Source: Siansivirga zeaxanthinifaciens CC-SAMT-1 | Lineage (GTDB): Bacteria > Bacteroidota > Bacteroidia > Flavobacteriales > Flavobacteriaceae | Assembly (NCBI RefSeq): GCF_000941055.1 | Contig: NZ_CP007202.1 | Coordinates: 3,022,437-3,086,436, forward strand | Direction of reading: 5' to 3' | Length of the DNA stretch: 64,000 bases | Shown here: positions 1 through 64,000 of the stretch, piece by piece | How the letters are laid out: each line of letters begins with the position of its first letter | Numbering within the stretch: the first letter of the stretch is position 1 | The notes under the pieces: model-generated | Told to the model about the DNA's origin: nothing | Databases searched by the model: none | What the model saw: the letters and a program-made list of their open reading frames with translations, nothing else | Position numbers and translations under genes: made by a program

Positions 1-529
1 TACCTATAAAACAAGAATAATAATCGGAGAGAGCTTCGGGAATAGTCATTTCATCCCATCCGTTGTCTGGTGAAGCTCCCGATGGAAGCGCTGTGTTTGA
101 ACTTCCATTGAGCCAAGCCATTTCAATTTTAATGTTATCGCCATGATTAATTACATCGTGTGCATAACTACCTAATGGAACAGGTAAATTTTGATTATAG
201 TAGGTTGCCCTTTCAGGTGTTGCTGTTGTAAAACCAAGCCTTGCAGCATACTTTCCAGTAATTAGGCTTGCACGGGTAGGAGAACATAACTGATTTACAT
301 AAGCTTGGTCAAAAGCAACACCTTCTGCTACCAAACGGTCAATATTAGGAGTTTCATAATACATTAAATTTTTACTAACACCTAATGTGCGTTCGGCATA
401 AGCCTGTACATCCATATAACCAAAATCATCGGCTAATATGAATATAATGTTAGGCTTGTGTTTAGCTTTATTATTACTAGAACTAATTAAAGTTATTAAA
501 ACAACAAATACAAATAGATAAAATCTCAT
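1..529 (-). CDS. Sulfatase, S1 family (partial, C-terminus beyond window)
   Basis: The reading frame opens with an ATG at 529 and runs without a stop off the left edge, giving 176 residues. A short hydrophobic N-terminus (about residues 1-18) suggests export. Residues 26-36 carry the alkaline-phosphatase-like metal-site start (PNIIFILADDFG, paired Asp at 34-35), and residues 82-86 read CSPTR, the C-x-P-x-R signature in which Cys82 is converted to formylglycine in S1 arylsulfatases. The family removes sulfate esters from carbohydrates; in a rhamnose-directed PUL, a sulfated rhamnose or oligosaccharide is the likely substrate (inference). The subfamily cannot be set from the N-terminal third. 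It follows the GH39-like gene with a 489-bp gap holding only a half match to the locus operator (711-729), so it may have its own promoter. Confidence 0.9.
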   Translation of the reverse strand, partial: MRFYLFVFVVLITLISSSNNKAKHKPNIIFILADDFGYMDVQAYAERTLGVSKNLMYYETPNIDRLVAEGVAFDQAYVNQLCSPTRASLITGKYAARLGFTTATPERATYYNQNLPVPLGSYAHDVINHGDNIKIEMAWLNGSSNTALPSGASPDNGWDEMTIPEALSDYYSCFIG

Positions 530-1018
530 AATGTGTTTATTTAAATTATGTTTACTAGTAAAATTAGGTAATTTATTTTGGCTCTGTTTATTTTAAAACT
601 TTATCTTTTTTAACATTTGAACATGATATGGACTAAAATGTAAGTATTTGGCAAATTAATACTTATTATTATAAAATGATGATAAATTAAGTACAATCGA
701 CTTACCTCCAACTTCCTGTTTTTGCTTTAATTGATTTATTGGTTTTCAGTTTATTATTTGGTGTTCTAGAACCAACTAAAAGACATAATAAAGGGCCTAA
801 AAAATATTACTGGTTTTGATTTTAATTTATTTTCATTTAAATTTTATGTTAGAATATGCATTGGGCATACCTTTTTAAATTGCTCCCATACCTATTTAAA
901 ATAAAGATATTAACCTTACAACATTGTCATGAAGGTGTTTTTCTTCAAGAAAACATATTTAACCCCCTGTTTAAATTTAAAATCCTTTATATGTGTCAAA
1001 AAGACAGTTGCCTAGACA
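530..1018. other. Intergenic region, no convincing gene
   Basis: This 489-bp AT-rich stretch lies between the GH39-like stop and the sulfatase start. A single half-match to the locus operator (TTCCTG at 713-718, without a good second half) is visible. A minus-strand frame ending at 702 encodes a short basic peptide (GSRTPNNKLKTNKS) that looks protein-like, but it has no start and no recognised relative. No RNA gene or terminator was seen. Confidence 0.5.
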
Positions 1019-2683
1019 TTAATCTTCAAAAACACCATATCTAAATTCAAATTTTTCGAAAGCAAAAGACCCTATTTTTGTATCCACATTAACTTCAGAT
1101 CCAGACTTCCCATCACTACGCGCAGTGGTAGTAACACTTTTCCATTTCGTAAATAAATGTGGGTTTGGATTTTCATAATTTTTATAGGCTTTATATCCTT
1201 CAGGTGTTAATATACGATTTGCAGCTCCTTTATTATCGAAACCACTTTTTACAAAATTCGAGTTGTTTACTAAAAAATTTTGAAGTTTATTATTCTCTTT
1301 TCCGTAAGATTTACTTCTGTAATACAGCGTAGTTCCTACTGGAAATGCAGTAAAGAATGAAACATTTACTGCTTCACTTTCTATATAGTTAATTGATTGA
1401 CTATTGTAATTATAAATTAAAACGTCATACTCGTTTTGAGTTTCATCTTTAGCAAAAATAGCATCCAACTCGTTGGTAGCTGTATTTGGATTTCCGGTTA
1501 TACTAGTTTCATAACGAACCATACCCAACATAGACTTTATCTCTTTAATGCCTTCAGGATCTTCACTACCTATTCCATTTGCCCACCTGTAAATATATTT
1601 TAACCCTTTGCTATTATATTTATAAAACATGTTGGACAAAACCAATTCTACAATGTCTCTATGTGTAGTTTCACAAGTAATTAGCACACCTCTTCCATCT
1701 GCTCCATTCATAGTGGTTACCGTGCTATATTCCATGAGATCTATTGTTGTGTTAGCATTCCATTTTGGATTACTAATAAGGGGCGCGAAACTTTTAGCAT
1801 ACTTGTCTCGCATGTTCCTTGAGCTACTGTCCCCAATTTTAATGTAATCTGAAAGCCCCCAAAAGTCACATTTTACATTATTCGCAAAGTTATAATCTAT
1901 GAGGTCTTCTATAAAGGACGCAAAAGGTTCGCCTTTGTAATTTAACATCTTTCCTGTTTTAAGAAAACCATGTTCTCTAGTATGCAAACCTACTATGGCA
2001 TTTGGTAAAACAGATCTTACGGCACTTTCAGTATTTGCAAAATGTTCTATAAAGTCTTGTTTGGTACCATACCAATGTTCTGGCGTTTCTATTTCAGAAC
2101 CTACTCTAAAACGCCATGACAAAACTTTTTCTTTACCATAGGTCTCAACCAACTTAACCATCAAAGCTTTTATAAAATCATGATAGGCCCGTTTATCAGC
2201 TGGTGGGAGGGAGTTACCATATTTAGACATTCTTTCATTTTCACGAAAATTAATATTATCTCTTGTACCAGTTGGAATGAATTTGTAACCATGTTGAAAT
2301 GCCCATGGTGGTTGATCTAAAGCAATTTGAAAAATTTCTGTCTTTGAATTAATTAGTTTATCTAACCTTTCAATAAGAGGTTCCCATCTGTAAACGTAAA
2401 CGTTATTAATTGAGTCGTACAAACATGGATCAAAATCCAAATCCATATAAGGAACTCCATTTACAACTTTTATTATCCCTTCAATCATCCTAACAATGTT
2501 CATCTTAAGTCCAGGTCGAATAGTAGACCCATTTCTTGGGCTTATTCTATTAGCAGCATTCCAAACATCATGAATTGGAAATTTCCTTTTACTTTCACTT
2601 GTAAAATCTGTAGAAAATTTTACTTGTGCTTGTATAGAAATTGAAATTATAAACCACAAAAAAGAAAGAACAATAATTTTCAT
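1019..2683 (-). CDS. Secreted glycoside hydrolase, GH39-like (clan GH-A)
   Basis: The start is placed at the ATG at 2683, because the 16 upstream codons begin with TTG and precede a clean signal peptide (MKIIVLSFLWFIISISIQAQ). The mature protein is about 535 residues, typical of a one-domain TIM-barrel hydrolase. Glu197 in GSEIETPEHW sits where clan GH-A enzymes carry the acid/base, and Glu318 in IDLMEYSTV fits the nucleophile strand; both assignments are by pattern only. GH39 members cleave beta-xylosides, alpha-iduronides or related links, and a GH39 is known from the Formosa ulvan PUL, which matches the neighbours. There is no T9SS tail, so a periplasmic location is likely. The direct-repeat operator ends 51 bp upstream of the start, so the gene appears to be the first gene of its own unit. 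A different clan-A family is possible. Confidence 0.6.
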   Translation of the reverse strand: MKIIVLSFLWFIISISIQAQVKFSTDFTSESKRKFPIHDVWNAANRISPRNGSTIRPGLKMNIVRMIEGIIKVVNGVPYMDLDFDPCLYDSINNVYVYRWEPLIERLDKLINSKTEIFQIALDQPPWAFQHGYKFIPTGTRDNINFRENERMSKYGNSLPPADKRAYHDFIKALMVKLVETYGKEKVLSWRFRVGSEIETPEHWYGTKQDFIEHFANTESAVRSVLPNAIVGLHTREHGFLKTGKMLNYKGEPFASFIEDLIDYNFANNVKCDFWGLSDYIKIGDSSSRNMRDKYAKSFAPLISNPKWNANTTIDLMEYSTVTTMNGADGRGVLITCETTHRDIVELVLSNMFYKYNSKGLKYIYRWANGIGSEDPEGIKEIKSMLGMVRYETSITGNPNTATNELDAIFAKDETQNEYDVLIYNYNSQSINYIESEAVNVSFFTAFPVGTTLYYRSKSYGKENNKLQNFLVNNSNFVKSGFDNKGAANRILTPEGYKAYKNYENPNPHLFTKWKSVTTTARSDGKSGSEVNVDTKIGSFAFEKFEFRYGVFED

Positions 2684-2734
2684 ATATAAAAAAATCAAGT
2701 ACAAAAGATAATATATTAAATAAAAAAACAATTG

Positions 2735-2753
2735 ATACCCTGTATTGTCCTGT
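2735..2753 (-). promoter_or_regulatory. Direct-repeat operator copy 1 (GH39-like gene)
   Basis: Plus-strand text ATACCCTGTATTGTCCTGT aligns to the locus repeat, with half-sites CCCTG and TCCTG 10 bp apart. It lies 51 bp before the GH39-like ATG, inside the far end of the decayed rhaT sequence. HTCS binding is inferred. Confidence 0.7.
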
Positions 2754-2756
2754 ATA

Positions 2757-3320
2757 CTCCTTATTTATTTTAAAATTTAAGGTTAGAATTATTGTTGATA
2801 TATGTAATATCTAGAAACTGGCTCCATTATCCAATATACTTAAGCCCATACCATAAAAGAGGAATTGTAAAAACCAAATGGTTAATACAATTGCTTAATA
2901 CATTACATTTTTAATAAGAGGCGTATTGGTATTTGGAAATTCTTTATATCATTTATTTTTAATAAGCCCTATTGTTGTCTAAAGCACATTTGTTGTTAAA
3001 TTGCCAAAAATAATCAACAAAAAAGCCACATTTTTTCGGCAAATAAGTGCTCATAGCCAGCGGCAACGGCAACATCTAGTAAAGGCTTCCTACTTTAATT
3101 ACGAAGCTTAAAACTGAGCTTAAAATTCCTGAAAGAATGGCAACAACCAACCCTTTAACTAAATTAAACTCTAAAACACTTTTTTCTTTTCTTCTTTAGA
3201 TAGTTCCTTTTCCTCAATCATTCCCGTTTTACCTAAAAGCGCAATACCAAAAAAGCAATCCAAAACACCAAGCAATACAATTTATTTAATCCTAACAGAA
3301 TCGTGTTTAACAAATGTTAG
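2757..3320 (-). pseudogene. rhaT: rhaT remnant, C-terminal two thirds (L-rhamnose/H+ symporter)
   Basis: No open frame survives, but translating all three minus frames gives a collinear series of RhaT-like pieces. From 3281: IVLLGVLDCFFGIALLGKTG, then EEKELSKEEKKK. After a frameshift near 3177: LEFNLVKGLVVAILSGILSS, which matches the E. coli RhaT stretch [20 protein letters not shown]. Then a segment ending near 3014, then NLTTNVL with a stop, then IKNVMY, stop, AIVLTIWFLQFLFYGMGLSI, and finally a stop at the place of a conserved Trp (F-stop-ILHIS for SWMLHMS). At least two frameshifts and four stops are present. The N-terminal end lies on the far side of the GH78 gene at 6300-6407, so the permease gene has been split and has lost about 100 codons. 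Homology is recalled from memory of the family, not from a search. Confidence 0.8.
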
Positions 3321-3402
3321 TTAATTAATCATTCTTAATTGTTTAAGTTTATTATCTCTTAATATAAGATTAAACTAAAAACATATTATAATAAATAATG
3401 TT

Positions 3403-6153
3403 TCATATTTTAATACTAAACATATATTCTCCAGAATTAATAGTCTCAATCCTTCCAGGTAATACCACTTTGGCTTGACAGTTAGTAGGTACCACGACCT
3501 TATATTCGTAGGTTCTATTTCCAGTTTTTTTCCATTCTGCTTCTATTTCACCATAAATTGAATTATAACTGGCTTTGGCAAAATCCATTGTTTGAATGAA
3601 ATTTGGCTTGAAAAGTATTTTCTGAAATCCTTGTCCGTTTGGATCTGTATTAATACCGGCCATATGTCGGTAAAAGAAATTATCTACAGCTCCCATAAAA
3701 TGATGAATATTCGAAGATGTAAACTTATAACCTTCAGGCAAAGTAGTTGCGCCTTCTTTAATCATCCAGCCAAACGAAGGCCAAGTTTTGTCAACAACTA
3801 CCTCATGCATTAAATCGGCATAGCCATTTTTTGGAAAGTATTCGTAAGCCGAGTGTACTGTAAATACACCTCCCCACAAATGATTCGATTTATCAATTAC
3901 TATATTATCAATCACTTTTTTCTCTAATTGCGCACGGTATTTTTCAGGCACTATATCGTAATTCAATGCTAAAATGTTTACTACCGGTAAAAACTCGCTG
4001 AATGGTTTCAATCCTGCATACTCCACTTTCTTTTCGTCGAAAGCCCATTTCTGTATTCCATTGTGCATACGGACAATTAAAGCATCAAGATGTTTTTTAT
4101 CCGCTTTTTTGCCCAGTTTTTCGGCCATAACTGCCATGCGTTTCATTACTAAATAAAAATTCATGGAAGCTATCACTTCATTTCCTCCCGGTTTTCCTTG
4201 TTCTTTATAGGTAGCATCATAAGGTGGCACCCAGTCGTTGTAAGCTTCACTGAACATGCCATCTTTTTCTTTAGAATTATTATTTTTCCATGAAAAATTA
4301 ACCCACAGCATCATTTTATCCCAGTATTTCTCGAACAAACGGGTATCACCATAATAATTATACATATACCAAGGTAGATGAACTGCAGCCGATGACCAAA
4401 GCGTAGAATTCCCATTCCTATACTCATTGGCAGGAGCAATAGCTGACATGCCTCCCAATGCATCTTGCGTATCAAAAATATCACGCGTGAATTTGGTTAT
4501 TAAAGCCGCTAAATCGTAATTGGCCATTCCGTATTCCATACCTGTTACGGCATCACCTAACCAACCGTTTTTTTCGCGATGCGGACAATCTGTAGGAATA
4601 CTATGTAAATTATATATGAGTGATTTACGGCAAATTTCATGTACCGCATTAATTGTTTTGTCTGAAGAATAAAATTGACCTACTCGAGGGACATCGGAGT
4701 GTACTTCGCATATTTCCACGTCTTCAATATCTAGTTTCACCTTTTCTAAACCTACTACTTGAAAGTACCTGAATCCTTTATACGAAAATTTACATTCTGC
4801 GTATTCTACTTTATCTCCTTTAGCTATATAGGCCATTTGTTGAGCTGCTCCGGGTTGATGAATAGTTGATGGCTCTACATTCTCTCCAAAATAAACAAGT
4901 ATTCGTTGTCCTTTTTTTGCACCTTCAATTCGTAATCGTACCCAGCCAGATAGGTTTGTTCCTGCGTCGAACCATGTTCCATAATTACCTTTGTACATCG
5001 TTTTTACAGGATGAAAAGTATTAGTAACACGTATTGGCTGACACAGTTGTGATATTAACTTTCCGCCTGGAGATGGAGCAGGTTTTACATTTTCCCAAGT
5101 TGAGTCGTCAAAAGAAGCCATATTCCAATCCTTAATCTCTTTGGTAGCATCATAAATTTCTCCCATATGTGGACCATCGTAAACAACTGGTCCTCCGGTA
5201 ATCTTCCAACTTAAATCACTTATAACATCTTTTGAAGTTCCATCGGTGTACTCTATTTTAATGCGACACATCAATTTGGGTTGCCCTACATACCCGTTTT
5301 TTTTATAAAAACCCCAATGATCATATGCTAGTTGACCGTAAAACCCTCTGCCCAACATAATGCCAACAGCATTATTGCCCGAAATAATTTCTTTGCTAAT
5401 ATCGTGTGTTGCATACAAAATAGTTTTTCTATAATCGGTCCAACCTGGATCTAAAACCTGATTACCAATTTTTTTACCATTAACATACAATTCGTAATAA
5501 CCAATTCCGCTAATAAAAGCTCGAGCACTTTTCACTTTTTTATCTGCATTAAACTTTTTTCGCAAAAGTGGTGCTGGGTCGTAAGGCGAGTCGTGGTAGA
5601 AATTGTAGCGTTCCCAGAGATTCATACGAGCACCAAAATAACTTGGTAAACGAAACTCTGTACATTGGGATTCAATTTCTTTTTTGCGCCACCATTCTTT
5701 AACCCATTCATCTTGGTTGCGCCATGCAATCCATTGAGCATCTTTCCAATCATCAACTGAAAACAGTCCTGTTGAGAATGTTGCTGGCTCGCTCCATTCT
5801 GATACTTTTTTGTTTTTATCCCAGACTCTTACTTTCCAAAAATATGCCGTAGCAGGATTAAGTTTTCTGCCCTTGTAAACAATCTGAATACTCTGTGAAC
5901 TAGTTACTTTTTTCGAATCATAAACATCACCTATATTCTTATCAATATTATCTTTTGAACTTGCAACAATAATTTGATAAGCAGTTTGATATTGCACATT
6001 TTCGGTAGATTTTAATTGCCAAAATAAACGTGGGTTTTGCATGTCGATACCTTCTGGATTTGTAAGGTATTCGCATTTTAAATCGATGGGGTGTATTTGT
6101 GCAACTATATCAACTGAAAATAAAATGAAAAATGATAAAATTAAGTGTTTCAT
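3403..6153 (-). CDS. Alpha-L-rhamnosidase, GH78
   Basis: The 916-residue protein has a signal peptide (MKHLILSFFILFSVDIVAQ) and no T9SS tail, pointing to the periplasm. Order of parts: an FnIII-like N-terminal beta domain (about 20-130), the rhamnosidase N-domain with GYYELYVNGKKIG (about 210-330), a concanavalin-like beta domain (about 340-450), the (alpha/alpha)6 catalytic barrel (about 460-810) and a C-terminal beta domain. The GH78 hallmark DCPHREKNGWLGD is at 522-534; Asp522 and Glu527 are in the region that holds catalytic acids in this family. The enzyme inverts and releases terminal alpha-L-rhamnose. It sits exactly where the middle of rhaT is missing, with rhaT fragments on both sides. 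It has no direct-repeat operator upstream. It may be transcribed from the isomerase operon or from an unseen promoter in 6154-6299. Confidence 0.93.
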   Translation of the reverse strand: MKHLILSFFILFSVDIVAQIHPIDLKCEYLTNPEGIDMQNPRLFWQLKSTENVQYQTAYQIIVASSKDNIDKNIGDVYDSKKVTSSQSIQIVYKGRKLNPATAYFWKVRVWDKNKKVSEWSEPATFSTGLFSVDDWKDAQWIAWRNQDEWVKEWWRKKEIESQCTEFRLPSYFGARMNLWERYNFYHDSPYDPAPLLRKKFNADKKVKSARAFISGIGYYELYVNGKKIGNQVLDPGWTDYRKTILYATHDISKEIISGNNAVGIMLGRGFYGQLAYDHWGFYKKNGYVGQPKLMCRIKIEYTDGTSKDVISDLSWKITGGPVVYDGPHMGEIYDATKEIKDWNMASFDDSTWENVKPAPSPGGKLISQLCQPIRVTNTFHPVKTMYKGNYGTWFDAGTNLSGWVRLRIEGAKKGQRILVYFGENVEPSTIHQPGAAQQMAYIAKGDKVEYAECKFSYKGFRYFQVVGLEKVKLDIEDVEICEVHSDVPRVGQFYSSDKTINAVHEICRKSLIYNLHSIPTDCPHREKNGWLGDAVTGMEYGMANYDLAALITKFTRDIFDTQDALGGMSAIAPANEYRNGNSTLWSSAAVHLPWYMYNYYGDTRLFEKYWDKMMLWVNFSWKNNNSKEKDGMFSEAYNDWVPPYDATYKEQGKPGGNEVIASMNFYLVMKRMAVMAEKLGKKADKKHLDALIVRMHNGIQKWAFDEKKVEYAGLKPFSEFLPVVNILALNYDIVPEKYRAQLEKKVIDNIVIDKSNHLWGGVFTVHSAYEYFPKNGYADLMHEVVVDKTWPSFGWMIKEGATTLPEGYKFTSSNIHHFMGAVDNFFYRHMAGINTDPNGQGFQKILFKPNFIQTMDFAKASYNSIYGEIEAEWKKTGNRTYEYKVVVPTNCQAKVVLPGRIETINSGEYMFSIKI

Positions 6154-6299
6154 ACGATAGATTTAATTATCAATATAGAGATTATATAAGTTTGAATATT
6201 TACAATCCTTATTTTGTATACATTCTATTTTTTTTAAGTTGATGAACGAGCAAACATATGTTTTAATCCTATACGTTCTCTGGTTAAGGGTTCGGCATC

Positions 6300-6407
6300 T
6301 AATTAGGGTTGCAAATCCCATCCACTTTATTTGTTGTAAGGCATATAAAAACTACCCACGGCAACACCACCTAATGAATGAAATAACACGCCTAAAATTG
6401 CTTGCAT
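6300..6407 (-). pseudogene. rhaT: rhaT remnant, N-terminal end
   Basis: An ATG at 6407, 23 bp after the stop of the isomerase gene, starts a peptide reading MQAILGVLFHSLGG then GSFYMPYNK before a stop, followed by SGWDLQP. This is the first transmembrane helix and the FYxPYKKVKxW motif of RhaT-type L-rhamnose permeases. Recognisable similarity ends near 6300. The continuation of the gene reappears at 3320-2757 after the GH78 gene. The position directly behind the isomerase suggests rhaT was once the next gene of that operon. The overlapping plus-strand frame at 6239-6427 is a shadow. Confidence 0.78.
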
Positions 6408-6430
6408 TATGTATTAGTTTAGTTTAGTTT

Positions 6431-7840
6431 TTAGCAAATTCTAACAACTCTTAATTTCAATAAATTCCCCAATTTTTCTATTTTATTGGCAATATGCCCA
6501 ACTCCAATGGCACAATGATGTGAAGGCCCTTGTTTAGACCACTCGTTCATAAAAGCGCGTGCCCCTATTGAAAAACGGTACCGGCTGTTGGTATTTCCAA
6601 TATGCAGTACAGGACCTTCAACCGATTCGCCTTCAGCAACTAATAAAAAGACATCATCTTTACCTTCTACCACTGAAAGTAAGGTAACTGGACCGTGCTT
6701 AACCGTCATTTGAATAGACAAGCCTTTACCTGGTTTTCCGTGATATACTGGAAGGGGTACTAACTGAACTTTTCCTTCGGCAATGGCGAAATGAGCAGGA
6801 CCATCGTGCCCCAACATTACAATATCATCATTGAAATCCATGGCATAAAACTCTGAGAAAGAGCCGCCAACACCAAAAGCATCCATAATTTTCATAGCTT
6901 GGGCATTCTTCACTTCATACTCACCAGCCACAGGCACATTTTTTCCGGTAAGCAACGTATTTCCTGCAATTATGGAAGTTACCATATTTTCGTATTCATT
7001 GCCCGATTCGCCTTCATAATAATAGGCTAAAGAACCTAGGTTATGATTTTGAACTAATTTATCAAGCGCGACGGATGTTTTTGCTGCGCGAATCAATTCT
7101 GCTTCTTCACATTCTGCAACAACCTCAAACGCGTTGTGAAATTCTTGAATTTTTGTTTTAATCTCTGTTTCAGTTACCTCGTCTCTATATTTTTTTACTT
7201 CGCACATTTCAACAATCTCTATGTGTGTGCCAAATGCGGCCGATTGTTTTGTTAAATCGGAATACACATCTAGCATACCGCAGTAGTAATGCCCTAAAAC
7301 GCCCAATCTATTGTTATTCATTACTGAAGCTACATTCGCAGCATCAATCCAATCTTGAATATCATCCCAAACAGCTTGTTCGCCTAAATAGCCTGTTACA
7401 AATTCGTAATCTAATCCGGTGCGGTTAAATACGTTTGCAATTTCGGGAACAGAACAAGCTTGACAATGTGCTAGCCATTCGCCCGTCATTAATCCACGAT
7501 CGCCCATTTTATTGAAATTTTCATAATCAATAGCAGCAACTGGTTGGATATTCAGGATCACAATGGGACATTTTAGTTTTTGAACAACTGGTAAAACAGT
7601 GGATGATAACGCGTATGTTGAAATATACAAAAACACCATATCCACATCGTTTTTCTTGAGTACATCAGCGGCTTCTCTTGCTTTTATGGGCGAATCAATC
7701 AAGCCGACATTTACAACCTCTGCGCCAAATTCGCTCATTTTATCGGCTATCTGATTTTGATAACTTTCTAACCGCTCGAATAGGCCCTTAAATTGTGGCC
7801 AATAGGTATCTAATCCAATGCCATATAATCCTAGTTTCAT
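6431..7840 (-). CDS. Sugar isomerase, L-arabinose/L-fucose isomerase superfamily
   Basis: The 469-residue protein has no signal peptide and is cytoplasmic. The N-terminal half alternates helices and strands in the manner of this superfamily (MKLGLYGIGLDTYW, then VDMVFLYISTYALSS). The C-terminal half holds acidic residues in YYYEGESGNEYE (about 272-283), the GHDGPAH segment, HGPVTLLSVVEGKD, and GPSHHCAIGVGHI near residue 445, which resembles the AraA C-terminal histidine motif. These enzymes interconvert aldoses and ketoses using Mn2+. True L-rhamnose isomerase belongs to another fold, so the substrate is open; a deoxy-sugar or pentose from the polymer is plausible. It lies 14 bp downstream of the second GH78 and just upstream of the rhaT remnant, so it was probably part of a rhamnose uptake and catabolism operon. 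Confidence 0.75.
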   Translation of the reverse strand: MKLGLYGIGLDTYWPQFKGLFERLESYQNQIADKMSEFGAEVVNVGLIDSPIKAREAADVLKKNDVDMVFLYISTYALSSTVLPVVQKLKCPIVILNIQPVAAIDYENFNKMGDRGLMTGEWLAHCQACSVPEIANVFNRTGLDYEFVTGYLGEQAVWDDIQDWIDAANVASVMNNNRLGVLGHYYCGMLDVYSDLTKQSAAFGTHIEIVEMCEVKKYRDEVTETEIKTKIQEFHNAFEVVAECEEAELIRAAKTSVALDKLVQNHNLGSLAYYYEGESGNEYENMVTSIIAGNTLLTGKNVPVAGEYEVKNAQAMKIMDAFGVGGSFSEFYAMDFNDDIVMLGHDGPAHFAIAEGKVQLVPLPVYHGKPGKGLSIQMTVKHGPVTLLSVVEGKDDVFLLVAEGESVEGPVLHIGNTNSRYRFSIGARAFMNEWSKQGPSHHCAIGVGHIANKIEKLGNLLKLRVVRIC

Positions 7841-7854
7841 TTTGTTTTTTATCT

Positions 7855-10800
7855 TTAATTTGATTGATATATTTTCAACTCTAAAATCGAAGGTGCTTTT
7901 TTAGCTTCAGCAATAAAAATTCTACATTTTGAAGCTGTAACAGACTCAAAGCTATGCGTTTTATTAGCTCCACAAGTTCTGTCGCTTACAAGGTCATTCC
8001 ATCTATTTTTATCCCAATATTGTATTTTGTATGCTGAAATATGATTTTCAAATTCATCAATAATCACTTTATTAAAAGTCTGTGGTTTTATCCATTCCAC
8101 CTCTAAATATTGATTATTTAAGTCGTTAGCCAACCAACGTGTTTCATTGTTTTCATCGTTTGCTTTAAATGCTTCAAAACCTGGTAATTTTTCGGTTTCA
8201 ATAAACATCGTTGAAGCATTGATTCTGCCTAAAGTTGCTAAATTTTTTGAAGTTCCTAATGGTTCTGGATAGGTTACTTTTGGAAGTTCATTTACTTTAA
8301 AATCATAAACACCAGATGCTACATTATAAATGACATAATTTCCAACAGCATCACTTTTTTCAGAACCTACATAGTTAACGCCTTTAACTTTTTCTACTAA
8401 ATTATCACCTTCAAAAACAACCTCTTTTGAAGTTGCTGGTAAATAAATAATTGCATTTGTATTTACTGGAATTTCAATATGGAATGTTGCGCCTTTATCT
8501 TGTTTTTTCCAATTAACCACCACATGACCATACATCGATTGGTATTCGGTATTAGCAAAGGTTAAATCACCAACTAAAGCTGGTTTTATTACCATGTTTT
8601 GCATACCCAAGCTTACTGAATTTGGTCTAATTCCGCCAAATCCTTTAATAAAATAGCCTCCAATTCCGGTATAACACGTATGAATTTGACTATTACCTAC
8701 GGCAGACCAACGTTCTGGCCATACCGTTTTCCCTTGTTCTATAAAATAGCCATAACTTGGGTGGTGCTTATCTTGAAGCAACTCATAAATTAAATCCATG
8801 CGTTCTCCCGACTCGATAAAATAACGCGTGTACAGTGCTTGACCTGAGCTACCGGTATCGTAATACGGAAATTTATAAAGAACGTTATCTACTAAATTAT
8901 CATAGACTTTTTGTTTTTCAGACTCAGGAGTTACCCCTGCCAATAAAGCAAAGGCTTGATTAACTTGCTGGCCATTACCATATTGTCCGGTTTCAGCATT
9001 GTAAGTCATTTTATGCGTTGCTTCCCGCTGTACTTTTAAACGATTGGCATAGATTTTGGCATCTTCGGTTTTACCTAATTCTAAAGCCATTTTCTCTGCA
9101 TTATCGAGCATTACCGCATAAATACAATTGTTAAAATGAATGGCTTCGGGTGAGTTACTGCTGGTCCAGAAATTACCTCGTGGCGTACACCAATCGCCTA
9201 AACCTGGAAATTCTCTGGCGCCTTGCTCGCCCGTTATTAATGCACCGCCTGTTTCGAAATTAGAATTTTGATACATCCAAGTCATCCATTTTTGCATAGA
9301 CTCGTAATTGTCTTCCAGTACTTTTTTGTCACCCAACATTCTGTAGGTTTCCCAAACTGTTAACGGGCTATTGGCTTTCCACATTAAAAAAGGACGGTCA
9401 TTTTCATTTACAATACCACGAATCTGTCCGTCAGGCAACTGCGCATCGCGGGTATATTGAAGATACTGATCCATGTAGGCCCCACTTTCAAAATTGGGTA
9501 ACGCATCACCATACATTGCGGCCACAGTGACTTCTCCCCAACCGCGTCGTTCTCGATGCGGGCAATCGACCAAAATACCATCCATGGTATTTGCGATGTA
9601 GGTATCTAAATTAATCTTATAAATTTTGTTGAGTAGTTCGCTTGAAGAATGGAACTTACTAATAATTTTACGGTCGTTAGTAACTACAAAACCTTTTACA
9701 TCGGTCAAACTCGGTTCGTAATTTAAACCGTAAACGGTAATCCAGCGCCCACCGGCTACATTAAATCGGTTTGTAAAGGTGCCTTTGCCCGACTTCCCAA
9801 AAATGTATTTGCTTTTTTGCTTCCAATTAGAACGCACATCTGCTACATCGCTAATTTCAAATAAAATAGAATCGCCTTCTTTACCTTGAAACAAGTCCAT
9901 TTCAAAAAAACCAGTATAGTTTTCGCCCATATCAACTCGATACGTACCGTCTTCATTTTTAGAGATGGCCATGGGTTTGATTTCTCTAAACTTAACTTGA
10001 GGCTCTACCATTTGCGCACTCAGTTGCGCGGTAATTGGGCTGAATTTTCTATTTTGAAATTTATCTTTCCCTATAAGTTTATCTTCTTTAACTTCAACCG
10101 AATCATTGATTGCTTCGAGTGATGCATTTAATTTTTCAGCATTGTAAATATGGGCATTTTCCCAATTGGCATCATTGTAAGTAACGGTATTCCAGTCGTC
10201 TTCCTTTAATCTATCATCTATGGTTTCACCTCCAAAATCTAAAATATCCCAATCGCCGTAATAAGAACTATGGCTTTTTTTGCATTTCCAAGTATCATCG
10301 GTTGCTAAAATTATTTGTTCCTTAATTGTTGTGATATTGGCTTGCGCTTTAAACACAAATGGTGGATTACGATACTCAGAAATACGGTCCCATCGTGCCC
10401 AACCTGCTGCGTGCCAAATAGCAATGACATTATCCCCTTTGTTTAAGAATTCCGCAATATCATAGGTTAAATAAGGAATGCGTTTTTTCATGTATGATGA
10501 AACTGGATTAATCACATTTTCGGTTACTTTTTGTCCGTTAACATACAATTCATGATAGCCAAAAGAAGCAACATATACGAACGCTGAAGTAGCTTTTTCA
10601 TTGATTTTAAAGGTTTTCCGATACCAATTATGGTCCGTTTTTTTTTGGTCGAGTTTGTGAATCCAATCACCTTTCCAATCGGAAGCATTTAAAAGCCCCA
10701 TGGAAAATGTAGCGGGTTCGCTCCAATGAGATGCCATACCAGTAGCATCCCAAACCTTAACTTTCCAGAAATATTGGTTAGTTGAGACTAAAGGAATGCC

Positions 10801-11106
10801 ATTGTATCTGTTATTTACAGATTGATTAGAATCGAACTTACCTGAATCCCATAAATCACCCAGATCATTTTTTAAATTATCTAAACTACTAGCTACTAAT
10901 ACTTGATAAGCCGTTTGTTTTTGCCCCCTATTATTATTAGCATCTACTAATTTCCAGCTAAATCGAGGTGTTGTATTGTCAATTCCTAAGGAATTCGTTT
11001 TGTATTCGCATTTTAGATCCATTGGTGAAACTGAAGATGGATACTTGCAGCTTGAAATACATACAATTAATACTATTATGAAAAGTTGCTTACAAAATTG
11101 ATGCAT
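7855..11106 (-). CDS. Alpha-L-rhamnosidase, GH78, lipoprotein with C-terminal discoidin-like domain
   Basis: This 1083-residue protein starts with a lipoprotein signal ending in CISSC, so it should be lipid-anchored. It has the same GH78 layout as the gene at 3403 (SPMDLKCEYKTNSLGID at the start of the FnIII-like region; GYHELYVNGQKV in the rhamnosidase N-domain), with the signature DCPHRERRGWGE from residue 514. About 140 extra residues at the end (from about 940; NKVIIDEF, YKIQYWDKNRWNDL, SILELKIYQ) resemble an F5/8 type C carbohydrate-binding module. It is the first gene of the block with the isomerase and is divergent from the AraC regulator across a 232-bp gap that lacks the direct-repeat operator. 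AraC control is therefore the simplest reading (inference). Two GH78 genes in one locus suggest action on different rhamnosyl linkages. Confidence 0.92.
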   Translation of the reverse strand: MHQFCKQLFIIVLIVCISSCKYPSSVSPMDLKCEYKTNSLGIDNTTPRFSWKLVDANNNRGQKQTAYQVLVASSLDNLKNDLGDLWDSGKFDSNQSVNNRYNGIPLVSTNQYFWKVKVWDATGMASHWSEPATFSMGLLNASDWKGDWIHKLDQKKTDHNWYRKTFKINEKATSAFVYVASFGYHELYVNGQKVTENVINPVSSYMKKRIPYLTYDIAEFLNKGDNVIAIWHAAGWARWDRISEYRNPPFVFKAQANITTIKEQIILATDDTWKCKKSHSSYYGDWDILDFGGETIDDRLKEDDWNTVTYNDANWENAHIYNAEKLNASLEAINDSVEVKEDKLIGKDKFQNRKFSPITAQLSAQMVEPQVKFREIKPMAISKNEDGTYRVDMGENYTGFFEMDLFQGKEGDSILFEISDVADVRSNWKQKSKYIFGKSGKGTFTNRFNVAGGRWITVYGLNYEPSLTDVKGFVVTNDRKIISKFHSSSELLNKIYKINLDTYIANTMDGILVDCPHRERRGWGEVTVAAMYGDALPNFESGAYMDQYLQYTRDAQLPDGQIRGIVNENDRPFLMWKANSPLTVWETYRMLGDKKVLEDNYESMQKWMTWMYQNSNFETGGALITGEQGAREFPGLGDWCTPRGNFWTSSNSPEAIHFNNCIYAVMLDNAEKMALELGKTEDAKIYANRLKVQREATHKMTYNAETGQYGNGQQVNQAFALLAGVTPESEKQKVYDNLVDNVLYKFPYYDTGSSGQALYTRYFIESGERMDLIYELLQDKHHPSYGYFIEQGKTVWPERWSAVGNSQIHTCYTGIGGYFIKGFGGIRPNSVSLGMQNMVIKPALVGDLTFANTEYQSMYGHVVVNWKKQDKGATFHIEIPVNTNAIIYLPATSKEVVFEGDNLVEKVKGVNYVGSEKSDAVGNYVIYNVASGVYDFKVNELPKVTYPEPLGTSKNLATLGRINASTMFIETEKLPGFEAFKANDENNETRWLANDLNNQYLEVEWIKPQTFNKVIIDEFENHISAYKIQYWDKNRWNDLVSDRTCGANKTHSFESVTASKCRIFIAEAKKAPSILELKIYQSN

Positions 11107-11338
11107 AAAGTGGTGATAGTTTAGTTAATATTACATTTTTAAGATAATGAATTAAAGTTTTATTATAAATATATATGAGCAAACCTTTCTAAATTTTAAC
11201 TCCGTAAATAAATACATAATAGTGGTACCTATACGCTTATACTTTTAATAAAACCTTAGAGGTCTTAAGTATTTAAATTTCGCTATATTTATTTGAGATA
11301 GCAATTAACAATTTGATAAATTAGTTGAACAAAATGAT
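11107..11338. promoter_or_regulatory. Divergent promoter region, GH78 block and AraC regulator
   Basis: These 232 bp separate the minus-strand GH78 start (11106) from the plus-strand AraC start (11339). The region is AT-rich and must carry both promoters, but no clean TTG / TAnnTTTG pair was found for either. It contains no copy of the TCCTG direct repeat seen elsewhere in the locus. Confidence 0.5.
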
Positions 11339-12223
11339 ATGACAAATAAGTATAGAAAATATTTAATTACTAGTGAAAAAGATAGCTCCTGGGGATTTTA
11401 TGTTAATAATTTAGGACGAAATGTTATTAATAAAAACACTGATTACCCTTCAAAAGATCATCCAGATCAATACATTTTCACATGGGAAAAGGGGCGTGTT
11501 TTAGATGAATTTCATTTAGTATTTATCACTAAAGGTCAAGGTGTTTTTGAAAGTAAGGAAACTGGAAAAATTAACGTTAGCGATGGCGATGTATTTTTAT
11601 TATTTCCCGGAGTATGGCATCGATACAAACCTAAAAAAAGTATAGGGTGGACCGAGCGTTGGGTAGGTTTTTCAGGAAAAATTGCATCACAATTTCTATC
11701 GAATGGTTTTTTTAACACTCACGAACCTATTATTTCTAAATGTAACAAGCCCTGTATATTAAATCATTTTAATTCACTTTTTAAACTATTTGATGAAGAG
11801 CCTTATGGCTTTCAGCGAATTGCTTCAGGTATTTGCATTCAACTTATGGCCGACTTATATAATATAAAAAGTGGTGGAAGTTATATTGAAACCTTAAACT
11901 CCATGATATCGAAAACGAAAAGTATCATGTACAACAATATCAACTCAACCCTTAATTTAAAGGAAATTGCTCAAAGCTTAGGAGTAAGTTATTCTAAATT
12001 TAGAATAGATTTTAAAAAACAAACAGGCCTTTCGCCTTTACAATACCATCTTCTTATAAAAATTGAAAAATCTAAGGAGTTACTTTTAAACTCAAACAAA
12101 TCACAAAAAGAAATTGCTTTTGAACTAGGATTTGAATCGGATGTATATTTTAATCGTTTATTTAAACGTAAAACGGGTTTGGCTCCGGGAAAATTTAGAA
12201 ATATAAAAAATATAAGTAAATAA
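11339..12223 (+). CDS. AraC-family transcriptional regulator
   Basis: The 294-residue protein has an N-terminal cupin-type sugar-sensing domain (about 40-125: EFHLVFITKGQGVF, then VSDGDVFLLFPGVWHRYKP) and a C-terminal pair of helix-turn-helix motifs (about 195-290: LNLKEIAQSLGVSYSKFRIDF and KEIAFELGFESDVYFNRLFK), followed by the usual TGLAPGKFR end. This is the RhaS/RhaR/XylS-type one-component arrangement. It is the only plus-strand gene of the main locus and diverges from the GH78/isomerase block, which lacks the HTCS-type operator, so it probably controls that block in response to a monosaccharide such as L-rhamnose (inference). It ends one base before a strong bidirectional hairpin shared with the convergent DUF1735 gene. 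Confidence 0.93.
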   Translation: MTNKYRKYLITSEKDSSWGFYVNNLGRNVINKNTDYPSKDHPDQYIFTWEKGRVLDEFHLVFITKGQGVFESKETGKINVSDGDVFLLFPGVWHRYKPKKSIGWTERWVGFSGKIASQFLSNGFFNTHEPIISKCNKPCILNHFNSLFKLFDEEPYGFQRIASGICIQLMADLYNIKSGGSYIETLNSMISKTKSIMYNNINSTLNLKEIAQSLGVSYSKFRIDFKKQTGLSPLQYHLLIKIEKSKELLLNSNKSQKEIAFELGFESDVYFNRLFKRKTGLAPGKFRNIKNISK

Positions 12224-12253
12224 AAATAGCGGAAGAATATTCTCCCGCTATTT
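12224..12253. terminator. Bidirectional rho-independent terminator
   Basis: The hairpin has outer arms AAATAGCGG (12224-12232) and CCGCTATTT (12245-12253), one A/C mismatch, then an inner AGAAT/ATTCT stem. T-rich sequence follows on the minus strand and weaker T-rich sequence on the plus strand. It directly follows the araC stop and lies 49 bp after the convergent DUF1735 gene stop, so it can end both transcripts. Confidence 0.85.
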
Positions 12254-12302
12254 GATTATATCTAAAGTTTAAGCAAATGTTAAATACACATTTACTAAAA
12301 AA

Positions 12303-13436
12303 CTATTTTGTTATTAATTGAACAGTAAACTCTTCGAATTTTACATCTCTGTTTCTTATTACTAAAGTATCTTTCACTGTATGTAATAAATCTACTGTTG
12401 TTCGAGAAACTAATTGCCCAAAAACTCTTTGTTCTACAACTTCTACATCACTATACTGGTACTCAAGATACATTACATTACGTTTTTGGCCACCCCATTC
12501 ATCTCCATCTTCAACATATCTACCAGTTCCTGTTACAGTATATTTGTCACCTGGCACATTTGTTATCGAAATATTTCCATTATTATCGAATGTCATGTTT
12601 AAAGAAACGTTATCAGTACTTGGAATATCTCCTCTTCTAACACGATTTGTAACTGAGGCACTATTCCTTCCAGTAGTCATTACTGGAACTACTTCATCTC
12701 TTTCAACAAATTCTTCTTGATAAACAGAAGTAGAATTAATATCATTTGTAACTGTAGTCCCTGAAGAAGCAGTAAAAACTTCAGAAGTACCTACAACTTT
12801 GTCTTCACCACGACGTAAATAAACTCCTTGATATTTATTCATAAACTTAATACCAAAAAGAGTATAATCTTTAGGTAGAGGATTCCAATCATCTGTTTTA
12901 ATCTTAATAGGATTAGGTACAATAGGAATTCCTGTTAATAAAGAATCTAATTCTTCATAGTCTGTAATTCGTAATGGAATTACATAATGCGTTTGATTTT
13001 CTGCAGCAAAAGCAAGTGGATCATCAAAAAAAGCATCACTAAGTTGTATAGGAATACGACCATTAATGGAACCCGCTGGAATAGTAACTGGACTTTGTTG
13101 CTCTATTGTATAATAAGAAGAAGGTAAAATTTGTACATTCACAGAATCTACTCCTAAAATATTTGCATCTATTAATTCTGGAGCAAGTTCAAAATATACT
13201 TTTCTATCTATTTTATTTTCAAAAACTCCAGACATAACAACACCAATTTCAAATCGTCCATTGTTATCGTTATCATTAAAACCTAAATCATATTCTCCTA
13301 AAACTAAAGTTCTAGCAGGAGTCTGAAATGGAAAAAAGACCGAAGTTGAGCCAAAATCATCTTTCGCAATTTCTTGATTCTCGCAAGCCATTAAGCTAAA
13401 TACTAAGGCTATTATTACAACTAATTTTATTTTCAT
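12303..13436 (-). CDS. DUF1735-type surface lipoprotein (SusE-position glycan-binding protein)
   Basis: The 377-residue protein has a lipoprotein signal ending in SLMAC (Cys18). The N-terminal 150 residues resemble the BT_3987/DUF1735 domain found in SusE-position proteins (VYFELAPE, ILPSSYYTI, TIPAGSINGRIPIQL, HYVIPLRITDY), and the C-terminal half is a beta-rich lipocalin-like region ending in FEEFTVQLITK. Such proteins sit on the cell surface next to SusCD and bind glycan. It is the last gene of the SusC-SusD-SusC-SusD operon, 35 bp after the second SusD, and is followed by the shared terminator. Ligand is unknown. Confidence 0.8.
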   Translation of the reverse strand: MKIKLVVIIALVFSLMACENQEIAKDDFGSTSVFFPFQTPARTLVLGEYDLGFNDNDNNGRFEIGVVMSGVFENKIDRKVYFELAPELIDANILGVDSVNVQILPSSYYTIEQQSPVTIPAGSINGRIPIQLSDAFFDDPLAFAAENQTHYVIPLRITDYEELDSLLTGIPIVPNPIKIKTDDWNPLPKDYTLFGIKFMNKYQGVYLRRGEDKVVGTSEVFTASSGTTVTNDINSTSVYQEEFVERDEVVPVMTTGRNSASVTNRVRRGDIPSTDNVSLNMTFDNNGNISITNVPGDKYTVTGTGRYVEDGDEWGGQKRNVMYLEYQYSDVEVVEQRVFGQLVSRTTVDLLHTVKDTLVIRNRDVKFEEFTVQLITK

Positions 13437-13471
13437 GTTAAATGTTTTTTAAATTCTTTAAAATTATGTTC

Positions 13472-15193
13472 TTACCATCCTGTATTTTGTTCAATCTCAG
13501 GAAATTTCAAAACTTCATCATTAGGTATTGGCAGATAAGTAGCAAATGAAGGATAATTTCTATTTTCTACAGAAGGTAAATCAACATAACTTGTACCATT
13601 AAAAAATGAACCTCTTATAGTTTCGTTTAAAGGTAAGCCCCATCTTCTTAAATCCCAAAATCTGTGTCCTTCAAAACTTAATTCTAATCTTCGTTCATTT
13701 CTAATAAGATTTCTCATGGCCTCTTTTGAGGCTATAGATGCTAAGTAATTATCTGGCTGAGCTATACCTGCTCTCTTTCTAATAGCTTCAATAACTTGAC
13801 GAGGTGTCATACCATTAATCTGTTGGTCTGGGCCACCAATTTCATTAGCTGCTTCAGCAAATATTAGGAATAATTCTGTATATCTAAAGTAAACATCATA
13901 ATGTCTTTGACCAACTGAAGAACCATCGTCATTCAATCTTACATCAGGACGTAATAATTTTTTAAGATAATAACCAGTTTTGGTTGAAAATTCAGGAATA
14001 GAATCTAATCTATCAATTTTTCCTCCTACACCAGTATTAATAGAGCCACCCCCAAAAGATGATCCATTAAGTACTACAAACTCTGCTAACCTTGGATCTC
14101 TGTTAGCATAAGGGTTTTGAGGATCAAATCCATTAGCGACTGTAGCAGGAAAACCGCTTTGCATAGGGAATGCATCTACAAAATTTTGTGATGGGTTGAT
14201 TTCTCCATTACCATTTACAGAAGGTGGGAACATTCGACGCTCAATACCAGAACTTGGTCCACCTATAGTACCTCTCCAAATCATTTCTGAATCATTGTTC
14301 TCGTTGTAACTTTTATAGTAATCAAGACCATTACTAGCAAGACCAGAAATTCCTCCAATAGTATTTAACAATTCACTTGAATATGTTGCAGCTAGATTGT
14401 AATATCCTTGATCATTTAAAAATGATGGGCTCGCAGCAAAAAGTGCCAAACGCGCCTTTAAAGCTTTAACTATTCTACCAGAGATTCTTAAGTTATAGCG
14501 AGAACCATTAACTACTTGATATTTATTAAAATCATATTGTTGATAAATTGGTATTATAGCTGAAGCATTATTAGAATAATCAGTAGGTAATAAATCAAGT
14601 GCAGCATCAAAATCTGCCATAATAGCCTTAACTGTATCGTCAAATGATAAACGAGGTGTGTTAAAATTACCATCAGATTCTATAAACTCTTTTATGTAAG
14701 GAACTCCTAATAATTGTCCTGAAGTACCAACACCCGCATGTGCTTGTAAAGCGTAAAAATGATGTAAACCTCTTAATGCTAATGCCTCACCTTGCATACG
14801 TAAATAAAACATTTCATTTATATCTTGATCTGAAGACCATACAATCTCACCAGCATCAATAATCTCTAGAAATTTGTTTACCCATAAGATGCTTTCGTAA
14901 TTATTCCAACGTGAAGTAGGGTTAAACTGAGCGTTTAACTCACCAAGAGCCATACGCTTAAAACTATTATTTAGTTGGTTATTTACAGCATCATCTGTTG
15001 CAGCATCAATAAAGGTAAACTGATCAATTAAACGCGAATAACCATTCAATAATATACCTTCTGCAGAAGCAGGATCGGTACTAGTAAACTCGAAGTCCAA
15101 TCTGTTTTCATCAATTGGATCTAAGATGGTATCACAGCTAATTATGCACGTAAAAAACGCCATAATTACTATATATTTTATTAAATTTTTCAT
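13472..15193 (-). CDS. SusD/RagB-family outer-membrane lipoprotein (pair 1)
   Basis: The protein is 573 residues long with a lipoprotein signal ending in CIISC. It shows SusD features: helical TPR-like segments in the N-terminal half (LALRGLHHFYALQAHAG), then the conserved C-terminal block RNERRLELSFEGHRFWDLRRWG and the usual ending IPNDEVLKFPEIEQNTGW. SusD proteins form a lid on the SusC barrel and bind oligosaccharide for import. It lies 26 bp downstream of its SusC partner at 15220. Substrate specificity cannot be read from the sequence; the locus suggests ulvan-type oligosaccharides. Confidence 0.95.
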   Translation of the reverse strand: MKNLIKYIVIMAFFTCIISCDTILDPIDENRLDFEFTSTDPASAEGILLNGYSRLIDQFTFIDAATDDAVNNQLNNSFKRMALGELNAQFNPTSRWNNYESILWVNKFLEIIDAGEIVWSSDQDINEMFYLRMQGEALALRGLHHFYALQAHAGVGTSGQLLGVPYIKEFIESDGNFNTPRLSFDDTVKAIMADFDAALDLLPTDYSNNASAIIPIYQQYDFNKYQVVNGSRYNLRISGRIVKALKARLALFAASPSFLNDQGYYNLAATYSSELLNTIGGISGLASNGLDYYKSYNENNDSEMIWRGTIGGPSSGIERRMFPPSVNGNGEINPSQNFVDAFPMQSGFPATVANGFDPQNPYANRDPRLAEFVVLNGSSFGGGSINTGVGGKIDRLDSIPEFSTKTGYYLKKLLRPDVRLNDDGSSVGQRHYDVYFRYTELFLIFAEAANEIGGPDQQINGMTPRQVIEAIRKRAGIAQPDNYLASIASKEAMRNLIRNERRLELSFEGHRFWDLRRWGLPLNETIRGSFFNGTSYVDLPSVENRNYPSFATYLPIPNDEVLKFPEIEQNTGW

Positions 15194-15219
15194 TTTATCT
15201 ATCTAAATATTTATTTTAA

Positions 15220-18200
15220 TTAAAATGACATTCTTACACCAAGTGTATAAGTTCTAGCCTGAGGATTACCACCGACATTTAACTGACGGATATCGCGATT
15301 TTTAGCAACTTCAAAAAGATTATATCCCTGAAAATTTAAACTAAAATCTTCCATTCCAATTTTTTTACATAGGTTCTCACTGAATTCATATGTTAATTGG
15401 GCACGACTAATCTCAAAGAAACTAGTATCATATAACCAGAACGATGATGTTCTAAAGTTATTTTGATTATCACCTGAAGTTAATCTTGGAAAAGTAGCAG
15501 TATTAGCAGTTTGTGGTGTCCAACGACCTAAAACTACTTCTGAGTATTTATCGGTTCCATTTGGGCTGAAGTAATTGCTAAAACCAGTTAATTTATTACC
15601 AAGTCCACCTGTTTGTCCTGTACCTAATACAAATAAGTTAAATCTTTTATATTTTAAATTAAGATTAACTCCATAAGACCATGGGCTTGCACTCTGTCCT
15701 ATATCAATACTATCATCATTATCAATAATATCATCTCCGTTTTGGTCTATATATTTTAAATCACCTGGCTTAACTTCTCCAAACTGAGGTTCTGGCAAAC
15801 CATTTATTAAATCTCCATTAACATCAAAATCAGCAGCAGAATAAAAACCATCGTTAACTAATCCATATATGGTAGATAATTCTCTTCCTTGTCTATTTTG
15901 ATATTCAAACTCATTAGTTTCAGATCGTTTTGAAGCTTCTGTTTGACTGTATAATACGTTTGCACCAATTCCTATTGAAAAATCATTAAAGGTTTTATTA
16001 AAATTTAAACCTAATTCAAAACCGGTATATAAATTAGCATTAAAGTTATTAAAAGGTCTAAATGTATTATAATAAGAAGGATATTGATCAGCTAATATAG
16101 TTAACTGTTTATCAAGTTCTGTTCTAAAATAATTAGCTTCTATCCAAAGTGAATTCATTAAATAACTTTCAAAACCTAAGTTTAAATCAATACGCTGTTC
16201 AAAACCTAAATCTGGGTTAGCACCTTGTGAAATGTTTTGTCTTCTGTTAGAGTATACACCATCTGCCCAAGTAAAATTTGCACCATCTGAATAGTTTTCA
16301 TCGTATAAATAATAACCATTAATTCCTACATCAGATTTAATAATTCCACCAGATGCTTTTAATTTTAAGTAATTTACAAAATCACTGTCTTTTAAAAATG
16401 ACTCTTCACTTAAAATATAACCTAAACCAAATGTTGGAGAGAAAGCACCTTTGTTACCATTTGGTAATTTAAGAGAGTTCACATAAGCTCCAGAAAAATC
16501 TACAAATATTTTCTTCTGAAAATCATAGGTCATTTGAAATCCTATATGAGAATCTCTATCAGTTTGAATAACACCATCTCTTTTTTCTGAATTGTAATAA
16601 CCCAAAAGTGTTGTATTTAAAGAGTTATTACCAGCAAAAGTTTTTTCATAATTTACTAATGCATACATCCCTATACGCGATGTAAATCCATTAGAGCTAA
16701 CATTTTCAGATAAATCTCTTCTATCTTCACCGAAGTCTTGTAATGCAATTATTTTACCATCTTGCCATGTTGGAGCATAAGCTCTGTATTGGTTAGATAT
16801 AGATGTGGTATAAGAATCTAAAAAGTCGAAGCTTAAGTAAGTTTTTGCAGATAATCCTTTTGTTATTTTAGAAAGATCTAAATTTATTGTGTTATTAAAT
16901 TGTGTTACGCGAAATACGTTATTTTGAAAACCACCTGCAATAGATCGAGCTATAGGTGCATTTACTCCAAGCTGTTGTGCAGTACCTAGTAAATTTCCAT
17001 CAAACACATTAGCTCCTGCTAATAAAGTTGCAAGATCTGGATTATTATCAATATCTAAAGCACTAACTGGAAGAAAAGGCGCATAATCAAAAGGAATAAA
17101 TGTAGGAGCAGCACTTAAAAGATTAGCTCTAGAGCTTTTAGAATTACTAAAAATCGCAACCCCATCAATACTACTTGTAATCCAGTCATTTACCTTAAAA
17201 TCTATGTTACCTCTAACATTAAAACGATTGGATCCAGCATTTATATCTTCATTAATGTTAAGCCAATCTTCATTATAAAGCCATCCTACATTAACATAAT
17301 ATTGAGATTTATCACCTCCACCAGAGAACTCAGAAATAACATTATGAGTACTAACAAATGGTTGAATAAAATCATACAAATCAACATCTGGATATTCAAT
17401 AGGGTTTAAACCATTTCGAGTGTTTTGAATTTGATCTTGAGAAAAACCTACCACATTTAAGTCTAATCCATCATTGCTAAAAGCCTCATTACGTAATTCC
17501 ATAAACGTAGCTGCATCTAAATAATTTGGTAATGCCAAAGGCGTTCTTATACCAGAACGAATATTTACATTAACCTCATTTCTATTTATTTTACCACGTT
17601 TTGTGTTTATAATAATTACACCATTTCTACCTTGACTACCATATAATGCAACTGCATTTGCATCTTTAAGAACAGTAATTTGTTCTACCTCTTCCATATT
17701 TAAAATATTAGGATCACGACCAAAAACACCATCAATTACAAACAATGCATTGCCAATACCTCTAATATTCGATGAGCCTCTAACTCCAACTGTTAAACCT
17801 GTAATATAATCTCTAACAAACTGTGTATTATCATATACTAAACGGTCATTAGTATTAATTGTAGAAACAGATCCAACTATATCACGTCTATCTTTGGTAG
17901 TAACTCCCATTTTAATCTCATCATCTTCTGACGCTAAGAACTGAGATTTCTCTAAAACTAAATTAAAATTTAGATTTGTTATATCTGTAATTGAAAGCAG
18001 TTTAGATTCGTAACCATCTTTTTGAATTACAATAGTTTCCTCTTCGGGAATTACAATTTGAAACTTACCACTACTATCGGTGGTTACTTTAACTCCTTTG
18101 GGAGCAAAAACATTTACTCCTTCTAAAGGACTACCTTGTTCATCAACTACAGATACCAAGAATTTTGCATCTTTTGTTTGAGCAGTTGCAACATTCCAAA

Positions 18201-18258
18201 AGCAAAACAAGGTTAAGCACATCAGAGTAAACAACTTATATAATTTATTTATCTTCAT
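15220..18258 (-). CDS. SusC/RagA TonB-dependent outer-membrane transporter (pair 1)
   Basis: The 1012-residue protein begins with a signal peptide ending in ATAQ, then a carboxypeptidase-regulatory-like domain (about 32-108; DEQGSPLEGVNVFAPKGV), a plug domain (about 125-230; NALFVIDGVFGRDPNILNMEEVEQITVLKD, GRNGVIIINTKRG) and a long beta barrel that ends in an aromatic residue (LGVRMSF). It imports oligosaccharides with energy from TonB. The plug entry differs from the common GYGTxKK form: it reads MGVTTKDRRDIVGSVSTI. It is the third gene of the operon, 47 bp after SusD of pair 2, and is followed by its SusD. Confidence 0.95.
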   Translation of the reverse strand: MKINKLYKLFTLMCLTLFCFWNVATAQTKDAKFLVSVVDEQGSPLEGVNVFAPKGVKVTTDSSGKFQIVIPEEETIVIQKDGYESKLLSITDITNLNFNLVLEKSQFLASEDDEIKMGVTTKDRRDIVGSVSTINTNDRLVYDNTQFVRDYITGLTVGVRGSSNIRGIGNALFVIDGVFGRDPNILNMEEVEQITVLKDANAVALYGSQGRNGVIIINTKRGKINRNEVNVNIRSGIRTPLALPNYLDAATFMELRNEAFSNDGLDLNVVGFSQDQIQNTRNGLNPIEYPDVDLYDFIQPFVSTHNVISEFSGGGDKSQYYVNVGWLYNEDWLNINEDINAGSNRFNVRGNIDFKVNDWITSSIDGVAIFSNSKSSRANLLSAAPTFIPFDYAPFLPVSALDIDNNPDLATLLAGANVFDGNLLGTAQQLGVNAPIARSIAGGFQNNVFRVTQFNNTINLDLSKITKGLSAKTYLSFDFLDSYTTSISNQYRAYAPTWQDGKIIALQDFGEDRRDLSENVSSNGFTSRIGMYALVNYEKTFAGNNSLNTTLLGYYNSEKRDGVIQTDRDSHIGFQMTYDFQKKIFVDFSGAYVNSLKLPNGNKGAFSPTFGLGYILSEESFLKDSDFVNYLKLKASGGIIKSDVGINGYYLYDENYSDGANFTWADGVYSNRRQNISQGANPDLGFEQRIDLNLGFESYLMNSLWIEANYFRTELDKQLTILADQYPSYYNTFRPFNNFNANLYTGFELGLNFNKTFNDFSIGIGANVLYSQTEASKRSETNEFEYQNRQGRELSTIYGLVNDGFYSAADFDVNGDLINGLPEPQFGEVKPGDLKYIDQNGDDIIDNDDSIDIGQSASPWSYGVNLNLKYKRFNLFVLGTGQTGGLGNKLTGFSNYFSPNGTDKYSEVVLGRWTPQTANTATFPRLTSGDNQNNFRTSSFWLYDTSFFEISRAQLTYEFSENLCKKIGMEDFSLNFQGYNLFEVAKNRDIRQLNVGGNPQARTYTLGVRMSF

Positions 18259-18305
18259 TTTTTTCTTTAGTTTTTAGTATTAGTTAAAACAGATATATAC
18301 AAGTT

Positions 18306-20210
18306 TTACCATCCTGGGTTTTGTTGAAAGCCTTCATAAAACTGTGTTTGATTTGCTTCGAATGGTAACCAATAATGCTTAGGATACTCACAAACTCTGT
18401 CTACCAATGGAACTTCTTCAAAGAACGTCCAATCTTTATCAAAATTTAATTTTGTCTTAATTCTGTATCTATCCTCATGAGCAACTCCCCAACGGCGAAT
18501 ATCAACCCATCTATGTCCTTCATAAGATAACTCAACAGATCTTTCTCTTCTTAATTCATCCATGAATTTATTTCTGTTTGCAACAATAGCCGGTTTTACA
18601 TTATCTACTCCAGCTCTAGCTCTTAATTTATTAATTGCTTGCTCAGCAGTTAAAGGGAACGAACTAGGTGCAGTAGTTGGGCCACTAGCTACATGAAGAG
18701 CTTCTGCATACATTAGGTATACATCGGTTAACCTCATATGCATTCTAATTCCAGTAAACTGTCTAATAATATTGTTTCCTTTTTGAGAATGATATTGTCC
18801 ATCAATTTCTGGATAAAACTTTTTGAAAAAATATCCTGTAAATGAATAACCGTTCCTGTCACGATGTGGACCAGAACCTCCTCCAGCACCACCTACAGAA
18901 TAAAGCTGTAATACTCTATTTGCTGCAGGTATACCAGCTCTAGTTCCAAGTACGTCTCGATCTGCAAAAACCCATGCATAAAAACGAGGATCACGATTAT
19001 CAAATGGTCTATTTGGGTTATAAGTTGGAGTACCGTAAGCACCGCTTAAGTCATCCTCAATCGATAATCCATTAGCCATTCCAAAATTATTATGAATAAA
19101 GTTATGTGTAGCACTTGTACATTGTGTACCAGTACCAGCTATAGGTCTTGGCATGCCGGTAGCCATAAAACTTTCTGTAGAACCTGGATGAGAACCATTA
19201 GAACCAGCAAAAATTAACTCTTTAGCCTCTGGAACAAGTCCTGGCCAAGTATTTCTTGGTGTTTCCCATAATAATTTCTTGTAATCTTCCATATTTTCTG
19301 CCAGATGATATACACCAGCTTGCTCAAGCTTAAGAACTTCTGCAAATGCATTTACAGCCATGGCTGCAAGTTCTGTATCATATGTATAAGTATCAATTCC
19401 TGGTTGGTTATTGAAAAACATTAATGGACTTGCTGCAAGAAGTAAGTTTTTACCTTGAAATGCATAAGCAGCACCTTTTGTTAATCTACCAGCATTGTTA
19501 CCTAAGGTTCTTTGTCCATAAGGCTCATTATCCCAATCTACAGGTAATAATTCAATAGCCTTTTTATAATCTTCATTAATTGATAAGGCTACTTCTTTAT
19601 AGGTTTCAGGTCGAGGGATGTCTATTGCTCCTGTAAATACTTCTTTGATGTGAGGAAAACGTCCCCAAAATTTCATAACTTCATTATGAAAATAAGCTCT
19701 AAAAAAATAAGCTTGTCCAAGTATAACATTCTTTTCTTGTTGCGTTAAACCAATCATTAAATCTTCGTTTGCAATAACAACATTTGCCTTACGTATTCCT
19801 CGCATACTAGCGTTCCATACTTTTGGTCTACCACGGCCTTGTTCTTCATTAGTGCTTCCTAAGGCTCCATTATTTTCGCCTGTTTGGAATCTGTTATTTT
19901 GATGTATATAACTTAAACTATTACCAATCCAAAGATTTAATTGACCACGATCTAACTGCGTACTAAATTTGAAGGTCTGAGTGTTGTAACCGTCATCTCC
20001 ATATATATAATCTTGAAAACTCCAACCAGCCGTTCCATAGTCAACAACCAAATTATACATTTCTTCAACAAAACCTTGAGAAGTTTCGAAGGTTCCAAAT
20101 ACATCAGTTACATCAATTTCAGCTTCTGGAGCAATATCCAAATATTCTTCACAGGCAAACGTAAATAGTAGCCCAAGAAATAAAACTATTTTTATTTTAA
20201 AATTTTTCAT
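18306..20210 (-). CDS. SusD/RagB-family outer-membrane lipoprotein (pair 2)
   Basis: The 634-residue protein has a lipoprotein signal ending in FTFAC (Cys20). Family features are the N-terminal helix-rich part (ILGQAYFFRAYFHNEVMKFWGRFP) and the C-terminal block RRERSVELSYEGHRWVDIRRWG with the ending FYEGFQQNPGW. It is larger than pair 1 SusD and clearly a distinct paralog, so the two pairs probably import different oligosaccharide classes. It lies 12 bp after its SusC partner. Confidence 0.95.
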   Translation of the reverse strand: MKNFKIKIVLFLGLLFTFACEEYLDIAPEAEIDVTDVFGTFETSQGFVEEMYNLVVDYGTAGWSFQDYIYGDDGYNTQTFKFSTQLDRGQLNLWIGNSLSYIHQNNRFQTGENNGALGSTNEEQGRGRPKVWNASMRGIRKANVVIANEDLMIGLTQQEKNVILGQAYFFRAYFHNEVMKFWGRFPHIKEVFTGAIDIPRPETYKEVALSINEDYKKAIELLPVDWDNEPYGQRTLGNNAGRLTKGAAYAFQGKNLLLAASPLMFFNNQPGIDTYTYDTELAAMAVNAFAEVLKLEQAGVYHLAENMEDYKKLLWETPRNTWPGLVPEAKELIFAGSNGSHPGSTESFMATGMPRPIAGTGTQCTSATHNFIHNNFGMANGLSIEDDLSGAYGTPTYNPNRPFDNRDPRFYAWVFADRDVLGTRAGIPAANRVLQLYSVGGAGGGSGPHRDRNGYSFTGYFFKKFYPEIDGQYHSQKGNNIIRQFTGIRMHMRLTDVYLMYAEALHVASGPTTAPSSFPLTAEQAINKLRARAGVDNVKPAIVANRNKFMDELRRERSVELSYEGHRWVDIRRWGVAHEDRYRIKTKLNFDKDWTFFEEVPLVDRVCEYPKHYWLPFEANQTQFYEGFQQNPGW

Positions 20211-20222
20211 AAATATTCTTTT

Positions 20223-23200
20223 TTAAAAATCCAAATTAAAACCAAAATTAAATCTTGCTAAGGTAGGATAATCTCCTCTAAAACTAGAATCGGCAGTTTG
20301 ACTACTGTTAAATTCTCTATCGTCTGGTAAATCTGTCCATAAGAATAAGTTATTCCCATTAGCAAAAATACTTAGTGACTTAACTCCTAATTTCTCACAT
20401 GTCTTTTTTGGAACAGTATAGTTTAAAGCTATACTTCTTAATCTTGTTAGAGAGCCATCCCAGAAATTACGTCTTGGATCGTTAGCCCCTTGATCAAAAT
20501 TAAATGTTGGTTGTGTTCTTACTCCATTTGGATTATCTTTTGTCCAATATCCTAACTCATGAGCAAAGAAAGTATCAACTTGATTACTAAATGTTCTACT
20601 AGTGTAATTTCTGTTTGAATTTTGAGTACCGTAGAACTGAACAGAAAATTTCCATGCTTTATATTTGGCACCTACTGTAGCTGCCCAAGTTCTTTGAGGA
20701 CGTGTAGGGAAACCAAATGGCACATTATCAAAAGCGCCATTATAAACGCCATCTCCGTCGTAATCAACTAAATTATAATATCCAGGACGTATATTTCCTT
20801 GTCCATTAACCAAAGGAGTTGAACTGTATAAATCGTCAATACTTCCAAGTATGTTAGCAGGAATAGCAGACCTTGGTTGACCGATTGGATAACCGGCTGC
20901 TTTTTGGTAAAATGGGCGTAGTTCTGGATCTTCTCTGTCAATAACTAAATCCTTGGCTTGTGTGTAATTAAAATTACCAAAAATATTTAGTCCATTTGAA
21001 AACGTATGATTAGCACCTAAAACAATCTCAAATCCTCGAACCTCTACCTCTCCTCTATTAAACGCTGGAGGGTTAGCACCAAACCAATCTGGTACGGCTC
21101 TTTGAGTACTTGGTATTAAAATATTACTACGGTTTTCTCCATAAAAATCTAACTCTGCAGTAATTGAGTTTTTAAATAAACCTATATCTGCTCCTATATT
21201 ATACTTTGCAGCTGTTTCCCATTGTAAATTCGGATTACCAACATTAGCTTCAGAATAAAACACATAACTTTCGCGCACATTAGAAGCATTTGGGTTGATA
21301 AAAGCACCACCACCAATATTCCAAGTGGCTTGGTATTCAAATCTATTTCCACCACTGTCATCTCCAATTATACCATAAGATCCTCTAAATTTTAAATTAT
21401 TTACCCAATCAACCTTACTCATAAAAGCCTCGTTAGACACTGTCCAACCAGCAGCCACTGCAGGAAAAAGATCGAAACGGAACCCTGGACCATACTTTTC
21501 AGATCCATTATAAGCACCACTAACGTCTAAGAAATATCTCTTATCGTAATCGTAAGTAACTCTTCCTACCCAGTCTTCACGATACGTTAAAAAACCATTA
21601 CCTCTACCGTTTTGATTACGTCTTAGAAGTGCCAATCCTGTAACCGAATGTTTTTCAGCAAACGTTTGGCTGTAATTAAGAGAAAAATCATATAATAGAC
21701 GTCTACCAATCGAACCATTTCTTATACTTGGAGTACTAAGTGTCCATGGAAATGGCACAAAACCAAAATCATTAATCCCATTTGGAGACTCAATTCGCTC
21801 TTCGAAAAATTCATTATAAACACGATAATTAACATTTTCTTGACCATCTGCACCAGGATCATTTAAACGCTGCTCACTTTCTGATGTATTATCTAAAGAT
21901 AAACGGCCTTGGAAACTTAATCCATCGGTTATAAAGTCTAATTTTTGTTTTAAAATAAAATCGGTATTTATATTAAATGTATTTGTAGTAGAGTATCCGG
22001 TATTAGTTAACGTCACAAGAGGGTTAGTATTTGCAAAGATATCCCTATTATCTCTACCAAAAAAACCATCAGGAAAAACTGGTGTATAAGCATTTGGAGA
22101 TAACTCATATATAGCGTTTGTTACTAAATTAAGGTTACCAGGTGTTTGCTGAATTCCTAAGAACCCTCCTAAATTTACAGAAAACTCGGTGGTTTTTGTA
22201 ATATTAAAGTCTATATTACTACGAAAATTAAATCGTTCGTAGCTAAACTCGCTTTCATATCCTTTCCCATTATCATAACTAGCTCCATCAAAAACATCAG
22301 AAACTGTTTGGTAAGCTAAACTACCAAAATATTTAGCGTTATTTCCACCTCCTCTAACAGATAAATTGACACGATAATCTTGTGCCAAATCTTTTAACAG
22401 AATATCACGCCAATTAACATTGGGGTAAATAAAACTTTCAGCTTCATTTGCTGGATTACGATATCTATCAGCAATAGGCAATGGACGTATTAAATTCCAT
22501 GAATCTTCATTTTGAGCAAGCTCACGATATATCGATGAGTTTGCTTCTAATATAGCATCATAAGCATCTAATTTTTCAGGTACCTTAGAAGCGAACTTGA
22601 ACGTTGTATTTGCCTGTAAAGACAATTGCGCTTTACCCTTTTGTCCTCTTTTTGTGGTAACTAAAATAACACCATTTGCTCCTTGTACACCAAAAACGGC
22701 TGTAGCAGAAGCATCTTTAAGTACAGAAATATTTTCAATATCGTTAAAATCAAGATTGTCAATATTTCTAGGAACACCGTCTACAAGTATTAAGGGCTGT
22801 CCTGAACCATTCCAAGAGGCCTGACCACGAATAAAAATTTGCATATCATTTCTTCCAGGAACACCACTACCATTTATAGCAATAAGTCCAGGTAAATTAC
22901 CTTGTAATGCTTCTTCTACGTTGGTAATACCACCCGTTATAGCCTGCAAATCTTCACCTTTTATTTGAGTAATAGATCCTACAACGCTTTCCTTCTTTTG
23001 GGTACCATAGCCCACAAGAACTATTTCTCCTAGTGTTTCCCCTACTTGCTCAAGAATTATATTAATTAGGTTTCTACCATTAATAGGAACCTCTTGTGCT
23101 TTATACCCAACGTACGAAAAAACGAGTGTTTGTTGAGCATCAACCTCTATACTATAATTCCCATTAAAATCTGTAGCTACACCTTTAGATGTACCCTTTA

Positions 23201-23357
23201 CCAAAACTGTGGCACCTGGTAAGGGCAAACCATCTGCGGATACAGTACCCGATACTGTCTGAGCATTTGTTATTGCCATACAGGACAGTATCATTCCTGT
23301 TGCAATCAAAATTCGCTTAAGATCAAGCGTAAATTTTAGTGTCCTTTTTAATTTCAT
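20223..23357 (-). CDS. SusC/RagA TonB-dependent outer-membrane transporter (pair 2)
   Basis: The protein is 1044 residues. Order: signal peptide ending in ITNAQ (about 1-33), carboxypeptidase-regulatory-like domain (VSADGLPLPGATVLVKGTSKG and DFNGNYSIEV, about 36-110), a TonB/plug region with LGEIVLVGYGTQKKESVVGS, plug core PLILVDGVPRNIDNLDFND and ANGVILVTTKRG, then the barrel ending in FGFNLDF. It is the first gene of an 11-kb operon of five genes with gaps of 12-47 bp. The operator copy 55 bp upstream is imperfect (second half TATGG), and another copy stands 655 bp upstream, so its control may be more complex than that of the lyase genes. Confidence 0.96.
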   Translation of the reverse strand: MKLKRTLKFTLDLKRILIATGMILSCMAITNAQTVSGTVSADGLPLPGATVLVKGTSKGVATDFNGNYSIEVDAQQTLVFSYVGYKAQEVPINGRNLINIILEQVGETLGEIVLVGYGTQKKESVVGSITQIKGEDLQAITGGITNVEEALQGNLPGLIAINGSGVPGRNDMQIFIRGQASWNGSGQPLILVDGVPRNIDNLDFNDIENISVLKDASATAVFGVQGANGVILVTTKRGQKGKAQLSLQANTTFKFASKVPEKLDAYDAILEANSSIYRELAQNEDSWNLIRPLPIADRYRNPANEAESFIYPNVNWRDILLKDLAQDYRVNLSVRGGGNNAKYFGSLAYQTVSDVFDGASYDNGKGYESEFSYERFNFRSNIDFNITKTTEFSVNLGGFLGIQQTPGNLNLVTNAIYELSPNAYTPVFPDGFFGRDNRDIFANTNPLVTLTNTGYSTTNTFNINTDFILKQKLDFITDGLSFQGRLSLDNTSESEQRLNDPGADGQENVNYRVYNEFFEERIESPNGINDFGFVPFPWTLSTPSIRNGSIGRRLLYDFSLNYSQTFAEKHSVTGLALLRRNQNGRGNGFLTYREDWVGRVTYDYDKRYFLDVSGAYNGSEKYGPGFRFDLFPAVAAGWTVSNEAFMSKVDWVNNLKFRGSYGIIGDDSGGNRFEYQATWNIGGGAFINPNASNVRESYVFYSEANVGNPNLQWETAAKYNIGADIGLFKNSITAELDFYGENRSNILIPSTQRAVPDWFGANPPAFNRGEVEVRGFEIVLGANHTFSNGLNIFGNFNYTQAKDLVIDREDPELRPFYQKAAGYPIGQPRSAIPANILGSIDDLYSSTPLVNGQGNIRPGYYNLVDYDGDGVYNGAFDNVPFGFPTRPQRTWAATVGAKYKAWKFSVQFYGTQNSNRNYTSRTFSNQVDTFFAHELGYWTKDNPNGVRTQPTFNFDQGANDPRRNFWDGSLTRLRSIALNYTVPKKTCEKLGVKSLSIFANGNNLFLWTDLPDDREFNSSQTADSSFRGDYPTLARFNFGFNLDF

Positions 23358-23412
23358 ATAAATTTAGTTCATAATTAGTATTCACAAATGTAGATGTTAA
23401 AGTATGTTAAAT

Positions 23413-23431
23413 CTGTCCTGTTTTGTATGGT
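23413..23431 (-). promoter_or_regulatory. Direct-repeat operator copy 2 (SusC pair 2 operon)
   Basis: CTGTCCTGTTTTGTATGGT has a perfect first half-site (TCCTG) and a degenerate second half (TATGG) at the standard 10-bp offset. It lies 55 bp before the SusC ATG, within the usual 51-68 bp range. Confidence 0.6.
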
Positions 23432-24012
23432 TGAGTTTAGTTGATTACTTTTTAATGATTCAAAAATAGACCTTGAAAGGGGAACATATGTACTTAAAAA
23501 GTGACTTAAAAGTCCCAATTTGTATTTTTTTTCTACAAAATTACAATTCTTGGAAGATCTATGTAGTACAAGGATATTATTTTTAATAACGCTTATTTAA
23601 AATAAAGTATCAATAAAAATTAATGTTTTAATTACCAAATATTTTATAAAAGAAACATTATAATCGTCTTTATTGTATTTGAGGTCATAAGTCAAATTGG
23701 ATTGGTACTCTACGTATTAAACTTCTTTTTTTAATTTTTTTGATTTTAAATAATTAAAAAAAAGAATTTTAATTAGACCAATATGTACTAGAAAGAATTC
23801 AACCTTTACTATAAAGCAAAAAACAAACGACCTAAACGTAATCTAAAAATACTTAAGCCATTCTCATACAAGACTGTGTATATAAAAACAATCAGATTTT
23901 GTTAAATATATAACCTACTTTTAATGTGTTTTTTAATCTCATAAATGTTTAGTTGTTTAATTGTTTTGTTGTTTATTATTAAAATCAAATATAATACCTT
24001 AAAAATGTTAAG

Positions 24013-24031
24013 CTGTCCGGTCTTGTCCTGC
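24013..24031 (-). promoter_or_regulatory. Direct-repeat operator copy 3 (orphan)
   Basis: CTGTCCGGTCTTGTCCTGC matches the repeat with one change in the first half (TCCGG). It stands 655 bp upstream of SusC and 484 bp beyond the end of the split propeller gene, with no gene at the normal distance. Confidence 0.6.
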
Positions 24032-24514
24032 AAAAATTAAATAAAACATTTTTTCAGCACTAAAACTTTGAAAATTCGATTATTTATACCCATAGTTTAT
24101 AAATAGTTATTAAAATATATTGGTAAATAATACTTAAACAAGAATACTTAAAATTCGTAAATATTAAGAATAGGATTTTTGTCTATATTTAATATCTAAT
24201 GAATATATAAAATACACCCTAATATAGTAATTTATTTAATTTCATTTTATTTAAACCAAAAAAAAATACAGAGTGTTTTCAGGCTGATTTATTCATGTTC
24301 ATGGTATCATCTAACTAAAAGCAACATTGCTAATTGAATAATATTTATAGTTATATAAAAATTAATACTCTCAAAAAATTATTTTACTGTTATAACTAAT
24401 TTTTATACCATGTATAAAGTATTAAAATTTAATGCAAATGAACTGTTCTATATGGTTATAAAAAAATTATATACTTTTGGTTTTGTTAATTATAAATACA
24501 ACTGAAAGTTAGTT

Positions 24515-27500
24515 TTATTTAATTACAAGTTTTTTATGATACACTTTATTGCCATCGGCAAGAATTTTTACTAAGTACATGCCTGAATTTAATTTAACGT
24601 TGTTTTTAACTTCCATTCGCCCTGTTTTTGTTGAATTTTCAAACATTACTTTACCTAATATATCATAAATTAATACTTTGGCATTAGTAAAATTATCAAA
24701 AGTTATAGTAAAACTATCTTTAGCAGGATTTGGATAGATTTTTATTGAAGTTATCTTTAAATTGTTATTTTTTACACTAAGCAATGGGCCTCCACTTCCA
24801 AAAACTTGCCATTTGCTTCTAGGATCATTTTCTTCAAAATCATCTATTTCAATAAGGTTATAACAATTGCCATCTGTTTGATGATACAAAAATCTACCAC
24901 TATTTTTTGCTTCAAATCTAAAAGTATCATCTGTATTATTATAATGTACTGTCCATAATTTATCGGTATCGATTGCTGGTGCTTCTTTAGTTGTACTAAC
25001 CACTAGATAAGCCCCTGCTGCAAAACTACCTCCTGTAGCACGTAATATACCGCTATCTTGACTATCAATATTATAGTAGTCTACACCATCAACATTTGTT
25101 TTAACAAATACCCATTTTCTATCTATACCTTCACCTACATCATGCATAACAACAGGCTGAGCGCTTGATGCAGCCCCTAAATACTTTCCTGTAGCAACAT
25201 TGACCAACTCATAAACGCCTTCGGCACCAGCGCCACCGCCACCTTGACCATTAGTAATTTTCATTCGGTCAAAATTAAATCCCCCAACTTCACCAACAAC
25301 TTTAATTTTTTGAATACCCTTTTTTAGGGTTATATTGGCTTTAGTGCCTTTAAAGATTGTTAAACTAGGGGTTGTAGTTAATGATATTGATGCTAAGGTA
25401 TTTGATCCACTAACAATTTTTAGTTTCTTACTAGATCCTGGCGATGCTGTAAATACTTATACTTCATACACGCCATCTTCAGGGACATCAATTGTATATT
25501 CTGCAAAATCGTTAGCTTCCCAAGAATTTAAATAAAAAATGGAATTACTCCAACGTGTTACATTAACCCCGCTCTTTGTAGTATAATATTCTGCTTCAAT
25601 GGTTGAGGGTATTTGATGAATTTTTGGGTTTACAGTAATGGTTCGTGATGCTTGAGCAGGGGTAAAATATTCGCTTCCTTCATCTGAAACAGTTATTGTT
25701 GCCGTGCCAGCACCTAAAATTTGTCTCACTTGGTTATCCCAAACTACTGCCACTTGATTATTAGGACAAATAAATCTTAAATTCGCGTCTGGGTTATTAC
25801 TTGTAGCGATAAGACTAAAAGCCGGGTCTCCTGAAGTTACATTAGGAATAGCCTGAAAATTAATAACTTGCTGTCTTATGGGCACCTGGTATTCATGGCT
25901 AACAATGGGTGCTGTATTATAAACATCATTGCCAGTTTGCAGAGCATTAATCGTTGTAATCCCAGCACGTTTTACTTGTATTTTTCCATCAACAATAATG
26001 GCAACATCGGTATTTGTACTCTCATATTGCACCGGTAATCCAGAACTTGCGGTTGCTGTTAAAGTTTGATTGGGATTACCCCAAGTATAGGTGTTGGGAG
26101 ATAAATTAAACGAAATGGTTTGATTTGATTTTGAAGCATTAGCATTAATCAATAAGGTTTGAGAAACTTGAGGCGCGGCATCAAATGTACCATTACCATT
26201 CTGGTTTGCTATAATTTCGCATGAACCTACACCCATTATTTGTACTTGATTGCCATTAACAATTCGGGCAATATTTGTATTAGAGGACTTGTAAGAAACT
26301 GGCAGCCCTGAACTAGCGGTTGCATTTAATGTAAAATTAGGATCACCTTCTGTTTTTGGGGCTAATCCACCGAAACTAATGGTTTGGGGTGTGTACTCTT
26401 CCTTTTGCAATTGGAAAACAAAACAATGAATGGGCACTTTATCGCTATTAACGGCCTCACTAAATACCACTGCAATAATACCATTATCCATTACAGTGAT
26501 ACTTTTTCTATCATTAATACCTACGTTAGTTCTAAAATCTTCACGCCAAGAATAAGTGCCTGCCAAAGCACTTGTTATCACAAAATTACCACCAGATAAA
26601 TTAAACTTGTACATGCGATTGCCATAAAATATTCCTAAAGAACCTTTATTTCGATCTTCCAAAAATTCCGTATCATTTTGTTTTCTAAGGTAATTATAGG
26701 GATCTGTTCCTTTGGGATTGATATACATGTAAACATCATTTTTAGGAGAAATGGCTAACTGTGGTCCACCAGCCCAACCAGCATTGTCTGGAACACTACG
26801 CGGATCTGCTATTAAAAAGGGGGCATGATTAATAACTGGCAAATCGAAACTCTTCCCATCCATTGTTGTGGCTTTATCGTTCATTCGCGAACCTAATTCC
26901 ATTACATAAACACCTTCATTTAGGGCAGTTGGTGATTCTGCCCAGCGCGGTGAATACGCATAATAAAATTTGCCATTTATAAAATAGGCACTACCGTAAC
27001 TAAACCCACGTTCGCCTTGAGTTACTTCTTGTCCTGTACCTTGAATAATTGTTACTTCTTCAGACCACGTGTTGCCGTTGTAGTAGGTCATTATTATATT
27101 TCCTCCAACCGCAGAACCTAAACGTCTTTCAAAATACATTTCACCCAAATCGTTATTAAATAAATCGGGGTAAGTTACACTTGTTATTTTTTTACCAGGA
27201 ATTAAATAATCTTGTTGTGGCAAAAAGTTGGCAGCTATAAAATCTTCGTCCGGACCAAATGCTATATTCTTTTTAGATTGGATATAATTTAAGTCTTCGT
27301 TGTGATGATCGAACATTAAATGAACGGTGCCATCAATAGGACAAATCCCAATATTGGTAGTTAAATGTGTATCTCCTTTACCCCCCACTAAACTTAATTT
27401 CGCTGGTAATGCAACATGTACCCAATTGCCTTCACCTATTTTTTTTCTTGACACCATTAAGGTACGATCTGCCCATCCACCACGATACCAAGTGTAAAAC

Positions 27501-27718
27501 ACATAACCATTTACTACCTTAACACAATTTCCATGCGGATTGATACTTGCACCATAATGATATGGTTTTGGGTCATCGGCTTTCCAGAAATAAAAAGCAT
27601 CGTTTGTAACAACCGTGTTTTCTAAAATGGTAACTTGAGCATTACCACCTAATGAAATAAGATTAATAATTGATAGAAAAACGATGAAACGAAAACGGAC
27701 TGAAAATCTATTAACCAT
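24515..27718 (-). pseudogene. BNR_4 propeller lyase (PL24/PL25-like), Ig-like repeats, CBM6, RICIN-like and T9SS tail; interrupted by one in-frame TAA
   Basis: One minus frame of 1068 codons is broken only by TAA at 25457-25459 (codon 754). Before the stop: signal peptide (to about 28), a beta propeller (about 30-430) with INPHGNC (His62), WYRGGWADRTLMVSRKK and GICPIDGTVHLMFDHH, three Ig-like repeats (about 430-690), then the front of a CBM6-like domain (IEAEYYTTKSGVNVTRWSNS). After the stop the same frame finishes that domain (VFTASPGSSKKLKIVSG, GGFNFDRMKI) and continues with a RICIN-like module and a T9SS sorting domain (IKIYPNPAKDSF ... YHKKLVIK). Propellers of this type include the PL24/PL25 ulvan lyases, which act by beta-elimination; the assignment is by architecture. 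If the stop is real, the product keeps the propeller but loses its export tail. The downstream ATG at 25264 has no signal peptide, so it is not a separate gene. Confidence 0.85.
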
Positions 27719-28317
27719 AATTTTTTTATTTATTTATCTAACTATTAAGATCACAATCACTTGCAGAAACAACAAATACAAGTTCTAATCGAAAAGAAAA
27801 ACGATATTAACTATTTAAAATTAATAATTAAGAGAATGAATCCCTTTTAACGAATCAATTCCTTAGTAATTAAAACATAGTTTTCGAAATCCTAATAATC
27901 AATTAAATATCTTTAAAAATTAAATTTACCCTATCCTGTTTTGTCCTGCATTACTATATAATAACGCCGAGGCGTGATTTTACTCAATATAAGGCAAACC
28001 ATTATTCAAAGCCAAAGAGATAGAGGGTATTGCATATCAAACTAAAAACAAGTAAAACAGTGATATTTATTTGTATGCGAAGTTTATCATTTGTTGCCTA
28101 AATAAAGTCTGTTTCTTTATTCAATTTAATAGTTGCTAAATTATGAAGACGTAATAACAAAAGCTCTCCAAAATCTAATTTCTCTTTACTAATAAACACG
28201 AACTTTAATAAGGCTTTCCTAACTATATTGAAACAATTTTACGATTTAATTAGGCTTTCTATTATGGCATCACCAGCGACCGTTATTAACATCATAGCAT
28301 TACTGCTTACGCTACTT
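27719..28317. other. Intergenic region upstream of the first propeller gene
   Basis: The 599-bp gap holds operator copy 4 at 27931-27949. Between the operator and the gene start is an unusually long 212-bp leader. In 27950-28317 the minus strand carries a broken protein-like frame (for example a stretch reading DFGELLLLRLHNLATIKLNK) with stops; it may be a decayed gene but is not recognised. Confidence 0.45.
27931..27949 (-). promoter_or_regulatory. Direct-repeat operator copy 4 (first propeller gene)
   Basis: CTATCCTGTTTTGTCCTGC has two perfect TCCTG half-sites 10 bp apart and is the best match to the consensus. It lies 212 bp before the ATG at 27718, the longest spacing in the set. Confidence 0.8.
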
Positions 28318-31020
28318 TTATTGCTTTATTAACTTTATAAACACAGGTTTTTCCAAATTAATTTTAACAAAATAAATGCCATTAGGTTTATCCTCAATAT
28401 TTAATGTTAATTTTCCAGCATTAAGTTGATATCTTTTAAAGCCAATTAATTGTGATTGCGTATTATAAATTTCCAAATCCATTACTTCCAAATCACTAGG
28501 TACAAATATTTCGAAAATGCCCGTTGAAGGATTCGGATAAGCTTTAATGTTGTCCAGCAAATTGATGGTTTTAGCCATTTTTCCTTGGCAAGCATCCTTA
28601 CTTACAACTTCTATATTATCACCATGATTAACATCGATACTGAAATGAGATTGGTAGGTTTCTAATATTTGATTACCATTCTTGTAAACCGTATATGGGG
28701 CAACGCCAGTTACTACTGAAACCTCGACAGACTTTTTAATTACTTCCATCTTACCAGACAAACTAACCCCACCTTCAATCGATACTTGATAACACTGCTC
28801 AAAATCCTCCCCATCTACGGTAATACATAAGTCGTATGTGCCTGGAGAGAGATTTTCAATGCTAGTGGCACCAGTAAAGTTATATGTAGCGCCATTTAGG
28901 CTTGCCACATAATTATAGGTTGCATTTGCTGTAATGAGTACCTTACCGTTTTGCTTATTTATACAAGTTTCACCAATGGTTTGAATATTGAAGTTATTCG
29001 CAGGTAACTCTAGAGGTCCAGGGACAATTCCAAAAGCTGAGATAGAAGCCGAAGCAGACTCCTGTCCAGCCAACATATTGACAATATTAAAACGCAGTTT
29101 ACGTGCTGTAATAAGATCGAAATTAACCGTCTTTGCAGTACCAATTTCGGAACCAGCAATAAGTTCTGTCCACTGACTACCATCCCAATAATCCAATGTC
29201 CAATCCTTAATTCTTGTTGAGGCTTCTTTTACAGTGATTCCTTTAACCGTTTTGTTAATACCTAAATCTAACAAAAGCCACTCTCCAGTTCCTGCATTTC
29301 GGGACTCCCAATACGTAGCGTCATCATTATCATTTGCCAATTTAGCTTCTGCATTGGTTTTGGATGAGGATGCCGACATATACCTATTATGCAATCGTAA
29401 CTGTAATTGTGCATCGAATAAAGAATTAGGATATACCTGCTGACCACGCAACTCGTCTAAACCTTCATTTTTAAACGTTATATTTTCTCCTGCGCCTACC
29501 TGAAAACCTACAAAAAGAGGATTTGGAAACGTATGTGTTCTTCTTTGTGTTGTATTAGAGATAAACCAAAAATCGTAGAGCCTTGTTGTAAAATTAGCCT
29601 CATGTTTAAAATTCCAAAATGTTAAATAAGGTCCACTATTGGGGTAAGATGTCTCTGCTCCTCCATTACCTAATAAAATACCCCCTTGTATGTTATCCAA
29701 TAAATTGGCATAAGGATGAGAAGCATGACAATCTATTGATTGGTCGGGCTGCATAGGACAATTTATAAAAACTGAACTTGTAGTACTCCAGCGCATTCCT
29801 GGGCCATGTAGCATCCCCTTTTCATTAGCATTTACCAAGCCTTCGCTACATGTATCTATGCAATTTTCAAATAGAACACCGTAACTATATCTGGAATAAA
29901 AACCAGTATGCCCACGTTTTCCATAAATATTAATATTTTTTACAGTTACAGCTAAACTTTTTTCAATAAAAATACATTCGTTCCAATCTTTAAAATCGCA
30001 ATTTCTTATCCAACCATTGACTACGTTACTAAAAAAAACAGATTGCCAAGCATAATCAACAATATTATTGGCATGGTGCACAAAAATTTCCGGATAGTCT
30101 TTCCAACCACTCGTAAATAAAATATCCTCAACGCCTACTTCGCTAATGGTATTATAGGTTCTTAGAACGGTAGTAGAAGATACAGGCATATTTAACTGTA
30201 CGGGGTTTTTAAACGTTACTTTATTTCCAGATATTTTGGTAATCAAATGTTTTTCAAAAGGCCGAATACCATCTCTATTAATGATAGTCCATCTTACATT
30301 AGGTGTTAATCCAGGCATATTGGCCTCTAAATTATCTGTTGTTTTTTGAAATAAATCTACGTACTGCCCTACTGATAGATTAGCAGTACTAGCCACCTGA
30401 ACTTCAAAATCACCTTTTTTTATTTCTGATGTTACTTGTGTAATATCATTTGAATCTGTATTAGTAGGCATAAACAGAAATCTATAATCTATGGTGTCAT
30501 TGTCAAACTTTCCCTCATTAAATTTATCTGTATAAATTTCGGTACCCCCAGTACTGGCCCCAGCTCCTTTTAAAACTATATTGCTGCCATTTATGGTTAT
30601 AGGTTGGGTTTTAGTGGTTTCGCTAGAAACGATGTACCTACCAGCAGGAAAGAAAACAACGGTTGGTTGGTTACTTGCCTCGGCAGCATCAATAGCAGCT
30701 TGAATAGCCACATCATCATAACCTGCATCATTAGGAATGGCTCCATAATCGGTTACGCTTATGGTATTCCAACCAGAAACATCCGGTATTTCCTTCTCCG
30801 AAAAATGGTAGCCTGTATAGGAGAAATCATTTAATGTAGCTTCCGATAAATTGCCTGTTAACTTTTTAGAAGCAAAATCTACCCAGGAAGGTGCTTCTAT
30901 ATTTTGGGCATACATGGCAAACCCTATTAAAAAAGTTAAAAAATAAATTATTTGTTTCAAAAAAGTAATTTTGAAAAACAAGGACACACATCCCTTATTA
31001 ATTTTTAAATTCACAAACAT
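28318..31020 (-). CDS. Secreted right-handed beta-helix protein (pectate-lyase superfamily, DUF4955-like) with discoidin domain and T9SS tail
   Basis: The 900-residue protein has a signal peptide ending in AMYAQ (about residue 39). The first half opens with the pectate-lyase-superfamily start (ISVTDYGAIPNDAGYDDVAIQAAIDAA, VFFPAGRYIV) and continues as a beta helix (NIVLKGAG, VEDILFTSG, GWIRNCDFKDWNECIFIEK). A discoidin-like domain follows (about 545-665; EWLLLDLGINKTVKGITVKE), then a two-part beta module (about 675-825) that is shared with the C-terminus of the propeller protein at 31735, and a T9SS sorting domain (IKAYPNPSTGIF ... FIKLIKQ). Catalytic activity is unproven; lyase or hydrolase action on the polymer surface is likely. 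It is the last gene of a three-gene unit. Confidence 0.75.
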   Translation of the reverse strand: MFVNLKINKGCVSLFFKITFLKQIIYFLTFLIGFAMYAQNIEAPSWVDFASKKLTGNLSEATLNDFSYTGYHFSEKEIPDVSGWNTISVTDYGAIPNDAGYDDVAIQAAIDAAEASNQPTVVFFPAGRYIVSSETTKTQPITINGSNIVLKGAGASTGGTEIYTDKFNEGKFDNDTIDYRFLFMPTNTDSNDITQVTSEIKKGDFEVQVASTANLSVGQYVDLFQKTTDNLEANMPGLTPNVRWTIINRDGIRPFEKHLITKISGNKVTFKNPVQLNMPVSSTTVLRTYNTISEVGVEDILFTSGWKDYPEIFVHHANNIVDYAWQSVFFSNVVNGWIRNCDFKDWNECIFIEKSLAVTVKNINIYGKRGHTGFYSRYSYGVLFENCIDTCSEGLVNANEKGMLHGPGMRWSTTSSVFINCPMQPDQSIDCHASHPYANLLDNIQGGILLGNGGAETSYPNSGPYLTFWNFKHEANFTTRLYDFWFISNTTQRRTHTFPNPLFVGFQVGAGENITFKNEGLDELRGQQVYPNSLFDAQLQLRLHNRYMSASSSKTNAEAKLANDNDDATYWESRNAGTGEWLLLDLGINKTVKGITVKEASTRIKDWTLDYWDGSQWTELIAGSEIGTAKTVNFDLITARKLRFNIVNMLAGQESASASISAFGIVPGPLELPANNFNIQTIGETCINKQNGKVLITANATYNYVASLNGATYNFTGATSIENLSPGTYDLCITVDGEDFEQCYQVSIEGGVSLSGKMEVIKKSVEVSVVTGVAPYTVYKNGNQILETYQSHFSIDVNHGDNIEVVSKDACQGKMAKTINLLDNIKAYPNPSTGIFEIFVPSDLEVMDLEIYNTQSQLIGFKRYQLNAGKLTLNIEDKPNGIYFVKINLEKPVFIKLIKQ

Positions 31021-31028
31021 TAGCTTAA

Positions 31029-31733
31029 TTATTTAGTAGTAAAACTCCAAACTTGCCCAATGGTAACACCTCCGTTACCATCTTTTACAATAACTTTGAA
31101 ATAATAAGTTGATGCCGCAGTTAAGCCTGTGGCGTCATAGCTTGTTCCTGATTGTCCTTCCGATACTTTTGTTGATGGACTACTGTTGGTATCTAAATAC
31201 ACATCATAGCTTAAGGTATCATTATCCACATCGCTAGCAGTCCAACTGAGTGTCGTACTAGAACCATCAATTTCAGAATTCAATGCTGGTGATACCAACT
31301 CTGGTGCAAATGGCAAATGATTTGAAACCCCAGTTCCTTCAGTTAGAAAATTACTAGTAGCAGAATATGCGCTTTCCGCCCCTTTAGTGTCTAAGGATTT
31401 TAAACGCCAATAATAGGATTTCCCCTTTTCTAAGGTAATAACCCTAGAGGTTGAAGAACTACTAACATCATGCAATAAAATTGAGAAGTCACTGCTTTCT
31501 GATACTTCCACTCTGTAGCTTATGGGGTTACCCTCAATATCGCTAGAGGCGGACCATTCAAAAACCACATTATTATCAATACATAAGGTATTACTCAATG
31601 GATAAATCTGTACAGGTACTGTAGGTGCTGTGTTTTCAGGCTCCGGACTTGGACCTGGGTCACCATCTCCACCGCCACTACAGGATAAAAAAACACTAAC
31701 GAGAGTAACTAAATATAAATATGACTTTTTCAT
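31029..31733 (-). CDS. FnIII-repeat surface lipoprotein
   Basis: The 234-residue protein has a lipoprotein signal ending in VFLSC followed by SGGGDGDPGPSPEP, a glycine/acidic stretch after the cysteine like the surface-export tag of Bacteroidota lipoproteins. Two fibronectin type III-like domains follow (about 38-130, SYYWRLKSLDTKGAESAYS; and about 140-234, TYYFKVIVKDGNGGVTIGQVWSFTT). No catalytic motif is visible. It lies between the propeller protein and the beta-helix protein with gaps of 1 and 8 bp, so all three are co-transcribed; a binding or scaffolding role on the cell surface is inferred. Confidence 0.8.
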   Translation of the reverse strand: MKKSYLYLVTLVSVFLSCSGGGDGDPGPSPEPENTAPTVPVQIYPLSNTLCIDNNVVFEWSASSDIEGNPISYRVEVSESSDFSILLHDVSSSSTSRVITLEKGKSYYWRLKSLDTKGAESAYSATSNFLTEGTGVSNHLPFAPELVSPALNSEIDGSSTTLSWTASDVDNDTLSYDVYLDTNSSPSTKVSEGQSGTSYDATGLTAASTYYFKVIVKDGNGGVTIGQVWSFTTK

Positions 31734-31734
31734 T

Positions 31735-33924
31735 TTACTTCTTTATTAATTTTATGAATACCGGTTTTTCTGAATTTAATTTTACAAAGTAGAGACCTTT
31801 TGGCTTATCTGTTATATCTATCTGAACTTTTCCGCCGGTAACCCTACTGGTATTTTTGCTTATTAATTTTGAATGGATATTGTAAACCTCAAAATCTATG
31901 GTGTGTATTCCATCAGGAATGTACAATTCAAATATACCACCTGATGGGTTTGGATAGGCTTTTATATCTTCTAGGAAATTAATGGTCTTTGATATTAAAC
32001 CTTGGCAGGCTTCTTTGCTCTTTACCTGAATCTCATCACCATGGTCTACGTCTATTGTAAAATTGGTTTGTTGGGTCTCAAATAACACTACCCCATTTTT
32101 ATAAACCTTATAAGGGCCTTTGCCTGAGGTTACCGATACGCTAGCTGACTGCTTAACAACCTCTATCTTTCCGGTTAGACTTGCTCCTCCTTCTATGGTA
32201 ACTTCGTAACAGTGATTATAATTTTCTCCTACCACATCAATACAAAAATCATAAGTACCTGGTGGTAAATCCTCAATGGTCAATTCCTTTGTGAAATCAT
32301 AAGCTACTCCATTGATTGTTGTTTTATAATTATGTGTAGCATTGCCTGTAATAATAAGCTTGCCGTTGTTTTTATTTGCACAGGTCTCTCCAATAGACTC
32401 AATTGTAAAATTATTCGAAGCAGTTGGGTTTTTTGGTACAATCCCTAAATCTATAATCTGTAGATATAATGGTTGTGCATTACCGCTTTTGTTTTCCATT
32501 AAATAATAATAAACCTTGCCATTATTTATGTGTACTACACCATGATCGAACGTTCTTCCTGAAGTGGCTTCATAAATTCTTGTAAAATTATTGGTACCTC
32601 CCTCTGCCTTTTCTATAAATACACGTTTACTGCTGGTTAACCCTATAAGAAAAACACTGTTGCCTGAAGTATATAATTCGGAGCCACCTCCTGAAAAACC
32701 CTCTGATGTGATAAAATCTGTGGCTCCTGCTGGTTTATAGGTGTGCAAATATTTAGTAACGTTAAATTGATTGTCTTTCACTTTACTTATAATGTGCACA
32801 TCTTCATTTTCAGTTACTGTCCAATCAAAGCCATCTACTATACGCACCTGATCAGTTTGTGTAGTTTGTACATAATCTCCAGGCTCCATTACCTTTATGA
32901 AGTCAGCATCATAAAGTGGCACTGAAAAAGATTCTCCTTTATAGTTTTTCCATCCTGTGGCAGCGCTTTGGTCATCTGAATAGGCATAATACACACCATT
33001 TTGGTAAATATATTTATCGTTATTATTTGAGGATCTGCGTTGAAATCCTATACGTAGTTTCCCATTTAGGTACTTCATTTCACCATAAAGCCCCCAGTTG
33101 TAAGTAATACCAGGTTGGTTTTTAGCATTTAAAGCATTAAAGTCTATAAAGTTACCCCAGTTTCCACTACTAGCGTCGTATTTTATAAACTTGTACATAC
33201 CGTTGTTGTTACCACCCTCTCGCATGAGCATAAAAAGGTCTCCACTATCATTTAAAAAGAATTTTGGATATGTTAATGATACAAACTCTGATTGAGGCGC
33301 ACTACCAGGCATTCTTAAATGCTTATAGCCACCACTACCGTTTTGAACAAACTTATCCAAAGTAAAATCGGCATCTGGCAAAGTAGCGGCGTTGGCTATT
33401 GAGTAAGAATACCTAAAATAATCGTTTGCCAAACTTCCATCAGAAGGTCTGGAAGCACTATAAGAATGCATATCGTACAATAAATGAATTGTACCATTTA
33501 AAGGACTAATGCCGACCGCTATCGTATTGTGTGATTCACCAATCCAATACCTATTTTGGTAGCCTGTGTGTCTGTGAGGAAACTCTATGGTTGCCATGGT
33601 ACCCGTTTTGGTGTTATATCGTGTCAACATCACATGACGGTCTGCTTTTGGGCCACGATACCAGGTCATAAAAACATAATCACCATAAGTTTTTATACAA
33701 TCGCCATGTGCTGATATATTGCGCCCAAAAAAATAATCATACGGTGCATTATCGCCTGTATTAGAAGCACCGCTAGACACTTCATTACCATCAAAGTGCA
33801 GGCCTAAATCTGTTATTTTTATTTCGTTTTCTAATACAACTTGAGCAACTGTTATATTCGAAAAAACAAATAACATGAAACACCGCATTAAGCAATGTTT
33901 ATAATTAAATGTTAACATTTCCAT
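31735..33924 (-). CDS. Secreted BNR_4 propeller protein, PL24/PL25-like lyase, T9SS tail
   Basis: The 729-residue protein has a signal peptide ending in ITVAQ. Its propeller (about 30-485) has ISAHGDC (His73), YVFMTWYRGPKADRHVMLTRYN, GISPLNGTIHLLYDMH and NGVYYAYSDDQ, close to the broken gene at 34265 and more distantly to that at 24515. The conserved His and Tyr positions fit the neutraliser/base roles known in PL24/PL25 ulvan lyases, though this is a pattern assignment. After it come a two-part beta module also found at the end of the beta-helix protein and a T9SS sorting domain (FVKLNSEKPVFIKLIKK). It is the only one of the three propeller genes without an internal stop. Just before the ATG is a run of 20 T (coding strand), with no Shine-Dalgarno. 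An internal ATG two codons in is a possible start. Confidence 0.8.
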   Translation of the reverse strand: MEMLTFNYKHCLMRCFMLFVFSNITVAQVVLENEIKITDLGLHFDGNEVSSGASNTGDNAPYDYFFGRNISAHGDCIKTYGDYVFMTWYRGPKADRHVMLTRYNTKTGTMATIEFPHRHTGYQNRYWIGESHNTIAVGISPLNGTIHLLYDMHSYSASRPSDGSLANDYFRYSYSIANAATLPDADFTLDKFVQNGSGGYKHLRMPGSAPQSEFVSLTYPKFFLNDSGDLFMLMREGGNNNGMYKFIKYDASSGNWGNFIDFNALNAKNQPGITYNWGLYGEMKYLNGKLRIGFQRRSSNNNDKYIYQNGVYYAYSDDQSAATGWKNYKGESFSVPLYDADFIKVMEPGDYVQTTQTDQVRIVDGFDWTVTENEDVHIISKVKDNQFNVTKYLHTYKPAGATDFITSEGFSGGGSELYTSGNSVFLIGLTSSKRVFIEKAEGGTNNFTRIYEATSGRTFDHGVVHINNGKVYYYLMENKSGNAQPLYLQIIDLGIVPKNPTASNNFTIESIGETCANKNNGKLIITGNATHNYKTTINGVAYDFTKELTIEDLPPGTYDFCIDVVGENYNHCYEVTIEGGASLTGKIEVVKQSASVSVTSGKGPYKVYKNGVVLFETQQTNFTIDVDHGDEIQVKSKEACQGLISKTINFLEDIKAYPNPSGGIFELYIPDGIHTIDFEVYNIHSKLISKNTSRVTGGKVQIDITDKPKGLYFVKLNSEKPVFIKLIKK

Positions 33925-33927
33925 AGC

Positions 33928-33947
33928 AAAAAAAAAAAAAAAAAAAA
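33928..33947 (-). repeat. Homopolymer run of 20 A (20 T in the leader of the propeller gene)
   Basis: Twenty consecutive A on the plus strand end 3 bp from the ATG at 33924, so the mRNA leader has a U20 tract exactly where a ribosome binding site would lie. Such tracts slip during replication and can change leader length; length is also error-prone in sequencing. Confidence 0.9.
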
Positions 33948-33992
33948 TCTACAATTATTTTGTAGTAAAATAATAAAAAAACTTACTAATTT

Positions 33993-34011
33993 CTATCCTG
34001 TTCTGTCTGCC
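33993..34011 (-). promoter_or_regulatory. Direct-repeat operator copy 5 (propeller/FnIII/beta-helix unit)
   Basis: CTATCCTGTTCTGTCTGCC has a perfect first half and a second half TCTGC, the same variant as copy 8. It lies 68 bp before the ATG at 33924, with the homopolymer run in between. Confidence 0.75.
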
Positions 34012-34264
34012 TTGAGTTTATAAACAAAGAATAAAGATTTTTATTTATATTTCAAATCTTAATTTAAAAGAAAACAAACCTTAGGTTTTGAATGTAATGA
34101 TGAGTAAACCGGTGAATCAATCTAAATTTTTTAATATACAAACTATACCTTTGACCTAATTTTGAATGTGAAATCGAATAGGATTCAAGCATATTATTTG
34201 AGAGAACCATTTTAAACTAGTAACCCAATGATTTTTTTCTTTTAAACATGATACAATTTAAATT

Positions 34265-36721
34265 CTATTTTATAATAAGTTTAGCCAAAGCGTTATTATT
34301 TTCTGTATCCTTAACCTTTATAATATACATACCTGGATTTAATTTATTGGCATCTTGTATTTTAACCATATTATTTTTAGCGATTTCTTGGTAAACTAAG
34401 GAGCCGAGAACATTATATATGCTAACCACAGACGTTCCAAAATTTTGTAAAACAATTGTAAAATGGTCTTTTGCTGGATTAGGATAAACGTGCATACTTT
34501 TAAACTTCATGTCGTTTTTTGAATTGCTTAGTGATGTACTTTTTGAAATCGCCTTCCATTTGCTTCGCGCATCCGTTTCTAAAACCGAGGTGTTGTAAAC
34601 ACTACCATCGGCATCATGGTACAAAAAACGACCATTACTTCCAGCTTCAAATCGATATGTATCATCTGCTTCTAAATAATGAACAATCCAAATTTTATCA
34701 GAATCTGTTGCTGGAGATGCCTTTGTTGTATTTACAATGGCATAAGGTGGTGAAAACCCACTTCCAGTAGCTCTTAAAATACCTGTAACCTCACTGTCGA
34801 TATTATAATAATTATTCGATTTTGTAAATATCCATTCCTTATCCTGACCTTCTCCAGAATCATTCATTAAAACAGAACTTGCAGATATGGTTTGCGCTTG
34901 CAAAAATTTTCCAGTAACCACGTTTTTTAATCGATAAATATCGCCTGTTAAATCTGTTTTATCAACTGGGTTTACACTAATTGAAACTTGGCTAGATTCT
35001 ATTGAATTTCCCGAGCTATTATATGCTTTAGCCTTAATTGTATAATTACCAACAGCGCTTGGTATCCAGTTTACTAAATAAGGACTACTTGTAACTTCTT
35101 GACTTAGTATGTTGTTTACATAAAACTCTACCTTTGTAATAACGCCCGTATTAGTAGTTGCATTAGCATATAATTGTATGTTTTCGCCCTCCTTAAATGC
35201 TTGATTATTGCTTGGGGTTATTATATTTACGCCAAAGGTTTGAGGTGTGTTAATTCCTAAATTTATTATTTGCAAATAGGTAGGCCTTGCATCATCGGTT
35301 TCTTGAGCATTTTTTTCTAACAGATAATAATAAAGCTTACCGCTGTGAATATAAACTTGACCCTTTTCAAACGTTTTACCGGAATTTGCCTCATAAATTC
35401 TAGTAAATGAATTGGTTCCACCTGGTGCACGTTCAATAAAAGGTCTACCTCAAGAGGTTAACCCGACTATGTAAATATAATTACCAGACGCATATAAGGT
35501 TTCTGCACCCGAAAAATCGGTCGTTGTTATAAAACTAGTTGCGCCTGCGGGTTTATAGGTGTGAACTTGTTTCGTTTGTCCTGCAGTACTACTGGTGGTG
35601 CTGTTATCTTTAACGCGCCCAATAAAATGAATGTCATTATTATCTGTAACAGTCCAATCGAAACCACTAACCATGTAAACTTTATCTTTTTCGGTAGTGG
35701 CAACTAAATCGCCAGGTTCTGAAATTTTTATCAAATCGGAATTTGAAAGTGGTCGTGAGAATTCTGTCCCTGCATGATTTTTCCATTGTGTTAAACCGCT
35801 TGAATCATCGCTGTAAGCATAATAAAATCCATTTTGATATTGGTATTTATCGTTCTTTAAATTCGCACGTTGTTGAAAACCAACCCTAATTTTACCGTTA
35901 AGAAATTTAATATCGCCATAAAGCCCCCAATTATAAGGACTATCGTAACTTGATGCTTGTGTTCTATTAAAATCGGTATAGCCTACCCAACTTGTGCCGT
36001 TGTATTTAGCAAAAATAAACTTCCCATTTTCAGAATATCCAAATCTATTTTTCATAAATAAATCACCTTCATCATTGGTAAAAAAATCTGGATAGGTCAA
36101 TAATTTTGTGGTATTATCGTCATTAATTCCAGGAAATGATAAATGTTTGTAATTACCATTGGGTGACTGTACAAACTTGTCGATTGTAAACTCTTGGTCT
36201 GAAACCGTTGCCGCTCCAGCAACCGTATATGAATACCTTAAATAGTCGTTTGAAAATTCTGGAACATTACCATTTCTATGCATATCGTATAGCATGTGTA
36301 TCGTTTCATTTTTTGGACAAATGCCAACCGAAATGGTATTATGAGTCTCACCAATCCACCATTTGCCATTATATCCTGTGTGTTGATGTGGAAATTCTAT
36401 AGTTTTCAATGTTCCCGTTTCAGTGTTATATCGGGTAAGCATGACATGTCTATCGCTTTTTCCACCGCGATACCAAGTTAAAAAAACATATTTCCCATAA
36501 ACTTTAATGCAATCGCCATGAGGGGTTAGTGAACGACCATAAACATAGTCGTATCCAGTAGTTGAATTAGCCGTGTGACTTATAGGCACTTTATTTCCGT
36601 TAAAGTACATAGCAACATCTGTAATTTTTACCTCTGATTCTAGGGTTACCTGCCCTATAGAATGAAGTGAAAAAAAACCGATGTAAAAGAATATTAGTGC
36701 TTTAAAAATAGTTTTTGTCAT
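34265..36721 (-). pseudogene. BNR_4 propeller lyase (PL24/PL25-like), Ig-like, RICIN-like and T9SS tail; interrupted by one in-frame TGA
   Basis: A single minus frame of 819 codons is broken only by TGA at 35450-35452 (codon 424). Upstream: signal peptide (to about 23) and most of a propeller with LTPHGDC (His68), YVFLTWYRGGKSDRHVMLTRYN and GICPKNETIHMLYDMH. The intact paralog at 31735 reads GLTSSKRVFIEKAEGGTN; here the text is GLTS-stop-GRPFIERAPGGTN, so the stop replaces one residue inside the last propeller blade and the frame continues. Downstream come an Ig-like domain (YANATTNTGVITKVEFYVNN), a RICIN-like module and a T9SS tail (VYPNPAKDHF ... LAKLIIK). Unlike the gene at 24515, truncation here would also remove the propeller closure, so activity should be lost. 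The ATG at 35275 lacks a signal peptide and is not a real start. Confidence 0.85.
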
Positions 36722-36782
36722 TTTTACAAATATTAGTATGTAAGTCTAAATATGGTAAAAATGATTAATTTTAATTTAATCT

Positions 36783-36801
36783 CTATCCTGAATTATCCTG
36801 C
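36783..36801 (-). promoter_or_regulatory. Direct-repeat operator copy 6 (interrupted propeller gene)
   Basis: CTATCCTGAATTATCCTGC has two perfect TCCTG half-sites 10 bp apart, 61 bp before the ATG at 36721. The operator is intact although the gene is broken. Confidence 0.8.
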
Positions 36802-36898
36802 TTGAAATTTTTAATTTGTATTTTTTAGACAAAGCTGATCCATTAGTAGTAAAAATGTAACTAATTGATAGCTTTAAGTTAAGTAATTAATAATCTTA

Positions 36899-39800
36899 TT
36901 AAGGCATGGTTTTTAAAATTACTGGACCTACCAAACCTGATACTTCGAGTTCGGTTTCATCTTTTTTAGGAGGATTTGTAGTCCAAGTTTTCTTATTTTC
37001 TTTAGGACGAGAATTATCAAAAATAAGTTGATTTCGCCAGGTGTTTGTTACTTTAATTTTAATGGTGTTATCACCTTTATTAACATAGTCTGTAATATCA
37101 AAAATAAACGGTGCTGCCCATTTAACACCTACCTTTTTATCATTTATCCAAAGTTCGGCAATATTACAAACCTCACCCAAATCTAGCATGGTTTGTTTTC
37201 CTAATTGTTTTATTTTAAAAGTTTTAGAATAGGTTATGGTACCAGAATAATGTTTTACAGACTCATCTTCTAGTAGCGTTAACGATTTTAAATATGGTAT
37301 TTCAATAGATTCTGGAGTATCCCAACCAGCGTCGAATTTTAGTGTCCATTGGGATTGCAGCGAACTTTCTTCAACCGAAATATTTTTAGTTGTTTTATTG
37401 TCATTAAAATAAAAGTCATAGCTCCCTGTTTTAGAAGCCATCAGGTTATTACCTAGCCATGATAATTTAGGTAAATCTTCTTTGTCATGACTTCTAAACC
37501 ATCCTGTTTCTGCATTAAAAATAATATCATTATTAAAACTTACTTTTGAAGCAACGGGTTGTTTATCACCTTTAAAAAAAACGATGATAGCACTACCGCT
37601 AGCGGGTAGCGACAATACAACATTGGTGCGTTTATTTGATTTGCTCCAAATTTTTGCTTCCCCTTGTTCTCCTGTAAAAGCATCCCATATTTGAGGGTAT
37701 ACATCTTGTAATCTAAAACTCAGGGATACATCAATAGGTCTATCGATTTTAGAGGCAACAAAATAAATATCGGCATGATCTGTTTTACGATGAATCCAAT
37801 TAATATCTAAATCTTTAGGAACTATTACGTCTGGTGAAATGCTTTCTTGATTTAAAACCTCTTCAATGCTTTTTCCCCAATATACTTTTCCTTTGCCTAC
37901 TTGTTTAACCCCGCTTTTACCTGTTCCCCATAACTCATCGGCAATAGATTTTAAGGCTTTTAAATCCATTTCATCATCCATTAAACTAGGTGAATCTTCA
38001 GGTTTGTCCCCTACAATTACAGCACCAGCTAATACCAGTTCCTTTAATTTTTGTGCTGTTGAAAGTAACATCTCTTTAGAATCTCGTAATAATATCACAC
38101 GATAGTTCCCTGCATTTTCAACATTTATTTTACCGTCTATAATGCTTAATTTTTCATGTAAAATTTCTGCATTTAAATAATCGAAACGGTAACCTTCAGG
38201 AAAATAATCTAAATCAAATGGCGGACGTTCAAAATTATCGCCATAATACCAAAGTACATCGGCTACATATTCACCTTGCTGTAAAACATATTGATTACGT
38301 GCAAGGTAATCTGTCCAATTAGACATGTATTTCCACCACGTTTGATTTCTCACTAAAGGAAAACCAATGTGGCCCCCAAAACTAGAGCCTGGATAGACTT
38401 CTTTTTGTGGCGTATGCGAAAAGGTATGAAACACTAAATGATTAACACCTTTAGTAAAATTATAATCAATTAAATATTTTACAGAAAACGGATGTTCGTT
38501 CCACTTTACCCCTATTTGAGTGCAAGCCTCGGCGGCTAACATAGGTTTGTTGTACAAATGCGTAGCAGATGCTGCATTGTAAATTGGTTTGGCATATTCG
38601 TTTTGAGCAGATGGTGCAGAAGGGTACCAGAACTCCGTCATAGGAATATCACTAACACCGTAATACCGCATGGGGTCGATTGGCAACACTTCGCCACCGG
38701 CGCCTTCGGTATAAACTTTAGCGCCCATATCGTGTGCAACGGTTGCAAAATGAGAAAAGAAATTATCGACATAAACATCATCCATGGTTTGACGAAGGTC
38801 TCTTAAAAATTTGGTTGTTGTTTGAGGACTTTCAATAATATACCCCATGGTAGCTGGTAAATAAGGCTTCAAACTGTAACCTCTGCGCGTTTCAAATTCT
38901 GTAAACATATCCTCCGAATTCATGGTCCAAGTAGGGATATGGCTTTCCCAGCTATCTATTAAAAGACCATGTAATTTACCATCGCCAATGGGTCCGCCAT
39001 CCTTAATTAAATTACCTATCATACCATTTCTTAAATGATTTTCAATAGCTTTTTTATCTAATTTACTGGACTCCCAACCTGTAGCCTCCGGAACAGCAGG
39101 TTTATTAGTTAATCGCATATTAATATGTCCAAAACGCACCACCGTCCAATTGCCTTCGGGCACTTTCCAATTTAATTTACCTTCGGGTGTTAATTTATCA
39201 GAAAGGTTCATAATTTGATTGGAATTGATTATGGCATTATTTGGAAACTCGAACGCAACGTCTTTTTCCAAACGTCTAAAGGCCTTTGCTGCTTTTGCTT
39301 CATAATTATGCAGTCTTGGTTTTGAAGATAATCGAATAAATTCTGGTTGAATAACATGCTCACCTTCAAACGTGAAAACAAATTCTTTCGATGTAGTTTC
39401 TGGAATTGCTAAGGTGAGTTGTTTTTGCCTGTCGTTCCAATTGGCATCTGGAAAATTAATGGTTGCAATGTGGGTTAATTGGTTATTTAAAACCGCTTGA
39501 ACCTTTATATGAACATCCACTTGTGGATACTGCGAGTCCATAATGATATGTCGCAACGGCGGAAAAACAATGGATCGCAAAGTTATTGGATTTTGAAATG
39601 TTGTTTTAACCCATGTGTTATTCGTATTAATTTTTGAAATTCCTGTTTTACGATATGCATCGAGTGGCTTGTCTAATTTTGTTGTCTTATCGCCAACAAT
39701 TATTTTAGACGCGGGATTGAACATATCCTCCCAAGGAATCAAAGCGTTATTGGTTTCAATTTTTAACGGATTATGTGGCGCTAAATTATCACCCTCAACC

Positions 39801-40363
39801 GTTGGAAAGGCAAGTATTATAACATCTTTATAATCATAATCTTTTGTTGTGTATACCGAATCTATTTTGAGCACCTCATTAAAATTCTGTGCGCCTTTTA
39901 ACATGTACGTTGTTTCAACCAATTCGCGTTGTGCTTCTTCTACAGGCACCCATGGACCACCTGTCATGGACCACCCTGGGCAATTTTGCATGGTGAATTT
40001 TAGCCCTAAGCGTTTACATTCATCGGCAGCATGCCTAATCATGTCTTCCCATTCTGGTGATAAAATTTTTATGGGCTCAACATTTGGATATGGTTGTCCT
40101 GCCTTGTTAAATAAATGGATACCTTGCAAACCCGCGGCTTTTATGGCTTCTAAATCTAGGGTTAATCCTTCTTTACTTATATTATTACCCATTAGGTGAA
40201 ACCAAGTTTCTGGGCGGTATTGCTTATCTGGAGTTTTAAAGCCTTTGGATAATTCTTGAAATGTTGGAGAGGTATCAACTAACGATACGACTTCATCTTT
40301 ACTGGAATTACAACTTAAAATTATTACTAAAAAAAAACTAAAAATTACCGCTAAAAATCTCAT
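36899..40363 (-). CDS. Alpha-L-rhamnosidase, GH106, lipoprotein
   Basis: The 1154-residue protein has a lipoprotein signal ending in VIILSC. The GH106 start is clear: FHLMGNNISKEGLTLDLEAIKAAGLQGIHLFN, then MIRHAADECKRLGLKFTMQNCPGWSMTGGPWV. A central barrel follows (DSWESHIPTWTMNSEDMFTEFETRRG; TEGAGGEVLPIDPMRYYGVSDIPMTEFW; AAEACTQIG), and the C-terminal part is a beta-sandwich with LWINDKKVGVKWAAPFIFDITDYV, as in the galactose-binding-like domain of large GH106 enzymes. The length matches the family (about 1,100). GH106 enzymes release alpha-L-rhamnose, adding to the two GH78 enzymes. No T9SS tail, so anchoring in the periplasm or outer membrane is expected. It is a single-gene unit behind operator copy 7. 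Confidence 0.88.
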   Translation of the reverse strand: MRFLAVIFSFFLVIILSCNSSKDEVVSLVDTSPTFQELSKGFKTPDKQYRPETWFHLMGNNISKEGLTLDLEAIKAAGLQGIHLFNKAGQPYPNVEPIKILSPEWEDMIRHAADECKRLGLKFTMQNCPGWSMTGGPWVPVEEAQRELVETTYMLKGAQNFNEVLKIDSVYTTKDYDYKDVIILAFPTVEGDNLAPHNPLKIETNNALIPWEDMFNPASKIIVGDKTTKLDKPLDAYRKTGISKINTNNTWVKTTFQNPITLRSIVFPPLRHIIMDSQYPQVDVHIKVQAVLNNQLTHIATINFPDANWNDRQKQLTLAIPETTSKEFVFTFEGEHVIQPEFIRLSSKPRLHNYEAKAAKAFRRLEKDVAFEFPNNAIINSNQIMNLSDKLTPEGKLNWKVPEGNWTVVRFGHINMRLTNKPAVPEATGWESSKLDKKAIENHLRNGMIGNLIKDGGPIGDGKLHGLLIDSWESHIPTWTMNSEDMFTEFETRRGYSLKPYLPATMGYIIESPQTTTKFLRDLRQTMDDVYVDNFFSHFATVAHDMGAKVYTEGAGGEVLPIDPMRYYGVSDIPMTEFWYPSAPSAQNEYAKPIYNAASATHLYNKPMLAAEACTQIGVKWNEHPFSVKYLIDYNFTKGVNHLVFHTFSHTPQKEVYPGSSFGGHIGFPLVRNQTWWKYMSNWTDYLARNQYVLQQGEYVADVLWYYGDNFERPPFDLDYFPEGYRFDYLNAEILHEKLSIIDGKINVENAGNYRVILLRDSKEMLLSTAQKLKELVLAGAVIVGDKPEDSPSLMDDEMDLKALKSIADELWGTGKSGVKQVGKGKVYWGKSIEEVLNQESISPDVIVPKDLDINWIHRKTDHADIYFVASKIDRPIDVSLSFRLQDVYPQIWDAFTGEQGEAKIWSKSNKRTNVVLSLPASGSAIIVFFKGDKQPVASKVSFNNDIIFNAETGWFRSHDKEDLPKLSWLGNNLMASKTGSYDFYFNDNKTTKNISVEESSLQSQWTLKFDAGWDTPESIEIPYLKSLTLLEDESVKHYSGTITYSKTFKIKQLGKQTMLDLGEVCNIAELWINDKKVGVKWAAPFIFDITDYVNKGDNTIKIKVTNTWRNQLIFDNSRPKENKKTWTTNPPKKDETELEVSGLVGPVILKTMP

Positions 40364-40415
40364 ATTATAATCTTATTTGAATAAAGTTTGAAATTAAATA
40401 ATGTTTAACGATTAC

Positions 40416-40434
40416 CTATCCTGTATAGTCCTGA
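40416..40434 (-). promoter_or_regulatory. Direct-repeat operator copy 7 (GH106)
   Basis: CTATCCTGTATAGTCCTGA has two perfect TCCTG half-sites 10 bp apart and lies 52 bp before the GH106 ATG. Confidence 0.8.
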
Positions 40435-40438
40435 ATAT

Positions 40439-40478
40439 AAAAAGGGTAACTTCTTTAAGACACCCTTTCATATTTTAA
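40439..40478 (-). terminator. Rho-independent terminator of the PL40-like gene
   Basis: Arms AAAGGGT (40441-40447) and ACCCTTT (40472-40478) with an inner CTT/AAG pairing form a hairpin followed by a T run on the minus strand. It lies 14 bp after the stop of the gene at 40492 and just before operator copy 7, insulating the two units. Confidence 0.75.
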
Positions 40479-40491
40479 AATATTAAACCTC

Positions 40492-43400
40492 CTATTTTTT
40501 AATCACCTTTAAAAAAGAAGGTTTTTCTGCATTCACTTTAATAAAATAAACTCCGTTAGGTTTATCGGTTATATCTAAACTGACTTTGCCTCCATTAACG
40601 TCATACATTTTTGAACTTATTAATTGTCCATGGATATTAGATACTTCAAGTTTAATACTATTTAAGTGTTTTGGAACAGTTATTTCAAATGCACCACTAG
40701 TTGGGTTTGGATATACTTTTATTAATGATTCTTGAAGTTCATTTTCTTGGTCACTTAGAGTAACACTTGCAGGGATAACCTGCCATTTGCTTCTTGCATC
40801 AGTATCACTAACAGCATAATTATAAACGTTCCCATTAGGGTCTTCATACATAAATCTACCTCCATCTTTCACTTCAAAACGGTAGGTATCATCTGCTTGA
40901 TTATAATGCACGGTCCAGACTTTATCTACATCTGAATTTGTAGGTTGATTTCCTGTACTTACAATAAGATAAGCTCCTCCTCCAAAAGTGCCACCTGTCC
41001 CACGTAATACACCATTTAGCTTACTATCTATATTGTAATATTCTGTGCCACTTACATCAACTTTTACAAACTCCCAGTGCCTATCATTGTCTTCTGCAGT
41101 ATCTCTCATAATCACGGGTTGCCCAGCACTACTATTGGCACCTAAAAATTTCCCCGTTGCCACATTTCTTAATCTATAGGTATCTCCTGTTAAATCTGTT
41201 TTATCCACATCATTAACAACAATTGTAATCTCTGTAGATTCTATACTATTTCCACCGCTATTATACGCTTTAGCCTTAATGGTATAGTTACCTACCATAG
41301 TTGGTGTCCAATTTAAAAGATAAGGAAATGTTGTAGCTTCTTGGTACAATGTCCCATTAATGTAAAATTCTACTTTGGTGATGTTACCAGTATCAGTGGT
41401 TGCATTGGCATACAACTGCACTTCTTGATTTAATAGAAATTCTTGATTGTTAAAAGGAGACAATAATGTTACAGCAAATGGTTGTGGACCATTCGCATAC
41501 TCTAAATAAGCTTTTCCATCAGTATCACCATAAAGTGTTTGCCCTAGATAAGTTAATTGTTGCCCTTGACCTATATATTGTGAAATGGTTGTAGGCGTAA
41601 TTCTGATGATAGCAAACCTACCTGTAAATGAAATATTAGGATTTGTGGATGTATACGTTTCTCCATTATTCTCGTTTGAAATGATGTAATCGGTCATTAT
41701 AACGCCATTTACCAATGAGGTAACTTTCGCTCCAACAATTTTGGCACCGGTATATAAATTTTCTACCGATTGTACCGTACCTGAAGCATTTCTAGAAGGT
41801 TCAAAAACAGAAATAAACGGCCTGTCCCAAGCTTCCCCTGGTTGTCTTACCGTAACAATGGGAGTTTTAATGCCATCATATCCCATCTGCGCTTCAATAG
41901 TTGCTGGTCCTTTACAGGCAGTATACTCTCTACTTTCACCTCCCGGCATTAACATATGCATATATCTCACGCCTTGTTTGGTCATAGGGATGGTAGCCTT
42001 TACTGAAGTAGTTGTGGGTGCAGATGTATTAACCTGTTCAAAATAATGCCATCCAGGGAAGAAAATGGATTTACCTGCATAAACACTTTCTACGGAAGGA
42101 TATCTGTTAACTTGAGGTGTTAGAGAGATTGGATTATTACTGGCATCTACCATACTCACATTATCTCCTACATTGTGATATACATAATCATGAAAGTTAT
42201 TGGTCCCTAATGATTTTGAACGAAACAAATCGAAATAATATCCTGTATTGTCACTGGTTCTAATCACACTAAAAACACGTTGTTGCCTTGCATTATTGAT
42301 TCCGTCGTCCAATACTTGTGCCGAAAAGGTAAAGTTTGATGCTATGGGATCTGCTAGCGATACAGGTTCTGCAGCAAGGGTAACCGTTTTATCCATTTTT
42401 ATCTGATTATCGGCCTTCCAAGCACCTACACCTGTTCCTTTAGAAGTACCATTGATAATAACTGTATTATGGCCTGCATAGATTCTATGATAATTCCTAA
42501 ATTCATCACCATCCCTCGCATTATTGCCAGCACCTACATCACCACCACCAGTACCCATCACAGCTCCTAGGCCATATATTTCCATGTCAATACCAGATAA
42601 ATGGGAATGTACATAATGAGCGCCACCAGTATATCCCATTAACCCAGACTCAACTCTATTATTGGTATTTAAATTTCTTTGCATGGCAATACCTGCATAG
42701 TCAATTGTAATAGATGAACTATAACTAATAGGTGTTACATTTACTAATGCTATATTAGAAATCCACAATAAATTCAGCGGGTTGTTCCATTCTAAGGTTT
42801 GTGTTGAAACTGTAGGGTTAAAACCTCCTTTAGCAGAATAAAATGCTTTAAGCATTTCTTCGGCTTTTAATTCCAAATTTGTATAGCCCTTACGTTTAGA
42901 TATGACGAAAACACGCTCCATTAAATCCTCAGTATTCAATCTTGTTCTGTGCGCATCACCAAAACGCATCACCTCACTACCGTTAGGAAACCTATAGTTT
43001 TCAAAGAAGAAGGAATCTTCTAAAATAACCTTGTAATTATTAAAAATATTAAGAGAAGGGCTGTATCTATCAACCACTTCCATAAGCTCTAAGATAATCC
43101 TTTGAGGCCCGATACTGTAGCCTGTAGCTTCTGGCCAAGCGCCAGAATCTTTACATCTATTCATCATCCAAGTTAAACCATTTTGCCTGGAAGTGCCGTT
43201 CATAAAATTATTAAAATAGGTTTGTCTGGTGGCATCATTTTCAATTGAAAGTACATTAAAAAGAGCTCCTGGTGCTTCTAAAACAGGATGATTGGAATTG
43301 ATTCCACCACGATTAAATACATTATCAGCTAATTTTTTAAATGCAGTTTCAGAATTGGTAAAATTAAAAGGTACTCTAGTTCCTGTATCGATATCATAAA

Positions 43401-43908
43401 CCGTTGTGCCAGACTTCACCAAAAACCCATGAACAAAGTCATAAATCATAGGAGGTTTTGTATACGCCTCTCTAGAATCAATTAAATAATCGCCCGAATG
43501 AAAATCAACATTACCAGAAATTTGGGCTATTTTTTTAGTGTAGTTATACAGAATATCAGCTGCAAGTTGCCCATAATCTTCATTATCAGTTAACCAATAC
43601 AATAAACTCGCATCAAACCCTAAAGTCAAGATATCTCTATGTGTAGTTCTATTACCTGGTAATGATGGTATGGAACTAATTATTGTTGAGGGGTTAATTT
43701 TATGAGAATCTCTTTTAGAATCAACTCTACTTTTGTACTGATTTAACAAATTTGAAGCCCAAGTATTTTGGGATATTTTATCTAAAATAACCTGCTTTTC
43801 AGCATCTTTAATCCAGATATGTGGGTGGGTTAAGGACTGCGCCATTACAAATTGAGACATCAATATACAGACTACAAGAATGCCATGATTAATTATATTT
43901 TTTTTCAT
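40492..43908 (-). CDS. Heparinase II/III-like polysaccharide lyase (PL40-like ulvan lyase) with Ig-like, RICIN-like and T9SS domains
   Basis: The 1138-residue protein has a signal peptide ending in FVMAQ. The N-terminal half is an alpha/alpha toroid (HPHIWIKDAEKQVILDKI; DASLLYWLTDNEDYGQLAADILYNYTK; CKDSGAWPEATGYSIGPQRI), followed by a beta-sandwich with GAHYVHSHLSGIDMEIYGLG and YAGHNTVIING, the arrangement of heparinase II/III-type lyases. The HSHLSG histidines and the Tyr of YRIYAG-type loops are candidates for catalysis. PL40 ulvan lyase of Formosa has this architecture, and the context supports it; another heparinase-like family is possible. After about residue 815 come an Ig-like domain, a RICIN-like module and a T9SS tail (KVYPNPTSGAFE ... 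SFLKVIKK). The Ig plus RICIN block closely resembles that of the broken gene at 34265. Confidence 0.7.
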   Translation of the reverse strand: MKKNIINHGILVVCILMSQFVMAQSLTHPHIWIKDAEKQVILDKISQNTWASNLLNQYKSRVDSKRDSHKINPSTIISSIPSLPGNRTTHRDILTLGFDASLLYWLTDNEDYGQLAADILYNYTKKIAQISGNVDFHSGDYLIDSREAYTKPPMIYDFVHGFLVKSGTTVYDIDTGTRVPFNFTNSETAFKKLADNVFNRGGINSNHPVLEAPGALFNVLSIENDATRQTYFNNFMNGTSRQNGLTWMMNRCKDSGAWPEATGYSIGPQRIILELMEVVDRYSPSLNIFNNYKVILEDSFFFENYRFPNGSEVMRFGDAHRTRLNTEDLMERVFVISKRKGYTNLELKAEEMLKAFYSAKGGFNPTVSTQTLEWNNPLNLLWISNIALVNVTPISYSSSITIDYAGIAMQRNLNTNNRVESGLMGYTGGAHYVHSHLSGIDMEIYGLGAVMGTGGGDVGAGNNARDGDEFRNYHRIYAGHNTVIINGTSKGTGVGAWKADNQIKMDKTVTLAAEPVSLADPIASNFTFSAQVLDDGINNARQQRVFSVIRTSDNTGYYFDLFRSKSLGTNNFHDYVYHNVGDNVSMVDASNNPISLTPQVNRYPSVESVYAGKSIFFPGWHYFEQVNTSAPTTTSVKATIPMTKQGVRYMHMLMPGGESREYTACKGPATIEAQMGYDGIKTPIVTVRQPGEAWDRPFISVFEPSRNASGTVQSVENLYTGAKIVGAKVTSLVNGVIMTDYIISNENNGETYTSTNPNISFTGRFAIIRITPTTISQYIGQGQQLTYLGQTLYGDTDGKAYLEYANGPQPFAVTLLSPFNNQEFLLNQEVQLYANATTDTGNITKVEFYINGTLYQEATTFPYLLNWTPTMVGNYTIKAKAYNSGGNSIESTEITIVVNDVDKTDLTGDTYRLRNVATGKFLGANSSAGQPVIMRDTAEDNDRHWEFVKVDVSGTEYYNIDSKLNGVLRGTGGTFGGGAYLIVSTGNQPTNSDVDKVWTVHYNQADDTYRFEVKDGGRFMYEDPNGNVYNYAVSDTDARSKWQVIPASVTLSDQENELQESLIKVYPNPTSGAFEITVPKHLNSIKLEVSNIHGQLISSKMYDVNGGKVSLDITDKPNGVYFIKVNAEKPSFLKVIKK

Positions 43909-44033
43909 TTTTTGACCTTTTATTAAGCTTTAAGAAGCCCCATTATTTTTTTTAACAACTTAGTTTTTAACAATTTTAATATAGATGTAGCCATCTTAAA
44001 ACTTAACAAAATTAAAAGGATAAATAACACATA

Positions 44034-44052
44034 CTGTCCTGTCTTGTCTGCC
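44034..44052 (-). promoter_or_regulatory. Direct-repeat operator copy 8 (PL40-like gene)
   Basis: CTGTCCTGTCTTGTCTGCC has a perfect first half and second half TCTGC, 10 bp apart, as in copy 5. It lies 125 bp before the ATG at 43908. Confidence 0.75.
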
Positions 44053-44180
44053 AGAAGAAATTATTATTTTAAAACCGCCAAAGACTGAATACCAAATGGT
44101 TATTTACACATTTACACAAAAAGATATATACGCAAACAACATAATTATAATAACACTCCTATTTGAGCAAAATAAAATAA

Positions 44181-44216
44181 AAAAAGACCATTTAATATTA
44201 ATTAAATGGTCTTTTT
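44181..44216 (-). terminator. Strong rho-independent terminator of the split lectin gene
   Basis: A perfect 16-bp stem (arms 44181-44196 and 44201-44216, core GACCATTTAAT/ATTAAATGGTC) encloses a 4-base loop and has T-rich sequence after it on the minus strand. It begins 28 bp past the stop at 44245. Confidence 0.9.
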
Positions 44217-44244
44217 GAAAGTGAAAAATAGTATTACTAACTTA

Positions 44245-45099
44245 CTATTGTTTGATTATTTTCTTGGTGAACTTACCAGACTCTCCTGAAAGCTCAACAA
44301 TATACATACCACTTGAAAGTAAACTAGCATCGATAGTTAGAGTAGATTGTCCATCTATTTGTTTTGTAAACACTCTACTTCCTAATATGGTATACACAGA
44401 AACTTGTTTAACATTTGAAGTAAGACCTTTAATGGCAATTTCATTTTTTACTGGGCTTGAAACAAATACCGAACTTGCATCAAATTTATTGTTGCTTAAT
44501 GTTGTTATTGTTGATTCTGCAAGAACCCAATAACTTCTAGCCTCACCATCGGTATTAGTATTTGCTGCATCGTTCATATCAGCAACAGTATAATTATAAA
44601 GTAATCCATCTAAACCTTGGTATAAAAATCTTTCATTAGTAGTACCAGTACCAGAAACAACTGCACCAAATCTAAATGTTGTAAAACCTGATTGAGATAG
44701 TGTTGTTGCCGTCCATCTATTATCTGTTTTATGACCACCATTTTAATTCCATACGTTGTATTTAAAATTTGTATGAACCGTTAGTGTATTATTAGCTCTC
44801 ATGATACCTTTAGTATCATTTCCAATATTCCAATCATCTAAATAGTTATGAACAGTGCCATCACCTGGATCTGTTGTGTCATGATGATTGAAGAAAAAAT
44901 TAAAGGTAACATCATCCGTTGGAAGTGTAGTCGAAAATTCATAAGCGCCTAATCCTGTGGCTTTTAAATAACTAGCAGTACCAAAGTTTTGAAGCACATA
45001 TTTTGTGCCTTCAGTGATTGCCGTTACTTGCGCTTGCACTTGAAAGGCAAACATGGTCAAATATAAAAATAAAATAATTTTTAAAGTAATTTTTTTCAT
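44245..45099 (-). pseudogene. Small secreted lectin-like protein with T9SS tail; interrupted by one in-frame TAA
   Basis: A single frame of 285 codons is broken only by TAA at 44743-44745 (codon 119, context YNVWN-stop-NGGHKTDNRWTAT). Upstream: signal peptide ending in FQVQAQ and the front of a lectin-like module (GTKYVLQNFGTASYLKATG). Downstream in the same frame: the rest of the module (ERFLYQGLDGLLYNYTVADM) and a T9SS sorting domain (SSVFVSSPVKNEIAIKGL ... KFTKKIIKQ). It has the same layout as the intact 258-residue protein at 47509. No enzyme domain is present, so glycan binding on the surface or in the medium is likely. If the stop is real, the protein loses half of the lectin module and its export tail. 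Operator copy 9 and a strong terminator flank it, making a single-gene unit. Confidence 0.82.
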
Positions 45100-45157
45100 A
45101 AATAAAAAGTTTTTAGATAGTTAATTTTTACTAGAGTATTTTTTTTAGAAACAAATT

Positions 45158-45176
45158 CTGTCCTGCATTGTCCTGA
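45158..45176 (-). promoter_or_regulatory. Direct-repeat operator copy 9 (split lectin gene)
   Basis: CTGTCCTGCATTGTCCTGA has two perfect TCCTG half-sites 10 bp apart, 58 bp before the ATG at 45099. Confidence 0.8.
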
Positions 45177-45275
45177 TTACTAGATAATCTTCCAACTAAA
45201 GTTGAAAAAACAAGTTTAAAACACTTTTTATAACCCTACATTTTATTGTTATCCATTAGGATGTAATTTAATATA

Positions 45276-45313
45276 AAAACCCCAATGGTATGTGAGAGGG
45301 TTAACAATGGGGT
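45276..45313 (-). terminator. Rho-independent terminator of the lyase-like gene at 45341
   Basis: Arms ACCCCA (45279-45284) and TGGGGT (45308-45313), extendable through one mismatch, form a hairpin followed by a T run on the minus strand. It begins 28 bp after the stop of the gene at 45341. Confidence 0.7.
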
Positions 45314-45340
45314 CTTCAACTAAAGTATATTAAAATTATA

Positions 45341-46486
45341 CTATTTTACTACAAGCTTAGAGGTATAAATTTTATCGAACTCATCTTTTACTGTTATAAT
45401 ATACATACCCGATTTAAATGTATTGGCCTTACGAATCTCTAGCGTCGGGTTTACTGTAGTGGTTTTATAAACCGTTTTACCCAAAAAGTCTGTGATGGTT
45501 ACTTTAGCCCTTTGTATATTTTCTAAGTTAATCGTAAAGCTATCGCTAACGGGGTTTGGAAATACCATAATAGATTTTTTTGCTACTTGCTTATCTAAAA
45601 CTATTGCGTTGCCTGCACTTAACGTGCGTGATGCAGGTATGGTACTATTTAGAGACTGCACTGCACTTGCCCCGTCATTAAACGCTTTTAAATTATGAAT
45701 ACGTGAGGTTATATCGAATGGACACTTACCTCCTCCATAAATACCAAATTTTGCATACACAGATCTTTCATCAATACCTATGTTATCATTATAATCTGGG
45801 TCATCATCTGTTTTACACTCTACTATTTCACTAGGAGCGCCGTTAGGATTATTAAGAGTTTGTTTTGTTCCATTAATCCATACTTCAACAGTCCCTGCGT
45901 TAGTACCTGTTTCTTCGATTCCTTTTTTAATACCTAACACAATATCTACCCATGTATCTTTTGCAGTAAGTATCTCCTTTAATATAAATTTTCTATTATC
46001 TGAGGAACAACCAGGACCTAGCTTCCAATTTCTTATATTCCCTGTATTGCTGTTTTTACAAGGTTTGAAGTATTGGAATAAGATTTTTCCATTTTCATAA
46101 GCTATCGTAATTGGGTGGTTTTGGCTACCACCATCAGGTTCAGAAGTCTTAAATTGAAAAATAGCAAATCTATCGTTGAAACTATCATCATGACTAATCA
46201 TAACTCTCCAAGCATAGTAGATGGTTTGACCTGAAAAGTGTTCTTCTCTAGGTCTTGAAAACTCATTACGTTTTACCTTTGCAGGACATGTCTGTCTCCA
46301 TACTTTACCACTCACGCCATTTACATTCTCTTGAAAAATTTGGGGATTATTGGAAGTTGTTTCACAATCTTCAAAATTAATGCTTTGGAAATGTGTTAAA
46401 GGCCCACCTACATTCGCGTCTGCATGCCAAATTTGAGCACATACAGCTAAAGGGAAACCTAATAAGAGGACTAATAGTTTTTTCAT
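45341..46486 (-). CDS. Secreted concanavalin-like polysaccharide lyase (PL28/heparin-lyase-I-like) with T9SS tail
   Basis: The 381-residue protein has a signal peptide ending in AVCAQ, a beta jelly-roll domain (about 20-265; KVWRQTCPAKVKRNEFSRPRE, YYAWRVMISHDDSFNDRFAIFQFKT, VDIVLGIKKGIEE, VEVWINGTKQTLNNPNGA) and a T9SS tail (MVFPNPVSDSFTI ... YTSKLVVK). The order of motifs parallels the PL28-type protein at 55761 (KRAEFAR, YYYGWRWRF, AVFQWKT, LEFWFNGVQQTLSN), so they share a fold and probably the lyase chemistry, but sequence identity is low. It lacks a RICIN-like module. No direct-repeat operator was found in the 500 bp upstream, unlike most secreted enzymes here. Confidence 0.7.
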   Translation of the reverse strand: MKKLLVLLLGFPLAVCAQIWHADANVGGPLTHFQSINFEDCETTSNNPQIFQENVNGVSGKVWRQTCPAKVKRNEFSRPREEHFSGQTIYYAWRVMISHDDSFNDRFAIFQFKTSEPDGGSQNHPITIAYENGKILFQYFKPCKNSNTGNIRNWKLGPGCSSDNRKFILKEILTAKDTWVDIVLGIKKGIEETGTNAGTVEVWINGTKQTLNNPNGAPSEIVECKTDDDPDYNDNIGIDERSVYAKFGIYGGGKCPFDITSRIHNLKAFNDGASAVQSLNSTIPASRTLSAGNAIVLDKQVAKKSIMVFPNPVSDSFTINLENIQRAKVTITDFLGKTVYKTTTVNPTLEIRKANTFKSGMYIITVKDEFDKIYTSKLVVK

Positions 46487-46990
46487 GAATATTTAGATTT
46501 TTCCTTTATTTAGCAATTGTTTCATTCTTTACAAAATTAAAATAACTATAAATCTTGTTTTTACATCGCTTTTTTTAAAATCAAAAATACAAATATTACG
46601 GCAAATAAAATTCCTAAAAAAGCGGACAAAACTCCTTTTTTTTGAAAATTTAATAATATTGAGCTATGTAACGAAGGCTAGGAATAATTAAACAAAATTT
46701 AAGGGCGTAAGTATAGCAACACCCAAGTTTTAGAAGTTTATAGTTTTATTGACTTTGTATGGATTCATCTTTAAACACGTTAGATGCCATAGATTAATAC
46801 ACAATGTATAATAGGCCATAGCGTGAAAAAAGAGTAGGAGGCGTGTTGATCACAACAAGCGATAACCTTAAATAAAACGAACGGTAAAATGATGTGAAAA
46901 TATAAAATATATTATATTTCTTATTAAAACCTTAGCGTCTTTTTTCTAGCCTAGACTGGTTAAAATAAAAACATAAATAGCATTATACAG
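46487..46990. other. Intergenic region, no convincing gene
   Basis: These 504 bp separate the lyase-like gene start from the HTCS remnant. No frame, repeat or operator copy could be supported. Its promoter must lie here or further upstream. Confidence 0.45.
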
Positions 46991-47303
46991 TCAGTTCAAT
47001 TTGTGTAAATAAACAGCAATATCCGTATCAAATTGTGTAAAATATTTGGCGTAGGCACTTGGTGTCTTGCCAAACTTAGCTGTATTCTGCATCTGTTGGT
47101 GTGGTTACAAATGGTGGATTATTGGGATCATCAACACAATCATCATCACTTGGGTTGCTATTGCCATTAGGGTCGAGGCGTCTAAAATTATCATTTACGG
47201 ATAAATTAGGGTCTCCGCACCATAATACTTGTGCACTAAGCGCATTTGATAGGAATATAACAATTAAATACAACAAATAGGTTTTAATGTTTTTAGTTTT
47301 CAT
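46991..47303 (-). pseudogene. Chimeric remnant: PL28 lyase start fused to HTCS regulator end
   Basis: From the ATG at 47303 a signal peptide ending in ALSAQ leads into VLWCGDPNLSVNDNFRRLDP and continues to TTPTDAEYS, then stops at 47076. About 126 bp (47108-47233) are nearly identical to the start of the PL28 gene near 57134-57259, with only about three differences seen. Immediately after, in another frame from about 47080, comes AKFGKTPSAYAKYFTQF, ending at the TGA at 46991; it matches the last residues of the HTCS at 48470 (AKFGKTPSEYAQSF). The join is near 47080 in a short AGTTTGG-like stretch common to both genes. A copy of the PL28-hydrolase-HTCS segment seems to have been duplicated and then deleted internally. 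The C-terminal tail after the match differs from the resident HTCS. Confidence 0.85.
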
Positions 47304-47413
47304 AGCTGTTTTTTTTAATCCATTATTGCACGTTACAAGAAGATATTCATATGGAATTATTAAACGTTCCAAAGAGCATATTAAACATCAATTTTTTAGC
47401 CCCACTTCGATTC

Positions 47414-47444
47414 AAAAAAGGCTCGGTTTTAAACCAAGCCTTTT
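47414..47444 (-). terminator. Rho-independent terminator of the small lectin gene
   Basis: Arms AAAAGGCT (47416-47423) and AGCCTTTT (47437-47444), joined by an inner GGTTT/AAACC stem with one mismatch, form a stable hairpin with T-rich sequence after it on the minus strand, 64 bp after the stop at 47509. Confidence 0.82.
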
Positions 47445-47508
47445 CATCATTATTAATTCGAGTTGTGCTAATTGCTTAAGCAAAAACTACCCTCAGTACT
47501 TTAGTATT

Positions 47509-48285
47509 TTATCTCTTCACAACTTTTCTTGTTGCAAATGTATTTGTTCCAATAAATTTAACGACATAAACACCGCTTGATAAGGCTGTTACATCTAAAG
47601 ACAAAGATGATGCACCACTTGTTAATTTTTGTATTAAAGACTTTCCTACCAAGTTAAATACTTCAACTTTATTAATGTTGGATGATAACCCTTTAATTTG
47701 GATAAAATCGTTTATTGGATTAGAAATAAATACAGAACTTAAATTAAAGTCATCATTACTTAACACTGCAGCTTCTATTATCCAGCTTTGTCTGTTGTCG
47801 TTTGTATCAAGTGGAACAGCAGTGATAGTACCTACATTAGCACCATTTATAGTTTGATTAGTTTGATTTTCGCGAACGTAAAGGTCATTAAGATGGAATC
47901 GATATTCAGAACCGCTAACATTAACAAAAATTGCTCTTCTTTCTGCGTCAGGACTAGCACCCGAAACTTGTCCAATAGAACCCGTATTAGCACCCGATAT
48001 AAAAATTTTCATTAAACCTCTTGATCCTAATACTTCGAACGTACCATTAGCATCTAAAGCTGTAAGATTAAATGTAGTCTTAGCCCCATTTAAACTTGCA
48101 CTAGTTTCATACCGCCAACCTTCAGCAGTTCCTGTCTCCGCTGCCAAGTCAGCGCCTCCAGTAGAGAGGTAGCCACCAGTTTCCTTATTTCTTATGGTGT
48201 AAAGACCATCTGCAAGCTGAGCTTGTATCTGAAAAACAGCTGCAAAAAGAATTAATAGTGTACATTTAAAAGTAAAATTTTTCAT
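47509..48285 (-). CDS. Small secreted lectin-like protein with T9SS tail
   Basis: The 258-residue protein has a signal peptide ending in FQIQAQ, a single RICIN-like module (about 24-170; LADGLYTIRNKETGGYLSTGG, EYRFHLNDLYVRE, RQSWIIEAA) and a T9SS sorting domain (SSVFISNPINDFIQIKGL ... FATRKVVKR). There is no catalytic domain. It is the intact counterpart of the split gene at 44245. Because it is exported, it probably binds the polymer or its fragments outside the cell or on its surface (inference). It lies 184 bp after the HTCS stop; no clear operator copy is upstream, so it may be read through from the HTCS transcript. Confidence 0.75.
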   Translation of the reverse strand: MKNFTFKCTLLILFAAVFQIQAQLADGLYTIRNKETGGYLSTGGADLAAETGTAEGWRYETSASLNGAKTTFNLTALDANGTFEVLGSRGLMKIFISGANTGSIGQVSGASPDAERRAIFVNVSGSEYRFHLNDLYVRENQTNQTINGANVGTITAVPLDTNDNRQSWIIEAAVLSNDDFNLSSVFISNPINDFIQIKGLSSNINKVEVFNLVGKSLIQKLTSGASSLSLDVTALSSGVYVVKFIGTNTFATRKVVKR

Positions 48286-48469
48286 AAAATACGATTTTTA
48301 GTTAGTATAAATTTTAATTGTTAATTGGACCTTACCTTAATTTAGTCAAGTCCTATCAACCACAAACATAGCATAAAACCGAGGTTCAAAATTCCTTAAG
48401 ATGTGGAAAAAACTCCTTTTTAACCCCTAAAAGCCCTTGTATCACATGCATTAGACCAAAACCCCAGAC

Positions 48470-51400
48470 TTAATTCTCTAAAAAGGACTGCGCATACTCA
48501 CTTGGCGTTTTACCAAACTTAGCTTTAAAACTTTTGCTGAAGTATTTTTGGTCTTTAAAACCTACTTTAGCACAAACTTGGTTAATGTTGGCTTTACCCT
48601 TTTCTAAAAGTTGGGCTGCACGGATAAGCCTTATATGTTGTATAAATTGTTTAGGGGTATAATCTGCCCAAGCTTTAAATTTGGTAAATAATACAGATTT
48701 GCTAACCCCTAATGCTTCGCAAAAGAAGGGGATATCAAAATTGTAATCACTTATGTTTTGCTCAATGATATCTAGTGCCTTATTGTACAAAGTTTCATCT
48801 AAAGACGACATTTGTATATCTTCTACCTTAAACACATCATGTGTATTTAGATTAGATTTAATGTTTTGAATGGATTTTAAACTATTATTAATACGCAACT
48901 TTAATTCTTGAACGTTAAAAGGCTTGCTAATATAATCATCGGCACCACTTTCTAAACCCTCTATTTTATGTGTTATATCTGATTTTGCAGTTAATAATAT
49001 AACCGGAATATGGCTGGTGCGAATATCTTCCTTAATTAATTTACAAAACTCTAAACCTGTAGTTATTGGCATGACTACATCGCTTACAATTAAATCTATA
49101 GGTTCTTTAATGGCCATTTTAAAGGCTATCTTACCGTTTTCAGCCTCAAATACGTTATAGTCATCAATCAAAATATTATGCATAAACATTCTGAGTTCCT
49201 CATTATCTTCTACCAATAGAATTGACATTTTTTTATCGGAACGAATTTTTGAAGAAAAGTTTCCTTCAAAAGGGACATCTGTGCTTTCTAACTGATTTTG
49301 ATAAAAATCAATTTCTTCTTTAATATGTTTAGCCTCAGTAATTTCATGGGGTTTGAAATGTGATGCCCCTTTAAATAATTCAACTTTAAAAATCGAACCC
49401 TTTCCTTCAGTATTTGACGCTACGCTAATTTTACCTTTATGTAACTCTACTATATTTTTTACAATGGCCAAACCTATTCCTGTCCCTTTTTTAAGGGGCC
49501 TATCGGCAGCATTATTATCAACTAACTCAAAAAAGCGGTCAAATATTTTTTCCCTATACGCTTCAGGAATACCAATACCATCATCTTCAACCAGAAGCAA
49601 TACCACATCTCCTTCCTCCTTTATTTTAACGGTTATTTGACCTTGACTACCTGTATACTTAAAAGCATTAGAAATTAAATTAAAGAACACTTGTACTAAC
49701 TTATTTTCATCTATGTAAAGCCGTATTTCATTTGAAGGAGTTTCAAAATTGTATTGATAGCCTTCACTAATAGCATAATCGGAAAAAGATTCGAAAACCT
49801 TCTTTAAGACATCTACTATATTATGCTCTGCTACTTGCAATGTCATTTGATTGCTTTCATATTTTCTAAAATCCATTAACCTATTGATAAGTTGATACAG
49901 ATGATTACTATTTCTTTTAATAACCTGAAGTTTTTTATATATACTGCTACTCCCCTGATAGTTATCTAAAATTTGTTGTAATGGCCCTAAGATTAACGTT
50001 AAAGGTGTTCTAAACTCGTGAGATATATTGGTAAAAAACTCAAGTTTAGCTTGGTTTATCTTTTTTATTTGTTCTGCTTCTAAATGCTCTAATTCTAATT
50101 CGTGTTTTAATTTGGTTCGAGATTTTGAAATACTATATAAGTAATAAATTATCGAAATAACTATTAAAATATATATAGCATATGCCCACCAAGTAAACCA
50201 AGGCGCAGGCCTAACAGAAATATTTAATGTTGTTGGTGTTTCATTTATAACACCATCGCTATTAACACCTTTAACTTCAAAAACATAGTCTCCCGGCTTT
50301 TGTATGGTATAAGATGCTTCATTATTAGGTGTTTCATTCCAATCGGTTTCTAAACCTTTAAGACGATATTTGTAAGTATTACTTTTAGAATTTATATAAC
50401 TTGGTATGGAAAATGAAATACTAAAATTACTTTGATCGTGCAAAAGCTCGACCTCTTGTGTGAAATTAATAGCTTTTGTGAGCACTTTATGGGAATCGTT
50501 TACTGAAACTGACTGGTTTTCAATTTTGAAATCTGTAAGGATAACTTGCGGTGCGTATTGGTTTTTTACAATTTTATGTTCATTAAATACCGTTACGCCT
50601 GAAGGACCACCAAAGTAATATGTAGAACCTAAACGTAGAGCAGCATCTCTATTAAACTCATTACTTGGCAAGCCTTCCTTTTGGGTAAAATGCGTTTCTA
50701 TGCTATTTTTTTTAAAATTATATTTTATTATACCTTGTGTATAGGTGCTCATCCAAAAACTGTTTTCATCAGCCCCTACAATGCTTCGTATGCCATCAAT
50801 TTTTTCGCCACCAACTTTTAAATCTATAAGTTCAAACTGGTTGTTTGCAAATTTAAATAAGCCATCTTCCAAAGTACCAATCCACAGGTTCTTATTACTA
50901 TCCTCATAAATGGTATTTATTTCAAACTTGAAGCTAGAATCATTACTATAAACAAAATTTTTTACCTCATTATTGGAGGTAATACAGTTTAAACCGCGGA
51001 GTGTTCCTAGCCAAATCTTTTTATCTCCATCTATAAATATGGTCTTGATATTACTATTGGTTAGACGAATAGGTTCTGTTTTGGAATTGAAAAGCTTAAA
51101 TGTCTTATCTTTAAAATTAAACTTAATTAAGCCACTACCATTCGTACCTATCAACATGGTATCATGAGAGTACTGAACAAGTTCTAATACCCCTAAATTT
51201 TTGAGCAATCTTGTTAATTCTTCTGGCAAAACCGCCTTATTAAATTGCTTGCTTTTAAGATTGTAGACAAATAAGCCTTTATCGAAGGTTCCTATCCATA
51301 GATTGTCATCATTACTTACACATAAAGCTTTTATATTATCGCTTTTAAGGTTTGAGTGGTTTCTGGAAGTTATATGGCTTATAGAATTAGTATCTTGATT

Positions 51401-52516
51401 TAGCACCGATATACCGCCACCTTCTGTACCAAATAAAAGCAAGTTTTTATAATTCACAATCGAACTTACAACCCTAAAACTTAAACCCTTTTCATAGGAA
51501 TTCTTTGTTATATTAACAAAGTTATTATTAAATCTATTATAAATATTTAAGCCTCCATAGTAGGTGCCCACCCAAATGGTTCCAATATTATCTTTAAATA
51601 CTGTTTTTATAAAATTATCATTTAAAGATTTGTTATTGTTCCCATCATGATATAGCGCATTTATATTTCTATCCTCATCAACAATATGAAGCCCGTTAAA
51701 AGTAGCAACCCATAAAAGACCGTTATCATCATAAATAAGTTTTCTGACGTTTTTACTTTTTTTATCTATTTCAGATTCTTTAAAGTAGGGTTGAATTTTC
51801 TTGTTATGAATATTATATTCTAGAACACTTTTGGTTTTTGTTGCGAGCAGAATATTACCATTTTTAGATTCTAGTAAATCGTTTATATTAAAACCTTCAG
51901 AGTGAGGAATTAATTCCATTTGATAGGCACTTCCTTTCTTAAAAAACTGATACAATCCTTTATTCGTACCAATATATATAGCTCCATCTTTTGTTTCGAC
52001 AATGCATGAAGGTAATTGTAAGTTTGATATTCTAAAAAAATTATCTTTTGAAGCATCATAGATTGAAACCCCACCAAAATGACACACCCATATTTCTTGA
52101 TTAGATAGTTGCCTAATGGCTATAATCATATTATTACCTAATACAGATTGATTATTATTTAAAAAATAGGATTTAAAAATATTCGTTTTTGGATCAAATT
52201 TATTTAAACCGAAAGCCGTACCAACCCATATAAAACCAGAGCTATCTTGCTCTATGCACTCAATACCATTGTTACTAATTGAAGTAGGGTTATCCTTTTC
52301 GTGACGGAACACCGTAAACTCAGTACCATCGTACTTGTTCAACCCGTCTTTTGTACCAATCCAAATCTGACCCAAATTATCTTGATGAACAGCCATAATG
52401 GAGTTTTGCGATAGCCCATCTGAATTGGTAATATGGTTAAAATTATAATTTGATTTTTGAGCAAAACTGGGTATTACTAAGAAAAGAAATAATAAAATGT
52501 GGTATGTTTTTAACAT
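48470..52516 (-). CDS. Hybrid two-component system regulator (HTCS)
   Basis: The 1348-residue protein joins sensor kinase and response regulator. Order: signal peptide, a periplasmic sensor of two beta propellers made of repeated G-x-IWIGT strands (about 25-690; GQIWIGTKDGLNKYD, GLLWVATFNGL, GTIWVGTYYGGL), a Y_Y_Y domain (about 700-765), one transmembrane helix (about 775-797), a histidine kinase with His833 in ISHEFRTPLTL, an ATPase domain (DDGIGIPEAYREKIFDRFF; GTGIGLAIVKNIVELH), a receiver domain with Asp1146 in LIVSDVVMP, and a C-terminal AraC-type DNA-binding domain ending in KAKFGKTPSEYAQSFLEN. In this family an oligosaccharide binds the sensor and the protein activates its PUL. It lies 32 bp after the hydrolase at 52549, behind operator copy 10, so it may drive its own expression. 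It is the best candidate to bind the TCCTG repeats. Confidence 0.96.
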   Translation of the reverse strand: MLKTYHILLFLFLVIPSFAQKSNYNFNHITNSDGLSQNSIMAVHQDNLGQIWIGTKDGLNKYDGTEFTVFRHEKDNPTSISNNGIECIEQDSSGFIWVGTAFGLNKFDPKTNIFKSYFLNNNQSVLGNNMIIAIRQLSNQEIWVCHFGGVSIYDASKDNFFRISNLQLPSCIVETKDGAIYIGTNKGLYQFFKKGSAYQMELIPHSEGFNINDLLESKNGNILLATKTKSVLEYNIHNKKIQPYFKESEIDKKSKNVRKLIYDDNGLLWVATFNGLHIVDEDRNINALYHDGNNNKSLNDNFIKTVFKDNIGTIWVGTYYGGLNIYNRFNNNFVNITKNSYEKGLSFRVVSSIVNYKNLLLFGTEGGGISVLNQDTNSISHITSRNHSNLKSDNIKALCVSNDDNLWIGTFDKGLFVYNLKSKQFNKAVLPEELTRLLKNLGVLELVQYSHDTMLIGTNGSGLIKFNFKDKTFKLFNSKTEPIRLTNSNIKTIFIDGDKKIWLGTLRGLNCITSNNEVKNFVYSNDSSFKFEINTIYEDSNKNLWIGTLEDGLFKFANNQFELIDLKVGGEKIDGIRSIVGADENSFWMSTYTQGIIKYNFKKNSIETHFTQKEGLPSNEFNRDAALRLGSTYYFGGPSGVTVFNEHKIVKNQYAPQVILTDFKIENQSVSVNDSHKVLTKAINFTQEVELLHDQSNFSISFSIPSYINSKSNTYKYRLKGLETDWNETPNNEASYTIQKPGDYVFEVKGVNSDGVINETPTTLNISVRPAPWFTWWAYAIYILIVISIIYYLYSISKSRTKLKHELELEHLEAEQIKKINQAKLEFFTNISHEFRTPLTLILGPLQQILDNYQGSSSIYKKLQVIKRNSNHLYQLINRLMDFRKYESNQMTLQVAEHNIVDVLKKVFESFSDYAISEGYQYNFETPSNEIRLYIDENKLVQVFFNLISNAFKYTGSQGQITVKIKEEGDVVLLLVEDDGIGIPEAYREKIFDRFFELVDNNAADRPLKKGTGIGLAIVKNIVELHKGKISVASNTEGKGSIFKVELFKGASHFKPHEITEAKHIKEEIDFYQNQLESTDVPFEGNFSSKIRSDKKMSILLVEDNEELRMFMHNILIDDYNVFEAENGKIAFKMAIKEPIDLIVSDVVMPITTGLEFCKLIKEDIRTSHIPVILLTAKSDITHKIEGLESGADDYISKPFNVQELKLRINNSLKSIQNIKSNLNTHDVFKVEDIQMSSLDETLYNKALDIIEQNISDYNFDIPFFCEALGVSKSVLFTKFKAWADYTPKQFIQHIRLIRAAQLLEKGKANINQVCAKVGFKDQKYFSKSFKAKFGKTPSEYAQSFLEN

Positions 52517-52548
52517 TCACTTTTCAATTTTAGTTTAGAGAGATATTA

Positions 52549-55512
52549 CTACCTGTATAATATCTTTTTTATTACATTACCCTCAGTTTTTAACAAATAA
52601 ATACCTTTTGAAGCATTAGAAATATCAACCAAATCCCCGTTACCTTCGGCGATTTTAGTTCCTAGTATAGAATACACTTTCCATTTACTTGGTATGCTTA
52701 GGTTAAACCTTCCATCTTTACTCGGCACAGGGTATACTCTTAAATTAATGGCCGTGTTATCAAATTCATTAATACTTAAACTTCCCAATCTATTTAGCGT
52801 AACATAATCATACGTTGGACCCGCTCCTCCTGAAGGAATTCTTAATTCCAATACTGCCAAACCTGCATCTAAATCAAATTCATCAGAGGTATAGTCTTGA
52901 AAAACGGAGCCCTCTGTAATTATTCTTATCCCGCTTGTAGTCGAGCCATTTGGCGCACTAAACAACGGCGTTGAAGTAGATAAATTTAAAGGTAGTATAT
53001 TAGCAGCAAATGGTTTAGAAGTATTAGAAAAGGTCTTGTAATTAACAAGCATTTGGTACCTGCCAGCTTCCGTTACATTTATCGTATACCTCAAATATTC
53101 ATTACCACTTAAAGAGCCAACAACAAAACCTGATCCTCCAACTTCAATATCTACGTCCTCTCCAGGGGCTGTTCTGTAAGCACCACCTGAATTACCTGGT
53201 GAAGAATCAGAAAAAGCTAGTCCTTGTCCTCCTAAATCATAATCTTCGACCTGAATAGTACCAGGAATCGTATGCGGAACTCCTCCGAAAGGCTGTATTG
53301 TTAAGGCCTGAACATTAACCGTTATGGATGTTTCAGAAGTTTGAAATTTGTTGTCTGTGAGCACTAATTTTAAGGTATAAACACCTACAGCCATATTTTC
53401 CAATAACGTATCTGATTGCCCATCATATCCCCAAGTAAACGGTGCTGCGGTAATAGAACGCACCAATACATCGTCTATATAAAGTGCCATACTTGTTATT
53501 TCTGATGGTGATAAGGAGGTTGAAGCTTCAACTTCTATATCAAAGCCTGGTGCTAAAACATAACCATCGGCGGGTGCTACAAAGGTTGGTGCTGGAGGCG
53601 GCGCTATATAAACAACGTTAATTTTATCTAAATTAAATCCAGCGTTTTGAACATTAACTTTAAGCACATGTAAACCCTGTGTTAATGCTACATTTTGTTT
53701 TGTACTTGTTTGAAAATCGGTGGCACTTGAGGTTTGAGCTAAAGCATGATTATCAAACAATACAACATCATCCATCTCTACACTAATTAATGCTCCTGTG
53801 GATGCAGCGGCATATAAAAAGTCAAAATTATAGAGACCATCTTGTAATACATTTACATCGTATTTTAGCCATTCACCATTTTGGGTGTCGCCAACATAAA
53901 TAACGCCATTGTCTTGTCCTACATCAACCCCATCAGTATAGGCAGTTGCATTAAGGGTGTTTGTAGGCGTAGTATCTGAATATCCAACACCTTCACCACC
54001 GGCTCTATAGGCTTCTGCTTCTATAGTTCCTTGAACTAATTTTATTGAAGAATCCAATACAATGTTTGAAATTTTACTAATAGATAATGGGGGTAGCGTA
54101 ATAGCTCCTGTTCCTTGTTTAATTAAAGTTAATGGGTCGGTATAGTAATCAATGGGGGCTACAACACCTACATTATCAAACACCAAAGCTTCGTGTTTAA
54201 ACGAACCAGCGTATACCAAATTGTCAAATTTTAAAGTAAATTCAACAGGCTTATCTGTAAGGTTGATGGCAACCACGCTTGTATTACCATTTTTGGTTAC
54301 GGCTCTCGCATTTACTGCTGTAACTGAGCCTCTGGTAGTAGTCAACATAGTCGATGAAGTTACGGTACCGTTTAACAAAGTCGCATCCCTTAAAACATCT
54401 TGAAGGATTTCATAACTCATCAAGTACCCTCTTTTTTGTAGCGGATATACAGGTTCTCTGTTGGATCCAACAACAACCATAGCATTTAAAACCCTATTAA
54501 AGCTAAACCAGTTTGCTCTATCATAAATATGTTGGTTTTCTGCCATAAATAAATAAGCATCTGCCATTCCTAAACAAGCAGCGCCGTGCACATCTGAACC
54601 GGCGGACACACCCCATTCTGTTAACCAAATGGGTTTATTTTGATTATCAGTATCTCGAACCCAATTGACATCTTCTGCTAATTCTAATTTAGCTGTTAAA
54701 AGCGACTGATATGCTGTATTACTTTCCCCGGGTATATCAGGGTCGGCACCTAAGTATTTATGAACTGTAATGGCATCATAATAACTCCCATCGCCTCTTA
54801 TTGTAGCATTATAGGCTGCTTGACTTCGTCTCCACCCAAAAGGCACAGACACTCTTATATTTGGATATGCCGCTTTTAAAGCAGCCGAAACTGCCGAAGC
54901 CTCCGCTAAATATTTTTGTGGGGTATCTGTTCTTAGTGCTCTTTGATTAACCCAAAAATGTTCGTTTCCTAATTCTATATCTTTTACCTCAAGACCTAAG
55001 CCCATGTCTTTTTGTGCTCTGGCTACACTACTTGGCCCATCATCAAAATTGATAGAATAGGTCCACATCATATCATAACCTACACCGCCATTTGCAGCTT
55101 TTTTTTCAGTGTTTAGTTGGGCAATACCATTAATATGTCCTTTTAAACAACACGCATAAGTTGCCAAAGTCGATTCATGTACACCATTGTCATAGCTGTC
55201 ATTTTGGTAACCATCGGTTTGCCATTGATAAAAATTGGCGAAAACCCCATGCGGGAAGCGAATGGTTACAGGATCTACTAATTTGATAAAGTCTTTTTGT
55301 AATTGGGTATTAAAACCCTCAATATTATAACCTAATAACTTATTGTTAAAAACTTCGGTATTTGTTGTCTCAACATTCAATGAAGCTGTAATAGTTCCAG
55401 GTAAAGTAAAGGGATAACTCTGTGCTTCTGCTTTTAAATAGAAGCAGATTACACATGCAATAAAGCAAAGATATTTAAAATATTGCCTATTTGATGTAGC
55501 ATTTTTGTTCAT
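52549..55512 (-). CDS. Large secreted clan GH-A glycoside hydrolase with two CBM6-like domains and T9SS tail
   Basis: The protein is 987 residues. After a signal peptide ending in LKAEAQ it has a TIM-barrel hydrolase (about 30-440) with candidate acid/base Glu184 (KDIELGNEHFW) and nucleophile Glu299 (IWLTEWGVSAG), the Asn-Glu plus second Glu pattern of clan GH-A. A CBM6-like module follows (about 490-640; GTIEAEAYRAGGEGVGYSD), then an Ig-like domain, a second CBM6-like module (about 745-905; GTIQVEDYDLGGQGLAFSD) and a T9SS sorting domain (LRVYPVPSKDGRF). The family could not be fixed: GH39, GH51, GH86 or a related uncharacterised group are all possible. Being secreted, it should act on the polymer or long fragments. 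It heads the unit that also encodes the HTCS. Confidence 0.72.
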   Translation of the reverse strand: MNKNATSNRQYFKYLCFIACVICFYLKAEAQSYPFTLPGTITASLNVETTNTEVFNNKLLGYNIEGFNTQLQKDFIKLVDPVTIRFPHGVFANFYQWQTDGYQNDSYDNGVHESTLATYACCLKGHINGIAQLNTEKKAANGGVGYDMMWTYSINFDDGPSSVARAQKDMGLGLEVKDIELGNEHFWVNQRALRTDTPQKYLAEASAVSAALKAAYPNIRVSVPFGWRRSQAAYNATIRGDGSYYDAITVHKYLGADPDIPGESNTAYQSLLTAKLELAEDVNWVRDTDNQNKPIWLTEWGVSAGSDVHGAACLGMADAYLFMAENQHIYDRANWFSFNRVLNAMVVVGSNREPVYPLQKRGYLMSYEILQDVLRDATLLNGTVTSSTMLTTTRGSVTAVNARAVTKNGNTSVVAINLTDKPVEFTLKFDNLVYAGSFKHEALVFDNVGVVAPIDYYTDPLTLIKQGTGAITLPPLSISKISNIVLDSSIKLVQGTIEAEAYRAGGEGVGYSDTTPTNTLNATAYTDGVDVGQDNGVIYVGDTQNGEWLKYDVNVLQDGLYNFDFLYAAASTGALISVEMDDVVLFDNHALAQTSSATDFQTSTKQNVALTQGLHVLKVNVQNAGFNLDKINVVYIAPPPAPTFVAPADGYVLAPGFDIEVEASTSLSPSEITSMALYIDDVLVRSITAAPFTWGYDGQSDTLLENMAVGVYTLKLVLTDNKFQTSETSITVNVQALTIQPFGGVPHTIPGTIQVEDYDLGGQGLAFSDSSPGNSGGAYRTAPGEDVDIEVGGSGFVVGSLSGNEYLRYTINVTEAGRYQMLVNYKTFSNTSKPFAANILPLNLSTSTPLFSAPNGSTTSGIRIITEGSVFQDYTSDEFDLDAGLAVLELRIPSGGAGPTYDYVTLNRLGSLSINEFDNTAINLRVYPVPSKDGRFNLSIPSKWKVYSILGTKIAEGNGDLVDISNASKGIYLLKTEGNVIKKILYR

Positions 55513-55608
55513 AGTTTTGGTAAATAATTGTGGGCATTTTACTTAAAAAGTAAATGCATATATAGCTTTTTTTTTAACTTACAATTTTAATAATAAAGAA
55601 TAAATAAA

Positions 55609-55627
55609 CTGTCCTGCTTTTTGCTGT
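55609..55627 (-). promoter_or_regulatory. Direct-repeat operator copy 10 (hydrolase/HTCS unit)
   Basis: CTGTCCTGCTTTTTGCTGT has a perfect first half and a degenerate second half (TGCTG) at the 10-bp offset, 96 bp before the ATG at 55512. It implies autoregulation if the HTCS binds it. Confidence 0.6.
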
Positions 55628-55760
55628 ATTTAATTTAAAATCACATAACGTTTTATTCAAAATATTTAAGCGTTTTATTTACCAGAAAAATATAGTATAT
55701 ATGCTTTAAACATAAGATGTTTCTCTTTTTTTTTATTGAAAAAGCACTACCTTTAAGGTT

Positions 55761-57332
55761 CTATTTTTTGATGATTTTTCTTGTATATATTGATACTTCC
55801 CCGTAGAATTTAACAAAGTATAAACCACTGATTAAGGTATTAGCGTCTATTCGTATAGATGATGCCCCTTTTACGTTTTTCAATACTATAGTTTTGCCAA
55901 CTATGTTAAACACTTCAATTTTATTGACTTTTTTTTCTAATCCATCAATTATAATTTCGTCATCTATTGGGTTAGAAATGAAAACTGAATTTCTATGAAA
56001 ACCTTCATTACTAAGTGCATTCGTATTTTCTAATAGCCATTTCGTGTTAGCTGTAGCTGAACTTGTGTAATTAACATCACCCGAATTATCATATGCATAC
56101 CTTCCTGTGGTTGTTTGTGGCGTATGGATATCATATGCGCCAGAACCGTTAGAAACAAATTCAAAAATTCTTGTATTGTTTGTATCTGTGGTGGGAGTTG
56201 CAGTTGTAGTAGGATACACATTAATCGATTCAAATCTTACTGCATCCCATCCCGTAAGTGTACATGAAATATTATAATAACCATTAGAACCAACAGATTT
56301 CACTTCAAAAATTTGTGAATTATTATTTGGCGAAATTTCATCGGCAGTAATAATATTTGAATTTGCAGTGTCTACAGTCCAATACTTCCCCGTTACACTG
56401 TGCTTAATTTTATATTTTCCTTCTAAACCATTGGTTGGATTTCCACCAATTGAACCACTAGGAAGTGCTTCAAGGTATGTTGAAGCAACACGCATGTCAT
56501 CAAAATCTGTTATCACCTCAAAATCACAGGCGTTTTCATTGTAAGAACCCCACTTTGGGTAAACTTCAACTCCATCAAATGTTTTATGATAGGCTCTTTT
56601 ATCAGAATCTGCCAAAACCACTTGATATTCATTAAAATTAAGATTTGAAAGTGTTTGCTGTACTCCATTAAACCAGAACTCTAAATAGCCTTCATATCTA
56701 TTATTAACCACATCAAAATTATCATCAACCTTGACTTTTATAACAAAAGTCACCCATTCATCTTCGGGAATTACATGTTGCCATAAGGTTGTTCTTCGCT
56801 GGGTTATAGACCCTGGCCTGTTCCAATTCGGTTCTGCTGGTCCGAAGGCATTTAAACTTAAAGTTGTACCATCGTAAGACATCGTATAAGGATAATTTTG
56901 TTTATTCGTGTTAATATCTCCACCATCAGTAGTTTTCCATTGAAACACAGCAATACCAGCATTTAAATTTGGTTCAGAATTAAATCTCCAACGCCAACCA
57001 TAATAATAAGTTCCGCCTTTTTGAGGGGTAAATGTATTTACGTCGCCCGTAGTTCTGGCAAATTCTGCTCTCTTTCTAGAAACAGGTTTAGTTATACGCC
57101 AAAATTTACCAAACTCAGAATCTATAGGTGTAGTGACAAATGGTGGATTATTGGGATCATCAACACAATCATCACCACTTGGGTTGCTATTGCCATTAGG
57201 GTCGAGGTGTCTAAAATTATCATTTACGGATAAATTAGGGTCTCCGTACCATAATACTTGTGCATTTAGCTCATAGCCAAAAAATAATAGCGATAAAATA
57301 AGCACGAATTTCTTAGCTATATTTATTCTCAT
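55761..57332 (-). CDS. Ulvan lyase, PL28-like, with RICIN-like module and T9SS tail
   Basis: The 523-residue protein has a signal peptide ending in ELNAQ. The catalytic jelly roll (about 25-295) begins VLWYGDPNLSVNDNFRHLDP and contains ISKPVSR-type basic residues (KPVSRKRAEFARTTGD), YYYGWRWRFNSEP, GIAVFQWKTTDGG and YLEFWFNGVQQTLSN, which I recall from the PL28 ulvan lyase of Nonlabens. PL28 enzymes cut rhamnose-uronate links by beta-elimination and leave unsaturated uronyl ends, the substrate of the GH105 next door. A RICIN-like module (about 305-435) and a T9SS tail (SVFISNPIDDEIIIDGL ... IYTRKIIKK) follow. It is the last gene of the five-gene operon, 21 bp after GH105. A nearly identical N-terminal fragment lies at 47076-47303. 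Confidence 0.8.
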   Translation of the reverse strand: MRINIAKKFVLILSLLFFGYELNAQVLWYGDPNLSVNDNFRHLDPNGNSNPSGDDCVDDPNNPPFVTTPIDSEFGKFWRITKPVSRKRAEFARTTGDVNTFTPQKGGTYYYGWRWRFNSEPNLNAGIAVFQWKTTDGGDINTNKQNYPYTMSYDGTTLSLNAFGPAEPNWNRPGSITQRRTTLWQHVIPEDEWVTFVIKVKVDDNFDVVNNRYEGYLEFWFNGVQQTLSNLNFNEYQVVLADSDKRAYHKTFDGVEVYPKWGSYNENACDFEVITDFDDMRVASTYLEALPSGSIGGNPTNGLEGKYKIKHSVTGKYWTVDTANSNIITADEISPNNNSQIFEVKSVGSNGYYNISCTLTGWDAVRFESINVYPTTTATPTTDTNNTRIFEFVSNGSGAYDIHTPQTTTGRYAYDNSGDVNYTSSATANTKWLLENTNALSNEGFHRNSVFISNPIDDEIIIDGLEKKVNKIEVFNIVGKTIVLKNVKGASSIRIDANTLISGLYFVKFYGEVSIYTRKIIKK

Positions 57333-57353
57333 AATTTATCTATACACTAATTG

Positions 57354-58481
57354 TTATTGCATTTTTAGAATCTCACTCCCTGCCATTAAAAAAGCACCTG
57401 TTCCAAAATTTTGATAACTATCATAAGATGCTGGTTCTGGAAATGCACCAATGTTTTGTACCCAACCTACGCGACCATCCTCATGTTGGCAGGCTTTTAA
57501 AGCATTCCAACCTTTTTTAACTGCTGGTATATATTTTTTATCTAACAAACCATTATTAATGCCCCAAGCCAATGCAAAAGTATGGAAACCACTACCGCTT
57601 ACCTCGCCATGATTATAAGACTCTGGACATAACAAACTTGTTCTCCATAAACCGTCTTCAGGTTGAAGTTTTAATATTTTCTCTGCCATTTCTTTGTATA
57701 AGTTCTCATAAAACGGGCGATGCTTATAATCTGCTGGCATATCATCTAAAATTAAAGCTAAACCAGCAAAAACCCAACCGTTGCCTCGAGACCAGAATAC
57801 CTTTTTACCATTTGGTTCTTTGGTGTCTTTATCGTTACCCTGCCACACAAAACGCATATCTCTTGCAAACAATTGTTCTTCTTTATCGTATAACTGGTTG
57901 TAAGTTTGCATATAAAACTTATGCATCTCATCTAAATACTTGGGCTGTTTAGTATGTTTCGCATACAAATTAAGTACAGGAGGAGCCATAAATAAGGCAT
58001 CGCACCACCACCACAAAATAGTTCTGCCATATTCACTTTTATCTGTTCCTTTTTTCCACTCATCGTCATCAAATAAATGGGCGTCTAAGAATTTTTTTGT
58101 AGGTTCTAAATCCACGAAATTTCGTCTACCATCATTCATATCTATATACAAATAACTGTAAGATATGGCAACATCATCGGCATGATGTAAACGTTTATAT
58201 GTTTGCCAATTATTCCAATATCCTTGATTTTTTAGGGCAGCCATATAAATCATATCTTTAGTAGCTTTATGTGCTCTTACCACACCCGTATAATAAGCTC
58301 CTTCTGTCCAATCGGTTGGTGCAATTGCAAAAATAGGATGTGCTTCTTGCCACTCTAATGCCTTTATCATAGCTGACTTAATATCTGATTTATCAATAAC
58401 ATTAACTCCTGTTACTTTCTGGGCCGTTGAACAGTTAAAAAACAATAAAACTGTAAATAATGCTAAAATGGTTTTATTCAT
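57354..58481 (-). CDS. Unsaturated uronyl hydrolase, GH105
   Basis: The 375-residue protein matches the GH105 length. It has an N-terminal export signal ([10 protein letters not shown]; lipoprotein or ordinary cleavage is unclear) and an (alpha/alpha)6 barrel with [31 protein letters not shown], the catalytic-region [12 protein letters not shown] (Asp161), [17 protein letters not shown] and [21 protein letters not shown]105 enzymes hydrate the unsaturated uronic acid left by lyases at the oligosaccharide end, which is the step after PL28/PL40/PL24 cleavage. Gene order GH3-GH105-PL28 with gaps of 7 and 21 bp indicates one transcript. Periplasmic location is likely. Confidence 0.9.
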
Positions 58482-58488
58482 GGTATTT

Positions 58489-60750
58489 TTATTTTTTTAG
58501 TTTAAAAGTGGTTTCTAAATAATCGTTTGAAGAGGTTCCTAACATAACCGTATAATCACCGGCTTCCAATACTTTTTCCATTGTAACACCTGTAAATTCT
58601 AACATTTTAGATGTTATTTTAAAAGAAACCGTTTTACTTTCTCCCGCATTTAATTCTATTTTTTCAAAACCTTTTAATTCTTTATCTGGTCTTGTAACAG
58701 AACCTATTTCATCCTTAACATACATTTGTACGACTTCCTTGGCTTTTACATTGCTTTTATTGGCAACAGTTACACTTACTTCTAATTCAGTATCTGCTGT
58801 CATTTCAGGATTTGAAATTTTAATATCTGAATATTCAAAGTTTGCATAACTTAAGCCATGACCAAAAGGAAATAATGGCCCATCTTTTAAAAACAAATAA
58901 CCTTTTTTATAGTTTATTTCTTTCATGCTATAATGAAAAGGAATTTGGCCAATAGAACGAGGCACCGTAACTGGCAATTTACCTGATGGAGATACTTCAC
59001 CGAAAATAATTCTAGCTGTAGACTCATCACCAAATTCGCTTAAATCCCAAGTATCTAAAATAGCATCAGCTTGGTCTGCAATAGTATTAATAGACAGCGT
59101 TCTTCTATGTTTTAAAACCACAATAAGCGGTTTACCTAGTGCTTTTACCCTTTCTACTAGTTCATCTTGTGGACCAACAGGGTCGATTGTTGCTCTATCC
59201 CCTAAAGCATTATTAAAAAAAGCTTCTTTAGAAGTAAACTCATCGCCTCCTAAAAATAACACGATAGCATCTGAACTTTTAGCGATGTTAACCAAATTAT
59301 CTAAAGCTTTACCATCGCGCTCTAATAATTTTGGAGCGCCTCCAGTTTCATCGGTAAGATGAAATCCTTTCTCGGCAACAAATTTAACATTATCGGTTAC
59401 TACAGATTCAAACATAGCTTTAGTATTCTCCCTTACAAGAGGCCCTAAAAGCGCTATTTTTGTAGATTTATTAGCATCAAGTGGCAACGTGTTATTTTCA
59501 TTTTTAAGAAGAATAATCGACTCTAAATCGGATTCTTTTGCCAATTCTAAAGAAGCCTTAGCTCTATTACCTGTCTTAACGGCCTCTATATCGATATAAG
59601 GATTATCGAACAAGCCTAGAATAAATTTTGTTCTTAAAACACGCCTTACAGATCTGTCAATTAACTCTTCCAATTCAGGGTTTTTCTTTACCATTTCTGG
59701 CAAATACGCATAAGAATCTTCAGCATATAAATCGATATCAATACCAGCTACTAAACCCATTCTCGCAGCATCTTCTGGTGTTTCTGCTACGTTCATAAAA
59801 TAATGTAAACGTGCAATATCGTTAGAATCTGAGACTACATAACCTTCAAAACCCCATTGGTCTCTTAAAACACCGGTAAGCAATTCTGGATTACCATGAG
59901 ATGCTACGCCATTAATATCGCCATGTGATGCCATAATACCCAGGGTTTTGGCATCTTTAACAGCAGCTTCAAACGGTGGATATATTTCATCTATTAACGT
60001 TCTTGGAGAAATTTCAATAGCAGCAAAATTTGAACCGCCAAGTACTTGTCCGTAAGCAGCAAAATGTTTTGCAACAGCACCAATATGAGTACCATTACCT
60101 AAACCTTCGTAATCACCTTGCACACCTTTAATGGCACTTTTAACCATTTGTGTGGTTAGATAGGTATCTTCACCAAAAGCCTCACTCATACGTCCAAAAC
60201 GTGGGTCACGAACTAAGTCGGCTTCTGGAGAGTGACACATGTGCATACCACGTAAACGCGCTTCTCTTCCTACCACATCCCACTGTCTTTGTACAAGCGC
60301 TGGATTGAATGACGCTGCAGAAGTAATAGGGCGACCAAACTTGGTACAACCTTCGGCATCTACACCATTATATGACTCTGTTACAAATAATGCAGGAATG
60401 CCCCAACGGTTGTTTTCTATAATGTATTTTTGAAGTTTATTATTAAATTTAGCTGCAGAAACTGCATCAATATGTTCGCCAGGGTTTTTAATACCTGCAA
60501 TACCTAATTTTAATTTTTCAATTACCTTATCGGAAAGTTTAAGATTACCATTGTTATCATATTTAGCTCCAATGGTGGCATGAAATATACGCATTTGCGC
60601 TACTTTTTCTTCAAGGGATAATTTGGGTAAAAGCGCTTCTACTCTTTCATCAATAGAAAGCGAGGCATCTTTGTAATCTTTAGCTTTTGAATCTCCCTTA
60701 CCACAAGAGGTAAAAATTGATAGCAATGCAATAAAAAGTAATTTTCTCAT
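58489..60750 (-). CDS. Glycoside hydrolase family 3 lipoprotein
   Basis: The 753-residue protein has a lipoprotein signal ending in IFTSC, the GH3 N-terminal barrel ([29 protein letters not shown]), the nucleophile motif [10 protein letters not shown] with Asp308, the GH3 C-domain ([22 protein letters not shown] type) and a C-terminal FnIII-like domain ([26 protein letters not shown]). GH3 covers beta-xylosidases, beta-glucosidases and others. Beside GH43 and in a locus for a xylose-containing polymer, beta-xylosidase is plausible, but not shown. It is the third gene of its operon, 23 bp after GH43. Confidence 0.9.
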
Positions 60751-60773
60751 TAGTATGTTATGTTTGTATAGTT

Positions 60774-62129
60774 TTAGTTTTTAAATGCAAATCGATTTAT
60801 TGTTAATGACTGATTATTAATGGTTTTAAATACAAAACAAATAGATTTTACCTGATTTAAATTTTGAGCATTAAATTGTCGTGGTTGAAATGTGTAAATA
60901 TTATTTTTAGGTATTTCTAAAGAGAACAATAGTTTACCTTCAGCATTCGTATCTCTTACCTCAACAGAACAGGCATCACTAGCCATCACCTCTAATTCTA
61001 AAATGGTTTTGCCCTGTAAACCTTTTATATTGGGGTAAATAACATGACTTGTATTTTGTATTGTTTGTATTGAAAATCCTCCTAAAGTATTTTCCACTTT
61101 TTTTATACCTGATGCTTTAAAATAGTCTTCGGCTTCAATACTAGCATTGGCATCATAATTACCTACTCCAATACCGTCAACTCTTATGGTTGCCATTTCA
61201 CCATTATCTTTGTAATGCACATAACTTATAAAGCTATCTCTAAAATAACGATTTCCGGTTTGACTTATATCACAATAAATATAATACCATTGGTTGTGCC
61301 ACTCAAAGAATGAACCATGACGACCTTGTAAAAACCCATTTGGCCATGTTGGAGCATCAAAGCCTTTGGCAAAACTCGCCTCTTTTATAACGGTATCTTT
61401 GTAATCATAAGGACCGTAAACATTATCTGCCATGGCATAGAAACTGCCCCAAGACAAATAATACTTTCCATTATATTTATGCATAAAAGGCTTATCATCT
61501 GTTGGCATTTTTGTATTGCTTCCATCGGGATTATAAGGGCCTCTCGGATTATTAATAATTATTTTCTTTGGTGATTCTGCTAAACTTATCATGTCTTCGT
61601 TGAGCTTAGCTATGTAATAATCCCATACACCAAAAATGATATAATGCTCGCCTTTGTCTTCAAAAATGGCCATATCATATTCATGCGTAGGTGTTAAATT
61701 TGAGGATAATAGAGGTTTACCTAAAACATCTTTCCAAGGACCTACGGGTGTTTTTCCAACTACAACGCCTGTTTGCTCGTTTCCTTCGGAAAAATAAAAA
61801 TAATACTTTCCATTTCTATAGGCCGCATCTGTAGCCCAACATCTTGAAAATTCTTTTCCTATATAAGTATCTTCAGGTTTTAAAACACTTCGTTTTGTCC
61901 AATTCACCAAATCGGGAGAAGACCACACCCACCAATCTTCCATGATAAACTTATCGTTTTTAACAGATTTATCATGCGAAGCATAAACGTAAGCGGTATC
62001 GTTGAAAATATGAATATGCGGATCGTTTAATCCAACGTTTGGAACTATGGGATTTTGTGAGCATACAGATGTTATAACTAATAACATTGCACTTACAATT
62101 CCATATGTTATTTTAAAATTTGTTTTCAT
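60774..62129 (-). CDS. Glycoside hydrolase family 43 with C-terminal CBM6-like domain
   Basis: I place the start at the ATG at 62129 (451 residues), which gives a normal signal peptide and a 4-bp gap; a TTG start four codons earlier would overlap the upstream gene. The five-bladed GH43 propeller (about 30-310) has the catalytic base region VGLNDPHIHIFND (Asp36), YASHD, WVWSSPDLVNWTK, CWATDAAYRNGKYYFYFSEGN, and GFDAPTWPNGFLQGRHGSFFE. A CBM6-like domain occupies about 325-451 (ASIEAEDYFKASGIKKVENT). GH43 members act on beta-xylosides, alpha-arabinosides and beta-galactosides; xylose release is likely here (inference). It is the second gene of the operon. Confidence 0.85.
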   Translation of the reverse strand: MKTNFKITYGIVSAMLLVITSVCSQNPIVPNVGLNDPHIHIFNDTAYVYASHDKSVKNDKFIMEDWWVWSSPDLVNWTKRSVLKPEDTYIGKEFSRCWATDAAYRNGKYYFYFSEGNEQTGVVVGKTPVGPWKDVLGKPLLSSNLTPTHEYDMAIFEDKGEHYIIFGVWDYYIAKLNEDMISLAESPKKIIINNPRGPYNPDGSNTKMPTDDKPFMHKYNGKYYLSWGSFYAMADNVYGPYDYKDTVIKEASFAKGFDAPTWPNGFLQGRHGSFFEWHNQWYYIYCDISQTGNRYFRDSFISYVHYKDNGEMATIRVDGIGVGNYDANASIEAEDYFKASGIKKVENTLGGFSIQTIQNTSHVIYPNIKGLQGKTILELEVMASDACSVEVRDTNAEGKLLFSLEIPKNNIYTFQPRQFNAQNLNQVKSICFVFKTINNQSLTINRFAFKN

Positions 62130-62133
62130 GATT

Positions 62134-63105
62134 TTATTCAATTCCGCAAAAGGTATCCATAATTTTAGTCACTACTGCCGCTTCTTCTACCGAACATGGA
62201 TTTTCGTTTTGTCCTAAAAAATAACCAACCACTTGCTCTATCATTGGTTGTTGCACATGTTTTGGATTTTCAAACTTAAAAGTTTCCGTTTTGTTGTCGG
62301 TTTCAACTCGTATTTCATCGCCATAAAAAGAAAATGTAATGGAACCTTTTTCTCCTTCAATAGTACATCTATCACTATCTTTGGAGGCTATAAAATTCCA
62401 ACTTCCTTTAAATTGAACACCGTTTTTAAATTCTATTTCACCCTTTACTAAATCCATTACATTCGCACTATCTGAAATAAACCCTTTTTTTATATTGGAA
62501 ATTTCACCAAAATAATAATACATGAGATCTATTTGGTGTGGCGCTATATCATGAAAATATCCTCCACCCGAAATTTCAGGGTTTAAACGCCAATTTTCAT
62601 CGGTTTTGGCTATTAAATTAGCGTTTTTTGATTGCGCAATGTCAATTTCTGCCGAAACTACTTTACCAATTATTTTGGCATCTAATAATTCCTTCACCTT
62701 GGCAAACAAAGGTAAATGTCTACGATAATGAGCCACCGTAACTTTTACATCACTTTCTTGTAGTGCGCTTAAAAGTGTTTCGGCTTCTTTACTGTTAAGC
62801 ACCATGGGTTTTTCTAAATACACATTTTTACCAACTTGAATAATTTGTAATGCATATTTTAAATGCGAAGCAGGAGGCGTTGCAATGTAAATGGCATTTA
62901 TCTTATCATTATTTATTAATTCTGAAGCATGAGTGGTATAATTTGGTACCCCATGACGTTTAGCAAAATCTTTTACTTTATCTTCGTTTCTGCGCATAAC
63001 GCTTATTAAAGTTGAGTTTTTTACCTTTTGAAAAGCAGGACCACTCTTTACTTCTGCAACATCACCGCAACCTATAATTCCCCAATTAACAATATTAGAA
63101 TTCAT
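62134..63105 (-). CDS. Gfo/Idh/MocA-family oxidoreductase
   Basis: The 323-residue protein has no signal peptide. Its N-terminal Rossmann domain shows WGIIGCGDVAEVKSGPAF and the family motif NVYLEKPMVLNSKEAETLL, and its C-terminal substrate domain has GGGYFHDIAPHQIDLMYYYFG. Family members oxidise or reduce sugars and polyols with NAD(P), and some work as glycosidases. In this operon with GH43, GH3, GH105 and PL28, modification of a uronic acid or sugar product in the cytoplasm is likely; the reaction is unknown. It is the first gene of the five-gene operon, with operator copy 11 52 bp upstream. Confidence 0.88.
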   Translation of the reverse strand: MNSNIVNWGIIGCGDVAEVKSGPAFQKVKNSTLISVMRRNEDKVKDFAKRHGVPNYTTHASELINNDKINAIYIATPPASHLKYALQIIQVGKNVYLEKPMVLNSKEAETLLSALQESDVKVTVAHYRRHLPLFAKVKELLDAKIIGKVVSAEIDIAQSKNANLIAKTDENWRLNPEISGGGYFHDIAPHQIDLMYYYFGEISNIKKGFISDSANVMDLVKGEIEFKNGVQFKGSWNFIASKDSDRCTIEGEKGSITFSFYGDEIRVETDNKTETFKFENPKHVQQPMIEQVVGYFLGQNENPCSVEEAAVVTKIMDTFCGIE

Positions 63106-63157
63106 GTATTTATTACCATAAAATAAATGCTAAAGATAAGTTAGGACGCCTCAAAAC

Positions 63158-63176
63158 CTGTCCTGTACTGTAAGGT
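63158..63176 (-). promoter_or_regulatory. Direct-repeat operator copy 11 (oxidoreductase-to-PL28 operon)
   Basis: CTGTCCTGTACTGTAAGGT has a perfect first half and a degenerate second half (TAAGG), 52 bp before the ATG at 63105. It would control oxidoreductase, GH43, GH3, GH105 and PL28 together. Confidence 0.6.
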
Positions 63177-63204
63177 TAAAGTAAAACTTATAACATTACT
63201 ATTT

Positions 63205-63240
63205 TTGCAAAGTTTCACAACACTAAAATAATTAACTTTG
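63205..63240 (+). promoter_or_regulatory. Candidate promoter of the DUF6377-type gene
   Basis: TAACTTTG at 63233-63240 fits the Bacteroidota -7 element TAnnTTTG, with TTG at 63205-63207 as a possible -33 element (spacing 25, slightly long). It lies 29 bp before the proposed start codon. Confidence 0.5.
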
Positions 63241-63269
63241 TTACAAATCTTTAAAAACTAATCTTTTTT

Positions 63270-64000
63270 TTGAAAAAACTTTTATTATTTCTTACATCTT
63301 TAACATTAAGCATTCAGTGCTACGGCAATAGTAATCTTGATTCATTATTATTAGAGCTGGAGGTTACTATGCGCAAAAGAGCTTTTTTTGATAATGCCAA
63401 AAAATTAAGAGTTGAAAATTTAAAAAAACTCATTAATGATAAAGATAGTAGCTCATTACAGAATAATTATTTCATAATAAATGAAATAATTAATGAATAT
63501 GAAAAGTATAGTTTTGACAAAGCGCTATTCTATATCGAAAAAAACTTACAAATAGCAAAGAAACTAAATAACAATAAGCTTGAGAAAGAGTCACAACTAA
63601 AGTTAGCCAAACTTCTAGCAACATCTGGAAGGTATAAAGAAGGTATTGATGTTTTAAATGAAATTAGGCGGAATGAACTTCCAGAAAAACTTCTAGAGCA
63701 ATATTATTTTAATTATGTAGAAGGATATTCTGGATTAAGTTTTTATACCACTGTACAAACTACCAAAGAGCGTTATTCTCAACTCTACTTAATCTATCAA
63801 GATTCCCTTCAACAAAAATTAGATCCAAATTCAGATCAAGCACTTGCGTTAATCGAAAAAGAATTAAGAGATAATAGAAATATTGTAGAAGCATTAAGAA
63901 TCAATTCTAAACGATTATCGCAATTAAAATTAGGCACAACAAAATATTCTCTAGTAACTTTTGAAAGGGCTTTACTCTACGGTCTTAATAATAATGCAAG
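63270..64000 (+). CDS. DUF6377/TPR-type sensor-regulator (partial, TTG start)
   Basis: A plus frame runs from a TTG at 63270 to the window edge with no stop, giving 243 residues. TTG is chosen because it opens a signal peptide (LKKLLLFLTSLTLSIQCYG); the next ATG (residue 34) would skip it. The following text, LDSLLLELEVTMRKRAFFDNAKKLRVENLKKLI, and the repeated helices after it (SFDKALFYIEKNLQIAKKL; RYKEGIDVLNEI; ERYSQLYLIYQDSL) resemble DUF6377 proteins, which have TPR-like repeats, a membrane helix and a DNA-binding end, and are often PUL neighbours. The rest is outside the window. It diverges from the oxidoreductase operon across 164 bp and may be a second regulator of the locus (inference). 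Confidence 0.75.
   Translation, partial: MKKLLLFLTSLTLSIQCYGNSNLDSLLLELEVTMRKRAFFDNAKKLRVENLKKLINDKDSSSLQNNYFIINEIINEYEKYSFDKALFYIEKNLQIAKKLNNNKLEKESQLKLAKLLATSGRYKEGIDVLNEIRRNELPEKLLEQYYFNYVEGYSGLSFYTTVQTTKERYSQLYLIYQDSLQQKLDPNSDQALALIEKELRDNRNIVEALRINSKRLSQLKLGTTKYSLVTFERALLYGLNNNA

Follow-up and report, generated by a model that had tools for sequence, protein, structure and literature searches.

In a window of 64,000 nucleotides from the genome of Siansivirga zeaxanthinifaciens CC-SAMT-1 (the whole stretch of DNA analysed, to which all positions refer), we found a genuine fusion scar at which the start of a polysaccharide lyase gene meets the end of an HTCS-type gene other than the resident one. 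DNA scars of this kind are known, and this one is a clear example and not a new system. Homology-facilitated illegitimate recombination, with an HTCS gene as its site, may well have made it, in our tentative estimate.

The genome consists of one contig of 3.30 Mb, in which this lyase is represented by one complete copy, the stump at the scar and partial or distant matches. It was compared with a sample of the family amounting to 397 genomes including its own, which is the sole member of its genus there. The genes of the locus lie on the (-) strand in the order GH88-family gene, intact lyase, 987-aa hydrolase, HTCS, 258-aa secreted protein, stump, HTCS tail and PF14099 lyase (Table 1). The resident HTCS combines Reg_prop, Y_Y_Y, HisKA, HATPase_c, response regulator and HTH_18 domains in one protein. 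The names GH43 and GH3, given below to neighbouring genes, are readings of their sequences, and the gene set suggests ulvan as the substrate of the locus.

Several features lie farther along the strand. The PF14099 lyase had no match at E≤1e-40 in the 396 other family genomes, with up to four candidates scored per genome. A T9SS-tailed gene (45099-44248) is in two pieces, the 294-aa relative from the uncultured Algibacter locus (L084) matching 45099-45025 and 44508-44248. Adjacent open reading frames in 36688-34313 resemble one split or composite gene, the first being like a 729-aa paralog and the second like the C-terminal part of a 1138-aa protein.

Table 1. Features of the lyase-HTCS locus, with positions in the window.
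Feature	Positions	Strand	Remark
GH88-family gene	58481-57354	(-)	
Intact lyase copy	55761-57332	(-)	starts 21 bp past the GH88-family gene
Putative hydrolase, 987 aa, CBM6/CBM35-like modules	52549-55512	(-)	
Resident HTCS regulator	48470-52516	(-)	starts 32 bp past the hydrolase gene
258-aa secreted protein, T9SS sorting tail	47509-48285	(-)	
Spacer, 205 bp, 258-aa gene to stump	47304-47508	(-)	
Second polysaccharide lyase gene, 5' stump, 74 codons	47082-47303	(-)	ORF ends with TAA at 47078-47076
13-nt similarity tract 3' of the join	47069-47081	(-)	lyase (Seonamhaeicola sediminis allele) versus HTCS side, 10/13
Other HTCS-type gene, last 29 codons and TGA	46991-47080	(-)	
PF14099 polysaccharide lyase, T9SS tail	45341-46486	(-)	504 bp past the HTCS tail

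The join between a lyase start and an HTCS end

The preliminary description had reported a lyase frame of 75 residues stopping at 47076 and running directly into the end of an HTCS-type protein. The frame was confirmed, with its ATG at 47303 on the (-) strand, and both sides of the fusion had been named correctly, but they are not in frame. The join lies at 47082|47081 (GAATAC|AGCTAAG), where 74 lyase codons are followed by AGC and a stop, so that the lyase frame closes one codon past it. Beyond the join another frame reads AKFGKTPSAYAKYFTQFDTDIAVYLHKLN and then a stop (47080-46991). As the HTCS residues are in this different frame, there is no fusion protein.

The tail matched AKFGKTPSEYA of the resident HTCS with a score of 58. 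When the 93 nt concerned were dinucleotide-shuffled 5,000 times and read in three frames on one strand, the maximum was 43 and none reached 58, so the HTCS match holds on alignment; when the entire gap of 594 nt was shuffled and read in six frames, a score of 58 was reached once in 1,000 shuffles (maximum 60). The tail resembles HTCS C-termini, with an AraC-type end, at a length too short for a domain call, and fits the compared HTCS ends poorly past about residue 13. A chance match would draw on the facts that only about 12 residues carry the signal and that one whole-gap shuffle equalled the score. Set against the 93-nt shuffles, and against a match that begins at the break and ends with a stop at the position of a gene end, chance is unlikely to the point of being barely credible. 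The tail differs from the resident HTCS, in agreement with its proposed origin from a divergent copy. When its 29 residues were searched in the 397 family genomes, its own place was recovered at E 9e-16 and the rest were weak (an HTCS paralog in the same genome, 0.018; G310, 0.053; G121, 0.07); with this query and few candidates per genome, the parent gene, which would be an HTCS ending AKFGKTPSAYAKYFTQ..., was not found in the 396 other genomes.

It had also been proposed that the join falls in AGTTTGG, a sequence shared by both genes. A short similarity is present there, but not this one: AGTTTGG occurs in the intact copy and in the lyase gene of Seonamhaeicola aphaedonensis, and the stump has an S. 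sediminis-like GAATAC instead of GAGTTT. From the break onward, GGCAAATTTTGGC in the S. sediminis allele and AGCTAAGTTTGGC on the HTCS side are alike at 10 of 13 positions. The tract is imperfect, its longest exact run being 6, and 10/13 was reached by 92 of 200,000 random registers between the S. sediminis-allele lyase and the resident HTCS gene, the length of 13 having been picked post hoc.

Sequence comparison revealed that the stump is itself composite. Its signal-peptide part (47303-47253) was identical to the S. aphaedonensis lyase at 51/51 bases and to the intact copy at only 26/51, and its N-terminus, MKTKNIKTYLLYLIVIFLSNAL, has the S. aphaedonensis form. Positions 47230-47107 matched the intact copy at 121/124 bases and S. 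aphaedonensis at 119/124, three sites (47199, 47175 and 47163) being common to the stump and the intact copy against S. aphaedonensis. The near-identity of about 126 bp to the intact gene described earlier therefore stands for this stretch and does not extend to the signal peptide. The last bases, 47106-47085, were closest to S. sediminis (19/22, against 15/22 each for S. aphaedonensis and the intact copy), and the 14 bases at which the stump departs from S. aphaedonensis all fall in 47252-47085. Because the stump is by turns S. aphaedonensis-, intact- and S. sediminis-like, the near-identity at 47230-47107 is a patch that was converted or has a common origin, within a differently derived gene.

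Four changes in 219 bases are private to the stump when it is compared with three relatives and the intact copy. Three of them, N23S, Y29C and G53D, lie at second codon positions and alter sites identical across the four other sequences compared; the fourth is at a third position (47106). That three of four are nonsynonymous would be in keeping with a dead gene, on few data. The stump retains an intact start codon, a beginning that resembles a signal peptide and the spacer ahead of it, as it would if the 75-residue frame encoded a working small secreted protein. The changes at constant sites make this reading highly improbable, as does the result that no comparable short open reading frame appeared among lyase matches at E≤1e-20 in the 396 other family genomes (up to three candidates scored in each).

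The lyase and its place in related loci

The label PL28, given to the lyase in the preliminary description, was without sequence support, for neither single-sequence nor profile searches matched it to the PL28 ulvan lyase NLR48 (PDB 6D2C) with E up to 10. A model of the full lyase had a mean pLDDT of 53 and its fold matches were set aside; the catalytic part alone was modelled at a mean pLDDT of 65. For that part the best fold match was the glucuronan lyase 2zzj (Z 15.4 over 205 residues, 3.3 Å), followed by heparin lyase I (heparinase I) at Z about 14 and PL7 lyases at about 13. NLR48 came behind glucuronan lyase and heparinase I with Z 11.7 and 8% identity. The locus resembles ulvan utilization loci with a PL28 lyase in its jelly-roll lyase fold and in the adjoining GH88-family gene and HTCS, and departs from them in that low identity and in the missing profile match. 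On the model, the enzyme is predicted to be a polysaccharide lyase that has the jelly-roll fold and no settled family. The available part of PMC11395424 tabulates a PL28 enzyme of 52 kDa from Tamlana fucoidanivorans CW2-9.

Five related loci were found. Four of these (S. aphaedonensis, L085; S. sediminis, L083; T. fucoidanivorans, L082; uncultured Algibacter, L084) have the order GH43-GH3-GH88-HTCS-secreted protein-lyase, with the counterpart of the 258-aa gene immediately before the complete lyase. Since this order puts the lyase after the HTCS and the secreted protein, the stump stands where these loci have the complete lyase. In the fifth locus, from Spongiivirga (L086), and likewise in genome G290, the lyase comes directly after GH88, and the place of the intact lyase therefore need not be new. 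Lyase matches at E≤1e-20 were obtained in 8 of the 397 family genomes, including its own (up to three candidates per genome); G137 matches only in the C-terminal part. When 60 genomes were searched, DNA matches outside the genome itself were only about 50 bases long or shorter, and lyase matches were confined to the C-terminal part.

A complete lyase-HTCS cassette, which the preliminary description had suggested looking for at this position in relatives, was not found: the complete lyase is followed in S. aphaedonensis, S. sediminis and T. fucoidanivorans by a protein of 576-583 aa, not an HTCS, that reads as a putative sulfatase, and in Algibacter by a 294-aa secreted protein, with no HTCS. 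In G293 an HTCS ending TPSAYAKKFKLQ stands immediately before a related lyase.

The 987-aa hydrolase was not seen in the lyase loci of the relatives. At E≤1e-60 it matched in 9 of the 397 genomes including its own (up to two candidates per genome); among the candidates scored, full-length versions were present only in its own genome and in G067, which has two copies, neither with an HTCS match within 19.9 kb. Seven genomes of one genus (g232) yielded one partial match. The middle part of the HTCS, searched in 268 genomes, matched in 19 including its own (up to seven candidates per genome), the best other match being 67% in G191, near the lyase of that genome.

Imported tracts and the origin of the scar

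The HTCS body, the secreted-protein gene and the lyase start appear to be a recent import, because the spacer was identical to that of S. aphaedonensis at 203/204 positions and the HTCS at about 98% (922/942 over 52408-51466 and 1823/1858 over 50327-48470), when rpoB identity to S. aphaedonensis was only 85.8% (3272/3812). The rpoB values for S. sediminis, T. fucoidanivorans and Algibacter were 85.3%, 86.3% and 87.4%, and identity to S. aphaedonensis was 83-86% for the neighbours read as GH43, GH3 and GH88. In the same spacer S. aphaedonensis and S. sediminis agree at 178/203 positions; as these two differ more from each other, the transfer is probably younger than their split.

The S. aphaedonensis-like tract has a sharp left edge at 52409, in codon 36 of the HTCS, with the frame kept. 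Codons 1-36 (52409-52516) are a different allele: S. aphaedonensis, S. sediminis and T. fucoidanivorans have a common HTCS N-terminus and preceding spacer, and both are missing here. Between the two stretches of about 98%, positions 51464-50328 are unlike S. aphaedonensis, making the sensor a mosaic, and this middle propeller part may be of third origin. The HTCS genes of S. aphaedonensis and S. sediminis are also mosaic relative to each other. Farther right, 48469-47253 was identical to S. aphaedonensis at 1141/1216 positions, with 150-bp windows of 82-99% within the 258-aa gene; within the stump the identity is complete only to 47253, fading about 170 bp ahead of the join. The imported segment would thus be flanked by HTCS ends of other origin, codons 1-36 on one side and the 29-codon tail on the other.

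Two further stretches of the window are close to S. aphaedonensis. Within the intact lyase, 57182-56583 matched at 597/600 positions, with flanking 150-bp windows of 71-86%. The upstream region and start of a 1154-aa gene (40551-39951) matched at 590/601 and are likely to be another import tract, the rest of that gene giving 150-bp windows of 64-89%.

One-sided integration is favoured because HTCS sequence of other origin at both outer ends encloses a segment like that of S. aphaedonensis, made up of the body of the HTCS, the gene for the secreted protein and the start of the lyase. The stump would be the lyase start of an HTCS-small secreted protein-lyase module, in the usual place of that module. 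The recipient site would have been an older HTCS gene of this bacterium, lying after the hydrolase gene, and the incoming DNA, from an S. aphaedonensis-like donor, would have carried the HTCS body, the secreted-protein gene and the lyase start. On the left, homologous exchange within the HTCS past codon 36 would have produced a chimeric regulator gene whose frame is open; on the right, an illegitimate join at the short similar tract would have attached the incoming lyase to the old HTCS at its last 29 codons. The remaining 3' end of the old HTCS and the rest of the incoming lyase would have been lost, and the stump would at present be in decay. We infer that a single displaced HTCS once had codons 1-36 at one end and the tail at the other, and that both edges stem from a single event; the PF14099 lyase may be the gene that formerly came after the lost HTCS. 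The supposed old arrangement, with an HTCS between the hydrolase and the PF14099 lyase, was not found in the sampled family genomes, with few candidates scored in each.

Counted for recombination were the GH88-HTCS-secreted protein-lyase order in four of five loci, the spacer, the chimeric HTCS, the tail from another HTCS allele at the lyase break, the join tract, the lyase next to GH88 in Spongiivirga and G290, the HTCS next to a related lyase in G293 and the discontinuous donor-like tracts at 57182-56583 and 40551-39951. Counted against it were the last 22 bases before the join, which are S. sediminis-like where S. aphaedonensis identity has already faded; the unevenness of the tract, in the 258-aa gene and at HTCS 51464-50328; a span of about 5.3 kb; the shortness of the tail and its poor fit past about residue 13; and searches, with few candidates scored per genome, that found neither the old arrangement nor the parent of the tail. 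In the available part of PMC3240628, products of this mechanism have one homologous and one illegitimate end, mostly with microhomology of 3-10 bp, and their insertions and deletions average about 1 kb. Taken alone, the differing codons 1-36 are a weak point, as such N-termini vary fast.

The join could also have arisen by deletion in place, the module having been followed by a second, unrelated HTCS ahead of the PF14099 lyase and the lyase start having been joined to the end of that HTCS. This is possible, though we would not expect it. The PF14099 lyase does lie on the same strand just past the tail, G293 has an HTCS directly ahead of a related lyase, and no coupling with the import is required; yet none of the four relatives has an HTCS after the lyase, and the differing codons 1-36 would be left unexplained. 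Because S. aphaedonensis identity fades ahead of the join, the scar could instead predate the import, or have arrived with the donor, S. aphaedonensis-like DNA having later overwritten the HTCS and the secreted-protein gene homologously and ended in the lyase start. Identity that is complete only to 47253 and S. sediminis-like bases at the join speak for this order of events, which we consider unlikely; four private changes would be little decay for an old scar.

The preliminary description had invoked an internal deletion in a duplicated lyase-hydrolase-HTCS segment, to which the near-identity of 47230-47107 to the intact copy lends itself. This was not borne out and is very unlikely. Both the spacer and the signal peptide have the form of the S. 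aphaedonensis module and not of the intact copy, and a local copy of the intact lyase would recreate neither; the module order in four of five loci contradicts such an origin too. A tandem duplicate of the intact lyase that then suffered a deletion was rejected for these reasons, and gene conversion or a common source accounts for the 124-bp identity and its three shared sites.

Known scars of this kind and their meaning

The favoured recombination resembles the homology-facilitated illegitimate recombination of S. pneumoniae, A. baylyi and P. stutzeri, and of E. coli conjugation, as presented in the available part of PMC3240628, in having one homologous edge and the other at a short similar tract, with foreign DNA gained and resident DNA presumably lost. 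It differs in being deduced from one genome, in its length of about 5.3 kb, in a tract with 10/13 matches and 6 exact, and in donor-like identity that fades about 170 bp ahead of the join. Displaced effector and Rhs locus genes have been explained similarly, in what is available of PMC5361080: at T6SS effector and Rhs genes, too, a new gene lies 5' of the orphaned 3' end of an old one, whereas in our locus a sugar-sensing regulator would have been displaced, and the 29 codons left behind are not a reusable module. Several discontinuous donor-like tracts near one another are also found in the mosaics made by natural transformation (PMC13344027, in part); ours is a natural case, between genera. 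Among the matches listed in a literature search, no title or opening of an abstract described HTCS displacement in ulvan loci.

It is conceivable, though doubtful, that one-sided homologous recombination between genera routinely displaces the sugar-sensing HTCS regulators of algal-polysaccharide loci, or swaps segments of them, and leaves orphan 3' ends and lyase stumps, and that the chimeric HTCS here, with its middle propeller part of third origin, has altered the sugar to which the locus responds. Near-identical patches between the two lyase copies should be taken as import or conversion and not as local duplication. The locus provides a base-resolution record of a recent exchange between genera in a polysaccharide locus, in which most of a regulator was replaced and a dead lyase stump was left. 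The event is ordinary in kind and unusually legible, and such scars are a means of reading how the regulators and enzymes of polysaccharide loci reassort.
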